Positions 1 through 64,000 of a stretch of 64,000 bases of DNA are shown here, one piece after another. The DNA lies in NCBI GenBank assembly GCA_031282505.1, contig JAITDP010000005.1, positions 62,001-126,000 of the forward strand. Direction: 5' to 3'. The notes below the pieces were generated by a model, which saw only the letters and a list, made by a program, of their open reading frames with translations, did no database searches and was not told where the DNA came from. The position numbers were made by a program, and so were the translations under genes. This DNA is from Mycoplasmataceae bacterium. Its GTDB lineage: Bacteria; Bacillota_I; Bacilli_A; Mycoplasmatales; Mycoplasmoidaceae. Positions within the stretch are counted from its first letter, which is position 1. Every line of letters starts with the position of its first letter.

Positions 1-123
1 AATTGAACTCAATGAATCAATATTGATATCTTTAAGTTTTTTATTAATATCTTTTTCATCAAACTTAATATTTCGTTTAGCTGCAATTGTTTTTATTTTA
101 CTAATAATTTCCGTTCTATTCAT
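1..123 (-). CDS. acyl carrier protein-like (partial, cut by window edge)
   Basis: The first 41 codons of a minus-strand gene are present; the 3' end lies outside the window. The visible protein has a helical, charged N-terminus followed by the tripeptide Asp-Ser-Leu at about residues 36-38. This matches the phosphopantetheine attachment motif (D-S-L) of acyl carrier proteins and its usual position after roughly 35 residues. ACPs carry acyl chains on a 4'-phosphopantetheine arm in the cytoplasm. A minus-strand TATAAT box (136-141) lies about a dozen bases upstream of the ATG. A Sfp-type phosphopantetheinyl transferase at 30632-31138 could be its modifying enzyme. The identification rests on a short fragment. 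Confidence 0.55.
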   Translation of the reverse strand, partial: MNRTEIISKIKTIAAKRNIKFDEKDINKKLKDINIDSLSSI

Positions 124-147
124 TTATTAGTTATTATTATAAAACAA

Positions 148-1512
148 TTAATGTTTTTTAGCTTTAGAATCTTGAATATTTTTGTGAATTAATTGTTTCT
201 TAATTTGTTTCTCAATGTATTCATGTCTCACTTTTTGTTTAATTTTATTAATTTGCATTTTGATTTTTTTTTTATATCCAGGTTTTACTTTTTTTGAATT
301 AGAATAAATGATACGTTTAATTTTTTCGTTAGTTGAAGTATCAAACATTTTTTTGTGTTTCAAATGCAAACGTAATGGTTTCTCTGTCATCTTTTCATTA
401 TTTATTAAATAATAGTGAAAATTTATTCCCTTACGTGTTAAGCGATTAATATTCTCATCTATTCCATTCCTATACACAACAAACACAGTACCACTATCTT
501 TATAACGTCCAACACGACCAGCACGATGCATATATCAAATTCCTTCTTGCGGTAGCCCATAAGAAATTACAACATCTGCTCCAACTATATCAATACCACG
601 ACTAACTAAGTCAGTAGCAACAACATATTGATATTTGTTAGTGTTAATATCTTCAAAGATGTGTTTTCTTTGTCGAGTAGATAAATCTTTGTGAATTAAA
701 ATACAATTTTCATAATTATTTTTTTTCATCCAATCGTATAACATGTTTGCTTCTTTTCTTGTGTTTGCAAAAATAAAACAAAGATATGGATTTATTTGTT
801 TTAGTAATAGTTTAAAAGTTATAAGCGGGTCCGAGTTGTTACTTTGGTATACAATATTATGTGAAATTGATTGGTTAGCTCAAATTGTTTTAGTAGCAGA
901 GATAACTTTTGTATCTTTGAAATATTTACTAAATTGATTTGCAATAGATTCGTGTGTGGTTGCACTACAAGCAATTTTTTGTAAGTCTGGAGAAGAAATG
1001 AATGATAAAATTTCATTTACTTGTGCAGCAAAACCTTGGTCAAGTAGCATATCAACTTCGTCCAATGCAATTGTTTTGATATTTCTATTGATTATTTTTT
1101 GTTGAATTAACTCAAGGATTCTTACTGTTGTACCAACGACAATGTGAGGAGGATTTAGTTTTATTTGATTTTTTTGTTGTTCAAGATTGCTGTTCCCAAT
1201 TATTAAGCCAATACGTAATAGTTTTTCGTTAACTTGAAATTCTAGCAATTTAGAATAAACTTGACGTGCTAATTCTTTTGTTGGCACAACAATTATTGCT
1301 TGAGTTGTTTTTTTTGTTAAATCAATCGTGTTCAATATTGGTAAAACATAACATAATGTCTTTCCACTTCCGGTTTGACCAGTAATTATTGCACTTTTAT
1401 TTTTAAGTGTGAATGGCAATGATTCTTCTTGAATTTTTGTAAGCTTGACAATATGATTTTGTTCAAGTGTTTGTTTAATGAAATAACGAATATTAAGTTC
1501 ATTAAAGTACAT
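148..1512 (-). CDS. DEAD-box ATP-dependent RNA helicase
   Basis: 454-residue SF2 RNA helicase once UGA is read as Trp; the frame is open from 1512 to the TAA at 148-150. Visible motifs in order: Q-motif region (LTKIQEESLPF, about 24-34), motif I GQTGSGKT (about 45-52), Ia PTKELARQ, motif II as LDEVD rather than DEAD, motif III SAT, motif V ATDLVSRGID and motif VI HRAGRVGR. The last ~90 residues are a Lys-rich basic tail, probably for RNA binding. It would unwind rRNA or mRNA structure in the cytoplasm. A minus-strand TATAAT (1522-1527) sits 9 nt before the ATG. The exact paralogue (CshA or CshB type) cannot be decided from sequence alone. Confidence 0.93.
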
Positions 1513-1566
1513 AATATTAACATTATATTTTTATATATAATTTCACACAGTTTTTATTTTTTAATA

Positions 1567-1572
1567 TATAAT
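1567..1572 (+). promoter_or_regulatory. 16S rRNA promoter -10 box
   Basis: TATAAT at 1567-1572 lies about 60 bases upstream of the mature 16S 5' end and upstream of the leader element GTTCTTTGAAAACT, which is typical of Firmicutes and Mollicutes rRNA leaders. A second plus-strand TATAAT at 1536-1541 could be a tandem promoter. Confidence 0.55.
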
Positions 1573-1608
1573 ATTATTGCATCAAGTAATTGATGAGAAA
1601 GTTCTTTG

Positions 1609-1627
1609 AAAACTAAATAGAATCCGT
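1609..1627 (+). other. 16S processing stem, 5' arm
   Basis: This 19-base segment is the exact reverse complement of 3229-3247 on the other side of the 16S gene. Flanking stems of this kind are RNase III processing substrates for 16S precursor. It shows that the 16S is matured from its own transcript. Confidence 0.85.
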
Positions 1628-1631
1628 CAAT

Positions 1632-3144
<1,513 letters not shown>

Positions 3145-3189
3145 TCGGAGTTATTTATAACACACGATTAACGTGTACACACAACAAAT

Positions 3190-3227
3190 CTATATGATTC
3201 CCCATTATTTATTTAATAATCATATAG
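3190..3227 (+). other. hairpin in 16S 3' trailer
   Basis: A perfect 10-bp stem (3190-3199 with 3218-3227) sits between the mature 16S end and the 3' processing arm. It may help folding of the trailer; no tRNA is present in this spacer. Confidence 0.5.
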
Positions 3228-3228
3228 T

Positions 3229-3247
3229 ACGGATTCTATTTAGTTTT
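3229..3247 (+). other. 16S processing stem, 3' arm
   Basis: Exact reverse complement of 1609-1627, forming a 19-bp helix that brackets the 16S precursor. Confidence 0.85.
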
Positions 3248-3267
3248 GAGAGATACTTTCAAAAAAT

Positions 3268-3304
3268 AAATGAGTAGTTAACGAGTTTAACTGCTCATTT
3301 TTTT
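3268..3304 (+). terminator. intrinsic terminator of the 16S unit
   Basis: A 14-bp stem with a single G-U pair (3268-3281 with 3287-3300) and a 5-base loop, running into seven T residues. It ends the rRNA transcript before any 23S gene, showing that the 16S is unlinked from the other rRNAs. Confidence 0.85.
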
Positions 3305-3320
3305 GTTATGTACAAAATGT

Positions 3321-4514
3321 TTATTTTATACGAATAATATCATTTTTTACTAAATCTAATGGCTTGTCGAATGTTATAACAACTTTTGACATTGGAGTAC
3401 GTGCAGCATCAATTTCTTCATTGTTTTGTTTGATTGAAATAATTCTTGCATTTTCTATTTGTATTAATTTTCTTCCTAATATTTCAAATGATGTTGTTTT
3501 ATCGAAATAATTTCTTGTTAATCCAGAATATGTTGTATCATTTATTTTATCTATAACTGTTAAAACGAAATTTTGAGTTACTGTCTTAGGTATTTCATGA
3601 TATAGCATTTGATCAATACCTGGTTTTCCATAATATCAAGCAAACGAAGTTTCGCGATTAGCGGCGGCTTTAATATCATTTATATATTGATCGCCAATTT
3701 CTATGTTGTTATAGTAAGCGTCGATTGTTTTACGATAATCATTAACAACTGTAGCAATATAGTGTTCAGATTTCATTCTTCCTTCAATTTTAAAACTAGT
3801 AACACCAATCTCAATTAAATTTTTAACATTAGTTATTTGGCACATATCTTTTGCACTCATTGTAAAGTGTTCAGAAATTAATTGGTGGTTACCATCTAAT
3901 AATTTAAGTGACCAACGACATGATTGAGCGCAACCTCCAATGTTCGCATCTCTAAAGCAAAAGTTATTTGATAACATGCATCGTCCTGAATATGCAATAC
4001 ATACAGCACCATGGATAAATACTTCTATTTCAATTTTTTTATCTATATTTATAATCATTTGTTTCAATTCATCAAACGTTACTTCTCTTGATAAAATAAT
4101 ACGTGTTGCACCATTTCTTTGTCAAAATAAAGCTGCTTTTGAGTTAGATACTGATTGTTGAGTAGAAATGTGAATTTGTGCATCTTTATCATATTCATGA
4201 ATTGTTTTAATAATGTAAGGATCAGAACAAATATATGCATCTGGTTTATATTTTTGAACACTATTTAAAAATGGTAGAAAACCATCAGCCATATGTGAGT
4301 GACATAATATATTAGTAACTAAATATATTTTTTTATTTAAATTGTGTGCATATATAGAAATTTCGTTAATGTCATCTGTATCAAAATTACTTGCTTTAGC
4401 TCGCAATGAATATTGACGGGCGCCAAAATAAATTGCATCAGCACCAAAATCTAATGCGGTTTTTCCTCTATTACAATCTCCAGCAGGAGCTAATAATTCA
4501 ACTTTATTAATCAT
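3321..4514 (-). CDS. U32 peptidase-family protein, TrhP2-like
   Basis: 397 residues with UGA as Trp. It opens with VELLAPAGD and has the GADAIYFGA segment near residue 27, plus FIHGAVCIAYSGRCMLSN and GGCAQSCRW in the middle. These are the U32 signature with the conserved cysteines. In Bacillus and E. coli the closest families (TrhP, RlhA) act in hydroxylation of tRNA U34 or of 23S rRNA rather than in proteolysis; they bind prephenate or use Fe-S chemistry. It follows the other U32 gene with an 8-base overlap and has a good SD (AGAAAGGA) before its ATG, so the two are translationally coupled. TrhP2 versus RlhA is inferred from the pairing. Confidence 0.85.
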
Positions 4515-5454
4515 TGTTTGGTCCTTTCTGATATTGTTCTAAATATATTAAATCTTCAGGTGATGATCTATAAAAACCACAAGATTGATATTCGTTATCG
4601 AATGTGTTAAATTGAGAAATGTATCCATCTAATTTATTTTGTGTGAGATTTTTGTTTTTTAAATCATCAGAGATTTTAATAAATATTTTTGCAACTTGTA
4701 TTGTTCAATTTTCGTCATGTAAAAATGTTTCAATTCTACAAACATCAACTTTATTATTAAAAACTTCGTTTATGCAAGAAATTAAATTTAAATTGTATCC
4801 AGTAAAATTATGTGTTCCATCTTTATCTTCATAAATGATATATGGTGAATTACGGTGTTCTTCTTGTAAAAATAATTTTTGATTAGCAAGATGAAGTTTA
4901 ATATCTGGATGTGATTTATTAAAATTACTTAGCAAATCTCATCTACTTTGCATCATATATGAATAACCACAAACTTGAATGCCAATATTCATAAGTCCTT
5001 TGTTTTTTCCAATTTCATTAATTTGATGTTGATTTAATTCTCTTGCAACAAAAACTTCGTTGATATCATTTTGTAAGTAAAATGGAAATTGTTGATAACT
5101 AACTACAAGAGTTTCAGGATTATATATTGTATATATTTTTTTAGATAAATTATTTTCATGAAGAATTTGTAGCACCGCATAATCAGCGAATTCAATTCCA
5201 TCAATATCTAATTGACATATTTCAATTAAATACTTTTCTAAATTTACAAGTTCATTTTCAAAAAATATTTTATTAACTAAAATAATAACTTTTGTATTAT
5301 TTTTATTTGATAAAACTTTTTTAATTTCATCAATTGATAGATTACAAGAATTTCTGCATGAAAATAATGGATCACCAATTGTAATGCGTTCAATACCTAA
5401 TCGTATTAAATCAATCGCATTTTGATAACTTGTAGGGTTAATCGAAAACAGCAT
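4507..5454 (-). CDS. U32 peptidase-family protein, TrhP1-like partner
   Basis: 315 residues with UGA as Trp. It is related to the U32 fold (ERITIGDPLFSCRNSC near the start, VCGYSYMMQSR mid-protein) but is shorter and more divergent than the gene behind it. In Firmicutes trhP1 and trhP2 occur as a pair (formerly yrrN and yrrO) and both take part in tRNA 5-hydroxyuridine formation. The same order and coupling here suggest the same role. The gene lies 32 bases downstream of rplO on the same strand, so it may be read from the L18-S5-L15 operon. It ends in TAA at 4507-4509, overlapping the start of its partner. Confidence 0.75.
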
Positions 5455-5486
5455 TTATAAATAAATTATAACTCAGCTGCAATGAA

Positions 5487-5933
5487 TTAAATAATAGAAA
5501 CTGAACCGCCAGCTTTTTCAACTGTTTCTTTTGCACCAGCAGTAATTTTATTTGCTTCGATTTGGTATTTTTTTGAAAGTACAATATCTTTAGTACCAAT
5601 AATTTTTAAAGGTAATCTATTTTTTTTAATAATTTTAGCTTCAACTAAAGTTTTTGTATTGACAACATCTTTACCCAATTGTTGGATTTGAGCTAATGTA
5701 ACAGTGTTATAGTTTTTTTTGAATTCATAGTTGTTGAAACCAATTTTTGCAACACGCATATAAATTGGAGTTTGGCCACCTTCAAAACCACGTCTTACAT
5801 TAACTGTACTACGTTGACCTTGACCTTTATTACCTTTAAAACCACGGATTGAACCAGATCCAGGACCACGACCAAATATTTTTTTCTTTTGTCCACGACT
5901 TCCGTGTTTATATTTTAAATTATTAAGTTTCAT
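5487..5933 (-). CDS. rplO: 50S ribosomal protein L15
   Basis: 148 residues: the Gly/Arg-rich N-terminal extension (KYKHGSRGQKKKIFGRGPGSG) that winds into 23S rRNA, then the globular domain with YEFKKNYNTVTLAQIQ. It has a strong Shine-Dalgarno, AAAGGAGG, about a dozen bases before the ATG and overlaps the rpsE stop by one base (TAATG). No rpmD (L30) lies between rpsE and rplO, as is common in Mollicutes. secY, which normally follows, is absent here; U32-family genes follow instead. Confidence 0.97.
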   Translation of the reverse strand: MKLNNLKYKHGSRGQKKKIFGRGPGSGSIRGFKGNKGQGQRSTVNVRRGFEGGQTPIYMRVAKIGFNNYEFKKNYNTVTLAQIQQLGKDVVNTKTLVEAKIIKKNRLPLKIIGTKDIVLSKKYQIEANKITAGAKETVEKAGGSVSII

Positions 5934-6481
5934 TATTTTGTATGTCCTCCTTTAATTAATTGTTGTAAAGATATGCCTCTAGCTTCAGCAATCATTGTTG
6001 GAGTTTTTTGTGAACTTAAAGCTTCGATTGTAGTACTTGCCATGTTGATTGGTGAACCATTACCAATGTTTTTACAACAAATATCTTTAAATCCTGCTAA
6101 CTCTAATATTGTACGGATAACTCCACCAGCAACAATTCCAGAACCAATAGGTGCAGTTTTAAATAAAATTTTAGTTGCGCCTCTTTTAATAAGTATCTCA
6201 TGGTATAAACCACCTTTTTTGTTAATTAAGATATTAACTACATTTTTTTTAGCTGCATCGGTTGCTTTTTTAACAGCTACAGAAATTTCTTTTGATTTAC
6301 CAATACCATATCCAACTTTTCCTTTTTTGTCACCAACAATAACTAGAGCACTAAAACGACTACGACGTCCACCTTTTGTGGTTTTGTTAATGAACTTAGT
6401 CATAACAGTTTTTTCTTCATACTCACTTTTAGGTTTAGAATAAGGTCTTTTATTAGTATTTTGTGATTGAACGTCAGCCAT
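5933..6481 (-). CDS. rpsE: 30S ribosomal protein S5
   Basis: 182 residues. The first ~25 are a variable hydrophilic extension. The double-stranded-RNA-binding-like domain (VNKTTKGGRRSRFSALVIVGD, GYGIGKSKEISVAVKKA) and the C-terminal domain (GSGIVAGGVIRTILELAG) follow. S5 supports decoding accuracy in the small subunit. It overlaps rplR and rplO by one base each (TAATG junctions), giving tight translational coupling in the L18-S5-L15 unit. Confidence 0.97.
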   Translation of the reverse strand: MADVQSQNTNKRPYSKPKSEYEEKTVMTKFINKTTKGGRRSRFSALVIVGDKKGKVGYGIGKSKEISVAVKKATDAAKKNVVNILINKKGGLYHEILIKRGATKILFKTAPIGSGIVAGGVIRTILELAGFKDICCKNIGNGSPINMASTTIEALSSQKTPTMIAEARGISLQQLIKGGHTK

Positions 6482-6837
6482 TAAAATATTAGTCCTTTCT
6501 CACGAGCAGCATCAGCAACGGCTTTAATTTGACCATGGAATTTATTTCCAGCACGATCAAAAACAACTTTATCTACACCACTCTTTAATGCTTTTTCAGC
6601 AATTAATGTTCCTATTTCTTTTGCAACAGCAATGTTTGCTTGTTTTTTTAATTGTATAGAGTTGACAGCAACTATCACTGTACCATCTTGATCGTTAAAA
6701 ATTTGAGCAAAAATATTGGCATTAGATTTAGAAACTATAAATCTTGGTTTAGTTTCACCATTTCTTTTAATTCGTTTAAGAAAACGTACACGTCGTAAAT
6801 TTTTCTTATTTTTTCTATTTATATTTATGGATTTCAT
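6481..6837 (-). CDS. rplR: 50S ribosomal protein L18
   Basis: 118 residues starting MKSININRKNKKNLRRVRF; it contains the 5S rRNA-binding core (RFIVSKSNANIFAQIFND, KSGVDKVVFDRAGNKFHGQIKAVADAAREKGL). The reading frame is open a further 15 codons upstream, but those codons cover the promoter region, so I place the start at 6837. It is the first gene of a three-gene unit. The usual upstream spc genes (L14, L24, L5, S14, S8, L6) are not here. Confidence 0.95.
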   Translation of the reverse strand: MKSININRKNKKNLRRVRFLKRIKRNGETKPRFIVSKSNANIFAQIFNDQDGTVIVAVNSIQLKKQANIAVAKEIGTLIAEKALKSGVDKVVFDRAGNKFHGQIKAVADAAREKGLIF

Positions 6838-6872
6838 AAAATATACATATATTATATATAATATTTTAAGTA
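6838..6872. promoter_or_regulatory. divergent promoter, rplR / small membrane protein
   Basis: Only 35 bp separate the two ATGs. A plus-strand TATAAT (6857-6862) lies 10 nt before the ATG at 6873, and a minus-strand TATAAT (6851-6856 on the plus strand) lies 13 nt before rplR. No SD is visible for either. Confidence 0.55.
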
Positions 6873-7109
6873 ATGAACTCATATAAAAATGATGATTCTG
6901 GTAAGGTTTCTGTATTTAAAATCCTCTTCTTCGCTTTATTAATATTTATTCCTGTAATCGGATGGCTAATTTTGTTTTGTTGAATTGTTGGGGATGCAAA
7001 AAAACATAATCAAATGATTGATAAGCACAATAACGAAATTAAAAAAATAATTGAAACAAATTCAACTAATGAAGAAAATTCAAATAAAAAAAAAAAAACG
7101 GTAAAATAA
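6873..7109 (+). CDS. small membrane protein, unknown function
   Basis: 78 residues, not recognised as a family. A hydrophilic N-terminus (about 13 residues) precedes one long hydrophobic stretch (about 16-40, with two Gly/Trp turns, so one or two membrane segments). It ends in a charged Asn/Lys-rich tail. Trp-37 is encoded by UGA. The tail is encoded by a run of 13 A residues (7086-7098), a length prone to slippage, which would alter only the last few residues. It sits between rplR and metK, each with its own promoter. Confidence 0.7.
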
Positions 7110-7121
7110 TATTATTTTAAA

Positions 7122-7127
7122 TATAAT
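7122..7127 (+). promoter_or_regulatory. metK -10 box (leaderless pattern)
   Basis: TATAAT ends exactly 6 nt before the metK ATG, so transcription would start at or beside the A of the start codon. Confidence 0.6.
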
Positions 7128-7133
7128 ATTTTT

Positions 7134-8225
7134 ATGGTTAAAGTTGCTAAAAAAGTCGGTCTTGTTCAGACGTGTGAATCGGTAGGGTGTGGTCATCCTG
7201 ATAAATTTTGTGATGGTGTTGCTGATGCTGTTTTAACAGCTTATTTAAAACAAGATAAAGATGCCCATGTCGCTTGTGAGGTTTGTGCTTTTAATAAAAC
7301 TGTTGTTGTAGGTGGAGAATTTAAATCTACTGCTAAAGTTAATCACTTAGCGATTGCTAAACAATATTTAAAAAAAATATGACCAGAATACTATAATGAG
7401 TTCAAATTTTTAGATTGTACAACTTCTCAATCTCCAGAAATAAACGCAAAAGTTAATTTAAGTCCTGAAAATGTAGGAGCTGGTGACCAAGGTATTACTA
7501 TTGGTTATGCGTGTAATGAAAATAAATACTATCTTCCAACAGCACACGTTCTTGGTTCTTTAATAATGAAAGAAATAAACGCTTCAAAATATAAAGATTT
7601 TTATTTAGATACTAAAACTTTGGTTTCTATTGATGAAAACAATAATGCTCAAATAGTACTTGCTATTGCTCATAAGAAAAATTACAACAAGGTAAAAGCT
7701 GAGGATTTTTGTACAAATATTATTTCTAAAATAATAAAACAAAATAAATTTAATATCAAAAAATTCTCTATAAGTTTAAATATGGCTGGAGATTTTGTTA
7801 TTCATGGTTCAATTGGTGATTCAGGTTTAACTGGTAGAAAATTAGCTGTTGATACTTATGGTTCTATTGCTAATCATGGTGGTGGAGCGTTTAGTGGAAA
7901 AGACTATACAAAAGTTGATCGTAGTGGTGCTTATTATGCAAGATGAATTGCTAAAAACATTGTTGCTAACAATCTTGCAGAAAAAGCTGAAGTTAGACTT
8001 TCTTGAGAAATTGGAAATCCTAAACCTGTTACTGTCGAGATTGATTGTTTTAATACAAATAAAATCAGCATGGAAAAAATTAATGAAAAAGTTAGTAAAA
8101 AATTTAATTTAACAGTTTATAAAATTATTAATGTTTTAGGTCTTAAAACTATCGATTATACTACAACTACAAATTATTGTCATTTCATTGGAAAACACAA
8201 TTGAGAAAAAATTATTAAGTTGTAA
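7134..8225 (+). CDS. metK: S-adenosylmethionine synthetase
   Basis: 363 residues with UGA as Trp. It makes AdoMet from methionine and ATP in the cytoplasm. Signatures are ESVGCGHPDKFCDGVADAVL (N-terminal ATP and Mg site), GAGDQGITIGYA and the P-loop-like GSIGDSGLTGRKLAVDTYG. These are followed by [23 protein letters not shown], the C-terminal catalytic segment. It is slightly shorter than the ~385-400 residues usual in bacteria. AdoMet from this enzyme would feed the methyltransferases in the window (rlmH, trmK, trmL). It ends 6 bp from the convergent alaS. Confidence 0.97.
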
Positions 8226-8231
8226 TTAATC

Positions 8232-10931
8232 TTAATGATTATTTAAATATTTTAATATATCGTCGATTTTAGAAGTATCACTTGTTCCACCTTGTGCAAA
8301 ACTGTTATTGCCCCCACCTTGACCATTGCAAATTAAATTAATTTGTTTTATTATTTCATTTGAATTAATTTTATTATTGTTTTTATCATTCATCAAAGTA
8401 TATTGTAATTTATTTTCAAGGTTATTGATAATAACAAAGACATATTCTTTGTTTTCATTTGTTAACTCTTTTATAGCAAACATAACATTTTTTTGATCTT
8501 GATTGTGACACACAATATAACAAACATCGTTGTTTTTAGAATAAAAACGTTGTATAGTTTTAATATTTGCAATTGCAATATTTTTTTGATCATTGTTATA
8601 GTTAGTTTGCAGTTCATTAAATTCAGTTTTAAAAGAAATTAAATGACTTTTGATTTCTTTATAGTTAGTTAATGAAACATGATAATTAACTTCGTTTAGT
8701 TTTTTTCATAATTCTGTATTGTCTAGTTTATATTCAACTAGTAATTTTTTCATTTTTTCTATTTCGAGTTTTGCAATTTCGATATTATTAAATAAAAAAC
8801 TATCTATAGTATTGTTCGAAGTGATGCCTCGTATCCTTCATTTTCCTGTACCGTTTGAAATATATTCAACAATCATAAATTTTTCAATATCACCAGTCAT
8901 ACTAACATGTGTTCCACCGCATATTTCATCATTCACACCATCAATATTTACAACTCTTATTTTTCCCTTAAGTGTTTTATATTTTTCAATGAAGTGTCCT
9001 ACAGTGTTTTCTCCTTTTGCTTCTTCAATTGTGTTTTTAATTGTTGTGCAGATATTAGATTTTTTTTGAATAATTTCATTAACTTTATTTTCAATTAAAT
9101 TTAATTCATTTTCATCTAATTTTCTATTTAAATTAAAATCAAAAGTAAAATATGTGTCTGTTTTGAAAGCACCTTCTTGTTTTATAGACGAATCTATGTG
9201 TTTATTCATTACATGTTCTAAAATATGTTCTGCAGTGTGGTTTCTACTAATATTGTAACGGAATATTTTATCTAGATTGAGTTTCGCTTTGTCTCCTAAT
9301 GTGATTAAAGAAGAAGAATCAACTAAATGTAAATGTTGTCCGTTAGGTGCTTTAATTACATCAATAACATCGTAGTAATTATGATTAATTACAATTTCTC
9401 CTTTATCGTGTAATTGACCACCTGATGTTGCATAAAAAACTGTTTTATCAAATACAATTCAACATTTATTAGATGCTTGTTCAACACTATGAAAATCTTC
9501 GTTATATAGGGCAATTATTTTTGCATCATATTCTAATTCATTGTAAAGAAATTCACTTTCTAAATTGAAGTTAATTAAATCAGTCATTTGTTTATCAAAT
9601 CCAACTGATACATTGGTTCGTGAAATTTCTTTATGTTTGTTTAATGTTGCAAAATATGCGTTTTCATCAAATTTAATGTTTTGTTGTAAACATAACTCTT
9701 TAATGATCTCATAGGGAAAACCATATGTATCAACAAGTTTAAAAACAACTTCTGAATCAATAATGGAGTGTTTAGCTATTTCGTTTTCAAAAATTTTAAA
9801 TCCTTTTTCAAGAGTCATTTCAAAAGTTTTTTGCTCTTTAGAAATTATTTCTATTATTTGTGTTTTGTTATTTAGTAAAACAGGAAATGCGTTTTTGTAT
9901 TCTTCAATTATTGCGTTTGCACAAACAACCATAAATTGATCATTTATTTTTAATTTATGTCCGCAAACCATTGCTCGTCTTAATAAACGTCTTAGTACTG
10001 CACCACGTTCTTTATTTGATGGAACAGCTCCGTCATTAATAGCAAATACATTGGTTTTAATATGATCAACTATTATGCAGAAATATTTATTAGTTTCTTT
10101 TTGTTCTAAGTTGTTAGAAAAATATGCTTCTTTATCATAGGAAAATTTAGTTAGTTCAGATAATTTATTAATGATGTTTTGAAAATGTTCAGTATCAAAA
10201 TTTGTTGGTACGTCTTGAATAACACATGCAAGTCTTTCAAGACCAGCTCCGGTATCAATATTTTTTCTAGTTAATTCTGTATATTGATTTGTACCATCAT
10301 TATTAAATTCACTAAATACAATATTTCATATTTCAATATATCGATCGTTTTCAATATCGTTTTTAAATAATTCAAATCCTTTTTTGGCTAAATCATATTT
10401 TTCACCACGATCATAAAATATTTCAGTACAAGGTCCACATGGGCCTTGACCGATATCTCAAAAATTTCTTGACTTATCACCTTTGATAATGTGTTCTTCT
10501 TTAATGCCTAAAGATATTCATTTTTTATAAGTGACTTCGTCCTCATTATAAACAGTAATAAATATTTTATTTATTTCAAATGAAAAAACTTTAAAAAGTA
10601 GTTCATATGCCATTTCAATAGCTTGCTCTTTGAAATAATCTCCGATTGAAAAATTACCAAGCATTTCAAAAATACTGTGATGTCTACTTGTAATACCAAT
10701 ATTTTCAATATCATTGGTTCTAATTGCAAGTTGAGAATTAGTCAAACGTGTAGCGGGAGGGTTTGATTTACCTGTAAAGTAATCTTTTAATGTAGCAACA
10801 CCAGAGTTTATTCAAAGCAAACTAGGGTCGTTAATTGGAATTAATGATTTAGATGGAATAATCAAATGATTTTTTGATTTAAAAAAATCTAGTCATTTAT
10901 TTCTTATTTCATCTGTTGTAAGATAGTACAT
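8232..10931 (-). CDS. alaS: alanyl-tRNA synthetase
   Basis: 899 residues, full length for the family, one continuous frame with UGA as Trp. It has the class II catalytic core at the N-terminus ([20 protein letters not shown]-type start, [15 protein letters not shown] motif 2 region). The middle domain is followed by the editing domain with [12 protein letters not shown] and the zinc-site segment [15 protein letters not shown]. The C-Ala domain ends in a Gly-rich [13 protein letters not shown] segment, a typical AlaRS terminus. The mischarging-correction site is therefore intact. rlmH lies 36 bp upstream on the same strand. Confidence 0.97.
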
Positions 10932-10967
10932 TATAAATAATTATAAAACTAACTATATCACCAATAA

Positions 10968-11405
10968 TTATTCATGGTGATATGGGTGGTTTAAAAAGAT
11001 TTCTTGAGTACGATAAATTTGTTCTATTAATATTAATCGACTTATTTCATATGGCAGTACTAATTTACTTAAAGAAAGCATGAAATTGGCTCGTTTTCTT
11101 AAATGTTCGTTTACACCATATGGCCCGCCAACAATAAAAACTACATTAGAATTATTTGTAATTTTTTTGCATAGTTCAATGTTTGTTAGTTGACCACCAC
11201 GTTCATCTAATAGAACAACAAAATCACTTGGTTTTATTTTTTTGAAAATTTCATTTGATTCAAAATCACGAGCTTGGTTCCCACTGTAAGTTGAATGTTT
11301 TATACAACAAATTGTTGTTTTAAAATTGTTAATTAGACGTTTGGCATAGTCATCTATTTTATTATCGTATTCAGTTTTTTTTCCAATAGCAACAACTTTA
11401 ATCAT
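10968..11405 (-). CDS. rlmH: 23S rRNA (pseudouridine1915-N3)-methyltransferase RlmH
   Basis: 145 residues, a SPOUT-class methyltransferase. Conserved features are the N-terminal MIKVVAIGK strand, VVLLDERGG, the knot segment VVFIVGGPYGVNEHLRKRANFMLSLSKLVLPYEISRLILIEQIYRTQEI and the C-terminal NHPYHHE, which is nearly invariant. It uses AdoMet to modify helix 69 of 23S rRNA. Its start overlaps the end of ymdB by 8 bases, so the two are coupled. Confidence 0.96.
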   Translation of the reverse strand: MIKVVAIGKKTEYDNKIDDYAKRLINNFKTTICCIKHSTYSGNQARDFESNEIFKKIKPSDFVVLLDERGGQLTNIELCKKITNNSNVVFIVGGPYGVNEHLRKRANFMLSLSKLVLPYEISRLILIEQIYRTQEIFLNHPYHHE

Positions 11406-12192
11406 TCTCGCGTATAAAAATTCTTTTTATATTAATAGGTTTGTTATTTTTGTCGGAGAATTCAATAACTACACCATTAAACTGATAAGGTGAAAGCGAA
11501 GGAGATAGTTTAAAACGTGATGCTTCTCCATTGAAAACTTTTAATATTGTTTCTGGTTCAGCTCCAATAATTCCTTCACTACCGCCAGTCATTCCAACAT
11601 CAGAAATAATTGCTGTGTTTTTAAAAATTCTTTCGTCAGATGTTTGTATATGTGTATGGGTTCCTACAATCGCAGAAACTTTGCTTGAAAATTCTAAAGC
11701 TAATGCATTTTTTTCACTTGTTGATTCACAATGGAAGTCTACAAAATGTATATCCGAATCATCGCTTTTACAAAGTTCATTAAGTGTGACAAATGGATTA
11801 GTTTGAATTTCATTTGCAGAGACGCTCATACCTAATAAATTAGTGATTCTAATTTTTTTATCTTTGATTACACAAACACGTGTTCCTTCACCACCATATT
11901 TATATTCATTACTTGAATCTTTGATATTTAATGGTCTTATTGTGTTTTTATTAGATAATACTTGTTTAATTTCACTCAATTGTCATGTGTGGTTACCAAA
12001 TGTAAAGAAATCAACACCATATTCAAGTAATTCTTTATAGTGTTTTGCACTTAAACTCTTACCATGTGTGGTATTTTCAGCATTTGCAATAACAAAATCA
12101 ATTTTCTCTGTTTTGTTTAATTTGGGTAATTCTTTTTTTACAGCTTCTCGTCCTTTTTTGCCAAATATATCGCCGATAAATAGAATTTTCAT
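11398..12192 (-). CDS. YmdB-type metallophosphoesterase (2',3'-cyclic nucleotide phosphodiesterase family)
   Basis: 264 residues with UGA as Trp. The start at 12192 gives the family N-terminus MKILFIGDIFGKKGR; an in-frame ATG at 12243 would add 17 unrelated residues. Metal-binding motifs are GDIFG, NAENTTHGKS, FGNHTW, DFHCE and GTHTHIQTSDERI. The Bacillus member hydrolyses 2',3'-cAMP and influences motility and biofilm choice; the role here is unknown. It is the first gene of a ymdB-rlmH(-alaS) run. The upstream ATTATATAAT box shared with rpoE would give it a leader of roughly 50 bases with no clear SD. Confidence 0.88.
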
Positions 12193-12263
12193 TATGTAAA
12201 AGATGTAATTATTTTTAATTATTTGATTAAAACTAACTCTCATGTTTATTATATAATATGTGT
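12193..12263. promoter_or_regulatory. divergent promoter region, ymdB / rpoE
   Basis: Contains the palindrome ATTATATAAT (12248-12257). On the plus strand TATAAT ends 6 nt before the rpoE ATG at 12264. On the minus strand it is about 55 nt from ymdB. Confidence 0.5.
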
Positions 12264-12635
12264 ATGGAGCTTAAACATTTAATTGATATTGCATACGAAC
12301 AAGCGAAAGAAACATACAATGATCAATCATTTACTTTTAATCAATTGTATGATTTAGTTAGTAAAAATGATTCAGCTGACTTTCCTAAGCAATCAATTGG
12401 TGAATTTTATAGTGAACTGTTGTTAGATCCACGATTTACTTATTTTGGAAATGAAAATTGAAAATTACGTGAATTTTTATCTGAAAACGAGTTAAAGAAT
12501 ATTAACTCTAATCTTTATGATATTGCCGATGAAGAAACTTCTAAAGTTAGTGAGACTTATGTGCAAGAAGCACAAAAAGATATTGATGAAGATTTCCAAG
12601 AAGATACATCTGCTTCAGAAGAATTAAATGATTAG
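12264..12635 (+). CDS. rpoE: RNA polymerase delta subunit
   Basis: 123 residues. The folded N-terminal domain shows LIDIAYEQAKETYNDQSFTFNQLYDLV and the signature LLLDPRFTYFGNENWKLREFL (UGA Trp). The C-terminal ~35 residues are acidic and disordered, as in Firmicutes delta, though shorter. Delta helps recycle RNA polymerase and lowers non-specific binding. An ATG two codons upstream (12258) exists, but only the ATG at 12264 has the 6-nt distance to TATAAT used across the window. The end overlaps atpB by 8 bases. Confidence 0.9.
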
Positions 12636-13395
12636 TCATACTGTAGTCGCAGCAGGTTTTTCCACATATCAACCTTTTAGTTTTACTCAAAGTATTGCTA
12701 ATGTTTCAATTAGTATTTTTTTAACAACATTGGTTATATCAATATTGTTTATTATTTATAGAGTAAAAATTAAAAAACAAGAAGCACATTTGCCTTCTAG
12801 TAACTATGTTATTTGTTTTCAAATTTACATTGAATTCATTAGAAACATGGTTATTGAAGTATTGGGGAAAAAGTTTGAAAAAATTACACCATTTTTTATA
12901 TATTTGTTTTCTTATATTTTACTTAGTAACACGATTAGTATTTTTGGTTTTGCAAACCCTACAAGTTCTTTGTCTGTTACACTTTCATTAGGGGTTGTTA
13001 CTTTTGTTGGAATTTTTGTTATAGGAATTAAATATCAGAAATGGTCTTTCTTAAAAAAATATACATTCAACATTAACACCAAGAAAAAATCAATTCCAGT
13101 GATGATTAATCCATTAAACATTATTGGACAAATTACTCCATTAATTTCTTTATCTTTCCGTTTGTGAGGAAATATATTTGCGGGTACATTAATTACTACA
13201 ATGCTTTTAGTAAGCACACAAAACGCTATGGATAGTGTTTTACCATTCCATTTTTTTAATGTAATTGGTGTATTTATATTGATACCATTACATATATACT
13301 TCGATTTGCTTTCTGGTTTAATACAAGCTTTTGTATTTTTCTTATTAACAATGGTATATTGAAAAATGGAAACAAACGAAAAAGATTCTATATAA
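12628..13395 (+). CDS. atpB: F-type ATP synthase subunit a (isolated gene)
   Basis: 255 residues, polytopic. It contains the conserved segment ISLSFRLWGNIFAGTLITTMLL, whose Arg forms the proton path against the c-ring, and the C-terminal helix LIQAFVFFLLTMVY. About five to six membrane segments are visible. It overlaps rpoE by 8 bases, so translation is coupled. A terminator follows immediately, so subunits c, b, delta, alpha, gamma, beta and epsilon are not in this unit, unlike the usual atpBEFHAGDC order. They must be elsewhere or missing. Confidence 0.93.
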
Positions 13396-13434
13396 AAAAA
13401 AATACACGCTTCGAGGGCATGTATTCTTTTTTTT
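13394..13434 (+). terminator. intrinsic terminator after atpB
   Basis: A 9-bp stem with one mismatch (13401-13409 with 13417-13425) is flanked by an A-run and followed by eight T residues. Confidence 0.8.
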
Positions 13435-13439
13435 AGGAT

Positions 13440-13733
13440 CCTCAAATTAAACTTGTTATTGTAAAAGTAAATGTGGTATAATTTTGCAACAATTTAAATA
13501 ATAAAATAATTTTTCTGTTTTTGGAAAAATTAAATTAAAATGTAAATTTATTGCCTTGTTATGGTTTTGTATTAATTTGAAACTTAATATATTACACTAA
13601 CCCATGTTAATGCAATATAAATTGTTACAACGTCTTACAAAGGCATCTACAATTACAAATTATGAAGTATAACTTGCAATTTTATTATAGATTAAGTTTT
13701 TTTGGTGCACATATGTTTTTATACATAGTATAA
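13440..13733. other. gene-free interval with promoter-like and hairpin elements
   Basis: No credible ORF on either strand. On the plus strand TTGTTA (13453-13458), an 18-bp spacer and TATAAT (13477-13482) form the best two-box promoter in the window. Downstream, 13488-13495 can pair with 13619-13626. A 9-bp hairpin around 13505-13533 has a U-rich tail on the minus strand and could terminate the dnaJ operon. It may encode a small RNA, but I recognise no RNA family. Confidence 0.4.
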
Positions 13734-14711
13734 TTACAATTTTGTTTTTATATATTTATTAAAATTCTTATTAAATTCGCTTACGTTTTCTGATCTTTTT
13801 CCTCTAATATATTTACTGATAACTTCTTTTAGTTGATGTTTTTTAAATTTGTTGTGGTAAATTATAGAAAAAATTTCAATGAATAAAATATATTTTATGA
13901 TATCATACTCGCTTCCGTAACGTGAAGTTTTTCCTTTAAAGACACGTCTAACATCTCAACTAAATGGAGTGTCAAGAGAAACAGGGCGGTTGATAATATT
14001 TCCTTGCTCACGTTTGGAAATTTTTTTATTTTTTAATGCTGCATTAAATTCTTTTACTCTTTTTGGATATATTTTTTTTAGATAGTTTATGTAAATGTTA
14101 ATTTTATCGAATTCAAAAAATATATATCTTTCAAAATATTCGTTGTTATAAGAATTAACCTTATCTTGTAAAATCGGAATAATTATTGATCAAAACAAAA
14201 ATATTATCGAACAAACAATAACATATATAACAACTTTTGTATCAGCATTTCATGCTCATTCATCGCTGTGCTTTCAACCGAGTATTATTGGAGCTAAGGC
14301 TGCAAGTATTGCGGTGATAAAGTTAAATACACCTACAATAATAGCGCACACATCAATTACTTTTGTTGCTAAAATTATTGGAACATGTATTTGAATTTTT
14401 TTGTGCATATTTGCATATCAAAAACTTATTATTGGACAAAAAAACAAAACAATAAATAGAATTATGATGATAAATGTTATGAAGAACCAGTCCATTGTTG
14501 AAGTTGCAGCATTTTTATGATTAAAAAAACCATAAGTATCTGGGTGTAAATATATCATTATTAAAGATACAAATGTCAGAGAAAGTAAAATTATTGTAAA
14601 AATTAAATAAACACGTTCGATTATTTTTTTTTTATAAAAAACATTTTTATAATTTAAAACTTCTTCCTTTAATTTCTTTTTACTTAAGATATTAATATCA
14701 TCTATATCCAT
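13734..14711 (-). CDS. four-TM membrane protein, unknown function
   Basis: 325 residues with several UGA Trp codons. I do not recognise a family. The N-terminal ~35 residues are charged. TM1 (about 36-57) and TM2 (about 75-98) are followed by TM3 (about 118-145) and TM4 (about 160-182). The remaining ~140 residues are soluble and basic (segments such as YFERYIFFEFDKINIYINYLK). The start codon overlaps the dnaJ stop by one base (TAATG), so the protein is coupled to DnaJ translation, which hints at a membrane or stress role. The 2+2 TM layout with a soluble domain loosely recalls SLATT-type proteins, but I see no diagnostic motif. Confidence 0.8.
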
Positions 14712-15868
14712 TATTCAATTTCAGATTTAGCTCGTTTCAAATATGAATCAATTTCACCATCCTTTATATTTTGTAAAGAACGGAGTTTTTCTAAATCATC
14801 CTTATTATAGTGTGGTGGCTTGCCATAGATAATTATTGCAATCAAATCATCTTTTGAAGAGAACATATTCTTTTTTGAATTTATTCCCATATTAGGTATG
14901 GTAATAAGTTCTTCATTTTTTGTTTGAGGTTTTAATTCAACTTGTTTAATACCATATGGGGTTGGTACATCAATTGTTCCACCAACAATTGCTGTTAATG
15001 GATTAACAATGACTTTAACATAGATTTTATTTCCTCTGCGGTCAAATATATTACTTTTAGCAATCATAACATGAACTAACAAATTTCCTGTGCCATTATT
15101 TATTTGATTGCCCATGCCAGTGACTTGAATAACACTTCCATTTTCGATTCCTGGTGGAATTGGCAAATCACATTCTCGTTTATCTTCAATATAACCAGCT
15201 CCATTACATTGATGACATTTTTTAGTAATGATTTTTCCAGTGCCTTTACAACGAGGACAAGTAGTTTGAGATTGAATTGTCCCAAATGGTGTTTGTTGTC
15301 TAACTAAAACAATACCTGAACCATTACACTCAGGACAAGTTTTAATATCTTTAGGAGTTTCAGCGCCACTACCATGACAATGTGGACATTCTTTTTTATA
15401 CGCATATGCAAATTTTTTATTTGTGCCTCTTGCCATTTCAGCAAAAGAAATTGTTATTTGAATTTCGATATCTCTATTTATAGAATTTTTACGTGATCGT
15501 CGTGATTGTTGTCTTCCGCCAAAAAAACTACCAAATAAATCATCTTCGTTAAAAGAGAATCCACCACCTTGTTGACCACCACCAAAAAAACTTTTGAATA
15601 TATCTTCAAATCCGCCACCTTGTTGTCCAAACCCTTGTTGTTCATTAACGCCGGCGTGTCCAAATTGATCGTATTGTTGTCGTTTTTGTTGATCACTTAA
15701 TACCTCATAAGCTTCATTAACTTCTTTAAATTTTGCTTCAGCATCAGCTGCTTTATTTCTATCTGGGTGATATTCCATTGCTTTTTTTCTAAAAGCTCGT
15801 TTAATATCATCTTGTGATGCGTTTTTTGATATGCCTAGCACCTCATAATAGTCTCGCTTATTTGCCAT
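14711..15868 (-). CDS. dnaJ: chaperone DnaJ (Hsp40)
   Basis: 385 residues, type I DnaJ. J-domain (1-70) with HPDRN, then a long Gln/Gly/Phe-rich linker (about 75-130). The zinc domain has four CxxCxGxG repeats (CPHCHGSG, CPECNGSG, CPRCKGTG, CHQCNGAG). The C-terminal substrate domains follow. It delivers clients to DnaK and stimulates its ATPase. dnaK and grpE are not adjacent. The gene heads a two-gene unit with the membrane protein downstream. Confidence 0.97.
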   Translation of the reverse strand: MANKRDYYEVLGISKNASQDDIKRAFRKKAMEYHPDRNKAADAEAKFKEVNEAYEVLSDQQKRQQYDQFGHAGVNEQQGFGQQGGGFEDIFKSFFGGGQQGGGFSFNEDDLFGSFFGGRQQSRRSRKNSINRDIEIQITISFAEMARGTNKKFAYAYKKECPHCHGSGAETPKDIKTCPECNGSGIVLVRQQTPFGTIQSQTTCPRCKGTGKIITKKCHQCNGAGYIEDKRECDLPIPPGIENGSVIQVTGMGNQINNGTGNLLVHVMIAKSNIFDRRGNKIYVKVIVNPLTAIVGGTIDVPTPYGIKQVELKPQTKNEELITIPNMGINSKKNMFSSKDDLIAIIIYGKPPHYNKDDLEKLRSLQNIKDGEIDSYLKRAKSEIE

Positions 15869-15916
15869 GCAAATATTATATTAAAAATTAGCAATTAAAT
15901 ATTTGATTGCTAATTA

Positions 15917-17758
15917 TTAAGATTGTTTTGCAAATGGAATGAAAGTACCAGCAACTAATAAACATAACATAGCTGCGAAAATTATGAAGAATATTGGCAT
16001 GATTGCTTTATATGATTTGTTTAGTGGAATACCGAATATATTACTTGCTACTAAGAATGAACCATTAGTTGGCATTATCATACAGTTAAGTCCAGCTCCT
16101 GCTGCATATGCACTAATTGCACTTGGTAAAATTCCATGATCCATTAATGGTTGACCAATAATAGGGAATAACATTCTAGCTCCAGAACTACATGATGGCA
16201 TTACAAAGGCAAATAAGAAGAAGAATAAGAATAAACATACAATAGCGAATGTTTGGTTAAGATAAGCTAAGGCATTGATTTGATCAGCCATAACATGAGA
16301 CAATCCTGAATCGATTATGATTTCTTGGAAACCACCAATGATAGCGAATGTAATAGCTAATCTTGCACATCCTCTTCATGAAGCAAGAAGAACATCTACC
16401 ATTTCATCGATTGGAGTTTTAAAAATAATTAACATTGCAATAGTTGATATTAAGAATAATACTGGTAGTGTTTCAATTGATCAAGTTCCTAATGCGACTT
16501 GGCTAGCATCTCCAATATTAGAAGAGAAGTAAGGAATGTTAGCAGCTAATCAATTTTGGAAATCAATGAATCCATGGAATCCAATTAATGTGTCTCATCT
16601 AACAACACCAATGAACAAAGCAACGAATGTTAAACCAAAAATTGTCAAACAAGAAATATCTTTTGCATTTAATGGAGTTGTACTAGGCACAGTTCCAAAT
16701 GTTGCTTTTAATTTAGCATATTCACTGTAGATGATAGATTTTGTTGGGTTTTTTCTAACTCGATTAGCATATCACATAACATAAGCTGTTACAATTCCAT
16801 AAACTACAAATAATGAAATGAAACGTCAAATGATTCCATCACTCATGTTTCCACCAGCAGAAGTAAATCCAATAACTATAGCAAATGGATCAATTGTAGC
16901 AACAACTATACCAGCTGTTGTAGCTAAATAAATAGAGAACAAAGCAACTATTGTATCAAAACCAGCACCTATCATAATAACAGCTACAAGTGGGTACATT
17001 CCCATAAGTTCATCGCTTGTATGGTTAATACTACCTAGAAGCATGAACAATAAGATAACAAATGGAAGGATAATAATTTCTTTGTTTCTAAATTTAATAA
17101 AGATTTTTGAGAAGAATTTATCAAGAATTTTAATTTTATCTAAAGTAACAGCAAAACAAGAAATAGCAATTAAATATACAATTAATTGTGAGTTACCAAC
17201 AAAACCAACGATTGGAGCTTTAATGATATCAAAAAAACCAGGGATTGAAATAGGACCATGGACAACATTGATGTATCATGTAAGTATAACAAAGATAGTT
17301 AATATTACAAGTGAAATAGTAATTGGGTTAACAGGTTTTCTTGAAAAATGAATAAAGCCTGGAAATTTTTCACTAGCTGCATTGTGTGAATACATTTCAT
17401 TGGTAGCAATTTTTTTTAATAAAAAATAGTTAGCAATTGGAAGGAAACAATAAACAATAATTAATACTTTTGTGTCAACATTAAAATGGTTTTTAAATAA
17501 ATTAAAGTTATAGTTTTTTTTGTATAAATTTTTGATTGCTACTCATGCAACAAAAACTGAAAGTATAGTGAAAAGTCATGCAAGGAAAGTAAATATAGAG
17601 GCAGAGAATATTGATTGTATTTCGCTATCTGGATGAGGTACATTGATATAAACTAACGATAAGATCGCTAATGGATCGAACATTCAAGCACAAAGAGTAA
17701 GTATTGCAAGAATATCTAATAATTTAAATGAAGGCAAAATTTTTATTTTTTTTATCAT
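15917..17758 (-). CDS. YfcC-family transporter (amino acid antiporter-like)
   Basis: 613 residues with UGA as Trp, about 12-14 hydrophobic segments. The C-terminal part shows the YfcC/DcuC-like hallmarks: FVMPSCSSGARMLFPIIGQPLM, SAYAAGAGLNCMIMPTNGSFLVASNIFGIPLNKSYK and the ending hydrophobic helix. A related repeat with GSINHTSDELMGMYPLVAVIM and TSAGGNMSDGIIW lies in the first half. Family members in Mollicutes are annotated as basic amino acid or peptide permeases; the substrate cannot be read from sequence. It diverges from sufC across 42 bp. Confidence 0.8.
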
Positions 17759-17800
17759 AGCCTTATAATATTTTATATTATATATAAAAATAATGCAAAA
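17759..17800. promoter_or_regulatory. divergent promoter region, YfcC-family gene / sufC
   Basis: 42 bp of almost pure A/T. TATAAA (17783-17788) lies 12 nt before sufC. On the minus strand a TATAAT (17777-17782 on plus) lies 18 nt before the transporter. Confidence 0.4.
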
Positions 17801-18565
17801 ATGAAATTTTCAGTTAAAAAACTCAATTCTTTTATAGGAAATAAGCAAATTTTAAATAATATTTCATTTTCTTTAAAAACAGGAGATGTATTAGCAGTTA
17901 TGGGTACAAACGGTGGTGGAAAAACTACACTTTTGAAAAGCATTATGAATCATTTTTCACTTAAAAATGATGGCGAAATTAAATTAAACAATACCTCATT
18001 ATCTAGCCTTTCTACATATGACATTGCAAAAAATAAAATTTTTTATATTCCACAAGTTTCATTAGAATTAATAGGTGTTCAAACATTAAACTTCTTACGT
18101 TTAGTTAATTCTCATTCAAAAAACGAATCATTTTCTGTTGTTTATAAAAAAATCGAACATTTGTTTAAATACTTTAATTTGCCAAAAGAAATTTTAACAC
18201 GTGATCTAAATGTTAATTTCAGTGGCGGACAAAAAAAGAAACTTGAACTTATTCAGTCTGAAATTTTTGGTGGAGATGTGTTGTTAATAGATGAGATTGA
18301 CAGTGGTGTTGACCACGATTCAATAAAAGCAATTGCAAAATATATTAATTCGATAAAGAAAACAAAAATTATTATTGTAATATCTCATAACACTAATTTT
18401 TTAAATATGATCAAACCTACAAAAACCATTATTATTAATAATGGAAAAATTGTAAAAAGTGGTTCTGACGAATTAATTAAATTAGTAGAAAAGAAAGGTT
18501 ATAAACAATTTTGTGGTGCAAAAGAAAAACCACTTACTACTGTATGCTTAACAAAACAACGATAA
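17801..18565 (+). CDS. sufC: Fe-S cluster assembly ATPase SufC
   Basis: 254-residue ABC ATPase. Walker A is GTNGGGKTT, followed by the Q-loop region (FYIPQVSLELIG), a signature FSGGQKKKLELIQ, Walker B LLIDEIDSGVD and the switch His in VISHN. The D-loop form EIDSG(V/L)D and the GQKKKLE signature are specific to SufC rather than to membrane ABC exporters. SufC normally works with SufB and SufD as a cytoplasmic scaffold. The next gene overlaps it by 22 bases and is a miniature SufD-like protein; sufB, sufS and sufU are not nearby. Confidence 0.92.
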   Translation: MKFSVKKLNSFIGNKQILNNISFSLKTGDVLAVMGTNGGGKTTLLKSIMNHFSLKNDGEIKLNNTSLSSLSTYDIAKNKIFYIPQVSLELIGVQTLNFLRLVNSHSKNESFSVVYKKIEHLFKYFNLPKEILTRDLNVNFSGGQKKKLELIQSEIFGGDVLLIDEIDSGVDHDSIKAIAKYINSIKKTKIIIVISHNTNFLNMIKPTKTIIINNGKIVKSGSDELIKLVEKKGYKQFCGAKEKPLTTVCLTKQR

Positions 18566-19029
18566 AAAAATATTTTTCTAATGCTTCATTGAATGTTTCT
18601 GAAAATATTACTTTTAATAATTCTCAAAATTATTATGTGTATATTATTGCAAATAATAATACAAAAAAAATCAAACTGTTTATTAATCAAAAAAAATCTA
18701 CTGATTGCAAAGTTACAATTAATTGTTTAGCAACTAATAATGGAATTGTTGATATTGTATTGGTTAATAATGGAAACCAAAATTGCAAGATATCACAAGA
18801 AATTAATGGTTTAATTATTAATGATGGAAAAATATTTTCTTTTCCAATTCTTGCTATTAAATCAAATACAGTTGTCGCACAACATTCAATAAATGTTGGA
18901 GGAGTTGACAAGGAACAAATTTTTTATTTAACTTCTAAAGGTATATCGCCACAAGAATCAACAAATTTAATAGTTGAGAAATTATTTGAGAAAATCGAAA
19001 GTAATGAATATAAAACTTTTATCAAATAA
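18544..19029 (+). CDS. miniature SufB/SufD-like protein
   Basis: 161 residues, against roughly 400-470 for SufB or SufD. After a beta-rich N-terminal half (many short Val/Ile/Asn strands, as in the SufBD beta-helix) comes the family signature: NTVVAQHSINVGGVDKEQIFYLTSKGISPQESTNLIVEKLF. It includes the conserved His of the SufB/SufD interface and the LFYL.SRG-like helix that docks on SufC. The overlap with sufC and the shared signature support a SufC partner. The start at 18544 is the last ATG before the conserved region; frames upstream lie inside sufC. A truncated relic is possible, but the conserved end argues for function. Confidence 0.75.
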   Translation: MLNKTTIKKYFSNASLNVSENITFNNSQNYYVYIIANNNTKKIKLFINQKKSTDCKVTINCLATNNGIVDIVLVNNGNQNCKISQEINGLIINDGKIFSFPILAIKSNTVVAQHSINVGGVDKEQIFYLTSKGISPQESTNLIVEKLFEKIESNEYKTFIK

Positions 19030-19678
19030 TTTTCTTTTTAACAAGTGAATTGATTTTACTAAATGGTTTTGAACCAAAAAATCCTTTATTACAACTACCA
19101 CCAATATTTGATGGATGTGAAGAAGTTATTACAAAATGTTTGGTTTTATCAATGAGTATTTCTTTACTTTTTGCATCATTGCCTCACAATACGAAAACAA
19201 CCCCTGAAGTGTTTTCATTAATGTATTTGATTAAATTATTAATAAAGTAAACTCAACCAAATTTTTTGTTTTTATGTGACTTTGGAGAGTCTTTGTTAAA
19301 AGTCAATGCTGAATTAATTAATAGCACTCCTTGTTGTGCTCAATCATCCAATTTAGTTTTCGTTCTTTCTATATTTAAATCATTTTTCATTTCAACAAAA
19401 ATATTTTTCAAACTATCTTTAGCTTTTTTATTATCTCCAAAGCTGAAAGCTAACCCATCAGCACGACCAGGCGTTGGGTAAGGGTCTTGCCCTATTATTA
19501 CAACTTGTGTTTTATTTACATTAAAGAAATTAAACGCTGCGAATATGTTATCTTTTATTGGACAGATAACGCTTGTTTTATATGAATTATCTAGATTTTC
19601 TAAAAGTGTTTTAAAGTAATGTTTTTCTTTTTCTTTTTGAATAAAAATAGATCAATCAGTTTTAATATTAATATTCAT
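19019..19678 (-). CDS. ung: uracil-DNA glycosylase
   Basis: 219 residues with UGA as Trp. Motif A reads GQDPYPTPGRADGLAFS, keeping the catalytic Asp and the Tyr that excludes thymine but with Pro where the family usually has His (GQDPYH). LLINSALT, VFVLWGNDAK and the DNA-intercalation loop SSHPSN...GFFGSKPFSKIN follow. It removes uracil from DNA. The 3' end overlaps the convergent mini-SufD gene by 11 bp. A minus-strand TATAAT ends 6 nt before the ATG. Confidence 0.93.
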
Positions 19679-19707
19679 TAAAAAATTATATTTATATAAT
19701 TTTATAT
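19679..19707. promoter_or_regulatory. divergent leaderless promoters, ung / membrane protein
   Basis: 29 bp. Minus TATAAT (19685-19690 on plus) lies 6 nt before ung. Plus TATAAT (19695-19700) lies 7 nt before the ATG at 19708. Confidence 0.6.
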
Positions 19708-20109
19708 ATGGAACGCAAAATCAAGTTACGACGTATAGCATTTATAGTTAGTTTAATATTTACAATTATTTCTGCAGTTTTCTCTGTTGTATTAATTACT
19801 TTAAAATTCCTTATTGATTACAATGTTATTCGTGTTAATTTTCAAGTATATGATGAATTCAAGAATTATTTTAACAGCAATTTTTTATTTTATTTAATTT
19901 CTTTTGCTTGAGTTATACCAATGGTAATTTATATTAAACGTATTCGCAATGATACAAAAAATCATATGTTGCTTGCTGTGTGTGCTCTTTTATTTCTAGG
20001 ATTGGTACCAGGAATTTTATTGATCATTTCTGAAACTTCTACAAACGAAACGAAAAGAACTGTTAAAAAAGTTAAAACAAAATCAACTAAAAGTTCAAAG
20101 AACCGTTAG
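19708..20109 (+). CDS. three-TM membrane protein, unknown function
   Basis: 133 residues with one UGA Trp. Not recognised. Basic N-terminus (MERKIKLRR), TM1 (about 10-35), a short loop, TM2 (about 57-73), a basic loop (KRIRNDTK), TM3 (about 82-104), and a Lys/Thr/Ser-rich tail of about 25 residues that is likely cytoplasmic. The 3' end overlaps the convergent asnS by 23 bp, so the tail codons are constrained from both strands. Confidence 0.75.
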
Positions 20110-21487
20110 TACGCGGAAATGGAATAGTATCTCTAATGTTTTCAACATCTAAGATATACATAATCATTCTTTCAAAACCTAAACCAAATCCAGCTGAAGA
20201 AAAATAACCATATTTTCTTAAATCTATATATCATTGTATAGATGTTACATCAATGTTTAGTTCTTTAACACGTTGCATTAATTTGTCATAATCATCTTCA
20301 CGTTGACTTCCACCAACTATTTCTCCCACTCCAGGAACTAATAAGTCACATGCTGCAACTGTTGCTCCACTAACATTTCTAATATTGGTTCCTTTATAAG
20401 ATTTAGTTTCGTCATTTTGTTTCATATAAAAAGCTTTAATTTCTTTAGGAAAGTTTTGTAAGAATATAGGAGCGTTATATACTTTTTCGCAAAGATATCT
20501 TTCGTGTTCACTTGATAAATCTTTACCAAAGTAAATATCTTTGTCTTCAAATTCATATCCATCTTTAACTGCTTTTTCTAATAATTCTATTCCTGTTGCA
20601 TAATCAACTCTAACGAATTCTGCTGTGAGTATTTGATTAATGCGATCAATTATGTGAGGTTTTGTGGCAGAAACATATTTAATTTCTTCTGGACAATGTT
20701 CATTTACATATCTAGTGATGAACTTAATAAAGCTCTCAATGATATATTGAAGTTGAGTTAAATCAATGAATGCAATTTCTGGTTCAACCATTCAAAACTC
20801 ACTAGCGTGACGATTAGTGTGACTACGTTCAGCACGGAAAGTAGGACCAAATGTATAAACTTTTTTAAATGCTTGTGCGTAAGCCTCAGCATTTAATTGT
20901 CCACTAACCGTTAAAGATGCTGTTTTGTCAAAGAATGGTTTTGTAGGATCTTGATGAATTGTAAAGTTTTCTCCAGCACCTTCTGCGTCATTGGCAGTAA
21001 TAATTGGTGCAGCAACTCATAAGAAGCCACTTTCTTGGAAAAAATTGTGTATAGCATATGCTAATTTACTACGAACAGTCATTATAGCACTGATTGTTTT
21101 AGTACGTGGACGCAAATGTGCAATCTCGCGTAAAAATTCCATTGAATGCTGTTTTTTTTGTAATGGATAATCTTCGTGTGCTTGTTTTAAAATTTTAATT
21201 ATTGAAGCAACTAGTTCAATTTTTCCATCTGCTTTTTCAGTTAATTTAATAATACCTGTAGCAATGATTGCACTACCAGTTCTTGCCATTTTAATAGTTT
21301 GTTCGTATCCTTCAGTCCCATTAGCTTTTGCTACGATTTGTAAATTTAAAATGCTTGAGCCATCATTGATTTCTATGAATGATATTTTTCCACTATCTCT
21401 TGTTGATTTAATTCATCCATGAACTGTTACTTGTTCGGTGTGTTCATTAGGATTTTTAAATAAATTAGATAGCTCTATAATTTTCAT
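20087..21487 (-). CDS. asnS: asparaginyl-tRNA synthetase
   Basis: 466 residues with UGA as Trp. N-terminal OB-fold anticodon domain ([25 protein letters not shown]). The class II core follows with [62 protein letters not shown] (motif 2) and [12 protein letters not shown] near the end (motif 3). The ending [10 protein letters not shown]...PFPR distinguishes AsnRS from AspRS. rplS follows three bases upstream on the same strand, so it is probably in the S6-SSB-S18-L19 transcript. Confidence 0.96.
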
Positions 21488-21489
21488 GG

Positions 21490-21870
21490 CTATGCATTAG
21501 TTTCGGTAGTAGATTTTTTACCAGATTTAATACGTGCAGATTTACCGTGACGTTGTCTCATATAAGAAATATAGTTTCTTCGAACTTTACCAAGTTTTAC
21601 AACTTCAATTTTAACAATATTAGGATTGTTGATAGTGAATGAAATTTCAGAATTTATACCAGCTGTTTCACGACGTAAAATAAATGTTTTGTTTAATCCA
21701 CTTCCACGTACACGGATAACGATTCCAGATAATTTTTGAATACGAGTTTTGCTTCCTTCAATAATTTTAGAGTGAACTTTGATTTCATCTCCACTTTTAA
21801 AAGTAGGCAAATCGTTTCGAATTTGAGTTGCTTCTATTTTGTTAATAATTTGTTGTTTATTTAATTTCAT
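21490..21870 (-). CDS. rplS: 50S ribosomal protein L19
   Basis: 126 residues: PTFKSGDEIKVHSKIIEG, KLSGIVIRVRGSGLNKTFILRRETAGIN and the C-terminal VRRNYISYMRQRHGKSARIK are family hallmarks. L19 lies at the 30S-50S interface. It is 7 bp downstream of rpsR and 2 bp upstream of asnS on the same strand. Its usual neighbours rpsP, rimM and trmD are absent here. Confidence 0.97.
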   Translation of the reverse strand: MKLNKQQIINKIEATQIRNDLPTFKSGDEIKVHSKIIEGSKTRIQKLSGIVIRVRGSGLNKTFILRRETAGINSEISFTINNPNIVKIEVVKLGKVRRNYISYMRQRHGKSARIKSGKKSTTETNA

Positions 21871-21877
21871 TGTTTTA

Positions 21878-22117
21878 TTATTCCTTTACGAAAGGAAGTA
21901 AAGCTATTAATCGTGCACGTTTAATAGCGTTAGACACCATACGTTGGTGTTTAGCACATACATTGCTAATTCTTCTAGGTTTAATTTTTCCATTATAAGC
22001 GATAAAACGGTTAAGTAGTTCTACATTTTTATGGTCAATAAAATTAGTACCTGATACACAGAAGTAACAGTGGTGTTTAGTGTTAGATTTTATTTTAGAG
22101 TTGTCTTTGTTAATCAT
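21878..22117 (-). CDS. rpsR: 30S ribosomal protein S18
   Basis: 79 residues. It carries a CYFC...C zinc-type N-terminus and the conserved [32 protein letters not shown] core that contacts S6 and the platform rRNA. The start overlaps the ssb stop (TAATG). S6-SSB-S18 order is the classical bacterial arrangement. Confidence 0.97.
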
Positions 22118-22548
22118 TATGCGTTTCCTTTCTCGTTATTTAACAAGTTAGTTAGATCATCAATGCTGCTATCGTTTGTGTTTTTTGATAAATCATTAGC
22201 GGTTTCATTAAAAATTTTATTGAATTCTGGATTTGCAGTTGGTTTTGCTTTAGCTAAAGAGTTAATAGATTCAATAACGATGTCTGTAGCAAATTGTTGT
22301 TTACCTTCTCTTGTAACATATTCTCTACGTGTTAATCTGCCATCGATAGCAACAAGATCACCTTTTTTAAGATATTGTTCTATAAAAGTAGCATTTCTAT
22401 CTCAAGCGCTACATTGGAAAAAATATGAGTTATTTTTGTTGTAAGAATCATTTACAGCGATTGAAATATTAACAAGATTATTTCCCTTGGATGTAGTTTT
22501 GATTATTGGATCGGTAGCAAGTCTACCTACTAAAAATACCTTATTCAT
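22117..22548 (-). CDS. ssb: single-stranded DNA-binding protein
   Basis: 143 residues with UGA as Trp: OB-fold start [49 protein letters not shown] short acidic/Asn-rich tail follows. The tail ends NNEKGNA, not the DDDIPF-like tip that most bacterial SSBs use to recruit partners, so tail-mediated interactions may differ. It has a strong SD (GGAGGA) and overlaps the end of rpsF by 8 bases. Confidence 0.95.
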
Positions 22549-22999
22549 TTTCTATAACATCCTCCTCTTCAACCAATGAGTTAATATCAAGAATTGATGA
22601 TGCAGAAGTGATTGAGTTTTTTTGTTTTCATTCTTCTTGATATTTAAGATATTTTTTATGTGCAATTTCAGCTTTAGCAATTTTTTTAGGATTAACTGAA
22701 GCGTTGTAACCATAAGATTTTGTGATATTGATAATTAAACAACGTAAAACTTTATCATTAATATTCGCTAATCTTCTAAATTCCTCAATGTTCTCGGTTT
22801 TGTCAGATTCAAAAGTAAAGATGTAGTAATAAGCATTAGTTTCTTTTTTGATACGATAAGCCATCAAACGGTTACCTCAATTATCTTGCTTAAAATTTTT
22901 TTCTTTTTTAATTAAATCAATCAATTCTTTGATAGAAGAAAAAGCTTCGTCTTCTGAAAGGCTACCTCTTACTAATAAATCGATTTCGTATTTTACCAT
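22541..22999 (-). CDS. rpsF: 30S ribosomal protein S6
   Basis: 152 residues with UGA as Trp. The ferredoxin-like S6 core is KYEIDLLVRGSLSEDEAFSSIKEL ... NWGNRLMAYRIKKETNAYYYIFTFES ... RRLANINDKVLRCLIINI. The C-terminal extension of about 50 residues is acidic and rich in Glu/Ser, as in several Mollicutes. It is the first gene of the S6-SSB-S18-L19-asnS run. Confidence 0.95.
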
Positions 23000-23077
23000 G
23001 TTCTTTTGGATTGTGTCTTACGACAAGTAACATTTATAATGTATGTTTATATTATATATAAAGATACAATTATTAGA

Positions 23078-25648
23078 TTATTTCTTGATTTTTTTCAATA
23101 TTGCTTCAACTTGCATATATTGTCTCATATATTCACGTTGTTTTTCTTCTTCGATTTTTACTTTTTCTTTTGACGCTTTTTTTATAAACTCTTGGTTTGA
23201 CAATATTCTAGCAGATCTATCTAATTCATTTTTGAGTTTTGACAATAATATTTCATTTTTTCTTATTTCATCATTTTTATTTGACAAATTTGATACAATT
23301 TCGATTGTAAAACCATTTTCAACAAAAATTTCTTTAATTTCAGAATCTCTTAAATTAGATATTTTGTTGATATTTGTGAAAAATTTATTCAATTTTAAAT
23401 TTAATAATTTGATATCATATTTTTGTTCTGTAACAATGTTGATGTTAATTTCTTTTGAAAGAGGAAGAGAATTTTTTATACGTAAAGTTTTTATAGACTG
23501 AAATATTTTAATTAAAAGCAACGCATCTGTGTGTTTTGTAGCGACTTTAATAGGAGTTGTTAATATTTTTTCAACCATAATACTTTTTTTGTCTTTGTAT
23601 TTGTCTTGATATATGTACTCAGTAACAAAAGGTATGAATGGGTGAAGCATTATCAAAATTTGTTTATAAATATAATTTATAACTTTTTTAGTTTCAGGAT
23701 TGTTAGATATTTTTGTTAATTCCAAATAAGTATTACAGAAAGTTTCTCAAGTAAAATCTAAAATATTTTTTCAAGCAAAAGCAAAAGCAAATTTATCCAT
23801 GTTTTTTTTGTAAACAGTTAATACCTTATTAAATTCATTGATGATTCATTTATCAACGTAATCAATTTTTTCAACATTAATTTTTGTATCAGGAATATTT
23901 GATACCAAATTGTTAGCGTTTCATAATTTGTTGATGAAATTACGATTGTTAATTATTTTAATTTCATCAAAAATTAAGTCTTCACCGTTGTTAGCACCTG
24001 AAATTAATGTTGCGCGTAAGGAATCTGCACCATATTTTGAAATCATATCATCAGGGTCAATACCATTGCCTGCACTTTTTGACATTTTTTTATTATTTTT
24101 ATCGCGGATAAGACCAGTTAATACAATGTTTTTAAGTGATACAGTATTATCTATAAATGAGCATTGAAATAACATTCTTGCTACTCAAAAGAAAATAATA
24201 TCTCAGCCTGTTAATAATACATCGATAGGATAGAAATCACTAGTCATTTTTTTATAAGCACCATATTTTGTAGTTGCTAAAGGCCATAGTCCTGAACTAA
24301 ATCATGTATCTAATACACTTGTTTCACGTACATAATCTTTGACATTTTTTGGCGGAACAACATCAACATATATTTTTTTTGTTTTTTTATGAAACCATAC
24401 TGGTATTTGGTGGCCTCACAATAATTGACGACTAATGCATCAGTCTTCTGTTTTATTTAATCATTCATTCATAACGTTTTTAAATCGAGGTGGAAAATAG
24501 CTAGGTTCGTGATTTTTAAGTAATTTTTTTAAATTTCCAACAATTGGAGACATTTTAACAAATCATTGTAATGAAAGCAATGGTTCGATAACTTCACCTG
24601 TTCTTTCACTTTTACCAACATTATGTAAATGTGGTTTTGCTTCTATTAAATGTCCTAATTTTTCAAGAGCAGCAACAATACATTGACGCGCTTCTATACG
24701 GTCAAATCCTTCAAAATTCATAATTTTTGTATTAGCATTTTTATTTAATTTCCCATCTGGATTAATACAAGAGACAAATTTAGTTATTTTATTTCGTTTA
24801 GCAATGGCATAGTCTTCAAAAGAATGAGCGGGAGTACATTTCATAACGCCTGTTCCAAAATCAATTTTAATATCTTCATCAGCAATCATTTTAAGTTTTT
24901 TATTGTTAACTGGGTTGATGAAATTTTTTCCAAGAAATTTTATATATCGTTTATCTTTAGGGTTAACTACTAAATTTGTATCAGCAAACATTGTTTCTGG
25001 TCTTGTAGTTGCAACAATAACAAATGTGTGTTTATCACCTTCAAGAAAATATTTAAAATATCACATAGTTCCTTTAGTTTCTGTTTTAATGTTTTCTAAA
25101 TCACTAATTGCAGATTGTAATTTAATATCTCAATTAACTAATTTATTTGCTTGGTAGATTAAACCTTTGTCGTAAAGTTTTTTAAATTCCAAAGCAATTA
25201 AATCATTTACGTTTTTATCTAGCGTAAATGTTTCGTATTTGTAATTTAATGCCAACCCCAAACTTTTCCATTGTTTGTGAATGTGATTTGATTGTGCTAA
25301 TGCTCATACATTTAATTCTTTTAAAAATTGTTTGTCAGTCATTTTGTTTCTATCAACTTTATTTTCAACTAAAATTTTTTCAAATTTTGTTTGTGTAGAA
25401 ATACCTGCATGATCTGTGCCAGGTATGAAAAAAGTACGATAGCCTTGAATTTTTTTATATCGAATAATACAGTCTTGTAGGGATGTTCCTCATGCATGTC
25501 CTAAATGTAATTTTCCTGTAATGTTTGGCGGTGGCAATAAAACAGAAAAATTTTTTGTATTTTTTGATTTTGGTATTAGATCAAATAAATTATTTTTAAG
25601 TCAAAAATCATATAATTTTTTTTCAACTTCACTATGGGAATATATCAT
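23078..25648 (-). CDS. valS: valyl-tRNA synthetase
   Basis: 856 residues with many UGA Trp codons; class I synthetase. The HIGH-type motif is LHLGHAWGTS after PPPNITGK, the CP1 editing domain follows, and the KMSKS motif is NKKMSKSAGNGIDPDDMISKYGADSLRATL. The C-terminal ~60 residues form the coiled-coil arm (Lys/Glu-rich, FVENGFTIEIVSNLSNK...). This pattern is specific for ValRS. It is slightly shorter than the E. coli enzyme. gpsA lies immediately upstream on the same strand, 18 bp away. Confidence 0.96.
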
Positions 25649-25666
25649 GATAAAATTATATTAATT

Positions 25667-26650
25667 TTATTGCTTTTGAGTTAATAAAGACAATAGTGAA
25701 TTTATTTTATTGTTATTTTTAGTGTTGACAATTATTTTTGAAATACTAAACAATATAGGGAAGTTTTTTTCATTTAGGATATCAATATTGGATTTTAAAA
25801 TTTGCTTAGCACTTTCGATACCTTCTATAGTTTTAATATTGCTTTGTTCTTTTGAAACAAGTGACATTCCATATCTATAATTACGAGACTTTTCTTGAGT
25901 TGCGGTTAGACACAGATCACCAATACCGCAATATTGGAAAAAGTCATTGCCAAAATTTTTATAAACTTCATTGCATATTTTTGTAAATACAAGAAATTTA
26001 GTGTTTTCTGCATGATATTTTTGTCAGACACTACCCATTAATATTGCATAAATATTTTTGATAATAGATAGTATTTGCATATTTTTTGTATTGTTAATTT
26101 TAACTACTGAGAAATTTTTGTTTGCTTTGTTAAATAAAATAGCTGTTTTATTAATGTCTGTTTTATTATTTCCACTTATGTTTACTGTTGTTGGCAACGA
26201 ACGAAACATTTCATCTGCATAACTAGGGCCAGCAAGTGAAATAAAATGAAGAGTTGGAAAATATTTTTTGAATCAATCACTTCATAATGTGCCTTCACTA
26301 CTAAAGCCTTTAGCGATATTTATGAATATAGGATTATTTATTAACATTTTTTGAATCTTAGTAACATTATCAGCAATGAATTTTGATGGGCAAGCTAATA
26401 CTATGTAATCTGGTTTTTGAATTAAACATTTTTTCAGATCAAGTGAAACCATGTCAATTTTACGTCCAAATTTTTCATTGGGAAAATATTTTGTATTTTG
26501 TTGTTTTAAAATATCATTAAATTCTGCTTCTCCAACACAATAAAATAAAATTTTAACATTATTGCCTTTTTGTGTTAAAAAACAATTTGCTAAAGCTGAT
26601 GCGAAAGCACCCGAACCAATGAACAATAATTTTATTGATTTTTTGTCCAT
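25667..26650 (-). CDS. gpsA: glycerol-3-phosphate dehydrogenase [NAD(P)+]
   Basis: 327 residues with UGA as Trp. NAD-binding GSGAFASALA at the N-terminus, LAGPSYADEM in the centre, and the C-terminal GIGDLCLTATQEKSRNYRYG and IEGIESA segments are family hallmarks. It makes sn-glycerol-3-phosphate for phospholipids, consistent with pgsA and cdsA in the window. The frame is open upstream of 26650, but those codons cover the promoter shared with tsaD. Confidence 0.92.
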
Positions 26651-26676
26651 TGTATTACATACATTATAATTATTCA
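26651..26676. promoter_or_regulatory. bidirectional ATTATAAT promoter, gpsA / tsaD
   Basis: The self-complementary box at 26663-26670 gives a plus TATAAT exactly 6 nt before tsaD and a minus TATAAT 12 nt before gpsA. Confidence 0.65.
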
Positions 26677-27591
26677 ATGTCAAATATTCTTGCGATTGAA
26701 ACCAGTTGCGATGATACATCAATCGCTTTGGTTAAGGATGATAAAATAGTTAGTTGTGCTGATTCATCGTCAATTAAAGAGTACAGCCAATATGGTGGAA
26801 TTGTTCCCGAATTAGCATCAAGAATGCACGAACAAAACATTGTAAAAGTTTTTGAAGAGTGTATAAAAGATACTCCTATCGAATCAATCACTCACATTGC
26901 TTATACATCACATCCCGGTCTCCCCGGAAGTCTGCATGTTGGAAAGGTTTTTGCAAAGACAGTATCTTTTTTATTAGATAAACCATTGCTGGCAATAGAT
27001 CATATGATGGGTCATGCATTTAGTTACGCCATTGATAAAAAACAAATAATTAAATTTCCTTTATTAAGTCTTGTAATTAGTGGTGGAAATACTATTTTAT
27101 ATAAATTTGAGTCATTAACAGAATATACAATCATCAATAAAACTACCGATGATGCTGTTGGTGAATGCCTTGATAAAATTGGTAGAGCACTAGAACTGCC
27201 ATACCCTGGTGGAATTAGTTTAGACAAACAATATGATAGCAGTAAAATTATTCCAACAATACCACATTTGGAATATTCAAGGAATTTTAGTTTTAGTGGA
27301 ATAAAAAGTTTTTCACACACTCTTATAAATAAAAAAAATATTGATAAAATTGCAATTGGAAGTTCGTGTCTTGAATGGTGTGTAGATGATATTATCATCA
27401 AACTACTTGGTTATTCTAAACAATACAATATTAAAAATATTGCTATAGGCGGTGGGGTCGCAGCTAATAATTTATTAACCTCTAAATTAAAAAAAATCAA
27501 AGAAATAGATATACATATAACCGAAAAAAAATGCTGTGGTGACAATGGAGCAATGATAGGTTTTTATGCTTCTCTAATTACAAATGAATAA
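26677..27591 (+). CDS. tsaD: tRNA N6-adenosine threonylcarbamoyltransferase TsaD
   Basis: 304 residues. It completes t6A37 synthesis on ANN-decoding tRNAs together with TsaB and TsaE. Visible: N-terminal ILAIETSCDDTS, the metal-binding HMMGH motif (about 108-112), SGGNT, DDAVGECLDKIGRALELPYPGG, SFSGIKS and the C-terminal GGGVAANN ... DNGAMIG with the metal-binding Asp. It is slightly short but complete. The ATG at 26677 is preferred over upstream in-frame codons because it lies 6 nt from TATAAT and begins the family N-terminus. Its partner TsaB is fused to LspA at 41835-42917. Confidence 0.95.
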   Translation: MSNILAIETSCDDTSIALVKDDKIVSCADSSSIKEYSQYGGIVPELASRMHEQNIVKVFEECIKDTPIESITHIAYTSHPGLPGSLHVGKVFAKTVSFLLDKPLLAIDHMMGHAFSYAIDKKQIIKFPLLSLVISGGNTILYKFESLTEYTIINKTTDDAVGECLDKIGRALELPYPGGISLDKQYDSSKIIPTIPHLEYSRNFSFSGIKSFSHTLINKKNIDKIAIGSSCLEWCVDDIIIKLLGYSKQYNIKNIAIGGGVAANNLLTSKLKKIKEIDIHITEKKCCGDNGAMIGFYASLITNE

Positions 27592-28288
27592 AAACTTAAT
27601 AGAAAAATCAATTTCAGTTAATGGGATAAACTATAACTATAAGTTTTATTGTACATATAAGCGAAGCATTAGTATTTCGCTTAATAGAAAAAATGAAATA
27701 ATTGTTCGAGGAAGTAAATTATTTTCCAATGTTTATATAGAAAATTTTATTAAAAAACATATTGAAAAATTTGATGATCATAGAAAGTTAATTAATAATA
27801 ATCTTTTAATAAATTTAAATGAATATTTAATAATTGATAAGAAAAAATATATTTTGAAATGAATTGTAGATAAAAAAAACTTTTTTGTAAAACGCGGTGA
27901 CTGTTTTTACATTCACACGAAGAATGATAGAAAAAAAGACAAAATTTATATGATAAAATCAATATATTTTTTCTATACAAAAAAAATAATTTCAAATCTT
28001 GATAGGTATATAAACAATGTGTATAAAAATTTAGATATACCATTTGTTACAATAGATGCTAAATGGCTTGTTGGCAAATGAGGATATTGTAATGTAGTTA
28101 GAAGACAAATTTTTATATCTACATTATGTGCAGCGTTTAGCATCGACACTATTAAATACTTAATTGTTCATGAAATTGCCCATTTAAAACATCATGGGCA
28201 TGGAAAAGATTTTTGACAAACCGTTGCCTCTATAGTCCCAAATTATAAATTATTAAATAAAAATTTTAGACATATTAAAGTAATTTAA
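27584..28288 (+). CDS. YgjP-like metal-dependent hydrolase (DUF45)
   Basis: 234 residues with UGA as Trp. The zinc motif VHEIAHLKHHGHGKDFW (HExxH plus downstream His) near the C-terminus and the preceding WGYCN...I.IS.......IKYLIVHE pattern match the YgjP/SprT-like family. Members are variously described as metalloproteases or nucleotide pyrophosphatases; the substrate here is unknown. It overlaps tsaD by 8 bases. The extreme Lys/Asn/Ile content is typical of this genome. Confidence 0.82.
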
Positions 28289-28307
28289 TAAATATAATTA
28301 TTCTAGC

Positions 28308-28748
28308 ATGGCAAATAAAGATAGCAGTTGAATGGAAAAATTCAATAATGGTTTAAATGAATTACAAAAACTAATTTTGGATAAACGCTTTGAAGTTTCA
28401 AAAAATGTTGGGTATGAACCAGAAGATGTAGATCAATTTTTTGACGATGTTAAGAGTTATATTAAAGAAGTAAATGATGAAGTTAAGAGTTTGTTTGATA
28501 AAAAAGAAGCTATGAGAAATAAATTAGGCGAATACGAAGAAAAAATTAGATGTTTGACTTCTGATATTCAATCTCTAACAAAAGATATTGAATATTACAA
28601 AAATGAAGGGTACGGTAGTTTCCGTAGTCATGAGGAAAACAGTGGAATTGTAAAAGATCTTAAAAAAGACATTGAAGATTTAAAGCGAATTAATACTGAA
28701 TTACTACAAAGAAGTGGACTTAAAAACGACAATGATAAAAAAAATTAA
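28308..28748 (+). CDS. DivIVA/GpsB-like coiled-coil protein
   Basis: 146 residues. An N-terminal DivIVA-type domain is visible: LQKLILDKRFEVSKNVGYEPEDVDQFFDDVKSYI, including the GY-(D/E)P-x-x-VD-x-F motif. Two Lys/Glu-rich coiled-coil segments (about 58-105 and 115-140) follow. DivIVA proteins bind curved membrane or organise polar and septal growth; in a wall-less cell the role would be in cell shape or division. TATAAT ends 9 nt before the ATG. The end overlaps the Nfu gene. Confidence 0.72.
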
Positions 28749-28956
28749 AAAGGTAATAAACGACTTACGTGTTTACCTTGAAAATGATGGCGGCGATATG
28801 GAATATGTTGATTATGATAAAAAAAGCAAAATTTTGAAAATTAAAGTAAAAGGTGCCTGTGTTGGATGTGTTAATTTTGATGATACGTTTGAAAACGGTA
28901 TTAAACAAATAATATTAGAGAAACTTTCCTTTGTTAAAGAGGTTGAGTTCATATAA
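28732..28956 (+). CDS. Nfu-type (NifU C-terminal domain) Fe-S carrier
   Basis: 74 residues. ENDGGDMEYVDYD ... IKVKGACVGCVNFDDTFENGI contains the CxxC (C-V-G-C) that binds a [4Fe-4S] cluster between two monomers. A GTG six codons upstream (28714) is an alternative start, but the ATG fits the domain boundary. It overlaps the DivIVA-like gene by 17 bases and lies 8 bp before argS. It could carry clusters made by the SufC system. Confidence 0.88.
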   Translation: MIKKIKKVINDLRVYLENDGGDMEYVDYDKKSKILKIKVKGACVGCVNFDDTFENGIKQIILEKLSFVKEVEFI

Positions 28957-28964
28957 TTTATTAA

Positions 28965-30632
28965 ATGGTACATTTAACTATAATTGATCATTTAGAAAAG
29001 ATTATTAAACGCGTTGTATTGAGCAACTTGTCATTTGTTTACAGCGCAAACATTGAAAAATCTAAATTCAAAATAAATATTGAAAAAATTAAAAATGCTT
29101 CTTTGGGTGATTACACAACAAAGTTTTTACTTTCTTTAAAACTTCCAGCTTCTTCAGTAGAAACTTATGTAAAATATTTTAAAAAGAAATTATTATTAAA
29201 AAAAAATGTCTTTAAGTCAATTGAATACGTTGCTCCTGGATTTTTAAACATTAAATTAAACGATGGATTTTTAAACAAATACATTGAAAATGCATATAGC
29301 AGTGGAAAAAAATATGGTAGTTTATCTAAAAAATCTACTTTCTATAACATTGAATTTGTTTCAGCGAACCCTACTGGATACATGCACTTAGGACATGCTC
29401 GTAATGCGGCTTATGGAGATACATTAGCAAATATTTTTACCAAATGTGGAATTTCTGTTAATCGTGAATTTTTTATTAATGATGGTGGAAATCAAATTAA
29501 TAATTTAGCTCAAGCTGTTTATATACGTTATTTGCAATTAAATAATATTTCCATTGAACTTCCAGAAGATTCATATCACGGACAAGAAATTATTACTATA
29601 GCAAAGAAAATTTTAGAAATGAATGGTGATAAATTTGTTAAAAATCATAGACTTTCTGATAGTGAATTACAATATTTCAAAACCACCTCTACAAATTACA
29701 TGATTGACGAAATCAAAACAACATTAAAAGATTTTGGTGTAGTTTTTGATATATGATTTCGTGAATCTAATATTTATAAAGATAATTTAATATCTCATGT
29801 ATTAAAGCAACTTAAACCTTACTTATACAAAAGCGAAGGAGCAACTTTTCTAAGAACTACAGATTTTGGTGATGATAAGGATCGTGTTTTAATTAAAAGT
29901 GATGGTTCTTATACATACTTTACTCCAGATATTGCTTACCACCAAATAAAATTATTACGTGGCTATGATAAAATATTTGATATTCTAGGTGCTGACCATG
30001 CATCGTATGTTAAGCGTTTGGCTATTTCAATTGAAATGCTTGGTTCTCCTCAAGACAAACTACAAGTTTTGATTCAACAAATGGTTAAACTTACAAAGAA
30101 TGGCGAAGAATTTAAAATGTCAAAACGTAGTGGCAATTCTTTGACAATCATTGACTTAATTAAAACTATTGGAAGAGATGCAGCACGTTGATTCCTTGTT
30201 TCTACTTCATTAGATTCACATCTTGAAATCGATGTAGACAAGGTAAAATCAAATGATACCAATAACCCTATTTATTATGTTCAATATGCTCACGCTAGAA
30301 TAAATCAAATCATACTTAAAAATAATAAGTTAAAATTAACTAATAAATATGATTTATTAAATTTAGATATTGAAAGAGAAATTAAACTTCATATTCTATA
30401 CTACAAAAATACATTAATTCAAATTTCAAAAAAATATGACGTTCATTCTTTATGTAATTATTTAGTATATTTAGCTAGGTTATTCCACAGCTACTATGCT
30501 AGTAATCGTGTTATTGATGAAAATAAAAATAAATTATCTTCACAACGTTTAGCGTTTGTTAAATTAATTAAAAATGTTTTAGCTGATGGACTAACAATTT
30601 TAGGAATTGAACCAACAGATAAAATGCAATAA
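28965..30632 (+). CDS. argS: arginyl-tRNA synthetase
   Basis: 555 residues with UGA as Trp. N-terminal additional domain 1, then VSANPTGYMHLGHARNAAYGDTLANI (HIGH motif as HLGH). The MSKRSGNSLTIIDLI signature is the KMSKS-equivalent, and the C-terminal anticodon domain contains the PIYYVQYAHARINQI segment. All are diagnostic for ArgRS. The stop overlaps the next start by one base (TAATG). Confidence 0.96.
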
Positions 30633-31138
30633 TGATTTTGTTGAAAATAGTTGATGTTAGAGATAAACCAAAAAATGGATTTATTTATTTTGATGAAATA
30701 AAAAAAATTAAATCATACAAAGATAGACAATTAGCTATAGCATCGAAACAATTAAAAAATGGAGTAGAACGAAAGTTTTTTTCTATTTCTCATAGCTGAC
30801 CATTTTGTATTCTTGTCGAGAGCGATAAAAAAATTGGTATCGATATTGAAAACATGTGAAGAAAAATTAATTATTCAAAAATTTATAGAAAAAAAATTAA
30901 TCCTAATTCATGTTACATTAGCAGAGAAGGGTTTTTCAAGGAATGAACTATGCGTGAAGCTTATTATAAATTTTCTCAAGATGTTAATTATTTAAAAGCT
31001 AATATACAAGATATTCGTAGTTTAAATTGAACAATATGTGTGATCGAAGAAAGATTTATCATTTCTGTGTGTACAAGTGATGAATATGTTGATGAAATAA
31101 TGTGAAAATATATAAAAGTAGATCAAAGGACCGATTAA
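30632..31138 (+). CDS. Sfp-type 4'-phosphopantetheinyl transferase
   Basis: 168 residues containing several UGA Trp codons, which break the frame under the standard code. Motifs: FSISHSW (about 55-60), KKIGIDIENM (Mg-binding Asp and Glu) and FFKEWTMREAYYK (W-x-x-(K/R)-E-A-x-x-K), in the order and spacing of Sfp-type enzymes. These transfer phosphopantetheine from CoA to carrier proteins. It is shorter than classical Sfp (about 220-230 residues), lacking part of the C-terminal half. The likely target is the ACP-like protein at the left edge. It is coupled to argS (TAATG) and overlaps trmK convergently by 4 bp. Confidence 0.82.
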
Positions 31139-31794
31139 TTATTAATAATTGCTTCTATTTTTTTAACAATTGCTTTGTGTTTGCTAGAAGAACTTAATTT
31201 GTATAAATTTTTATATTTTTTTAATGTATATTGCAAATATTCAACAAAATTGATATCTTTATTTTTTAAATTTATTGGTCCAAATAAAATATCATTCTTG
31301 TTTTTAATTGTAATTCCTTTGTTTTTACTAAACTCAATTAAGTGGTAAAATCGTTTATTTTCATGTATAACCGCTTCATTACTAATTTTGTATTTGTATT
31401 TATAGATGTATTTTCTAATATATTCATCGTGGTTATTTGATACAACAATATATGAATTAATATTTTTAACTGTGCTATTATTAATAATGTCAACTATTGT
31501 ATTTCCACCTAAGCCAGAAATTATACAATAATCAATTTTTTTAGCAATATCTATTTTGTACAATCCATCATTTACTATGTTTTTTGTTTTATTTAATAAA
31601 TGAAATTTTTTTAAATTTTCTATTCCTTTATTTAATGGCTCAGATTTTATATCGATGTTGTAAGCAAATTTTGTATTTCCATTCAATAACGCATTGATAG
31701 CAGTAAGGCAATGGTCACAACCAACATCAACTATAACATTATCCTTTTTTGTTAACAATTGAACAATTGCATTTAAACGTTTAGATAGCTTCAT
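31135..31794 (-). CDS. trmK: tRNA (adenine22-N1)-methyltransferase TrmK
   Basis: 219 residues. The Rossmann AdoMet motif is VIVDVGCDHCLTAI; CIISGLGGNTIVDIINN matches the TrmK catalytic region, followed by SNNHDEYIRKYI and HLIEF. The C-terminal ~50 residues form a Lys-rich helical domain. The start at 31794 (MKLSKRL) is typical of the family; an ATG at 31818 would add eight residues. It overlaps the end of ybeY by 14 bases. Confidence 0.9.
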   Translation of the reverse strand: MKLSKRLNAIVQLLTKKDNVIVDVGCDHCLTAINALLNGNTKFAYNIDIKSEPLNKGIENLKKFHLLNKTKNIVNDGLYKIDIAKKIDYCIISGLGGNTIVDIINNSTVKNINSYIVVSNNHDEYIRKYIYKYKYKISNEAVIHENKRFYHLIEFSKNKGITIKNKNDILFGPINLKNKDINFVEYLQYTLKKYKNLYKLSSSSKHKAIVKKIEAIINN

Positions 31795-32185
31795 GAACAA
31801 TTTTTTCTTGTAAATCAAACATTTGTTTTGTATTTATTTTGTTATTGTGGTCATACCCTAGTAAATGTAATAGTCCATGAGTAAAAAGTAAACATATTTC
31901 ATATATTTCGTTTTTGTTTTGTTTTTTTGCATATTGATAAGCAATAAAAATTTCACCAATTAATTGACTATTATTTATAGAGAAGCTTAAAACATCTGTA
32001 ACTTTGTCAATGTTCCTATATTTTTTATTAAGTGAGCGAATCTTGTTATCACTAACTATGTTAACTTCAAAAAAAATTTCTTTTTTATTTTTTTGATTTT
32101 TAGATACAATTTTTGCTATTTTTTTAAAGTATTCATTGTATTTATTTGAAAACTTTAAATTTGCATTTAATTGAAAGTTAATCAT
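31781..32185 (-). CDS. ybeY: endoribonuclease YbeY
   Basis: 134 residues. TDVLSFS and the zinc motif THGLLHLLGYDH (H-G-x-L-H-L-x-G-Y-D-H) are diagnostic. YbeY takes part in 16S 3'-end maturation and ribosome quality control. It lies 6 bp downstream of rpsI on the same strand. Confidence 0.95.
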   Translation of the reverse strand: MINFQLNANLKFSNKYNEYFKKIAKIVSKNQKNKKEIFFEVNIVSDNKIRSLNKKYRNIDKVTDVLSFSINNSQLIGEIFIAYQYAKKQNKNEIYEICLLFTHGLLHLLGYDHNNKINTKQMFDLQEKIVHEAI

Positions 32186-32191
32186 AAAAAA

Positions 32192-32593
32192 TTAACGTTT
32201 AACGAATTGTGGACTTCTTCTTGCACCGTATTTACCAGGTTTCTTTCTTTCTTTAACTCTTCTGTCAACAGTTGTTAGTTTTTTAAGTTTTAGCTCTGGT
32301 TTTAATTCTTTGCTTGATTCAATTAATGCACGTGCGATTGCTAAACGGATCGCACCAGCTTGTCCACCAAATCCACCACCAGAAACTTTAATTGAAACTT
32401 CAATTGAACCAATTTTTTCTTTTACAAGAGCTAAAGGTTGTTCCATATCTTGAATAATTATTTTGTTAGGAAAATATTCACTAGGTTGTTTTCCGTTAAC
32501 TGTAATTTTATTAACATCACCTTCGATTGTTTTAAGAATAACTTTAGCTACAGATGATTTACGACGACCAATAGCTTTTACAATATTTGACAT
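32192..32593 (-). CDS. rpsI: 30S ribosomal protein S9
   Basis: 133 residues with the family ends [12 protein letters not shown] and [14 protein letters not shown]; the C-terminal KR tail reaches the P-site t[26 protein letters not shown] is the central signature. It overlaps the rplM stop by one base. Confidence 0.97.
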
Positions 32594-33033
32594 TATTTAA
32601 CTTCAATCCTTTCAGGAGTTTGTGCTTCATGTGCTTCACCATTGTCTCCATACACGAAAAGTTTTTTAATTATTTGTCTCCCTAAACGATTGTGTGGAAT
32701 CATGCCTTTAACAGCTTCAAAAATTAGTTCTTCTGGGTATTTTTCTATCATATCAGCAGCACTACGTTTTCTTAATCCACCAACGTATAAAGAGTGATTG
32801 TAATAGAATTTATCTTCTAGTTTTTTTCCAGTTAATTTAATTTTTTTTGCATTACGAATAATTAAGTAGTCACCACAATCAAAATTTGGAGTAAATAATG
32901 GTTTATTTTTCCCTCTTAAGATATTAGCAGAAAATACAGCTAAATCACCCAAAATAACATTTGTAGCATCGATTTCATATCACTTACGAGAAGCTTTTAA
33001 TGATTCATTTTTTGCCATTGTAGTTTTTTGCAT
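32593..33033 (-). CDS. rplM: 50S ribosomal protein L13
   Basis: 146 residues with UGA as Trp (RKWYEIDA, where the family has RKW). [37 protein letters not shown] and [20 protein letters not shown] are diagnostic. I choose the ATG at 33033 (MQKTTMAKN) because Firmicutes L13 also has a short leader before this Ala-Asn; the ATG at 33018 is the alternative. It heads rplM-rpsI-ybeY-trmK; a TATAAT lies 10 nt upstream. Confidence 0.95.
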
Positions 33034-33063
33034 GATTAATTAAATTATATTTATAGAATATTA

Positions 33064-36864
<3,801 letters not shown>

Positions 36865-36878
36865 GTTGTTGTCCTTTC

Positions 36879-39800
36879 TTATTCGATAATATCTCCCTCA
36901 TTATATGAAGACTCGTTGGCAGAAACTAATTCAGCTGATTGTATAGCTGTTTCTTCTGTTGAAGAGAAAGAGTTAAAGTCTTCATATCCACCATCATTTT
37001 TAATAACGTTAACTTGTAAACATAAACCTTGTAATAATTTAGACATATATTTAAATGCATCTGGTAAAGAAGGTTCTGGAATGTTTTTATTAAATACAAT
37101 GTTACGGTATGTTAAATTACGTCCAAATACATCATCAGATTTAATAGTTAATAATTCACGTAGGTTGTAAGCTGCACCGTAAGCTTCAAGCGCTCAAACT
37201 TCCATTTCTCCAAATCTTTGTCCACCGTTTTGTGATTTACCACCAAGAGGTTGTTGAGTAATTTTTGAATATGTTCCAACATCTCTTGCGTGAATCTTAT
37301 CTTCAACCATGTGGTCAAGTTTTAACATATAAATAGTACCTGTTGTAACTGGAGTAATATATTTTTCACCAGTTCTTCCATCAATTAAAACTGATTTACC
37401 ATTGTCTTTAACATTGATTCCAACTTCTTTGTATAACTCAACGATATCATCAATATTAGTTCCGTTAAATGAAGGAGTAGCAATTTTTAAATTTAAATCA
37501 TCAATAGTTAATCCTGTTTCAGATAAAATAATTGACAAGTCAATAGCAGAGAATTCACTAACTTTATTTTGTTCGATATAGTTGTGAGAAATTTTAACTA
37601 AATTTTTAGCAACATTTTCTGATATACCAAAATTTTCAACTACACTGTTGTGGTCTCGGTTTTTGCTGTATTCATACAATTTTTTAATTGCTAATTTTCT
37701 TGCACCTAATCCAAGATTTGTTTCAAGAATTTGACCAATATTCATACGTGAAGGAACACCGGCAGGATTTAAACAAATATCAATTGGAGTACCATCTTCG
37801 TAGTGTGGCATATCTTCTTGTGGAACAATAATAGAAATAACTCCTTTGTTTCCATGACGTCCAGCTAATTTATCACCAACTTGAATTTTTCTTTTTTGAG
37901 CAATGTAAATTTTGATAACTTCAATTACACTCTTATCAAAGTTTTCATTTTCTTGTGCATTGATTCGTTTAATTTTGTATACGATCCCTTCTTCACCATA
38001 TGACAATCTTAAAGATTTATCTTTATACATTGTAGTTTTTTCGCCAAATAATTGAGCTAAGAATTTTTCTTCAGAAGTGATTTCACGTTCTTTACCACGT
38101 GGTGAAATTTTACCTACAAGAATGTCACCTTCTTTAACTTCTGTACCAATAGAAACGATACCATCTTTGTCAAGGAATGTTTTAGAAGACTCACTAACAT
38201 TAACGATGTCACGTGTAACTTCTTCATCACCATTAATAGTTTTAACAACTTTACAAACAATTTCATTCAATGTGATTGAAGTTAATAAGTCTTCTTTAAC
38301 TAAACGATCACTAATAACAATTGCATCCTCGAAGTTATATCCATTTCATGAAACGAAAGCAACGTTTAAGTTTTGTCCTAATGCGATTTCGCTATTATCC
38401 ATAGCTGGACCATCAGCAATCATATCACCAACAGAAACTTTTTGTCCAACACTAACAATAGGTTTTTGGTTAATACATGTGTTTTGGTTAGATTTAGTAA
38501 ATTTGAATAAGTCATATGCAATGTTATCAACTTTAATAGTTTTACTATCAACATAAGTAACAACACCTTCATTTTCAGCAATTACACCTAATCCAGAATC
38601 TTTTGCAATTTTGTGTTCAAATCCAGTTCCAACAATTGGAGCGTGTGGTTTAAGCAATGGGACAGCTTGACGTTGCATGTTTGAAGCCATTTCACCACGG
38701 TGTGCTTCATCTGTTTCAAGGAACGGAATCAACGCAGCAGAAGCTGAAATAATTTGTTTAGGTGATAAATCAACATATTCAACTTCGTTTGTATCAAACA
38801 TTTGTTGGTTTTGTTGGTAACGACAAACATATGAATCTGTAGAAATTTTACCAGTTTTAGTATCGAATGGAATTGAGAAGTCAGCAACTATGTGTTCATC
38901 TTCTTCTAAAGCAGATAAGTATTGTACTTCATTAGTAATAACACCTTTTTTTACAACTCTATAAGGAGAAGTAATAAAACCATAATCATTGATTCTTGCG
39001 TAACAAGATAATGCCATAATTAAACCAACATTTTGTCCTTCTGGAGCTTCAATTGGACAAATTCTACCATAGTGAGATTGGTGAATATCACGAACGTCAA
39101 TGTTTTTATCATCACGGCTAATTCCACCATCACCCATTGCAGAAATTTTACGTTTAGCTGACAATTCAGATAATGGGTTTTGTTGTTCTAAGAAATTAGT
39201 TAATTGATATGTGTTGAAGAAGGTTCTGATAGCATGTTGGAAGTGTTTAGAGTTAACAACATTTTTAACAGTTGCACGTTCTTCTATTTTTTTAAGTTGT
39301 TCAGCTTTAGCAGTAGGAACTCACAAACTAGATAATTTGTCTTTAACAGTTTTTTCAACTTTTGCTAAACCAATATTTAATTTATTAATTAATTGTTCGT
39401 TGATTAATTTAATTCGTTTATTTCCTAAATGTTCTATATCGTCATATAACATGTTAGATGTTTGTGTTTCACAAGCAAAAGAAATAAATGAAATAAAATC
39501 AGTTAAAGTTAATGTTTGTGTTTGAGTTTCTTCATGAGGAGCGATTAATTCAACTACTTTTGTTTGACTGTTTGAAGCGTAAACTTTAATAATATTAAGT
39601 TTTCGAGATTCTTTTGAAATTAATTTGTTTGGAGAAGCAAGTTCAACTTCGATAACTGAATCAAATTTATTTTCAACAAAAAGATTTTTAACATAATCAC
39701 TTTCTTTTTTATCAATGTATTGACCAGCTGGTAATGTTCCAACGGATTGAGCAATTATTTTATTTTTTAAACGGTTAGATAGTTGTAATTTTCTATTAAT

Positions 39801-40907
39801 TTTATAACGTCCACTTGGAAGAATGTCAAAATTTCTTTGAGTTAAGAAAAAATTAGTGAAAATTTCTTGGAAAGATATGTTGTTTTGAGAATTTTCAATT
39901 CCTCGAGTTGGAATACCTAATTGTTCAATTAAATATCTAGCAGTTCATTCTGTAATAATTTGATCCAGTAATTTAACTGCAGTAGCTGACTCTTTGTTTT
40001 CAATTTGAAGGTAAGAGAATAAAATTGTACGAATTTTTGTAAATAATCCTTGTTCAACTTTTGCTTTTTTACTCTTAAATTCAGAAATGAAAGCACGAAT
40101 CATCTTGTCATCAAGAATATTTTTATGGTTGAATTTATCATTGTCGTTATTATTAGTGCCCTTTCCATCAAATGGTTCTAGTGATTTAGTAATGTAAGAG
40201 TTAGAAGAGAAAATATCTTTAATGTTTTTCTCACTCATACCAAAAGCTTTTAAAATTTCAGTTGCAGTAAAAATTTCAGCTTTACTACGAGATGCATTAG
40301 CAATTGCAAATTTAACAACATCATTTTTAATGAAGATATTAAACATATTACCACGACCTGGGTATATTTCACATACACCAACAGGAGTTTTTTTAGTAAA
40401 TATTTTAAATTTAGATTTTGGTAAGAAATATAAACCTGGTGCTCTGATAATTTGACCAATAACATTTTTTTCAATACCATTAATAATGAATGTAGATCGT
40501 TTTGTTAAACATGGAATGTTTCCAAAGAAAACACCATCACTTATACTGTTTTTATTTTTCTTAACACCAACTATTTCTCCAGTTTCAGTGTTTTCTAAAC
40601 GAACATCAACATATAAAGATTTCTCATAGCTTAACCCTTTGCTTCTTGCTTCATTTTCATCAACAAACTTTTTTGGTTTTACTAAAGGAAGGATACCATA
40701 ATAGTGAGCAATATATTTATTGTTCTTGTCGTGTTTTATTGGAAAATAGATTTTGAATAATTGATCTAATTGTTTAAAAAGTAACTTTTGATCATATGAA
40801 TTATTAACATATTCTAAAAGATTAGGTTCATCAAAAAAATCAGTAGAAACTTTTGAATAATTAATTCTTTGTGCGGTTTTAGAGAATTTAATAACTTTAT
40901 TGCTCAT
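36879..40907 (-). CDS. rpoB: RNA polymerase beta subunit
   Basis: 1342 residues with UGA as Trp. Visible: the RIF-pocket region [76 protein letters not shown] and the C-terminal [31 protein letters not shown]...[15 protein letters not shown]. In the rifampicin region the sequence reads [20 protein letters not shown]; family members normally have QNPLxEL(T/S)HKRRLSALGPGG, so several drug-contact positions differ, which would fit rifampicin insensitivity as in other Mollicutes. rplJ and rplL do not precede it; instead a ~60-nt structured leader does. Confidence 0.98.
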
Positions 40908-40979
40908 TTAAACAAAAGATACCACGCCATTCTATACTTGTAGAACAGTATCAAAATGATATAACTGATTAATATTATA
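40908..40979 (-). promoter_or_regulatory. rpoBC promoter and structured 5' leader
   Basis: A minus-strand TATAAT (40974-40979 on plus) would start a transcript about 60 nt before rpoB. The leader can fold into a two-part hairpin: GATAC/GTATC closing stem and TTCTA/TAGAA upper stem with a CAAGTA loop and an asymmetric internal loop containing TGGCGTG. No SD is evident before the ATG. Most other first genes in the window are leaderless, so this leader stands out. Confidence 0.5.
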
Positions 40980-41008
40980 TTAATATTTTAAAAAATGTGG
41001 TGTATTAA

Positions 41009-41809
41009 TTAAATTTTTAAAATTCGCTTAATTGCATTAATCTCTTCATTTTTACCAAGTTCGTTAAAAATACGTTTAAGTTCTGAAATTTTTGAAAATT
41101 TTGTATCATTATTAATTTCTAAATATTTAAGAGCTTTATTTTTAAATTTATCTTCATAACTAAAAGAAGAAGCTAATTTTTTTCAATCATTTACATATCA
41201 AATAATTGGATAATGGTGGTTTTTTCAAATTCCTTTAAGTATTTCAAATTGAATAATTTTAGCGTTTGTGATGAATTTAGGATTTATTAAACTAAGTATG
41301 TATGACAGTTTTGCATCAAGAACAATGATATTACGCAATGAAAATTTAGCAATTCTAAATCCTGTATCGATATCTGGTCCTAAAAAGTCAAGTCTGTCTT
41401 CGTCTGCTAAATTAGGAGTAATAAGAGTTAAGTAACTTCATTTATTTTTATCTTTTCCTAAATCATTAACAGCAACACCTGAGAATAATGTTGTTTTAAA
41501 CGCAAGCTTAACTTTAATATTGTTAGGTGACATTTTTTTAATATAAGTATTAGATTTTACACATATTTGGTTAATTGAAGCAAAAGATTGTAATAAATCT
41601 TTTTTACTATCTACTTTTTTGTAAAAAAGCAATTCATCACCAAGTGACTTCCATAATTTACAATCTTTTCATGTGTTTGTTGCAATATGAAAAACATCTT
41701 TATATATATTTGTAAAAAGTTCAGCTCAATCTCGATCGTATGTTTTATACAAAGTGGAATTTTCGATATCTAAGCTTAAATATAAATAAAAGCCTGCTGT
41801 CTTTTTCAT
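41009..41809 (-). CDS. class III nucleotidyl cyclase-like protein (putative)
   Basis: 266 residues with several UGA Trp codons. The first ~165 residues follow the cyclase homology pattern. YLSLDIENSTLY carries Asp-14 (metal site A) and KSLGDELLFY carries Asp-58 (metal site B), 44 residues apart as in class III cyclases. After a beta-strand pair (VKLAFKTTLFSGVAV) comes FLGPDIDTGFRIAKFS, like the G-x-D-V-N-x-A-x-R-L substrate segment, with the Arg kept and Asn replaced by Asp. The C-terminal ~90 residues are a basic helical region with no recognised domain. The gene follows the LspA-TsaB fusion by 25 bp on the same strand. It could instead be an inactive cyclase-fold protein. Confidence 0.55.
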
Positions 41810-41834
41810 ACTTTGATTATATGGTTATAATTCA

Positions 41835-42917
41835 TTAGATAGTTTTTATGTAATTTGGTTCAAAAGTCTTATCAACTTTTTTAAAATATTCAATGCGATT
41901 TATAAGATTTTGGAATATATCAATTTTATGATAGTCTTGGATGATTTTAATTTTATATAAATTTGCTAGTTTTTCTATAGATGGATAATCAATAATTGTG
42001 GTTGGCTTAATTTGTTTATTATTAAGAAATATTGCAGTATAAAATTTATTCCCTCTTGCGTCAAGGATTGAAACACATTCATTTGTTGCTTGCAATGTCA
42101 ATGAATCAATTGCATATATATCTAATTTATTAATTGATGCCCATGTCTTCGCTATGATAGCACCTACGCGTACTCCAGTAAAACTTCCAGGACCACTTGT
42201 AAGATATATTGATTTAATCTCTTTTTTATTAACTTTTGAAATCTTTAATATTTTATTTATGTGTTCAACAACCAAATCTGTTAGATTATTATGAGTTGGG
42301 ATTGATTTACAAGCAATAATTGTTTTATTTTGAAATAAACAAAGATTGCATTTTTTTTGTGTAGTATCTATAAATAAAGAAATAGGAATATTATGATTTG
42401 GTTTATGTTGGAAACCACTTGCTAATATGTAAATGTTTTTTCCACAAAAAATTCCACAAAAAATTACTGAGCTTGTACAAACGAAAGCATCAGGAAAATT
42501 GAATATAGCATTTCATACTAAGTATTTTGATTGGAAATAATCAATTACGCCATTTCCAATATCTTTTTGAACTAATGCATCACTAAAATTGAATATTCCA
42601 CTACTAAAAATTATGAAAAATAACATAACATAATATCAATCAGAAAATATGCATATTGCTAAAAAAAATACAACAAGGCATATTGTTCCTTGTATTGTCC
42701 TCATAACAAATGGGTAATCTTCACCAAAACTAAAAGCAGAACCTTGATTCATTATTATGTTTATGTGAATAAGTAAATTTTGGTCTCCTCAAGGTCCTAA
42801 CCCTTGCTTTTGACATCACAAATTCATAGTTAAACTAGGGATAATAACTATTAGTAAGGCGATAGGAAAAAACCTTACATTTTTATATATTTTTTTTCAT
42901 GATATTTTTAATGACAT
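41835..42917 (-). CDS. LspA-TsaB fusion protein (signal peptidase II + t6A synthesis subunit)
   Basis: One uninterrupted 360-residue frame (UGA as Trp); I checked every codon from 42917 to 42276 for TAA and TAG and found none. Residues 1-165 are LspA: four hydrophobic segments, NQGSAFSFG (about 57-65), FNFSDALV with catalytic Asp-113, and IFNFPDAF with catalytic Asp-143. A ~10-residue linker (SGFQHKPNHN) leads to TsaB: PISLFIDTTQKKCNLCLF (about 178-195), LTSGPGSFTGVRVGAIIAKTWA and ILDARGNKFYTAIF. No ATG, GTG or TTG lies at the TsaB domain start; only ATT codons could begin a separate protein. LspA has both ends in the cytoplasm, so the fused TsaB would face the right compartment. Confidence 0.85.
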
Positions 42918-42935
42918 ATAATTTATAATAATTAT
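42918..42935. promoter_or_regulatory. 18-bp divergent promoter, lspA-tsaB / membrane protein
   Basis: Only 18 bp between two ATGs. Plus TATAAT (42924-42929) ends 6 nt before the ATG at 42936. On the minus strand TATTAT would end 7 nt before the fusion gene. The two -10 elements overlap. Confidence 0.6.
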
Positions 42936-43586
42936 ATGAGTGATAAAATAAACGAATTAGGTGAAAACGGCGAATTAGAGTCATCTTCTCCTATTTCTGG
43001 AACTGTAAAAAAAGAAGATATTAATATTAATAAAAATATTGGAAGTTTTGGAGACAACGTTGATACGTCGTCAAATGCTTTTGAAGATCCTGTTTCTGAT
43101 ACCATAGAAAAGAAAAAAATAAAAATTAATTTTGAAAAATTTAATACATTTAAAAATTTCAGTAATACAAAATGAGGAAAAGTTAAAAGTGTATTAGACA
43201 GATACCTTAGCAATTCGTTATCATATAAAATTATTTGAGCTATATACGCTGGTATACTAGCTATTGCTATCACTTTATCAATTTCTTTTATTGTAATTAT
43301 TGATCGAAATTTAGGATTACATGATCATAATTACAACAATATTAAAGCTATGGTTGACACTGGTTTAACTGGAGAAATTATGTCATATATAGTCTTAGGT
43401 CTTCCTATTATTCCTTTATTCTTTTTATTTATTTGCTGATTAGTACAAATAAATGGTGTTGTAAAATCTTTGCGTTTCCACTTGTTTGTAATTTTTACTT
43501 TAATAATTCTTTGTTTAGTTTTAATACCTTCAACAGTTGTTTCATCAATTTATATTCATTATTCTTCTATTGAAACTTTTCAATAA
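42936..43586 (+). CDS. membrane protein with acidic N-terminal region, unknown function
   Basis: 216 residues with UGA as Trp. Not recognised. The first ~85 residues are soluble, rich in Asp, Glu, Ser and Asn, then basic (KKKIKINFEKFNTFKNF). Three hydrophobic segments follow at about 100-125, 150-172 and 180-203. It overlaps trmL by one base (TAATG), so both are translated from one message. Confidence 0.75.
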
Positions 43587-44104
43587 TGTTAAATATAGTT
43601 CTATATTGCCCAGAGATACCACAAAATACTGGTAACATTATTAGAACATGTGTTGGTTTTAATGCACATTTACATTTAATAAGACCATATGGTTTTATAT
43701 TTGATATCAATTCTAGTGATTTAAAACGAAGTGGTGTTAACTATTTAGATAAATCTCACATAACAGAATATGATTCATGAGATGATTTTAAAAAAATAGT
43801 TACAAACAAAGATAAGATATATTTTTTAACTCGATATGGAATAAATAAACCAAATAGTTCTAATATGAAAGATGATGGGAATAACATCTATATAGTTTTT
43901 GGAAAAGAGTCAACTGGAATTGATAAAAACATTTTAAAAGATAATGTTGAAAATACTTTGCGTATACCCACATCAAAAGATGTTAGGAGTTTAAACGTTG
44001 CTAATTGTGTTTCTATACTTGCTTATGAATTTGCAAAACAGAATGACTTTAAAGGATTAGAAGCTAGTGAGCCACATAAACCTTTATTTGGCACTAAGAT
44101 TTAA
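43586..44104 (+). CDS. trmL: tRNA (cytidine/uridine-34 2'-O)-methyltransferase TrmL
   Basis: 172-residue SPOUT methyltransferase with UGA as Trp. MLNIVLYCPEIPQNTGNIIRTC, LIRPYGF, DLKRSGVNYLD, VFGKESTGID and LRIPTSKDVRSLNVANCVSILAYE are all TrmL signatures. It methylates the wobble ribose of certain leucine tRNAs. The last 21 bases overlap the convergent ftsY. Confidence 0.95.
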
Positions 44105-45109
44105 TTCGTTAATCATACCACCAATATACATTTCAAGATCAAATGGAGCAATGTCATCGATTTTTTCACCTAGACCAAGGAATTTTATTGGTAAATGTAA
44201 TGTATCTTTAATTGCTAAAACAATTCCACCTTTACTTGTACTATCTATTTTAGTTAAAACAATTCCTGTGATATTTGTTATTTCATTAAATGCTTTTGCT
44301 TGTGATAAACCATTTTGACCAGTTGTTGCATCAATAACTAACAATGATTCAATTGGTTGTGTTGGGTTTGTTTTTTTAATCACTGCATTAATTTTTTTTA
44401 ATTCATTCATTAAATTTAATTTATTTTGTAGTCTTCCACTTGTATCACACAAAACTACATCTATTTTATTTTCATTAGCAAATTTAATTCCTTCATAGAC
44501 AACACTTGCAGGATCTTGTGCTTCTTTAATAGGTTTAAAAATTTTAATATTAAGTAACTTAGCTCATTCATCTAATTGAGCAACAGCACCAGCTCTGAAT
44601 GTGTCAGCTGCGATCAAACAAACAGTGTATCCAATGTTTTTTAAAAAATTAGCTATTTTAGCGATTGACGTAGTTTTTCCAACTCCATTGACTCCGCTAA
44701 CTAAAATAACATTACATTCATCTTTTTTAAGATTCAATTCACTATTTATATTTGTATCTTGTATGTAATAAACAAATAATTTATCTAGAATGATTTGTTT
44801 TATCAATGAACCATCTGCAACATTTTGTAATTTTATTTCTTCAATGATCGATGATAAGATTTTTTTAGTAGCAGCTGTTCCAATGTCAAAAGAAATAAGT
44901 GCATCCTCTATATCATCTATAAGGTTTTGATCAAGTTTACGAAAGTTTTTTGCAATATCATTGATTGCATTATTTATTTTGCTTGATGAATGTTTTAAGC
45001 CGCTATCAAATTTTTTTTGATGAACAATTTCGTTTTCTTTATTTTTATCTTTAATTTGATCAGAAATTTTTTTAGAAAATAAACATTTTATTTTATTTAT
45101 CAAACTCAT
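44084..45109 (-). CDS. ftsY: signal recognition particle receptor FtsY
   Basis: 341 residues with UGA as Trp. A charged N-terminal A-like region (about 45 residues), helical N domain, then the G domain: VSGVNGVGKTTSIAKIA (G1), LIAADTFRAGAVAQLDEW, VVLCDTSGRLQNK (G3), LTKIDSTSKGG (G4) and FLGLGEKIDDIAPFD. It docks ribosome-nascent-chain-SRP complexes at the membrane. A minus-strand TATAAT ends exactly 6 nt before the ATG. Confidence 0.97.
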
Positions 45110-45132
45110 ATGTAAATTATAATACCACTAAG
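45110..45132. promoter_or_regulatory. bidirectional ATTATAAT promoter, ftsY / engB
   Basis: 23 bp between ATGs. A single self-complementary ATTATAAT (45116-45123) is read as TATAAT on both strands: 6 nt before ftsY and 9 nt before engB. Confidence 0.7.
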
Positions 45133-45696
45133 ATGTGTAGATTTATAAAATCTGCAACCGATGCAAGTGGTTGAATAGATGATGATTGCAATGAATTTTG
45201 TTTTATCGGAAGAAGTAATGTTGGAAAGTCTTCTTTAATTAATTCAATGGCTAAAAAAAAGATTGCCATTTCTTCTAAGACTCCAGGTAGAACACAATTG
45301 ATTAATTTTTATTCTTTTAAACATTTTCGTATTATAGATTTACCTGGCTATGGATATGCAAAAGTTTCTAAAGATAAACACAATGAATTAATGGCTTATA
45401 TTGATTTGTATATCAGTAGTAGGAAGAATATATTTGGTGTTTTTCAAGTGTGTGATATTGGTGTTGTTACAAATGATGACAAACAAGCAAGTCAATATAT
45501 CCAAAAAAAATTTATTAATCATTTTGTTGTTTTAAATAAAATTGATAAAATTCCAAAAACTTTACTCAAAAAAAGAATTAATGAAATTGCAAAATTTTTA
45601 TCTATTGATGAAAAAAAAATTATTTTAACTAGTACTAAAAAAAATTTAGGAATCAATGATATTTATAAAAAAATTCACGAATGTGCTAAGATATAG
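45133..45696 (+). CDS. engB: ribosome biogenesis GTPase EngB (YsxC)
   Basis: 187 residues with UGA as Trp. [18 protein letters not shown] (G1), [16 protein letters not shown] (G2), [13 protein letters not shown] (G3) and [11 protein letters not shown] (G4) with LTSTKK (G5). It acts in late 50S assembly. The start at 45133 ([14 protein letters not shown]) restores the normal N-terminus, which is hidden under the standard code by a UGA Trp. Confidence 0.95.
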
Positions 45697-45728
45697 GCAC
45701 ACACACTATAAATAAATATAATATTATT

Positions 45729-45887
45729 ATGAAGAAGCGTCAAGCAAGATTAGAATGTACAGTTTGTAAGCATATAAACTACTTAACTTTTCGTAATCCA
45801 AAATCAACTCCTGAAAAATTAGAATTAAATAAATATTGCAAGTGATGTAGAAAAGAAACTAAACACAAAGAAACAAAATCAAAATAA
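45729..45887 (+). CDS. rpmG: 50S ribosomal protein L33 (copy 1)
   Basis: 52 residues: [49 protein letters not shown] pattern with two zinc-type CxxC pairs (Cys-10/13 and Cys-37/40; the Trp is UGA). TATAAT ends 6 nt before the ATG. A second L33 lies at 56756-56902. Confidence 0.9.
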
Positions 45888-45913
45888 TTTGTTTTTATTT
45901 GTATTAATTTTTG

Positions 45914-45937
45914 TATACATATATGTATAATATTTTT
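45914..45937 (+). terminator. AT-only palindrome with T-run after rpmG
   Basis: A perfect 16-base palindrome (45914-45929) is followed within a few bases by eight T residues. It could act as a weak terminator for rpmG; the stem has only one G-C pair per arm, so this is tentative. Confidence 0.4.
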
Positions 45938-45957
45938 TTTATTTTGTTTTTCTTATC

Positions 45958-45985
45958 TATAATTTATGATGTAAGAAAGGAAAAT
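45958..45985 (+). promoter_or_regulatory. promoter and SD of basic peptide gene
   Basis: TATAAT (45958-45963) is followed by a leader of about 25 nt containing AGAAAGGA, a strong SD, 12-19 nt before the ATG. This gene is therefore leadered, unlike most first genes here. Confidence 0.55.
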
Positions 45986-45993
45986 AGGAAAAT

Positions 45994-46137
45994 ATGGCAT
46001 TAAAAAAGAAAGCAAAAAAAGTTGTAAAACATGTTGCAAAAAAACTAGCTAAAAAACCTGCAGCAAAGAAATCTGCAAAGTCTTCTAGTAAAAAAAAAGT
46101 AGCAAAAAAACCAGCTAAAAAATCAAAGAAGAAATAA
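45994..46137 (+). CDS. Lys/Ala-rich histone-like basic peptide
   Basis: 47 residues, of which more than half are Lys and most of the rest Ala, Pro, Ser and Val, in repeats of the type A-K-K-P-A and V-A-K-K. This composition resembles histone H1 or chlamydial Hc tails and would bind nucleic acid. It is too short for a reliable family call. A strong SD and a dedicated terminator suggest real, perhaps high, expression. It could condense DNA or bind RNA; nothing in the sequence decides. Confidence 0.65.
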   Translation: MALKKKAKKVVKHVAKKLAKKPAAKKSAKSSSKKKVAKKPAKKSKKK

Positions 46138-46166
46138 ATTAACTTCTTTTTGTTAAGTTAATTTTT
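46136..46166 (+). terminator. terminator of the basic peptide gene
   Basis: A 10-bp stem (46136-46145 with 46155-46164) and T-run. It lies inside the 3' codons of the convergent gene at 46139-46735, so the terminator and a coding end share the same DNA. Confidence 0.65.
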
Positions 46167-46735
46167 AGCTTAACAATAAAACGATCATTAATGGCATCGA
46201 TAACTTTACGAAGTTCGATGTCATTTTTGATTTTATTACGCTTTTCACCTTCTACTTTAAATTCACGAATTGAATTATTAGTTGCTTTGTAATAGTCATC
46301 TAGAAATTTATCAACTTCTTCTTCTGTTACAACAATGTTTCAATCTTTTACTAAATATCCTCAAATTGCCATTGCAAACTCAGATTCTTTTACAAAATTA
46401 ATTACTTGGTCTTTGTTAGCTTCTTTATTTTTTTCTAAGATTTTTTCAACTAATTTATTAATTTCTTCTTCATCATAAATTGGTTCAAAAAAGTTTCTTA
46501 AATATTTAGCAACACAAGAAACACTTGTACTTTGGAAAACAGAGAATTGTCAACGCGTATACATGTTGCTAACAATAGCTTTTTCATTTTTGTTATTGCT
46601 TTCTAAATTCTTTGCAGTTGTTTTAAAAAGGTGAACACCTAAATCTATAGATGTTTGATCTATATCGATTTTTTCTGCAACTAACTCTTTTGAATAATCA
46701 ATTTCATTAATTAGTTTAACTTTTGTAGAAGGCAT
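46139..46735 (-). CDS. trigger-factor C-terminal-domain-like protein
   Basis: 198 residues with UGA as Trp. Residues about 105-185 read like the trigger factor chaperone arms: AMAIWGYLVKDWNIVVTEEEVDKFLDDYY ... NKIKNDIELRKVIDAIND. This parallels the family pattern of (I/V)VT-EEEVD, a helix, then ...L..DI...K..D.I. No ribosome-binding GFRxGKxP loop and no FKBP domain are present, so it lacks two thirds of trigger factor (about 430 residues). It ends the rpsL-rpsG run, 6 bp behind rpsG, the position usually held by fusA. It could be a free-standing SurA-like chaperone or a relic. Confidence 0.55.
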
Positions 46736-46741
46736 AATGTA

Positions 46742-47209
46742 TTAGAAACGCAAATTAGCGTATGCTTTGTTTGCTTCAGCCATCTTATGAGTATCTTCTT
46801 TCTTTTTAATTGAACCACCAGTGTTGTTGAAAGCATCAATAATTTCATTAGCTAGACGATTTGTTTGATTTTTTTCATTTCTGCTTCTAGAATATAAAAC
46901 TAATCATCTTAGAGCTAAAGTTGTTCTTCTTTCAGGAGGAACTTCTGTTGGAACTTGATAGTTAGAACCAGCAACACGTCTAACTTTCAATTCCATACTA
47001 GGTCCAATGTTCTCAATTGCTTTGTCGAATACAGTTATAGCATCTTTCTTAGTGTTTTTCGCAACTATATCTAATGCATTATAAACGATAGATTGTGCTA
47101 AACTCTTTTTACCATCATACATTAACATGTTGATAAGTTTTGCAACAATTTGTGAAGTGTAAATAGGATCGCTTAATATTTGACGTTTTTCTGCTCTATT
47201 CTTTCTCAT
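46742..47209 (-). CDS. rpsG: 30S ribosomal protein S7
   Basis: 155 residues with UGA as Trp. [40 protein letters not shown], GGSNYQVPxEV-type segment ([22 protein letters not shown]) and [21 protein letters not shown] are diagnostic. S7 nucleates the 30S head. It overlaps the rpsL stop by one base. fusA and tuf do not follow. Confidence 0.97.
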
Positions 47210-47628
47210 TATGCCGCTGGTTTACCTTTCTTAGCACCATATTTAGATCGTTGTTGAGTACGTTTTCCAACACCTTGTGTATCTAATTTTCCACGAACAA
47301 TGTGATAACGAACACCTGGTAAATCTTTTACACGGCCACCTCTAACTAAAACGATTGAGTGTTCTTGTAAGTTGTGTCCTTCACCTGGAATGTATGCAAG
47401 AACTTCTTGTTTGTTGCTCAATCTAACCTTAGCATATTTACGTTGAGCTGAGTTTGGTTTCTTAGGAGTCATAATACCAACACGAGTACAAACACCAGTT
47501 TTGAATGGGTTAGCATCACCTTTAATACGGTTTTTAATTTTGTTGAAATTAGATTGTAAGGCCTTAGATTTAGACTTAGCGTTTTTTTTCTTTCTTCCGT
47601 ACTTAATTAATTGTGATATAGTAGGCAT
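47209..47628 (-). CDS. rpsL: 30S ribosomal protein S12
   Basis: 139 residues. [20 protein letters not shown] and [35 protein letters not shown] are invariant S12 segments. The streptomycin-site lysines (TPKKPNSA and GRVKDLPG) are the drug-sensitive forms. It controls decoding accuracy. It lies 8 bp downstream of the CinA-like gene on the same strand. Confidence 0.97.
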
Positions 47629-47636
47629 TTTATATA

Positions 47637-48062
47637 TTATATAAAAGTATTTAATAAATTAGAAAAAAAGGCAATTGTTTGAACGGCACAATATGTAGGA
47701 AAGTCAGAGATATTTTTTAAATCTATTTCATCTGTATATTGTTTATTAAATATAGTTATAGAAATATAAAGTTTGTCAATAGATATATAAGAAACAACAC
47801 ATATATCTGTTGAGAAGTTAGCTATACATTTTTTAGATGAGTCAAAAACAAGTACATGTGGATCACTTGTATTGCTAATCCCTATTTTTTTAAGCATTTC
47901 AAGATTATTAACCACATATGATCCTATCATTGATTTATTAACAGTTCTTGTTAATATATTACTTATCAAACCATTTGTGCCAATTTCACATACAAAAAGT
48001 GTTAATTTTAGCCTTTTAATATGTTCAGCTATTTGTAATGCGTATGTACTATTTTTTTGCAT
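47637..48062 (-). CDS. CinA C-terminal domain-like protein (degenerate PncC family)
   Basis: 141 residues. [44 protein letters not shown] follows the CinA/PncC pattern of T...ES.TGG.I...LT...G.S....G..V.YS...K...LG. However, the Cys and first Gly of ESCTGG are replaced (EIGTNG). The middle that normally holds TGIAGP is also unrecognisable, so nicotinamide-nucleotide amidase activity is doubtful. The neighbouring pgsA supports the call, since cinA and pgsA are adjacent in several Firmicutes and Mollicutes. It overlaps the pgsA end by 14 bases. Confidence 0.6.
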
Positions 48063-48738
48063 TTAATAATTTTTTGATTTTGCATACGTAAATAATTCCA
48101 CTTACAATACTTAATACGCAAGCAATTCATAATATTCCATTTTGTAAAACATAAAATGCTTTTGTTTTTTCTCATAAGCTTCCACCGCCGTCAGAATTAA
48201 ATGCGAAAAAAATTGTAATAATCCCTATGAATTGAAAAATAGTTTTTAGTTTTCCAAAAATATTTGCTGGCACAACAATTTTTTCTTTACTTAATGCACT
48301 CATACGGTACCCATCAACAACCATATCTCTTACAATTAGTATGATTGGAATAATAACAAAAATTTGTCCTAATTTATTAAAACCAATACAAAGCAAAATT
48401 AAAGTGGTGTTCACAAGAACTTTATCTGCAAGTGGATCCCATATTTTTCCCCAGTCACTTATCCAGTTATATTTTCGAGCTAAATAACCATCTAAAAAAT
48501 CTGTAAGTGAAGCAAGAACAAAAAGACCTCCAGCTAATAATCATCTAAGACTGAAATAATAATGATCATCTCATAAATCATAGTTATATACTCAAGGTTT
48601 AGATTTACTAATAATAAATCATGCATTTGGCATGCATAATAGAGCAATAACTGCAACACTCATTAAAATTCTAATAATAGTTAAAATATTAGGTATGTTT
48701 TTAGCACAAAAAATATTCTTTTTATTTACTTTTTTCAT
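48049..48738 (-). CDS. pgsA: CDP-diacylglycerol-glycerol-3-phosphate 3-phosphatidyltransferase
   Basis: 229 residues with many UGA Trp codons, about five membrane segments. The CDP-alcohol phosphotransferase motif (D-G-x2-A-R-x8-G-x3-D-x3-D type) reads DFLDGYLARKYNWISDWGKIWDPLADKV. It makes phosphatidylglycerophosphate from CDP-DAG (see cdsA, 63192) and glycerol-3-phosphate (see gpsA). The stop is TAG. Confidence 0.94.
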
Positions 48739-48742
48739 CTTA

Positions 48743-49249
48743 TTAATATTTGTTATCTTGACGGGTGTGATTAATTAAATTTTTTTTATCATAAGCGTTT
48801 TTAATATCTTCAATTGTATAACCTAAACCATATCCAAATTCTAAATATTTTTTGTAAAATTTTTTAATAATTTTTACATTATTTTTGTTTTCTTTAAGTT
48901 TAGTGATTAATTTAAATAATTTATTGATTTTTTTAGTGATTTCTTTTTTTGCAAGTAACCTAATATTGTCAGGAATTTCAAAAGTTGGAGCAATTTGATA
49001 TTGAACACAAAAACCACTAATGAAATGAATTGTATCTACATATTCTTCAAGGATTACACAACTTTCACTGCCTGATTTAACAGATCAATATTTAAATGAT
49101 CGTATTTCATTACTTAATTCACCTAATTCAACAAGAATAGCTAATTTACGTTCATTAAAAGTGTCAGAATAATTTGTGTTTGAGTTTAATAGAATTTCTC
49201 TGTCTAATTCATCTTGTTTAATAATAATTTCATTAAGATTAATAATCAT
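48743..49249 (-). CDS. dimeric dUTPase (all-alpha NTP-PPase family)
   Basis: 168 residues with one UGA Trp. LAILVELGELSNEIRSFKYWSVKSGS ... VILEEYVDTIHFISG has the E-x-x-E-x12-29-E-x-x-D metal-binding pattern of dimeric dUTPases. It is also rich in helix. It would keep dUTP low, complementing ung. A minus-strand TATAAT ends 6 nt before the ATG, giving a leaderless message. Confidence 0.85.
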
Positions 49250-49261
49250 AATATGATTATA

Positions 49262-49789
49262 TTATTTCTTTAGTTCTTTTTCTCCATAACGTTTTTTATA
49301 GATTTCAAACTCCATAGCATATAAAGAGTAGCGATTAAGTCCGATTGAAACAATGCTTAAAATAGCGCTGATTCCAAAAACTAAGCCATAAGATGGTAAT
49401 TCAGTTAATGCATGTAGTTGTTGGAAAATCACTCCAACGAAAATAATAAAAGATATCATTGTTATAAAAATAAAAATAAAATAAAAAATATTACTGATAA
49501 AATAAATTTTAATGTATTTTTTTGATACACTATTTTTGATAATAGGAAGGTCTTTGTTGTTGAAATAAAAACCTAAACCTCAACAAATGATAGAAATAGG
49601 CATTACAATTCCGATTGGTGTATAAATTTCTGCAGGATTAATATCGCTTGAGTCACTTAGAGCTATATTGTGATGTATGATTCAACTTAACGCAATAGCA
49701 AAGACAACCAAGAAATTTGAAAACATGAACAAGTATTTAGTCCATCTAAAATGTAAATTATTTTCTACTTCAATTTTAGAAACATCCAT
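49262..49789 (-). CDS. four-TM membrane protein, unknown function
   Basis: 175 residues with three UGA Trp codons. Not recognised. Charged N-terminus (MDVSKIEVENNLHFRW), hydrophobic segments at about 20-40, 57-75, 95-120 and 130-150, and a basic C-terminus (YKKRYGEKELKK). The start overlaps the tyrS stop by one base (TAATG), so it is translated from the tyrS message. Confidence 0.75.
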
Positions 49790-51051
49790 TATTTAAACAA
49801 AACTAAAAGGTAATCCTTTTTTCCTTTCTTAACGTATGAAAATTTATTATCAATCATTTGTGATTTATCAAGAGTAAATTCAAAATCGTTGATAACAGTA
49901 CTATTAACACTTATTGCATTTTGTTTTATTAGTTTTCTTGCATCTGATTTTGATTTTGATATTTGAGCATTAACGAGTAAATCACAAATATTGATTTTTG
50001 AATCTTCTACTGTGTATTTATTCACACCTTGCAAAGCAGAAAATAATTCACTAGTTGTTAATGAATTTAATTTATCATTGAATAGTGCGTTAGAAATTTT
50101 TTGACATTTTTCAAATTCGTCATTACCATGAATATCAGTAACAACAGCTTGTGCTAAACATTTTTGTGCGATTCGTTTAAATGGTTCTTTGTTGTGAAGT
50201 GCAATAATTTTTTTAATTTCATCTTTAGATAAAAAAGTAAATTTTTTAATTAATTCTTCAACTTGTTCATCTGGTTGATTTATAAAAAATTGATACATTT
50301 CATATGGAGATGTTAAATTCTTATCTAGAAAGATAGCACCTTTTTCACTTTTTCCAAATTTAGTTCCATCAGGTTTTAATAATAAAGGAACACTAAAACA
50401 ACATGATTGATTTTTAAATCCAACAGTTTTTCTAATCATTTCTAATCCAGTAGTTATGTTTCCTCATTGATCGGCACCACCAAATTGACATACAACATCA
50501 TGGTTTTTGTACAAATATAGTGAATCATATCCTTGAAGCAATGTATAACTAAATTCAGCATAAGATATGCCGGTTTCTAAACGACGAGCGATAATTTCTT
50601 TTTCTAATAAGTAATTAACATTAATTAATTTTCCGATATCACGTAAGTAATCAGCAACTGTCATGTTTTTATAAAAGCTTGCGTTATTAAAAACATCAGT
50701 CGCATGAGAATAAGTAATTAATTGTTGTCGTATACTTGCAACATTACTTTCAATTTCTTCTTTAGTTTTTAATTGACGTTCAAGTGTAGCTGAAACTGAT
50801 AATTTAGGATCTCGTGGATCTCCAATTAAACCGGTCATTCCGCCAACAATACCATACACTTTATGACCAGCATCTGTTAGTCGACGAACTAGAGTTAGTG
50901 TAACATAATTTCCTAAATGAAGTGATTTAAATGAAGGATCAAAACCAACATATGCAGATAATTTTTTATCAAAAAAATTTTTGATTTTTTCACTACTACT
51001 AATGTCAGCAATTAAACCTCTCCACTTTAAATCGTCATAAATGCTCGACAT
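49789..51051 (-). CDS. tyrS: tyrosyl-tRNA synthetase
   Basis: 420 residues with UGA as Trp. Class I motifs: YVGFDPSFKSLHLGNYVTL (HIGH as HLGN), GGMTGLIGDPRDPK, the tyrosine pocket YAEFSYTLLQGYDSLYLY and QFGGADQWGNI, and KFGKSEKGAIFLD (KMSKS-type). A C-terminal S4-like RNA-binding domain closes the protein (ICDLLVNAQISKSKSDARKLIKQNAISVN). A minus-strand TATAAT ends 6 nt before the ATG. Confidence 0.97.
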
Positions 51052-51076
51052 ACAATAATTATAATAATACATACAT
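51052..51076. promoter_or_regulatory. bidirectional ATTATAAT promoter, tyrS / Nudix-manC
   Basis: 25 bp between ATGs. The self-complementary box at 51058-51065 puts TATAAT 6 nt before tyrS and 11 nt before the Nudix gene. Confidence 0.68.
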
Positions 51077-51547
51077 ATGTCAGCTGTCCATAAACCATAT
51101 TCGCAATATATGTCATCTTGCCAATTATTTCTTATGAAAAAAGAGGGCAAAAAAACCATGGTTTTATTACAAAAAAGAAAGGGTGGTTGGGGTGATGGCC
51201 TGTGAGAAGCTGGTGCGTCTGGACACATCGATCATGGCGAATCTCCTGTTGATGCAATAATTCACGAAGCAAAAGAAGAGTTATGCATAAAAATTAGCAA
51301 AAAAGACGTTGTATTTTTCTCTGTTATTAACAAACATGCAAGTAAAAAAGATATTTTTTATAATTTCTCTTTTTATTGTGAAAAATGAACTGGTGTTCCT
51401 AAAATTGGTGAAGAAGATAAAATTTCTGATATAAAGTGATTTGATATTAAAAAATTACCAAAAAATATTATTTGTGATAGAAAAATTGCTCTTGGAAATT
51501 TTTTGAATAAAAAGTATTACGATGAATATTACATAAAAAACAACTAA
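51077..51547 (+). CDS. Nudix hydrolase
   Basis: 156 residues with several UGA Trp codons. The Nudix box begins GHIDHGESPVDAIIHEAKEE and ends with Leu (about 49-69); it fits G-x5-E-x7-(R)E-x2-EE-(L) except that the Arg before the first catalytic Glu is His. The context WGDGLWEAGASGHI resembles the YfcD/IPP-isomerase-like branch rather than MutT. The substrate is unknown. It is coupled (TAATG) to the mannose-1-phosphate guanylyltransferase gene behind it, which suggests a nucleotide-sugar or related substrate. Confidence 0.85.
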
Positions 51548-52692
51548 TGTTTATTTGCATAATTGCGGGAGGTTCGGGGACAAGATTATGACCTCTTTCA
51601 ACACCAAAAAAGCCAAAACAAATTCTTCCTATTGTTGGAAATAAAACATTAATAAAATATACCTATGATTTGGTTGCTAAAGTTACAGATTCATCTAATA
51701 TTTTTATAGTTTCTGAAAAAACTCACTATAAAACTATCATCAAACAACTTAGTGGATTTAAAAAAGAAAATATGATAGTTGAGCCATATCGTAAGGGTAT
51801 TTTTAATTGTATAGCATTAGCATATGGCAAAATTAAAACGTTAGCAAATCAACCAATTGTTTTTGTTCATGTCGATCACATTGTCGATAATGAGAAAAAA
51901 TTTATTTCTTCTATTAAAAAAGCTTACAGTTTGTCTAAAACTCAAGATTCAATAGTGATTGGTGGAAAAAAACCCAATTCTCCACAGTCTAAGTATGGTT
52001 ATGTTGAATGCAAAATAAGTCATGGATTATGTAAGGTTTTAAAATTTATTGAAAAACCACCATATGAAAAAGCTAAAATATTAATTAAAAAACAAAATAT
52101 TTTTTGGAATGAGGGTTTTTTTATATCATCATTCGAAAATTTTATTTCTGAAGTTAAAACAAATAATAAGTCACTTTTCCCTGACATAATGAAATTAATG
52201 CAATTAGTTAGAAATAAAAAATCATTTGTTAAGATGTACAAAAATTTAAAAAAAGATACTATAGAGTGTGTACTATTAAATAAAAGCACCAATCTTTTAC
52301 TTTCTCCTATTTCTTTTGTTTGAACAGATGTTGGAACTTTTGATTCAATATATAGTCTGGAACACAAAGATAAAAATAAAAATGTTATCCACGGACGTTT
52401 TACTATAAAAAATGTAAAAAAATCATTATTGATTAATCAAACAAAAATTAATTTTATTATTAACTCACTTGATGACATAGCTGTAATTGCCACTGTTAAT
52501 GGAATAGTTATTGCTGATTTAAAAATCAAAAAAAATTTGCTAGATAAATATGTTTCTGAGCCAATGTTAAAAAAGGTTCAAACATTTTTGTATAACAAAT
52601 CATTATTAAAAAATACTTCAAGTTATAAAATAAAAATAATTGGGCTTGATAAGAAGATATGTATCGCTAAAAATAAAATAGAAATTAATTAA
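51547..52692 (+). CDS. manC: mannose-1-phosphate guanylyltransferase (GDP-mannose synthesis)
   Basis: 381 residues with UGA as Trp. N-terminal nucleotidyltransferase motif IIAGGSGTRLWPLSTPKKPKQ, the sugar-binding FIEKPPYEKAKILIKKQNIFWNEGFFISS (F(V/I)EKP ... WN(A/E)G) and WTDVGTFDSI are typical of ManC. It lacks the phosphomannose isomerase half found in bifunctional enzymes. It would make GDP-mannose from mannose-1-phosphate and GTP in the cytoplasm. It ends 4 bp inside the convergent Stealth gene. GDP-mannose metabolism is uncommon in Mollicutes and points to a mannose-containing surface glycan or glycolipid. Confidence 0.87.
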
Positions 52693-53576
52693 ATTTCAAA
52701 AGAACTTTTTTTAGGGAACATTTTGTTTAAAAATTTTTTACAAGTGTTTTGATTTTTTTTATTAATTTTACAATTATCATTTATACAAAAAAGATTAGGT
52801 TTAATAAATTTAAGAAGTCATACGAATTTTGCTGTTAAATAAGTTTCTTTATATCATCGTGTTTTTCTTAATATTACTTCGCCCTTTTTGTGAAAATATA
52901 AGTTAACAAGGTGGCGAGAAATATCATATACATTTCTATACATGTTGCAACGTGTTGCATTGAATGAATTTTTGTATTCACTATGTTCAACCATATATTT
53001 TCAATGAGAAACACGATTAGGGACTATGTTGTGAGTGTGGGAAAAAAGAGCTCACGGTGAAAATAAATTCATTCCAGCAACTGATGAAGCTAAAATTTCA
53101 ACGTTATATTTATTAGAACCGGAAAAATGTGTTCAATGTACTGAATAGATAGGCTTGCCGGTTTTTGTAAAAAAATAACTTTTATCAAGTTTTTTGCCCA
53201 CAAAGTAATCATCAGAAGCTAATAAAAAATATTCAGAAATTCCAGGTATTTTATAAAAACTTGCTTCTAAAGATGCAGTGTTGAAACATGGTTTGTTTTT
53301 ATCTGGTAAAATTATTGATTGATCAATTATGTGTATCTTTTTATTTTTAAGATTTAATTGAGAAGGGCATTGCTTATCAGTAACTATATATATGTTATTT
53401 ACCCAAGGAATATATTTTTCAACACTACGTAAGCTATAAATAATTTCATTATTTTCTCTGAATGTTATTGCTTTGTTTTCGAAATTATATTGGCTGTTTT
53501 TAAGATACTTTTTGTTTCTTTTAATGTAAGAAGGATCGTCTTTATTTACTCAACAATATACGAGATCGATTTTCAT
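52689..53576 (-). CDS. Stealth-family sugar-phosphate phosphotransferase
   Basis: 295 residues with UGA as Trp. CR1 is at the extreme N-terminus (IDLVYCWVNKDDP). CR2 follows at about 42-128: ENNEIIYSLRSVEKYIPWVNNIYIVTDKQCPSQLN, then HIIDQSI and FNTASLEASFYKIPGISEYFLLASDDYFVG. CR3-like NSFNATRCNMYRNVY appears later. Stealth proteins transfer hexose-1-phosphate from nucleotide sugars to glycans; bacterial capsule enzymes, GlcNAc-1-phosphotransferase and Leishmania mannose-1-phosphate transferases belong here. No signal peptide is visible. Placement against manC suggests GDP-mannose as donor; that is inference. A minus-strand TATAAT lies 7 nt before the ATG. Confidence 0.85.
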
Positions 53577-53624
53577 ATACATTATTATAATTTATATAAT
53601 TTAATAGGTGATTTATTTAATTTA
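53577..53624. promoter_or_regulatory. divergent promoter, Stealth / membrane protein-GT4
   Basis: 48 bp. ATTATAAT at 53584-53591 gives the minus-strand TATAAT 7 nt before the Stealth gene. A separate plus-strand TATAAT (53595-53600) is 24 nt before the ATG at 53625, leaving room for the SD-like TAGGTGA. Confidence 0.55.
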
Positions 53625-54335
53625 ATGGTTGTTTTTTGAGATCTAAGAGCAGCAGAGATGATTCTGCCAATGTTGGCGTTTATCTGCATTGTTTATGTTT
53701 TATTTTTTTTATTATTAAAAAAAGGCAAATTAAATAATGTGATGATTCCTGTTCAATTTTGTGTTTCTTTTTTAATAATCGGCGAGTTGATTGAAATAGT
53801 AACTAATTCACATAATCCAGCTGAACTCCCTTTATATTTTTCAACTCTTGTTTTTTTAGTTAACGGTATTGTGTGTTTTTCAAAAAAAAATTCATCTTTA
53901 TATAGTGTTTCGTATTTTTTATCATTAATTTTAGGATTTTATATTACACTAGTTTTGTTAATTACACCATATACAATAATTTTTACAATGCATGAAAATT
54001 TTAGTGATTATCGTCATTGTTTTGTTTATTTATCTCACTTAATTGATGTATTTGTTTTTCTTTGATTGGCAACAATTAAGAAAATTAAATTCACTAAATA
54101 TGATCTTGTCTGTTCTGTTGTGATCGCTTTTTTATATTCAACACTAATAGTTATTTTAAGTATTGTGTTGCTAGGTGCTAATGGTGATGGATATGATTTT
54201 GCCACACATATAAATGTATGATGATGATATGTATTTTATCCAGCAGTAATTTGTGCATTGTCTTATGTCGGTGGATATATAGTGCAAAAAATACCAAGCT
54301 ACTATATCCCTTTTAACAAAAAATGAAAATTTTAA
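53625..54335 (+). CDS. polytopic membrane protein, possibly YwaF/TMEM164-like
   Basis: 236 residues with UGA as Trp, about seven hydrophobic segments spread over the whole length. The pairing of an Asn/His-rich turn before ELPLYFSTLVFLVNGIVCF with a later YRHCFVYLSHLIDVFVFLW segment resembles the YwaF (TIGR02206) pattern of a Pro-Leu-x-(H/Y) helix and downstream His residues, but the match is by eye and weak. It is coupled to the GT4 gene by a 13-base overlap, so it probably works with that enzyme, for example as a lipid or glycan membrane partner. Confidence 0.65.
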
Positions 54336-55333
54336 TAATTTCTAACTGAGGCATACATGATATGATGGGAGGCACTGGAAAATACCATACACTTTTAATA
54401 AATCTTTTGTATAAAAAATATGAAATTGATGAATATGGTGTTTCATATAGTGCTGATGTTAAAAGTGATAAATCAAACGTCATAATTCGTTCTCCTTCTG
54501 ATAATTTGTGATATGAAAAGCTAAATAGTTTGATCAAAAACAATAATTATGCTTTTATAATTTCTTCGGTTTTTGGAAAAAATTCAACAAAAATTGATTA
54601 CTTTAATAACAAAGTTATTTATATTCAACATTTGAATACTAAGTTTTTGTTTTTTATGTCGATACTTAAGTTATGTCCACTTTTTGATAAACAAATTAAA
54701 TATGCAGTGGCATACGATATTCATAATAAAAAAAATTTATCTCTTTTGTTTAAAAAACATTGATTTTCAGTGGCACTTCCTTATGAAGGAGATTTAGTTA
54801 CAAAATCTCCTAACCCTTCAAAAGTTATCGTTAGTTGTGGTCGATTGTATGCAAAACAAAAGAATGTAAATTTTTTGTTAAAGATGTCTAAATATGCAAA
54901 TTTTGAAATATGACTCTATGGACCTTCTTCTGTAAAACAAAAAGAGAAGTATAAAAATGTTAAAAGTTTTGGAGCTTACAACCATAGTCAATTAGATGAA
55001 ATATATAGTAAGCCAATAGCATCTATTTTAGTAAGTAAATTTGAAGGATTTGGTTTTTGTCTAGTTGAGTCATTGCAACATTCAACACCAATAATTGTTA
55101 GACACACTTTTAGTGCTGCTAAATATTTAACAAATGAAAATAAAAATGGACTTCTACTAAATAGATTTTTAACCCCTTATTTAGCTGCTAAAAAGATAAA
55201 CAAGTGACTTGAGAAGGTTGATTACCAAACTGTTAGTAATAATTGTTTAAATTTTGCGAAAAATAATTTAAGTTTACAACAATTTGAAAAATCATGAGAA
55301 AACATTATAGATTTTGTATTAAACGACAAGTAA
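54323..55333 (+). CDS. GT4-family glycosyltransferase
   Basis: 336 residues with many UGA Trp codons; GT-B fold of the GT4/GT1 type. The N-terminal half starts MKILIISNWGIHDMMGGTGKYH (Gly-rich acceptor loop). The C-terminal half has KVIVSCGRLYAKQKNVNFLLKM and the donor signature SKFEGFGFCLVESLQHSTPIIVR (E-x-F-G-x7-E). The overlap with the membrane protein and the nearby manC suggest GDP-mannose as a donor, but the sugar cannot be read from sequence. It ends one base before the convergent gatB. Confidence 0.86.
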
Positions 55334-55334
55334 G

Positions 55335-56729
55335 TTATTTAAGTAAGTTGATTAGTATATTTTTAGCAACAATAGGATTTGCTTGTCCTTTTGTTTCTTT
55401 CATTAAAAGACCAAATATAAATTTTTCTACTCTCTCTGGGCGTTCCTTGTATTGAGACACAATATCGGGATTATTTTTAATAATATTACTTAAAATATCA
55501 CGGATAGAATTTTCATCAGTGATTTGAATCAAGTTTAATTTTTTGATAATTGAGTCAATGTTCTCATTGTTTTTATAAATTTCTTCTATAACAAGTTTTG
55601 CTTGTTTACCATTAATTTTATTATCTTGAATTAATTTAATCATTTTAATAATTTCATCTAAAACATTTTTTTTGATATTTTCGGTTGAATCATTATTTGC
55701 ATTAATAAGTTTTTTTAATTCAAAAACTATTCAGTTAATTGCACTTTTTTGATCTTCAACATGTTCGCTAACATATTTGAATGACTTATAAAGTGGATAA
55801 TCCTCTAATAATTGTGTAATAACATCATTATTAACTCCATCATCAATTAATTTTTGTTTAATATTTTTAGGAAGTTCGTTTTGATTAAGTGGAGTTGAAT
55901 TTATTAAATTCAATATATCAATCGCTGGGATATTAGGTTCTGTCATATAACGATAATCATCACTTTTTTTATCCCTCATAAAAATAGTTTCAAGTTTTTC
56001 ATCGTTTCAACGTCTTGTTTGTATATTCATTTTTTGATTGTTTTCAATTAAATTAAATTGTCTTTTATACTCATAATCGATTGCATTGATAACGCTATAA
56101 AATGAATTAATGTTTTTAATCTCTGCTCGAGTACCAAGTTCGTTATTTTTTGAAATAGATATATTCAAATCAACACGCAAACTTCCATCTTCCATTTTGC
56201 CATCACTAATTTGTAAAAATATTAAAAGTTGTTTTAATGATTTTAAAAATAAGATGCATTCTTCTTTAGAATGTATGTCTGGTTTTGTTACTATTTCAAT
56301 TAGTGGAACACCAGCACGATTGTAATCTAATAGTATGTCATCACCATTTTTTGTTTGTTTTGCTGTATCTTCTTCTAAATGAATCCTTTCTATTTTAACA
56401 TTTACACCATCATCTTGTAAAATACCATTAATACCAATTGGATTAAAAAATTGGGTAATTTGATAACCTTTTGGCAAATCAGAATAAAAATAATTTTTAC
56501 GATCAAATTTTAGTGAGCTATTTATCTCCATATTTAATGCTTTTGCTAATTTAATAGCCAAGATGACCGCTTCTTTGTTTACAGATGGCAAAGTACCAGG
56601 CAGAGCTAAATCAATTTCGTTAATATTTTTGTTAGGTTCATTATTAGAACTATTAGCTGAAGAGCTAAACATTTTTGTTTTCGTTAGAAGTTCAACGTGT
56701 ATTTCCAACCCAATTGATAATTTATACAT
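55335..56729 (-). CDS. gatB: Asp/Glu-tRNA(Asn/Gln) amidotransferase subunit B
   Basis: 464 residues with UGA as Trp. [91 protein letters not shown] and RYMTEPNIP are all GatB hallmarks; the C-terminal helical and YqeY-like tail is present. With GatA and GatC (not in the window) it converts Glu-tRNA(Gln) to Gln-tRNA(Gln). As asnS is present, the Asn route is probably direct. Confidence 0.96.
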
Positions 56730-56755
56730 CTATAAAAATTATAATAGTTAGATAT
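56730..56755. promoter_or_regulatory. bidirectional ATTATAAT promoter, gatB / rpmG copy 2
   Basis: 26 bp. The self-complementary box at 56738-56745 puts TATAAT 8 nt before gatB and 10 nt before rpmG. Confidence 0.62.
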
Positions 56756-56902
56756 ATGAAAACAAAAGTTATAATGGTGTGTACTGAATGTAATTCACGA
56801 AATTATCATTATGAAAAAAATAAATACAGCGATAAACGTTTTGAATTTAATAAATATTGTCCAAAATGTAATAAAACTACTTTGCACAAAGAAACTAAGT
56901 AA
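56756..56902 (+). CDS. rpmG: 50S ribosomal protein L33 (copy 2)
   Basis: 48 residues: [17 protein letters not shown] ... [20 protein letters not shown] with two CxxC pairs and the L33 C-terminus. It is closer to the Bacillus L33 pattern than the copy at 45729. Both copies keep the zinc cysteines, so this is not the usual zinc-plus / zinc-minus pair. An ATG six codons in is an alternative start. Confidence 0.92.
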
Positions 56903-56907
56903 TTATT

Positions 56908-57753
56908 TTATTTCTTGCAAATGAACAGATCATTTGTTAGTCTAAATGATTTGTTTTTTTTACTTTTTTCAGCAAATTTTAACAAGCTATCTATTTTAGT
57001 TGAAGAGATATTTGGAATATCATTTTCAGATAACAAACGATATGCCATGTGGTATTTACATTCATCATTTTGACTATTTAAGAAAGTGTCTAAATAGTTT
57101 TTTTGTTTTCATGCACTATATAATTTTGTGATTTTAGTATTAAGTTTTGCATTTTTCTTATTATGTTTTAATATTTTCTTATAAAAGTATTTTAGCGAGG
57201 TCTTGTCAATGGTTTTACGAATTCGGTTTCGCTCATACAAATCAGAAAAATTAGATTCATCGATGCCGTAAGAAACATTATGAGTTTCACAATATTTTTT
57301 AAGATTTATTTTAGGTTTGAACAGAAGTGGACGGATTATGTTTAGATCCTTGTAGTTGCTATTTTTTTTTATTCCATAAAATAAAGCTTTAGAATTTCTT
57401 TTAATTTGCATAATACCTGTTTCAACAAAATCGTTAAGATTATGGGAAATCAGCAAATTATAACAATTAATTTTTTTAGCGTTTTTTAAAAAGAAGTCAT
57501 ATCTAATTAAACGAGCAATGTTTTGAAAGTTGTTTGATTTTTTTTTATAAACTTTATAGATTTTATCAGTTACATTTAAAATTTTTAAGTTTATTTTGTT
57601 TTTTTTACAATAATCAGATACAATTTTTCGATCTCTAATTGCTGTGTCTCGTTTGTTATAGTTCACATGGCAAACTAATGTAATTTTTTTCTTATATTTA
57701 TCTAGCAAAGCCATAGAGTCTGGACCACCAGATACTCCAGCAATATATTTCAT
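56908..57753 (-). CDS. tilS: tRNA(Ile)-lysidine synthetase
   Basis: 281 residues with UGA as Trp. The P-loop AGVSGGPDSMALLDKY, VCHVNYNKRDTAIRD, LLISHNLNDFVET and KRNSKALFYGIKK ... IRPLLF segments define TilS. It changes C34 of tRNA-Ile(CAU) to lysidine using ATP. It is short: the C-terminal tRNA-binding domain of larger TilS proteins is much reduced. An earlier in-frame ATG exists, but MKYIAGVSGG is the family start and has TATAAT 6 nt upstream. Confidence 0.93.
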
Positions 57754-57781
57754 ATGAAAATTATATAATATATACAATAAT
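57754..57781. promoter_or_regulatory. bidirectional ATTATATAAT promoter, tilS / rpmA
   Basis: 28 bp. The 10-base palindrome at 57760-57769 provides TATAAT on each strand: 6 nt before tilS and 12 nt before rpmA. Confidence 0.62.
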
Positions 57782-58036
57782 ATGGCAAGTAAAAAAGGTA
57801 CTGGTTCAACAAAAAACGGAAGAGATAGTAATCCGTCATTTTTAGGATGTAAACTAGCCGATGGACAATATGCAAACGCTGGTATGATTATTTATCGACA
57901 ACGTGGTAATAAAATTTATCCTGGTAAAGGTGTTGGTCAAGGAAAAGATCATACATTATTTGCATTAATTAATGGGGTGGTTAAATTTTCTAACTTTGGT
58001 TCTAATAAGAAACGTGTAGAAATTATTGCAAAATAA
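57782..58036 (+). CDS. rpmA: 50S ribosomal protein L27, without cleavable N-terminal extension
   Basis: 84 residues starting directly [18 protein letters not shown], i.e. at the mature N-terminus that reaches the peptidyl transferase centre. Firmicutes and most Mollicutes encode an extra ~9 residues ending in FF that the protease Prp must remove. No in-frame extension exists upstream here. The gene stands alone behind its own promoter, without rplU or prp. The stop is immediately followed by the convergent rnhB stop. Confidence 0.96.
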
Positions 58037-58675
58037 TTATTTTTTCTTATTTTTAATTATTGATTTCATTGGTTCAAAAGTTTTTCTGTGCAAATGATTA
58101 ATAATGCCATACCTTTCAATTGCTTTTTTGTGTTGAGAGACACCATATCCTACGTTTTTATCAAAATGATACATAGGATAGCTAGGAGCTAATTTTTGCA
58201 TATAGGAGTCATGTTCTACTTTTGCAATAATGCTTGCTGCAGCTATTGCTTGGTATTTTTCATCACCCTTAATTTCTGTTTCAATATGTCTATTGTCAAT
58301 GACGATTTTTTCTGCATCAACTAAATATAAAGCTTCTGAGAACTTTTTTGCATCAGCAATTAAATCAACCATGGCATTGTGCACACTGGTTTTGATATTA
58401 TCAACTTTGTCAATTTCATCAGCATCAATAAATTTAGTTGCATAATAAATTGCATTATTGACTATGGCTTTATATAAAATTTCACGTTTTTTTTTGCTTA
58501 TTTGTTTTGAATCATTGATCTCAGGGTTTTTATATTTTTTGTCAAAAATAACTAAACCCACAACCAATGGTCCTGCTCAGCTTCCTCGTCCAACTTCATC
58601 GAGTCCACCAATGAATTCGTAGCCTTGATCGAAAAACTTTTTATCATTCAAATATAAATACTTATTCTTTATCAT
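58037..58675 (-). CDS. rnhB: ribonuclease HII
   Basis: 212 residues with UGA as Trp (RGSWAGP, where many have RGPLAGP). Catalytic acidic residues appear in GLDEVGRGSWAGP (Asp, Glu) and YLVDAEKIVID; AAASIIAKVEHDSYMQKLAPSYPMY is the second signature, with the catalytic Asp. It removes ribonucleotides and RNA from RNA-DNA hybrids. It overlaps rbgA by 14 bases. Confidence 0.95.
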
Positions 58676-59474
58676 AATTCACTTTACAGATTTTATTATC
58701 TTTAATAAGATTAAAGAAAAAATCTAGTGCTCGGTTTTTATCATATGAGCTGTTGTTAGTATAGAAATTGTATTTGGTGCATAGATGCTTAATGAAATCT
58801 TCGAAATTATTTTTTTTATCAATCTTAAAATATTCATTGAATTGAATGTGATAGTTTAAATTGTAAAAATTAAATATTCACTCACAAACTTTTTCTAATG
58901 GGATAACTTCTTTTTTAATTACATTTAATGCAGAAAGAATGTATCCTTGAGTATCTGATTCTATTTTTTTAACCATAATACCAGGTGTATCATAAAGAAA
59001 TAAATTTTCATTAATTTTAATTAATTGATTTTTTTTGGTTGTTCCTGCTTTATTTTGTACTATTGTTTTAGTTGTATAGTCAGTAATAAAATTTATTAGA
59101 GATGATTTACCAATGTTTGGTAAACCTACCACTAAAATATAAAACTGTGGAATTAGTAACCCTTTTTGTTTTAGGGTTTTTATTTTTTGTTCAAAATGTT
59201 TATAAATTAGGTTGATGATTTTTTTTCTATCATTTTTATTTTTTGTTGAACAAAAAAAAATATTATCATCTTTTTTTAATGTTTTTTCATCTACCAAATC
59301 GTTTTTGACGGCGATTGTTATTTTTGGTTTGTTAATTTCTGCTATAAGCGAATCATTTCTAGAACTCTTGATTGAGCGCGCATCTATTACTTCAATAATT
59401 AGGTCAAGTGGTTTGATTTCTTTAATCTTCCTAATAGCACTAGCCATGTGGCCAGGAAATCAATTAATATCCAT
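58662..59474 (-). CDS. rbgA: ribosome biogenesis GTPase RbgA (YlqF)
   Basis: 270 residues with UGA as Trp. A circularly permuted GTPase: N-terminal MDINWFPGHMASAIRKIKE, G4 VKNDLVD, then G1 VGLPNIGKSSLIN, G3 YDTPGIM, and the C-terminal helical domain that touches rRNA. It acts in 50S assembly. Without the UGA codons the gene looks about 70 residues shorter at each end. TATAAT lies 6 nt before the ATG. Confidence 0.95.
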
Positions 59475-59495
59475 ATAGATATTATAATTTTCACA
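59475..59495. promoter_or_regulatory. bidirectional ATTATAAT promoter, rbgA / recO
   Basis: 21 bp between ATGs. One ATTATAAT (59481-59488) gives TATAAT 6 nt before rbgA and 7 nt before recO. It is the most symmetrical case in the window. Confidence 0.72.
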
Positions 59496-60098
59496 ATGAG
59501 CGAAAGTGTTGAATTAGGTTATTTAATTAGTAATAGTGAATACAAGTCATTTGATGAGATAATCACTGTATTAACAAACAAAGGGAAACGTGTGGCAATG
59601 ATTGCTATGGGGGTTAAAAAAATAACTTCAAAAAATGGCAGAAATTTAAGGTTTGGTTCTTTGACTGAATTCACATATTTTCAAAGTCGTAGTGAAGATA
59701 AAGTATCAAAATTAAAAAGTGCACATTTGGTTGAAGAAAATGATTGACAAATACAAACAAGACATTCCTTTAATGTTTTGTGCAATTGTGTTAAAAAAAC
59801 AAAATACACTTCAAAAGAATTTTTTAGTTTCTTTAAACATTCGTTAAATCTAATAGTGAATGATAAGTATAACGATAAAGTTTTAGTCAGCGTTATTTTA
59901 TTTAGATTTTTATCTCTTAACGGAATTATCTTTGATGATAACTTTGAAAACATCAAAGAACCTCAGCGTTCGATAATTGAAAAAAATTTAATTAATATTG
60001 ATAATGCAAAATATAGTCTTATTAAAGATGAGATTAATGCAACTAACAAAGTTTTAAGTGATCATATATTTAAAATATTAGGAATTAAGGTTTTATAA
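59496..60098 (+). CDS. recO: DNA repair protein RecO-like
   Basis: 200 residues with UGA as Trp. The N-terminal OB-fold is typical: ELGYLISNSEYKSFDEIITVLTNKGKRVAMIAMGVKKITSKNGRNLRFGS. A helical domain follows. The zinc-finger cysteines of longer RecO proteins are absent, as in several Mollicutes. RecO loads RecA on SSB-coated DNA. It ends one base before the convergent secA. Confidence 0.85.
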
Positions 60099-60099
60099 C

Positions 60100-62598
60100 C
60101 TATTCTTTAATTATTTTTGCATCAGTCAATGTTGTATTAATAATTCTTGATTCAGAATTAGCATCTTTTGTATCGCTTGTGATTTCTGAATTCTTCACAC
60201 TTTCATTAAATAGTGTAGGCATAGTAAGAATTAGAGTATCTTTTAATCTATTTGCTGAATTAGGTATGTACATACGATGTAATGCAATAATACAATTTCT
60301 TGCGACATTGTTTTTCATTTCATCAAAATATTTATCTGCTTCTTCAACATAAATATTTAATGGAGATTTTTGTTCAAGACTTCTTAAGCTTACTCCTTCA
60401 CGGATTTTTGTTATTCTATCAAGGTGATTAGTTCATTGATAGTCAAGGTTTTGCAAGATAATGTCTTTTAATATTCTTGCTGATTGCTCTTGGCCCAATA
60501 AATCAACACGAATATCAATACTCATATTAAAGATTTCAATAATGATTGCTTTTGCATCATCTAAAGTCTTGTTGTAAAAATATGATGGACTAATGTAGTT
60601 TTGATTAAATATCATTTTGTTCAACAAAATTGACAATTTTATTGGATCTACAAGATTCTCGTTTTTTTCACTAATGTTTAAATTAACAATTTCACGTGCA
60701 ATTTGATTAACCATTTTTTTCAAAGTTGAAAAATTATCTTTTCCAATTAATATTTCATCTCGTTGACGGTAAATTAATTCACGTTGATTAGCTAAAACAC
60801 TATCGTAGTCAATTAAGTTCTTACGAGAATCAAAATTAAATCCTTCAACTTTTTTTTGAGCGTTGTTTAATAATCTAGTAAAGAATCATGAGTCGTATTT
60901 ATCATCATCTATTTTGTTATTTGACTTATCTAACTTATCTACAGCGAAACGACGAAATAATTCATCTTGTAAAGAGATAAAGAAACGTGTAGATCCGTTA
61001 TCACCTTGTCTTCCACTACGTCCACGTAATTGGTTATCAATTCTTCGGCTTTCGTTTCTTTCTGTGCCAATAACATAAAGTCCACCAAGTTTACGTGTTT
61101 CATCTGTTAATTTAATATCAGTACCACGACCAGCCATATTTGTAGAAATAGTTACAGCACCTTTGTTACCAGCATTCATAACTATTTCTGCTTCTTTTAA
61201 ATTATTTCTAGCATTAAGAACTTCGTGGTTAATTCCTTTATTTCTTAAAATTTTTGATAAAAGTTCCGAATCTTCAACAGAAGCAGTACCAACAAGGATT
61301 GGTTGTCCAGTCGCATGTACTCTTTCAATCTCAGAAGCAACGTGTGCGAATTTAGAAGCTTTATTATCAAAAATATAGTCATTGTGGTCAACTCTTATGA
61401 TTTTTTTATTAGTTGGAATTGGAACGACTACTAAATTATAAATTTTTAAGAATTCTTCTTCTTCGGTAAATGCAGTACCACTACATGCAGCTAATTTACT
61501 ATATAACCTGAAGAATGATTGATAAGTAATAGTGGCAACAGTAATATTTTCTGGTTCAATCTTAACGTATTCTTTTGCTTGGATTGCTTGTTGTAATCCT
61601 GCACTATAACTTCTTCCTTCTAAAATACGTCCTGTGAATTGATCAATCAAAAGTATTTCATCACCACGCACAATATATTGAACTCCAAGTTGAAAGATAT
61701 AGTTAGCCATTAAAGCATTTCTTATTTTGTGATTCAAATCGGAATTCTCAATTCCGTGGAAGTTTTTAAGGTTAAAAAATCTTTCAGCTTTTTCAACTCC
61801 ACTCTCTTCTAAAAAGATTGTATTAGTTTCTGGATCGCTTTTGTAATCTTCTTTTGATAAAGTTTTAACAAATTTATCAGCAGTGATGTATGCTGATGTA
61901 TCTCTTTTTGGTTGACCACTAATAATTAATGGAACTCTAGCTTCATCAATTAAAACAGAGTCACCTTCATCAACAATAGCGAAATTTAATGAACGAATAA
62001 CTTTATCAGCATAGTTTTTAACCATGTTATCACGTAAGTAATCAAAACCTAATTCACTATTTGTTGTATATGTAATATCACAAGCAAACATTTGGCGTTT
62101 TGTATCTGTGTCAAAAGAAGCAAGGTTATAACCAATTGTAAGACCTAATGGATTCAGTGCTTCAGCACAAAACTTTGCATCACGTTGTACAAGGTATTCA
62201 TTTACTGATACAATATGCACACCTTTTTTAAGTAATGCATTTAAATATGCAGCAATTACACAGACAAGTGTTTTACCTTCTCCTGTATATAACTCAGCAA
62301 AGTCTCCAAAGTGTAATACAGCAGCACCAATTAATTGCACTTTGTATGCGAATATTTTATGTACTCTTCATACTGATTCACGAACAGTAGCAAAAGCTTC
62401 ATGAATAAAACTATCCAATGAATGGCCGTTTTTAAGTAATTCTAAAAAATGTTCAGTTTTTTTACTTAGTTCTTGATTTGTTAATTTACGATATTCCTTT
62501 TTTAAATCGTCTGTTCTGTCTGCAATAAGTGAAGCGCTTCGTAAGATTTTCTTATACGGAGCAAATACATTTAATCTTTTGATTCCTAATTTGTTCAT
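60100..62598 (-). CDS. secA: preprotein translocase ATPase SecA
   Basis: 832 residues with UGA as Trp. Visible: QLIGAAVLHFGDFAELYTGEGKTLVCVIAAYLNAL (Walker A GEGKT), VDEGDSVLIDEAR (Walker B), the cross-linking domain, LVGTASVEDSE, VTISTNMAGRGTDIKL and GTERNESRRIDNQLRGRSGRQGDNGS. The helical scaffold follows. The C-terminal zinc linker that binds SecB is absent, as expected in Mollicutes. Usual motifs read GGM.T.EM.EGKT; here the start reads LIGA...LYTGEGKT. The stop is TAG. Confidence 0.97.
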
Positions 62599-62637
62599 TT
62601 ATATTAAGTCTAATAATATTATATTTATAATATTAGT
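62599..62637. promoter_or_regulatory. divergent promoter region, secA / frr
   Basis: 39 bp. Plus TATAAT (62626-62631) ends 6 nt before frr. A minus TATAAT (62618-62623 on plus) is 19 nt before secA. Confidence 0.55.
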
Positions 62638-63192
62638 ATGGAATGAAAACAACTTAACAGTGAGTTTCAATTATATATAAACGAGGCAGCTAATTATTTA
62701 AATGACGAATATTTTAAAATTCGTAGTGGCAGAATTTCACCTTCTGTATTTGATGATATCAAAGTAGAAGTCTATGGTGATTTCTTATTACTTAACCAAG
62801 TTGCTAATATTCAAATTGTTGATGCAACAACTGTTTTTATAAAACCATATGATAAAAGTTCATTAAAAGACATCGCAACCGCAATAAGTAAGTCTTCTTT
62901 AAATGTTAATCCTGTTATTGATGTTGAATTCATCAAAATAAAATTTCCTCCTATAACAGAAGAAACAAGATTGCTAAATGTTAAACGCTGTAAGGAATAT
63001 CTTGAGCAAGCAAAAAGCAAGATTAGAAAAGGACGTGAAGAAATAAAATTAATCATTAAGAAGAATACTTCTTCATTAAGTGAAGATGATGTGTTTTATT
63101 TCAATGGTGAATTGGATAAAGAAACTAAAAATGCAAATTCTTTACTTGAAAATATTTTCAATAAAAAACAACAAGAATTATTAAAAATATAA
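62638..63192 (+). CDS. frr: ribosome recycling factor
   Basis: 184 residues with UGA as Trp. YFKIRSGRISPSVFDDIKVEVYGDFLLLNQVANIQIVDATTVFIKPYD and PPITEETRLLNVKRCKEYLEQAKSKIRKGRE match RRF domain I and II. It splits post-termination ribosomes with EF-G. It overlaps cdsA by one base (TAATG), a common frr-cdsA arrangement, here without uppS. Confidence 0.96.
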
Positions 63193-64000
63193 TGCTTGTT
63201 ACTCATAAATTAACCCTTGAAAGAAAAAATGATTTAAAAAACCGTTTAAGTGGTGCTTTCTATTTGATTTTGTTATGTGTTGCATATGTCATCTGTGTAA
63301 TTTTATGTGATCCTAGACATAAGATAGATAAAGATGCTAATTCATTTGATGGATTTGCCTACTATATCCCAATATGAGGGAATTTAATTTTTGCAATTAT
63401 TATGATTTTTTTTAAAATTGCATTGGTTTTTGCAATTTGTTTAGAATTAGATAATTGCTTTATAAAATCCAATCATAATAAGAAAATTATTGCCACTTTA
63501 TTTTTGTGTTTATTAATCCCTATATTAGCAGCAGATTATTGCATAATTTACTACTCATATTTTGGAGTTAAGCAAGATTACTTACAAATTACACCAATAA
63601 TTTATTTTTGCTTATTTTTTGTTAATTTTATTTTTATAATTCCAATTTGTTTTTTATCAAAAAATTCTAAAAACTTTAATAAATTTAATGGTATATGTCT
63701 TCCGACAATTTCTTTCATATTAATTGTAGCTCTTAACGCTATTAGCTATTTGTGTGTAATTAGAGGAATATTTACACTTTTAATAATATTATTAATACCA
63801 GTATGTAGCGATGTTGGTGGCTATATTTTTGGTATATTTTTTGGACAACACAAACTTGCACCTAAAATTTCTCCAAAGAAAACATGAGAAGGGTTTGCTG
63901 GCAGCCTAATCTTTTCTATAATTTTTATTGTTCTTTTAATTTTTTTATATGGATATGGTTCACATTACCAAATGCAAGGTAACTTGTTTGGTAACCAATG
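63192..64000 (+). CDS. cdsA: phosphatidate cytidylyltransferase (partial, cut by window edge)
   Basis: The first ~269 codons are present, with UGA as Trp; the 3' end lies outside. Multiple hydrophobic segments, then the CdsA signature [34 protein letters not shown] (Asp, Lys and Trp-Glu-Gly conserved). It makes CDP-diacylglycerol from phosphatidate and CTP at the membrane, supplying PgsA. Confidence 0.94.

What the first reader, a model, noticed from the sequence alone, without database searches (positions are those of the whole stretch)
41835..42917. In-frame fusion of signal peptidase II (LspA) to the t6A protein TsaB
A single open frame of 360 codons carries a complete four-TM LspA with both catalytic aspartates, a ~10-residue linker and a complete TsaB-like domain. 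I read every codon across the junction and found no TAA or TAG. There is no ATG, GTG or TTG at the TsaB domain start. LspA topology (both ends in the cytoplasm) would place TsaB correctly. This would tether tRNA threonylcarbamoyl-adenosine synthesis to the membrane next to lipoprotein processing, a combination I do not know from the families. The alternative is separate TsaB initiation at an ATT codon.
Basis: partly seen in the sequence, partly recalled or inferred. Interest (0 to 1): 0.8.

Follow-up and report, generated by a model that had tools for sequence, protein, structure and literature searches.

The report
Lipoprotein peptidase fused to tRNA-modification protein
In one group of tiny gut bacteria (eight species, at least seven of them apparently from termite guts), the membrane enzyme that trims lipoproteins and a helper protein for a universal tRNA modification are encoded as one chain; this is a real inherited gene fusion seen nowhere else in our searches, though it probably arose by gene loss rather than because the two jobs belong together.

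Summary
Read on the minus strand with TGA=Trp, window 42917-41835 is one 360-codon frame: a four-TM LspA (Asp113, Asp143), an 11-residue linker and a complete TsaB. It is neither an assembly artefact nor a one-off. The same in-frame fusion (35-42% identity) occurs in 8 of 36 species of this genus. These form one clade in RpoB, TsaB and LspA trees. It was absent from 262 other genomes of the order and from a sample of about 390 genomes of the phylum. None of the eight has ATG, GTG or TTG at the TsaB start. Relatives carry lspA-rluD-tsaB-rimI as separate genes. One relative has lost rluD from the locus and has lspA and tsaB overlapping as TAATG, suggesting the route: rluD deletion, overlap, frame fusion. 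AlphaFold gives two confident ordinary domains joined by a flexible linker. Best reading: a fixed, probably non-adaptive gene fusion giving a bifunctional protein with TsaB tethered on the membrane's cytoplasmic face. A functional link between lipoprotein processing and t6A is unproven; translation and activity were not tested.

The parts
41835..42917 (-). LspA-TsaB fusion gene, 360 codons, code 4, ATG start at 42917-42915, stop at 41837-41835
   Evidence: orthologous fusions; AF2 model
42417..42917 (-). LspA (signal peptidase II) domain, residues 1-167; four TM helices; catalytic D113 and D143; Arg after the first Asp is Ala here
   Evidence: TIGR00077 E 1.6e-10, below its cut-off; A1 profile hits LspA 6RYO at 1.2e-8; separate model matches 5DIR and 6RYO/6RYP with probability 1.00, TM about 0.65
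42384..42416 (-). linker, residues 168-178, lower confidence (block 161-170 pLDDT 77), no ATG, GTG or TTG
41838..42383 (-). TsaB domain, residues 179-360, GPGSFTGVR motif at 242-250
   Evidence: TIGR03725 95.4 bits against a cut-off of 69.3; Foldseek TsaB 6N9A and 6S84
42381..42383 (-). ATT codon (Ile179) at the position of the start Met of unfused TsaB
   Evidence: codon table; TTT, TGT and CAG in G008, G018 and G030
26677..27591 (+). tsaD, the t6A transferase partner of TsaB, at a separate locus
   Evidence: PF00814 219.7 bits; one TsaD in each of the eight fusion genomes
42936..43586 (+). divergent membrane protein gene, start codon 18 bp from the fusion's ATG; neighbour also in G002, G009, G016, G018

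Best explanation
It is a true gene fusion fixed once in the ancestor of an eight-species clade of host-gut Mycoplasmatales (at least seven apparently from termites). SHOWN: one open frame conserved across deep divergence; both halves have their family folds and key residues; it is the only TsaB found in each genome and the only LspA found in seven of eight. INFERRED: ancestral lspA-rluD-tsaB lost rluD, lspA and tsaB came to overlap, and a frame shift plus loss of the lspA stop joined them. LspA sits in the membrane with both ends in the cytoplasm, and its C-terminus carries TsaB on a short flexible linker. TsaB does its normal job there, pairing with TsaD for t6A, so the t6A complex becomes membrane-tethered as a by-product. 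The fusion is tolerated because both are cytoplasm-facing and tethering does no harm.
For: Eight orthologous full-length fusions with no TAA or TAG; both Pfam families above curated cut-offs in all six other fusions scanned; monophyly in RpoB (SH-aLRT 100), TsaB (98) and LspA (94) trees. TsaB has no other copy in any fusion genome. Lgt, the enzyme upstream of LspA, is present in 8 of 8, and lipobox proteins are seen in fusion species L063 and L064, with one candidate in the window's own genome. Unfused relatives keep lspA-rluD-tsaB-rimI. G014 lacks rluD at the locus and has a TAATG overlap. Confident two-domain model. Other unrelated fusions in the genus argue for a neutral cause.
Against: No RNA, protein or activity data. 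The window's own LspA half is divergent: no PF01252 hit at E 0.1, TIGR00077 below cut-off, a long branch in the LspA tree, and Ala in place of the Arg after D113. TsaC was found in only 2 of 8 fusion genomes, so t6A synthesis in the clade is not assured. Proteolytic separation of the halves cannot be excluded. All fusion genomes are incomplete MAGs (74-91%).
Confidence: 0.78

Rival explanations
1. Selected coupling: the fusion was kept because a membrane-anchored t6A complex, or co-regulation of TsaB with LspA, is useful (for example t6A-modified tRNA near membrane-bound translation).
For: Single origin and retention in all eight sampled descendants over deep divergence (RpoB identity to the window 46-69%). 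In G008 TsaC, another t6A enzyme, is also in frame with a multi-TM protein.
Against: No known functional link between LspA and t6A; unrelated fusions in sister lineages (LspA-RluD, TsaC-RpiB) suggest frequent neutral fusion; the G008 TsaC case is one genome.
Confidence: 0.12
2. The chain is made as a fusion but cut in the linker, releasing soluble TsaB.
For: Flexible linker of low confidence; linker sequence varies between species.
Against: No conserved cleavage site in the junction alignment. LspA active sites face the other side of the membrane (general knowledge of LspA).
Confidence: 0.2
3. TsaB is also or mainly started internally at ATT (Ile177 or Ile179) or another non-AUG codon.
For: ATT occupies the ancestral start position in 5 of 8 species.
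Against: TTT, TGT and CAG at that position in G008, G018 and G030; no Shine-Dalgarno-like site in the 60 bases upstream in the seven species scanned; ATT is a common Ile codon in AT-rich genomes; LspA would still carry TsaB.
Confidence: 0.08
4. Sequencing or assembly artefact, or pseudogene.
For: MAG source; long LspA branch in the window species.
Against: Eight separately assembled genomes share it with conserved motifs.
Confidence: 0.02

Closest known systems
LspA / signal peptidase II (Pfam PF01252, NCBIfam TIGR00077; PDB 5DIR, 6RYO)
   Same: Four TM helices plus beta-cradle, both catalytic Asp, NxG and FNxxD motifs; Lgt partner in the genome
   Different: Carries a C-terminal TsaB in the same chain; the window copy falls below curated score cut-offs and has Ala after the first catalytic Asp
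TsaB / YeaZ (NCBIfam TIGR03725; PDB 6N9A, 6S84, 1OKJ)
   Same: Above cut-off, GPGxxTGxR motif, TsaB fold, single TsaD partner in the genome
   Different: No start codon of its own; N-terminus continues a membrane protein; no TsaE found above cut-off (its absence is reported for Pneumoniae-group Mollicutes, PMC4014445)
lspA-rluD-tsaB-rimI gene order of related Mycoplasmatales
   Same: Same genes at the same locus
   Different: rluD is gone from between lspA and tsaB, and the two are one gene
LspA-RluD in-frame fusion in sister species G007, G015, G017, G020
   Same: LspA extended at its cytoplasmic C-terminus by the next gene of the same operon
   Different: Partner is a pseudouridine synthase; separate clade; internal ATGs remain

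Membership tests
LspA (signal peptidase II) | Two catalytic Asp in conserved motifs | tested here: met
   D113 and D143 invariant in 14 aligned LspA
LspA (signal peptidase II) | Four-TM LspA fold | tested here: met
   Model pLDDT 91.1; Foldseek 5DIR and 6RYP probability 1.00, TM about 0.65
LspA (signal peptidase II) | Curated HMM cut-off | tested here: inconclusive
   Window copy: no PF01252 hit, TIGR00077 41.1 against 73.95. Six other fusions pass PF01252
LspA (signal peptidase II) | Lgt and lipoprotein substrates in the genome | tested here: met
   Lgt 8 of 8; lipobox proteins in L063 and L064, one candidate in the window genome at L213 4205-4873
LspA (signal peptidase II) | Cleaves prolipoproteins | not testable with these tools
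   needs an assay
TsaB | Curated HMM cut-off | tested here: met
   TIGR03725 95.4 against 69.3 bits
TsaB | GPGxxTGxR motif | tested here: met
   GPGSFTGVR at 242-250; kept in the other fusions except G008, which has GPGGFTGVK (motif as given in PMC9654439)
TsaB | TsaB fold | tested here: met
   Foldseek top hits are TsaB, TM to target 0.6-0.7
TsaB | TsaD partner present | tested here: met
   One TsaD in each of 8 fusion genomes
TsaB | Rest of the t6A pathway (TsaC) present | tested here: inconclusive
   TsaC found in 2 of 8 fusion genomes against 25 of 28 relatives; MAGs incomplete
TsaB | Supports t6A synthesis with TsaD | not testable with these tools
   needs an assay

The most novel reading that the evidence does not exclude
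The clade deliberately holds its t6A machinery on the membrane: TsaB through LspA in all eight species, and TsaC through a multi-TM protein in at least one of them, making tRNA modification a membrane-linked process.
Probability: 0.08. Interest if true: 0.8.

Novelty: new variant of a known kind. Interest (0 to 1): 0.5.

Why it matters
Two essential, functionally unrelated proteins have been one polypeptide for the whole history of a clade, so TsaB (normally soluble) must work while attached to the membrane, or be cut free. That is a natural test of whether the TsaB-TsaD complex tolerates tethering. The locus also shows, in living relatives, the likely steps from separate genes to overlap to fusion in a reducing genome. 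It warns against reading every gene fusion as evidence of functional partnership.

Tried and rejected
Plus-strand and table 11 readings: full of stops. Assembly artefact: rejected by seven other genomes. ATT start: disfavoured by three non-start codons. TsaE: the weak PF02367 hit in G000 lies in an open frame with helicase-like ATPase motifs, not a TsaE. TsaC downstream of lysS, as in G018: not found at lysS in the other fusion genomes for which a lysS locus was read (G000, G002, G008, G009, G013, G030). Literature searches for LspA-TsaB and LspA-RluD fusions found nothing relevant; the library lacks many subscription papers. A paper search for the termite hosts found nothing, so the host assignment rests on isolate names and my knowledge.

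Full report
CHECK. The reported frame is real but lies on the minus strand and needs the Mycoplasma code (TGA=Trp). Window 42917..41835 gives 360 aa with five TGA codons read as Trp. The genome is a 501 kb, AT-rich (26-30% GC) MAG. The window carries a 16S gene and many mollicute housekeeping genes.

DOMAINS. NCBIfam finds TsaB (TIGR03725, 95.4 bits, cut-off 69.3) at 181-308 and LspA (TIGR00077, 41.1 bits, cut-off 73.95) at 13-152. Pfam sees only the TsaB half in the window copy. In six other fusions scanned, both PF01252 and PF00814 are above their cut-offs in one chain. The profile of the eight fusions hits solved LspA (6RYO, 1.2e-8) and TsaB (3R6M, 6.7e-10). AlphaFold2 with 29 sequences gives mean pLDDT 92.4: TM helices at 16-38, 69-89, 94-115 and 141-167, linker 168-178, TsaB strands from 179. 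Foldseek matches the full model to TsaB structures and the separate LspA half to LspA structures only (probability 1.00; next hit 0.18). The two catalytic Asp (113, 143), N57, D126-Y127 and N140 are invariant in fused and unfused relatives. The Arg that follows the first Asp in most relatives is Ala in the window and His in G008.

CONSERVATION. Among 60 relatives and then all 36 held species of the genus, eight have the fusion in one open frame: G000 (window), G002, G008, G009, G013, G016, G018 and G030. The seven besides the window also appear in GTDB contigs as 'Mycoplasmataceae bacterium' MAGs with isolate names Kf353, Po218, Cc175, Nm470 (three) and Zx50. From my own knowledge these look like termite-gut MAGs; no paper held here confirmed it. 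The order search (298 genomes, of which 36 are this genus) found no further fusion. A phylum sample of 392 genomes found no other match at 1e-60.

SINGLE ORIGIN. The RpoB tree puts the eight in one clade (SH-aLRT 100). TsaB-domain and LspA-domain trees also keep them together (98 and 94; 24 ungrouped rows are not counted in that test, and in the TsaB tree the two Mycoplasma outgroups fall beside G030 with support 83). RpoB identity to the window species is 46-69%, so the junction has stayed open for a long time.

JUNCTION. Unfused TsaB begins M(x)LFIDTT. In the fusions the Met position is ATT in five species, and TTT, TGT and CAG in G008, G018 and G030. No Shine-Dalgarno-like motif was seen in the 60 bases upstream in the seven species scanned. 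Some species have an in-frame ATG, GTG or TTG further upstream (for example G009 at -16), but none is shared. Because lspA has no stop of its own, internal starts could add free TsaB but could not give free LspA.

HISTORY. Most other genus members have lspA, an RluA-family pseudouridine synthase (PF00849), tsaB and usually rimI in a row. In G012 and G001 tsaB lies elsewhere. In G014, rluD is gone from the locus and lspA's TAA overlaps tsaB's ATG as TAATG. G014 groups near the fusion clade in the RpoB tree, but on long branches, so whether its rluD loss is shared or independent is open. Most fusion genomes have one PF00849 gene where most relatives have two, consistent with loss of the operon copy. 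The simplest path is rluD deletion, then overlap, then a small frame shift. I infer this; it is not shown.

FUNCTION. Each fusion genome has one TsaD and no other TsaB, and Lgt. Lipobox proteins occur in fusion species, with one candidate in the window's genome within about 313 kb examined. LspA with both ends in the cytoplasm (established for the family) would leave TsaB in the cytoplasm on a tether. I therefore take both halves to do their usual jobs. The window's LspA half evolves fast, so its activity in this species is less certain. TsaC was found in only 2 of 8 fusion genomes against 25 of 28 relatives (Fisher p 0.001, not corrected for shared ancestry). Incomplete MAGs, divergence or loss could explain this, and I leave it open.

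ADAPTIVE OR NOT. The same genus contains an LspA-RluD fusion (G007, G015, G017, G020), a TsaC-RpiB fusion (six species) and, in G008, TsaC in frame with a multi-TM protein. Frequent fusion of neighbouring genes makes a neutral origin the default. A purposeful membrane location of t6A synthesis is possible but unsupported.

NOVELTY. Both families are well known. The combination was not found in the papers searched or elsewhere in the genomes searched. I call it a new variant (a new domain fusion) of known kinds.

Noticed in passing
L151:1031-2386(+), L023:237-1499, L030:155-1510, L027:222-1511: LspA-RluD in-frame fusion (420-451 aa) in G007, G015, G017 and G020 at the same operon, a different fusion from the window's; both Pfam domains above cut-off in L151.
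   Followed up: partly
L170:1045-2046(-), L171, L172, L176, L177, L187: TsaC fused at its C-terminus to a RpiB-like ribose-5-phosphate isomerase in G007, G020, G017, G031, G015, G034 (PF01300 plus PF02502, confirmed by Pfam for L170 only).
   Followed up: partly
L165:1489-3060(-) (G008): TsaC in one 523-aa frame with an N-terminal multi-TM protein (PQ-loop-like by eye), no ATG at the TsaC start, three TGA in a row at the junction; the same species has LspA-TsaB.
   Followed up: partly
G000, G002, G009, G013, G016, G030: No TsaC found in six of eight fusion genomes although TsaD and TsaB are kept; unexplained.
   Followed up: partly
window 41009-41809(-): 266-aa protein directly downstream of the fusion with no Pfam hit; LDIENST and LGDELLF motifs look nucleotide-cyclase-like by eye.
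   Followed up: no
window 42918-42935: Only 18 bp separate the start codons of the fusion and its divergent neighbour, so promoters must overlap or transcripts be nearly leaderless.
   Followed up: no
G016:C32:20139-20480: A second, partial LspA-like match in one fusion genome; could be a paralogue or contamination.
   Followed up: no
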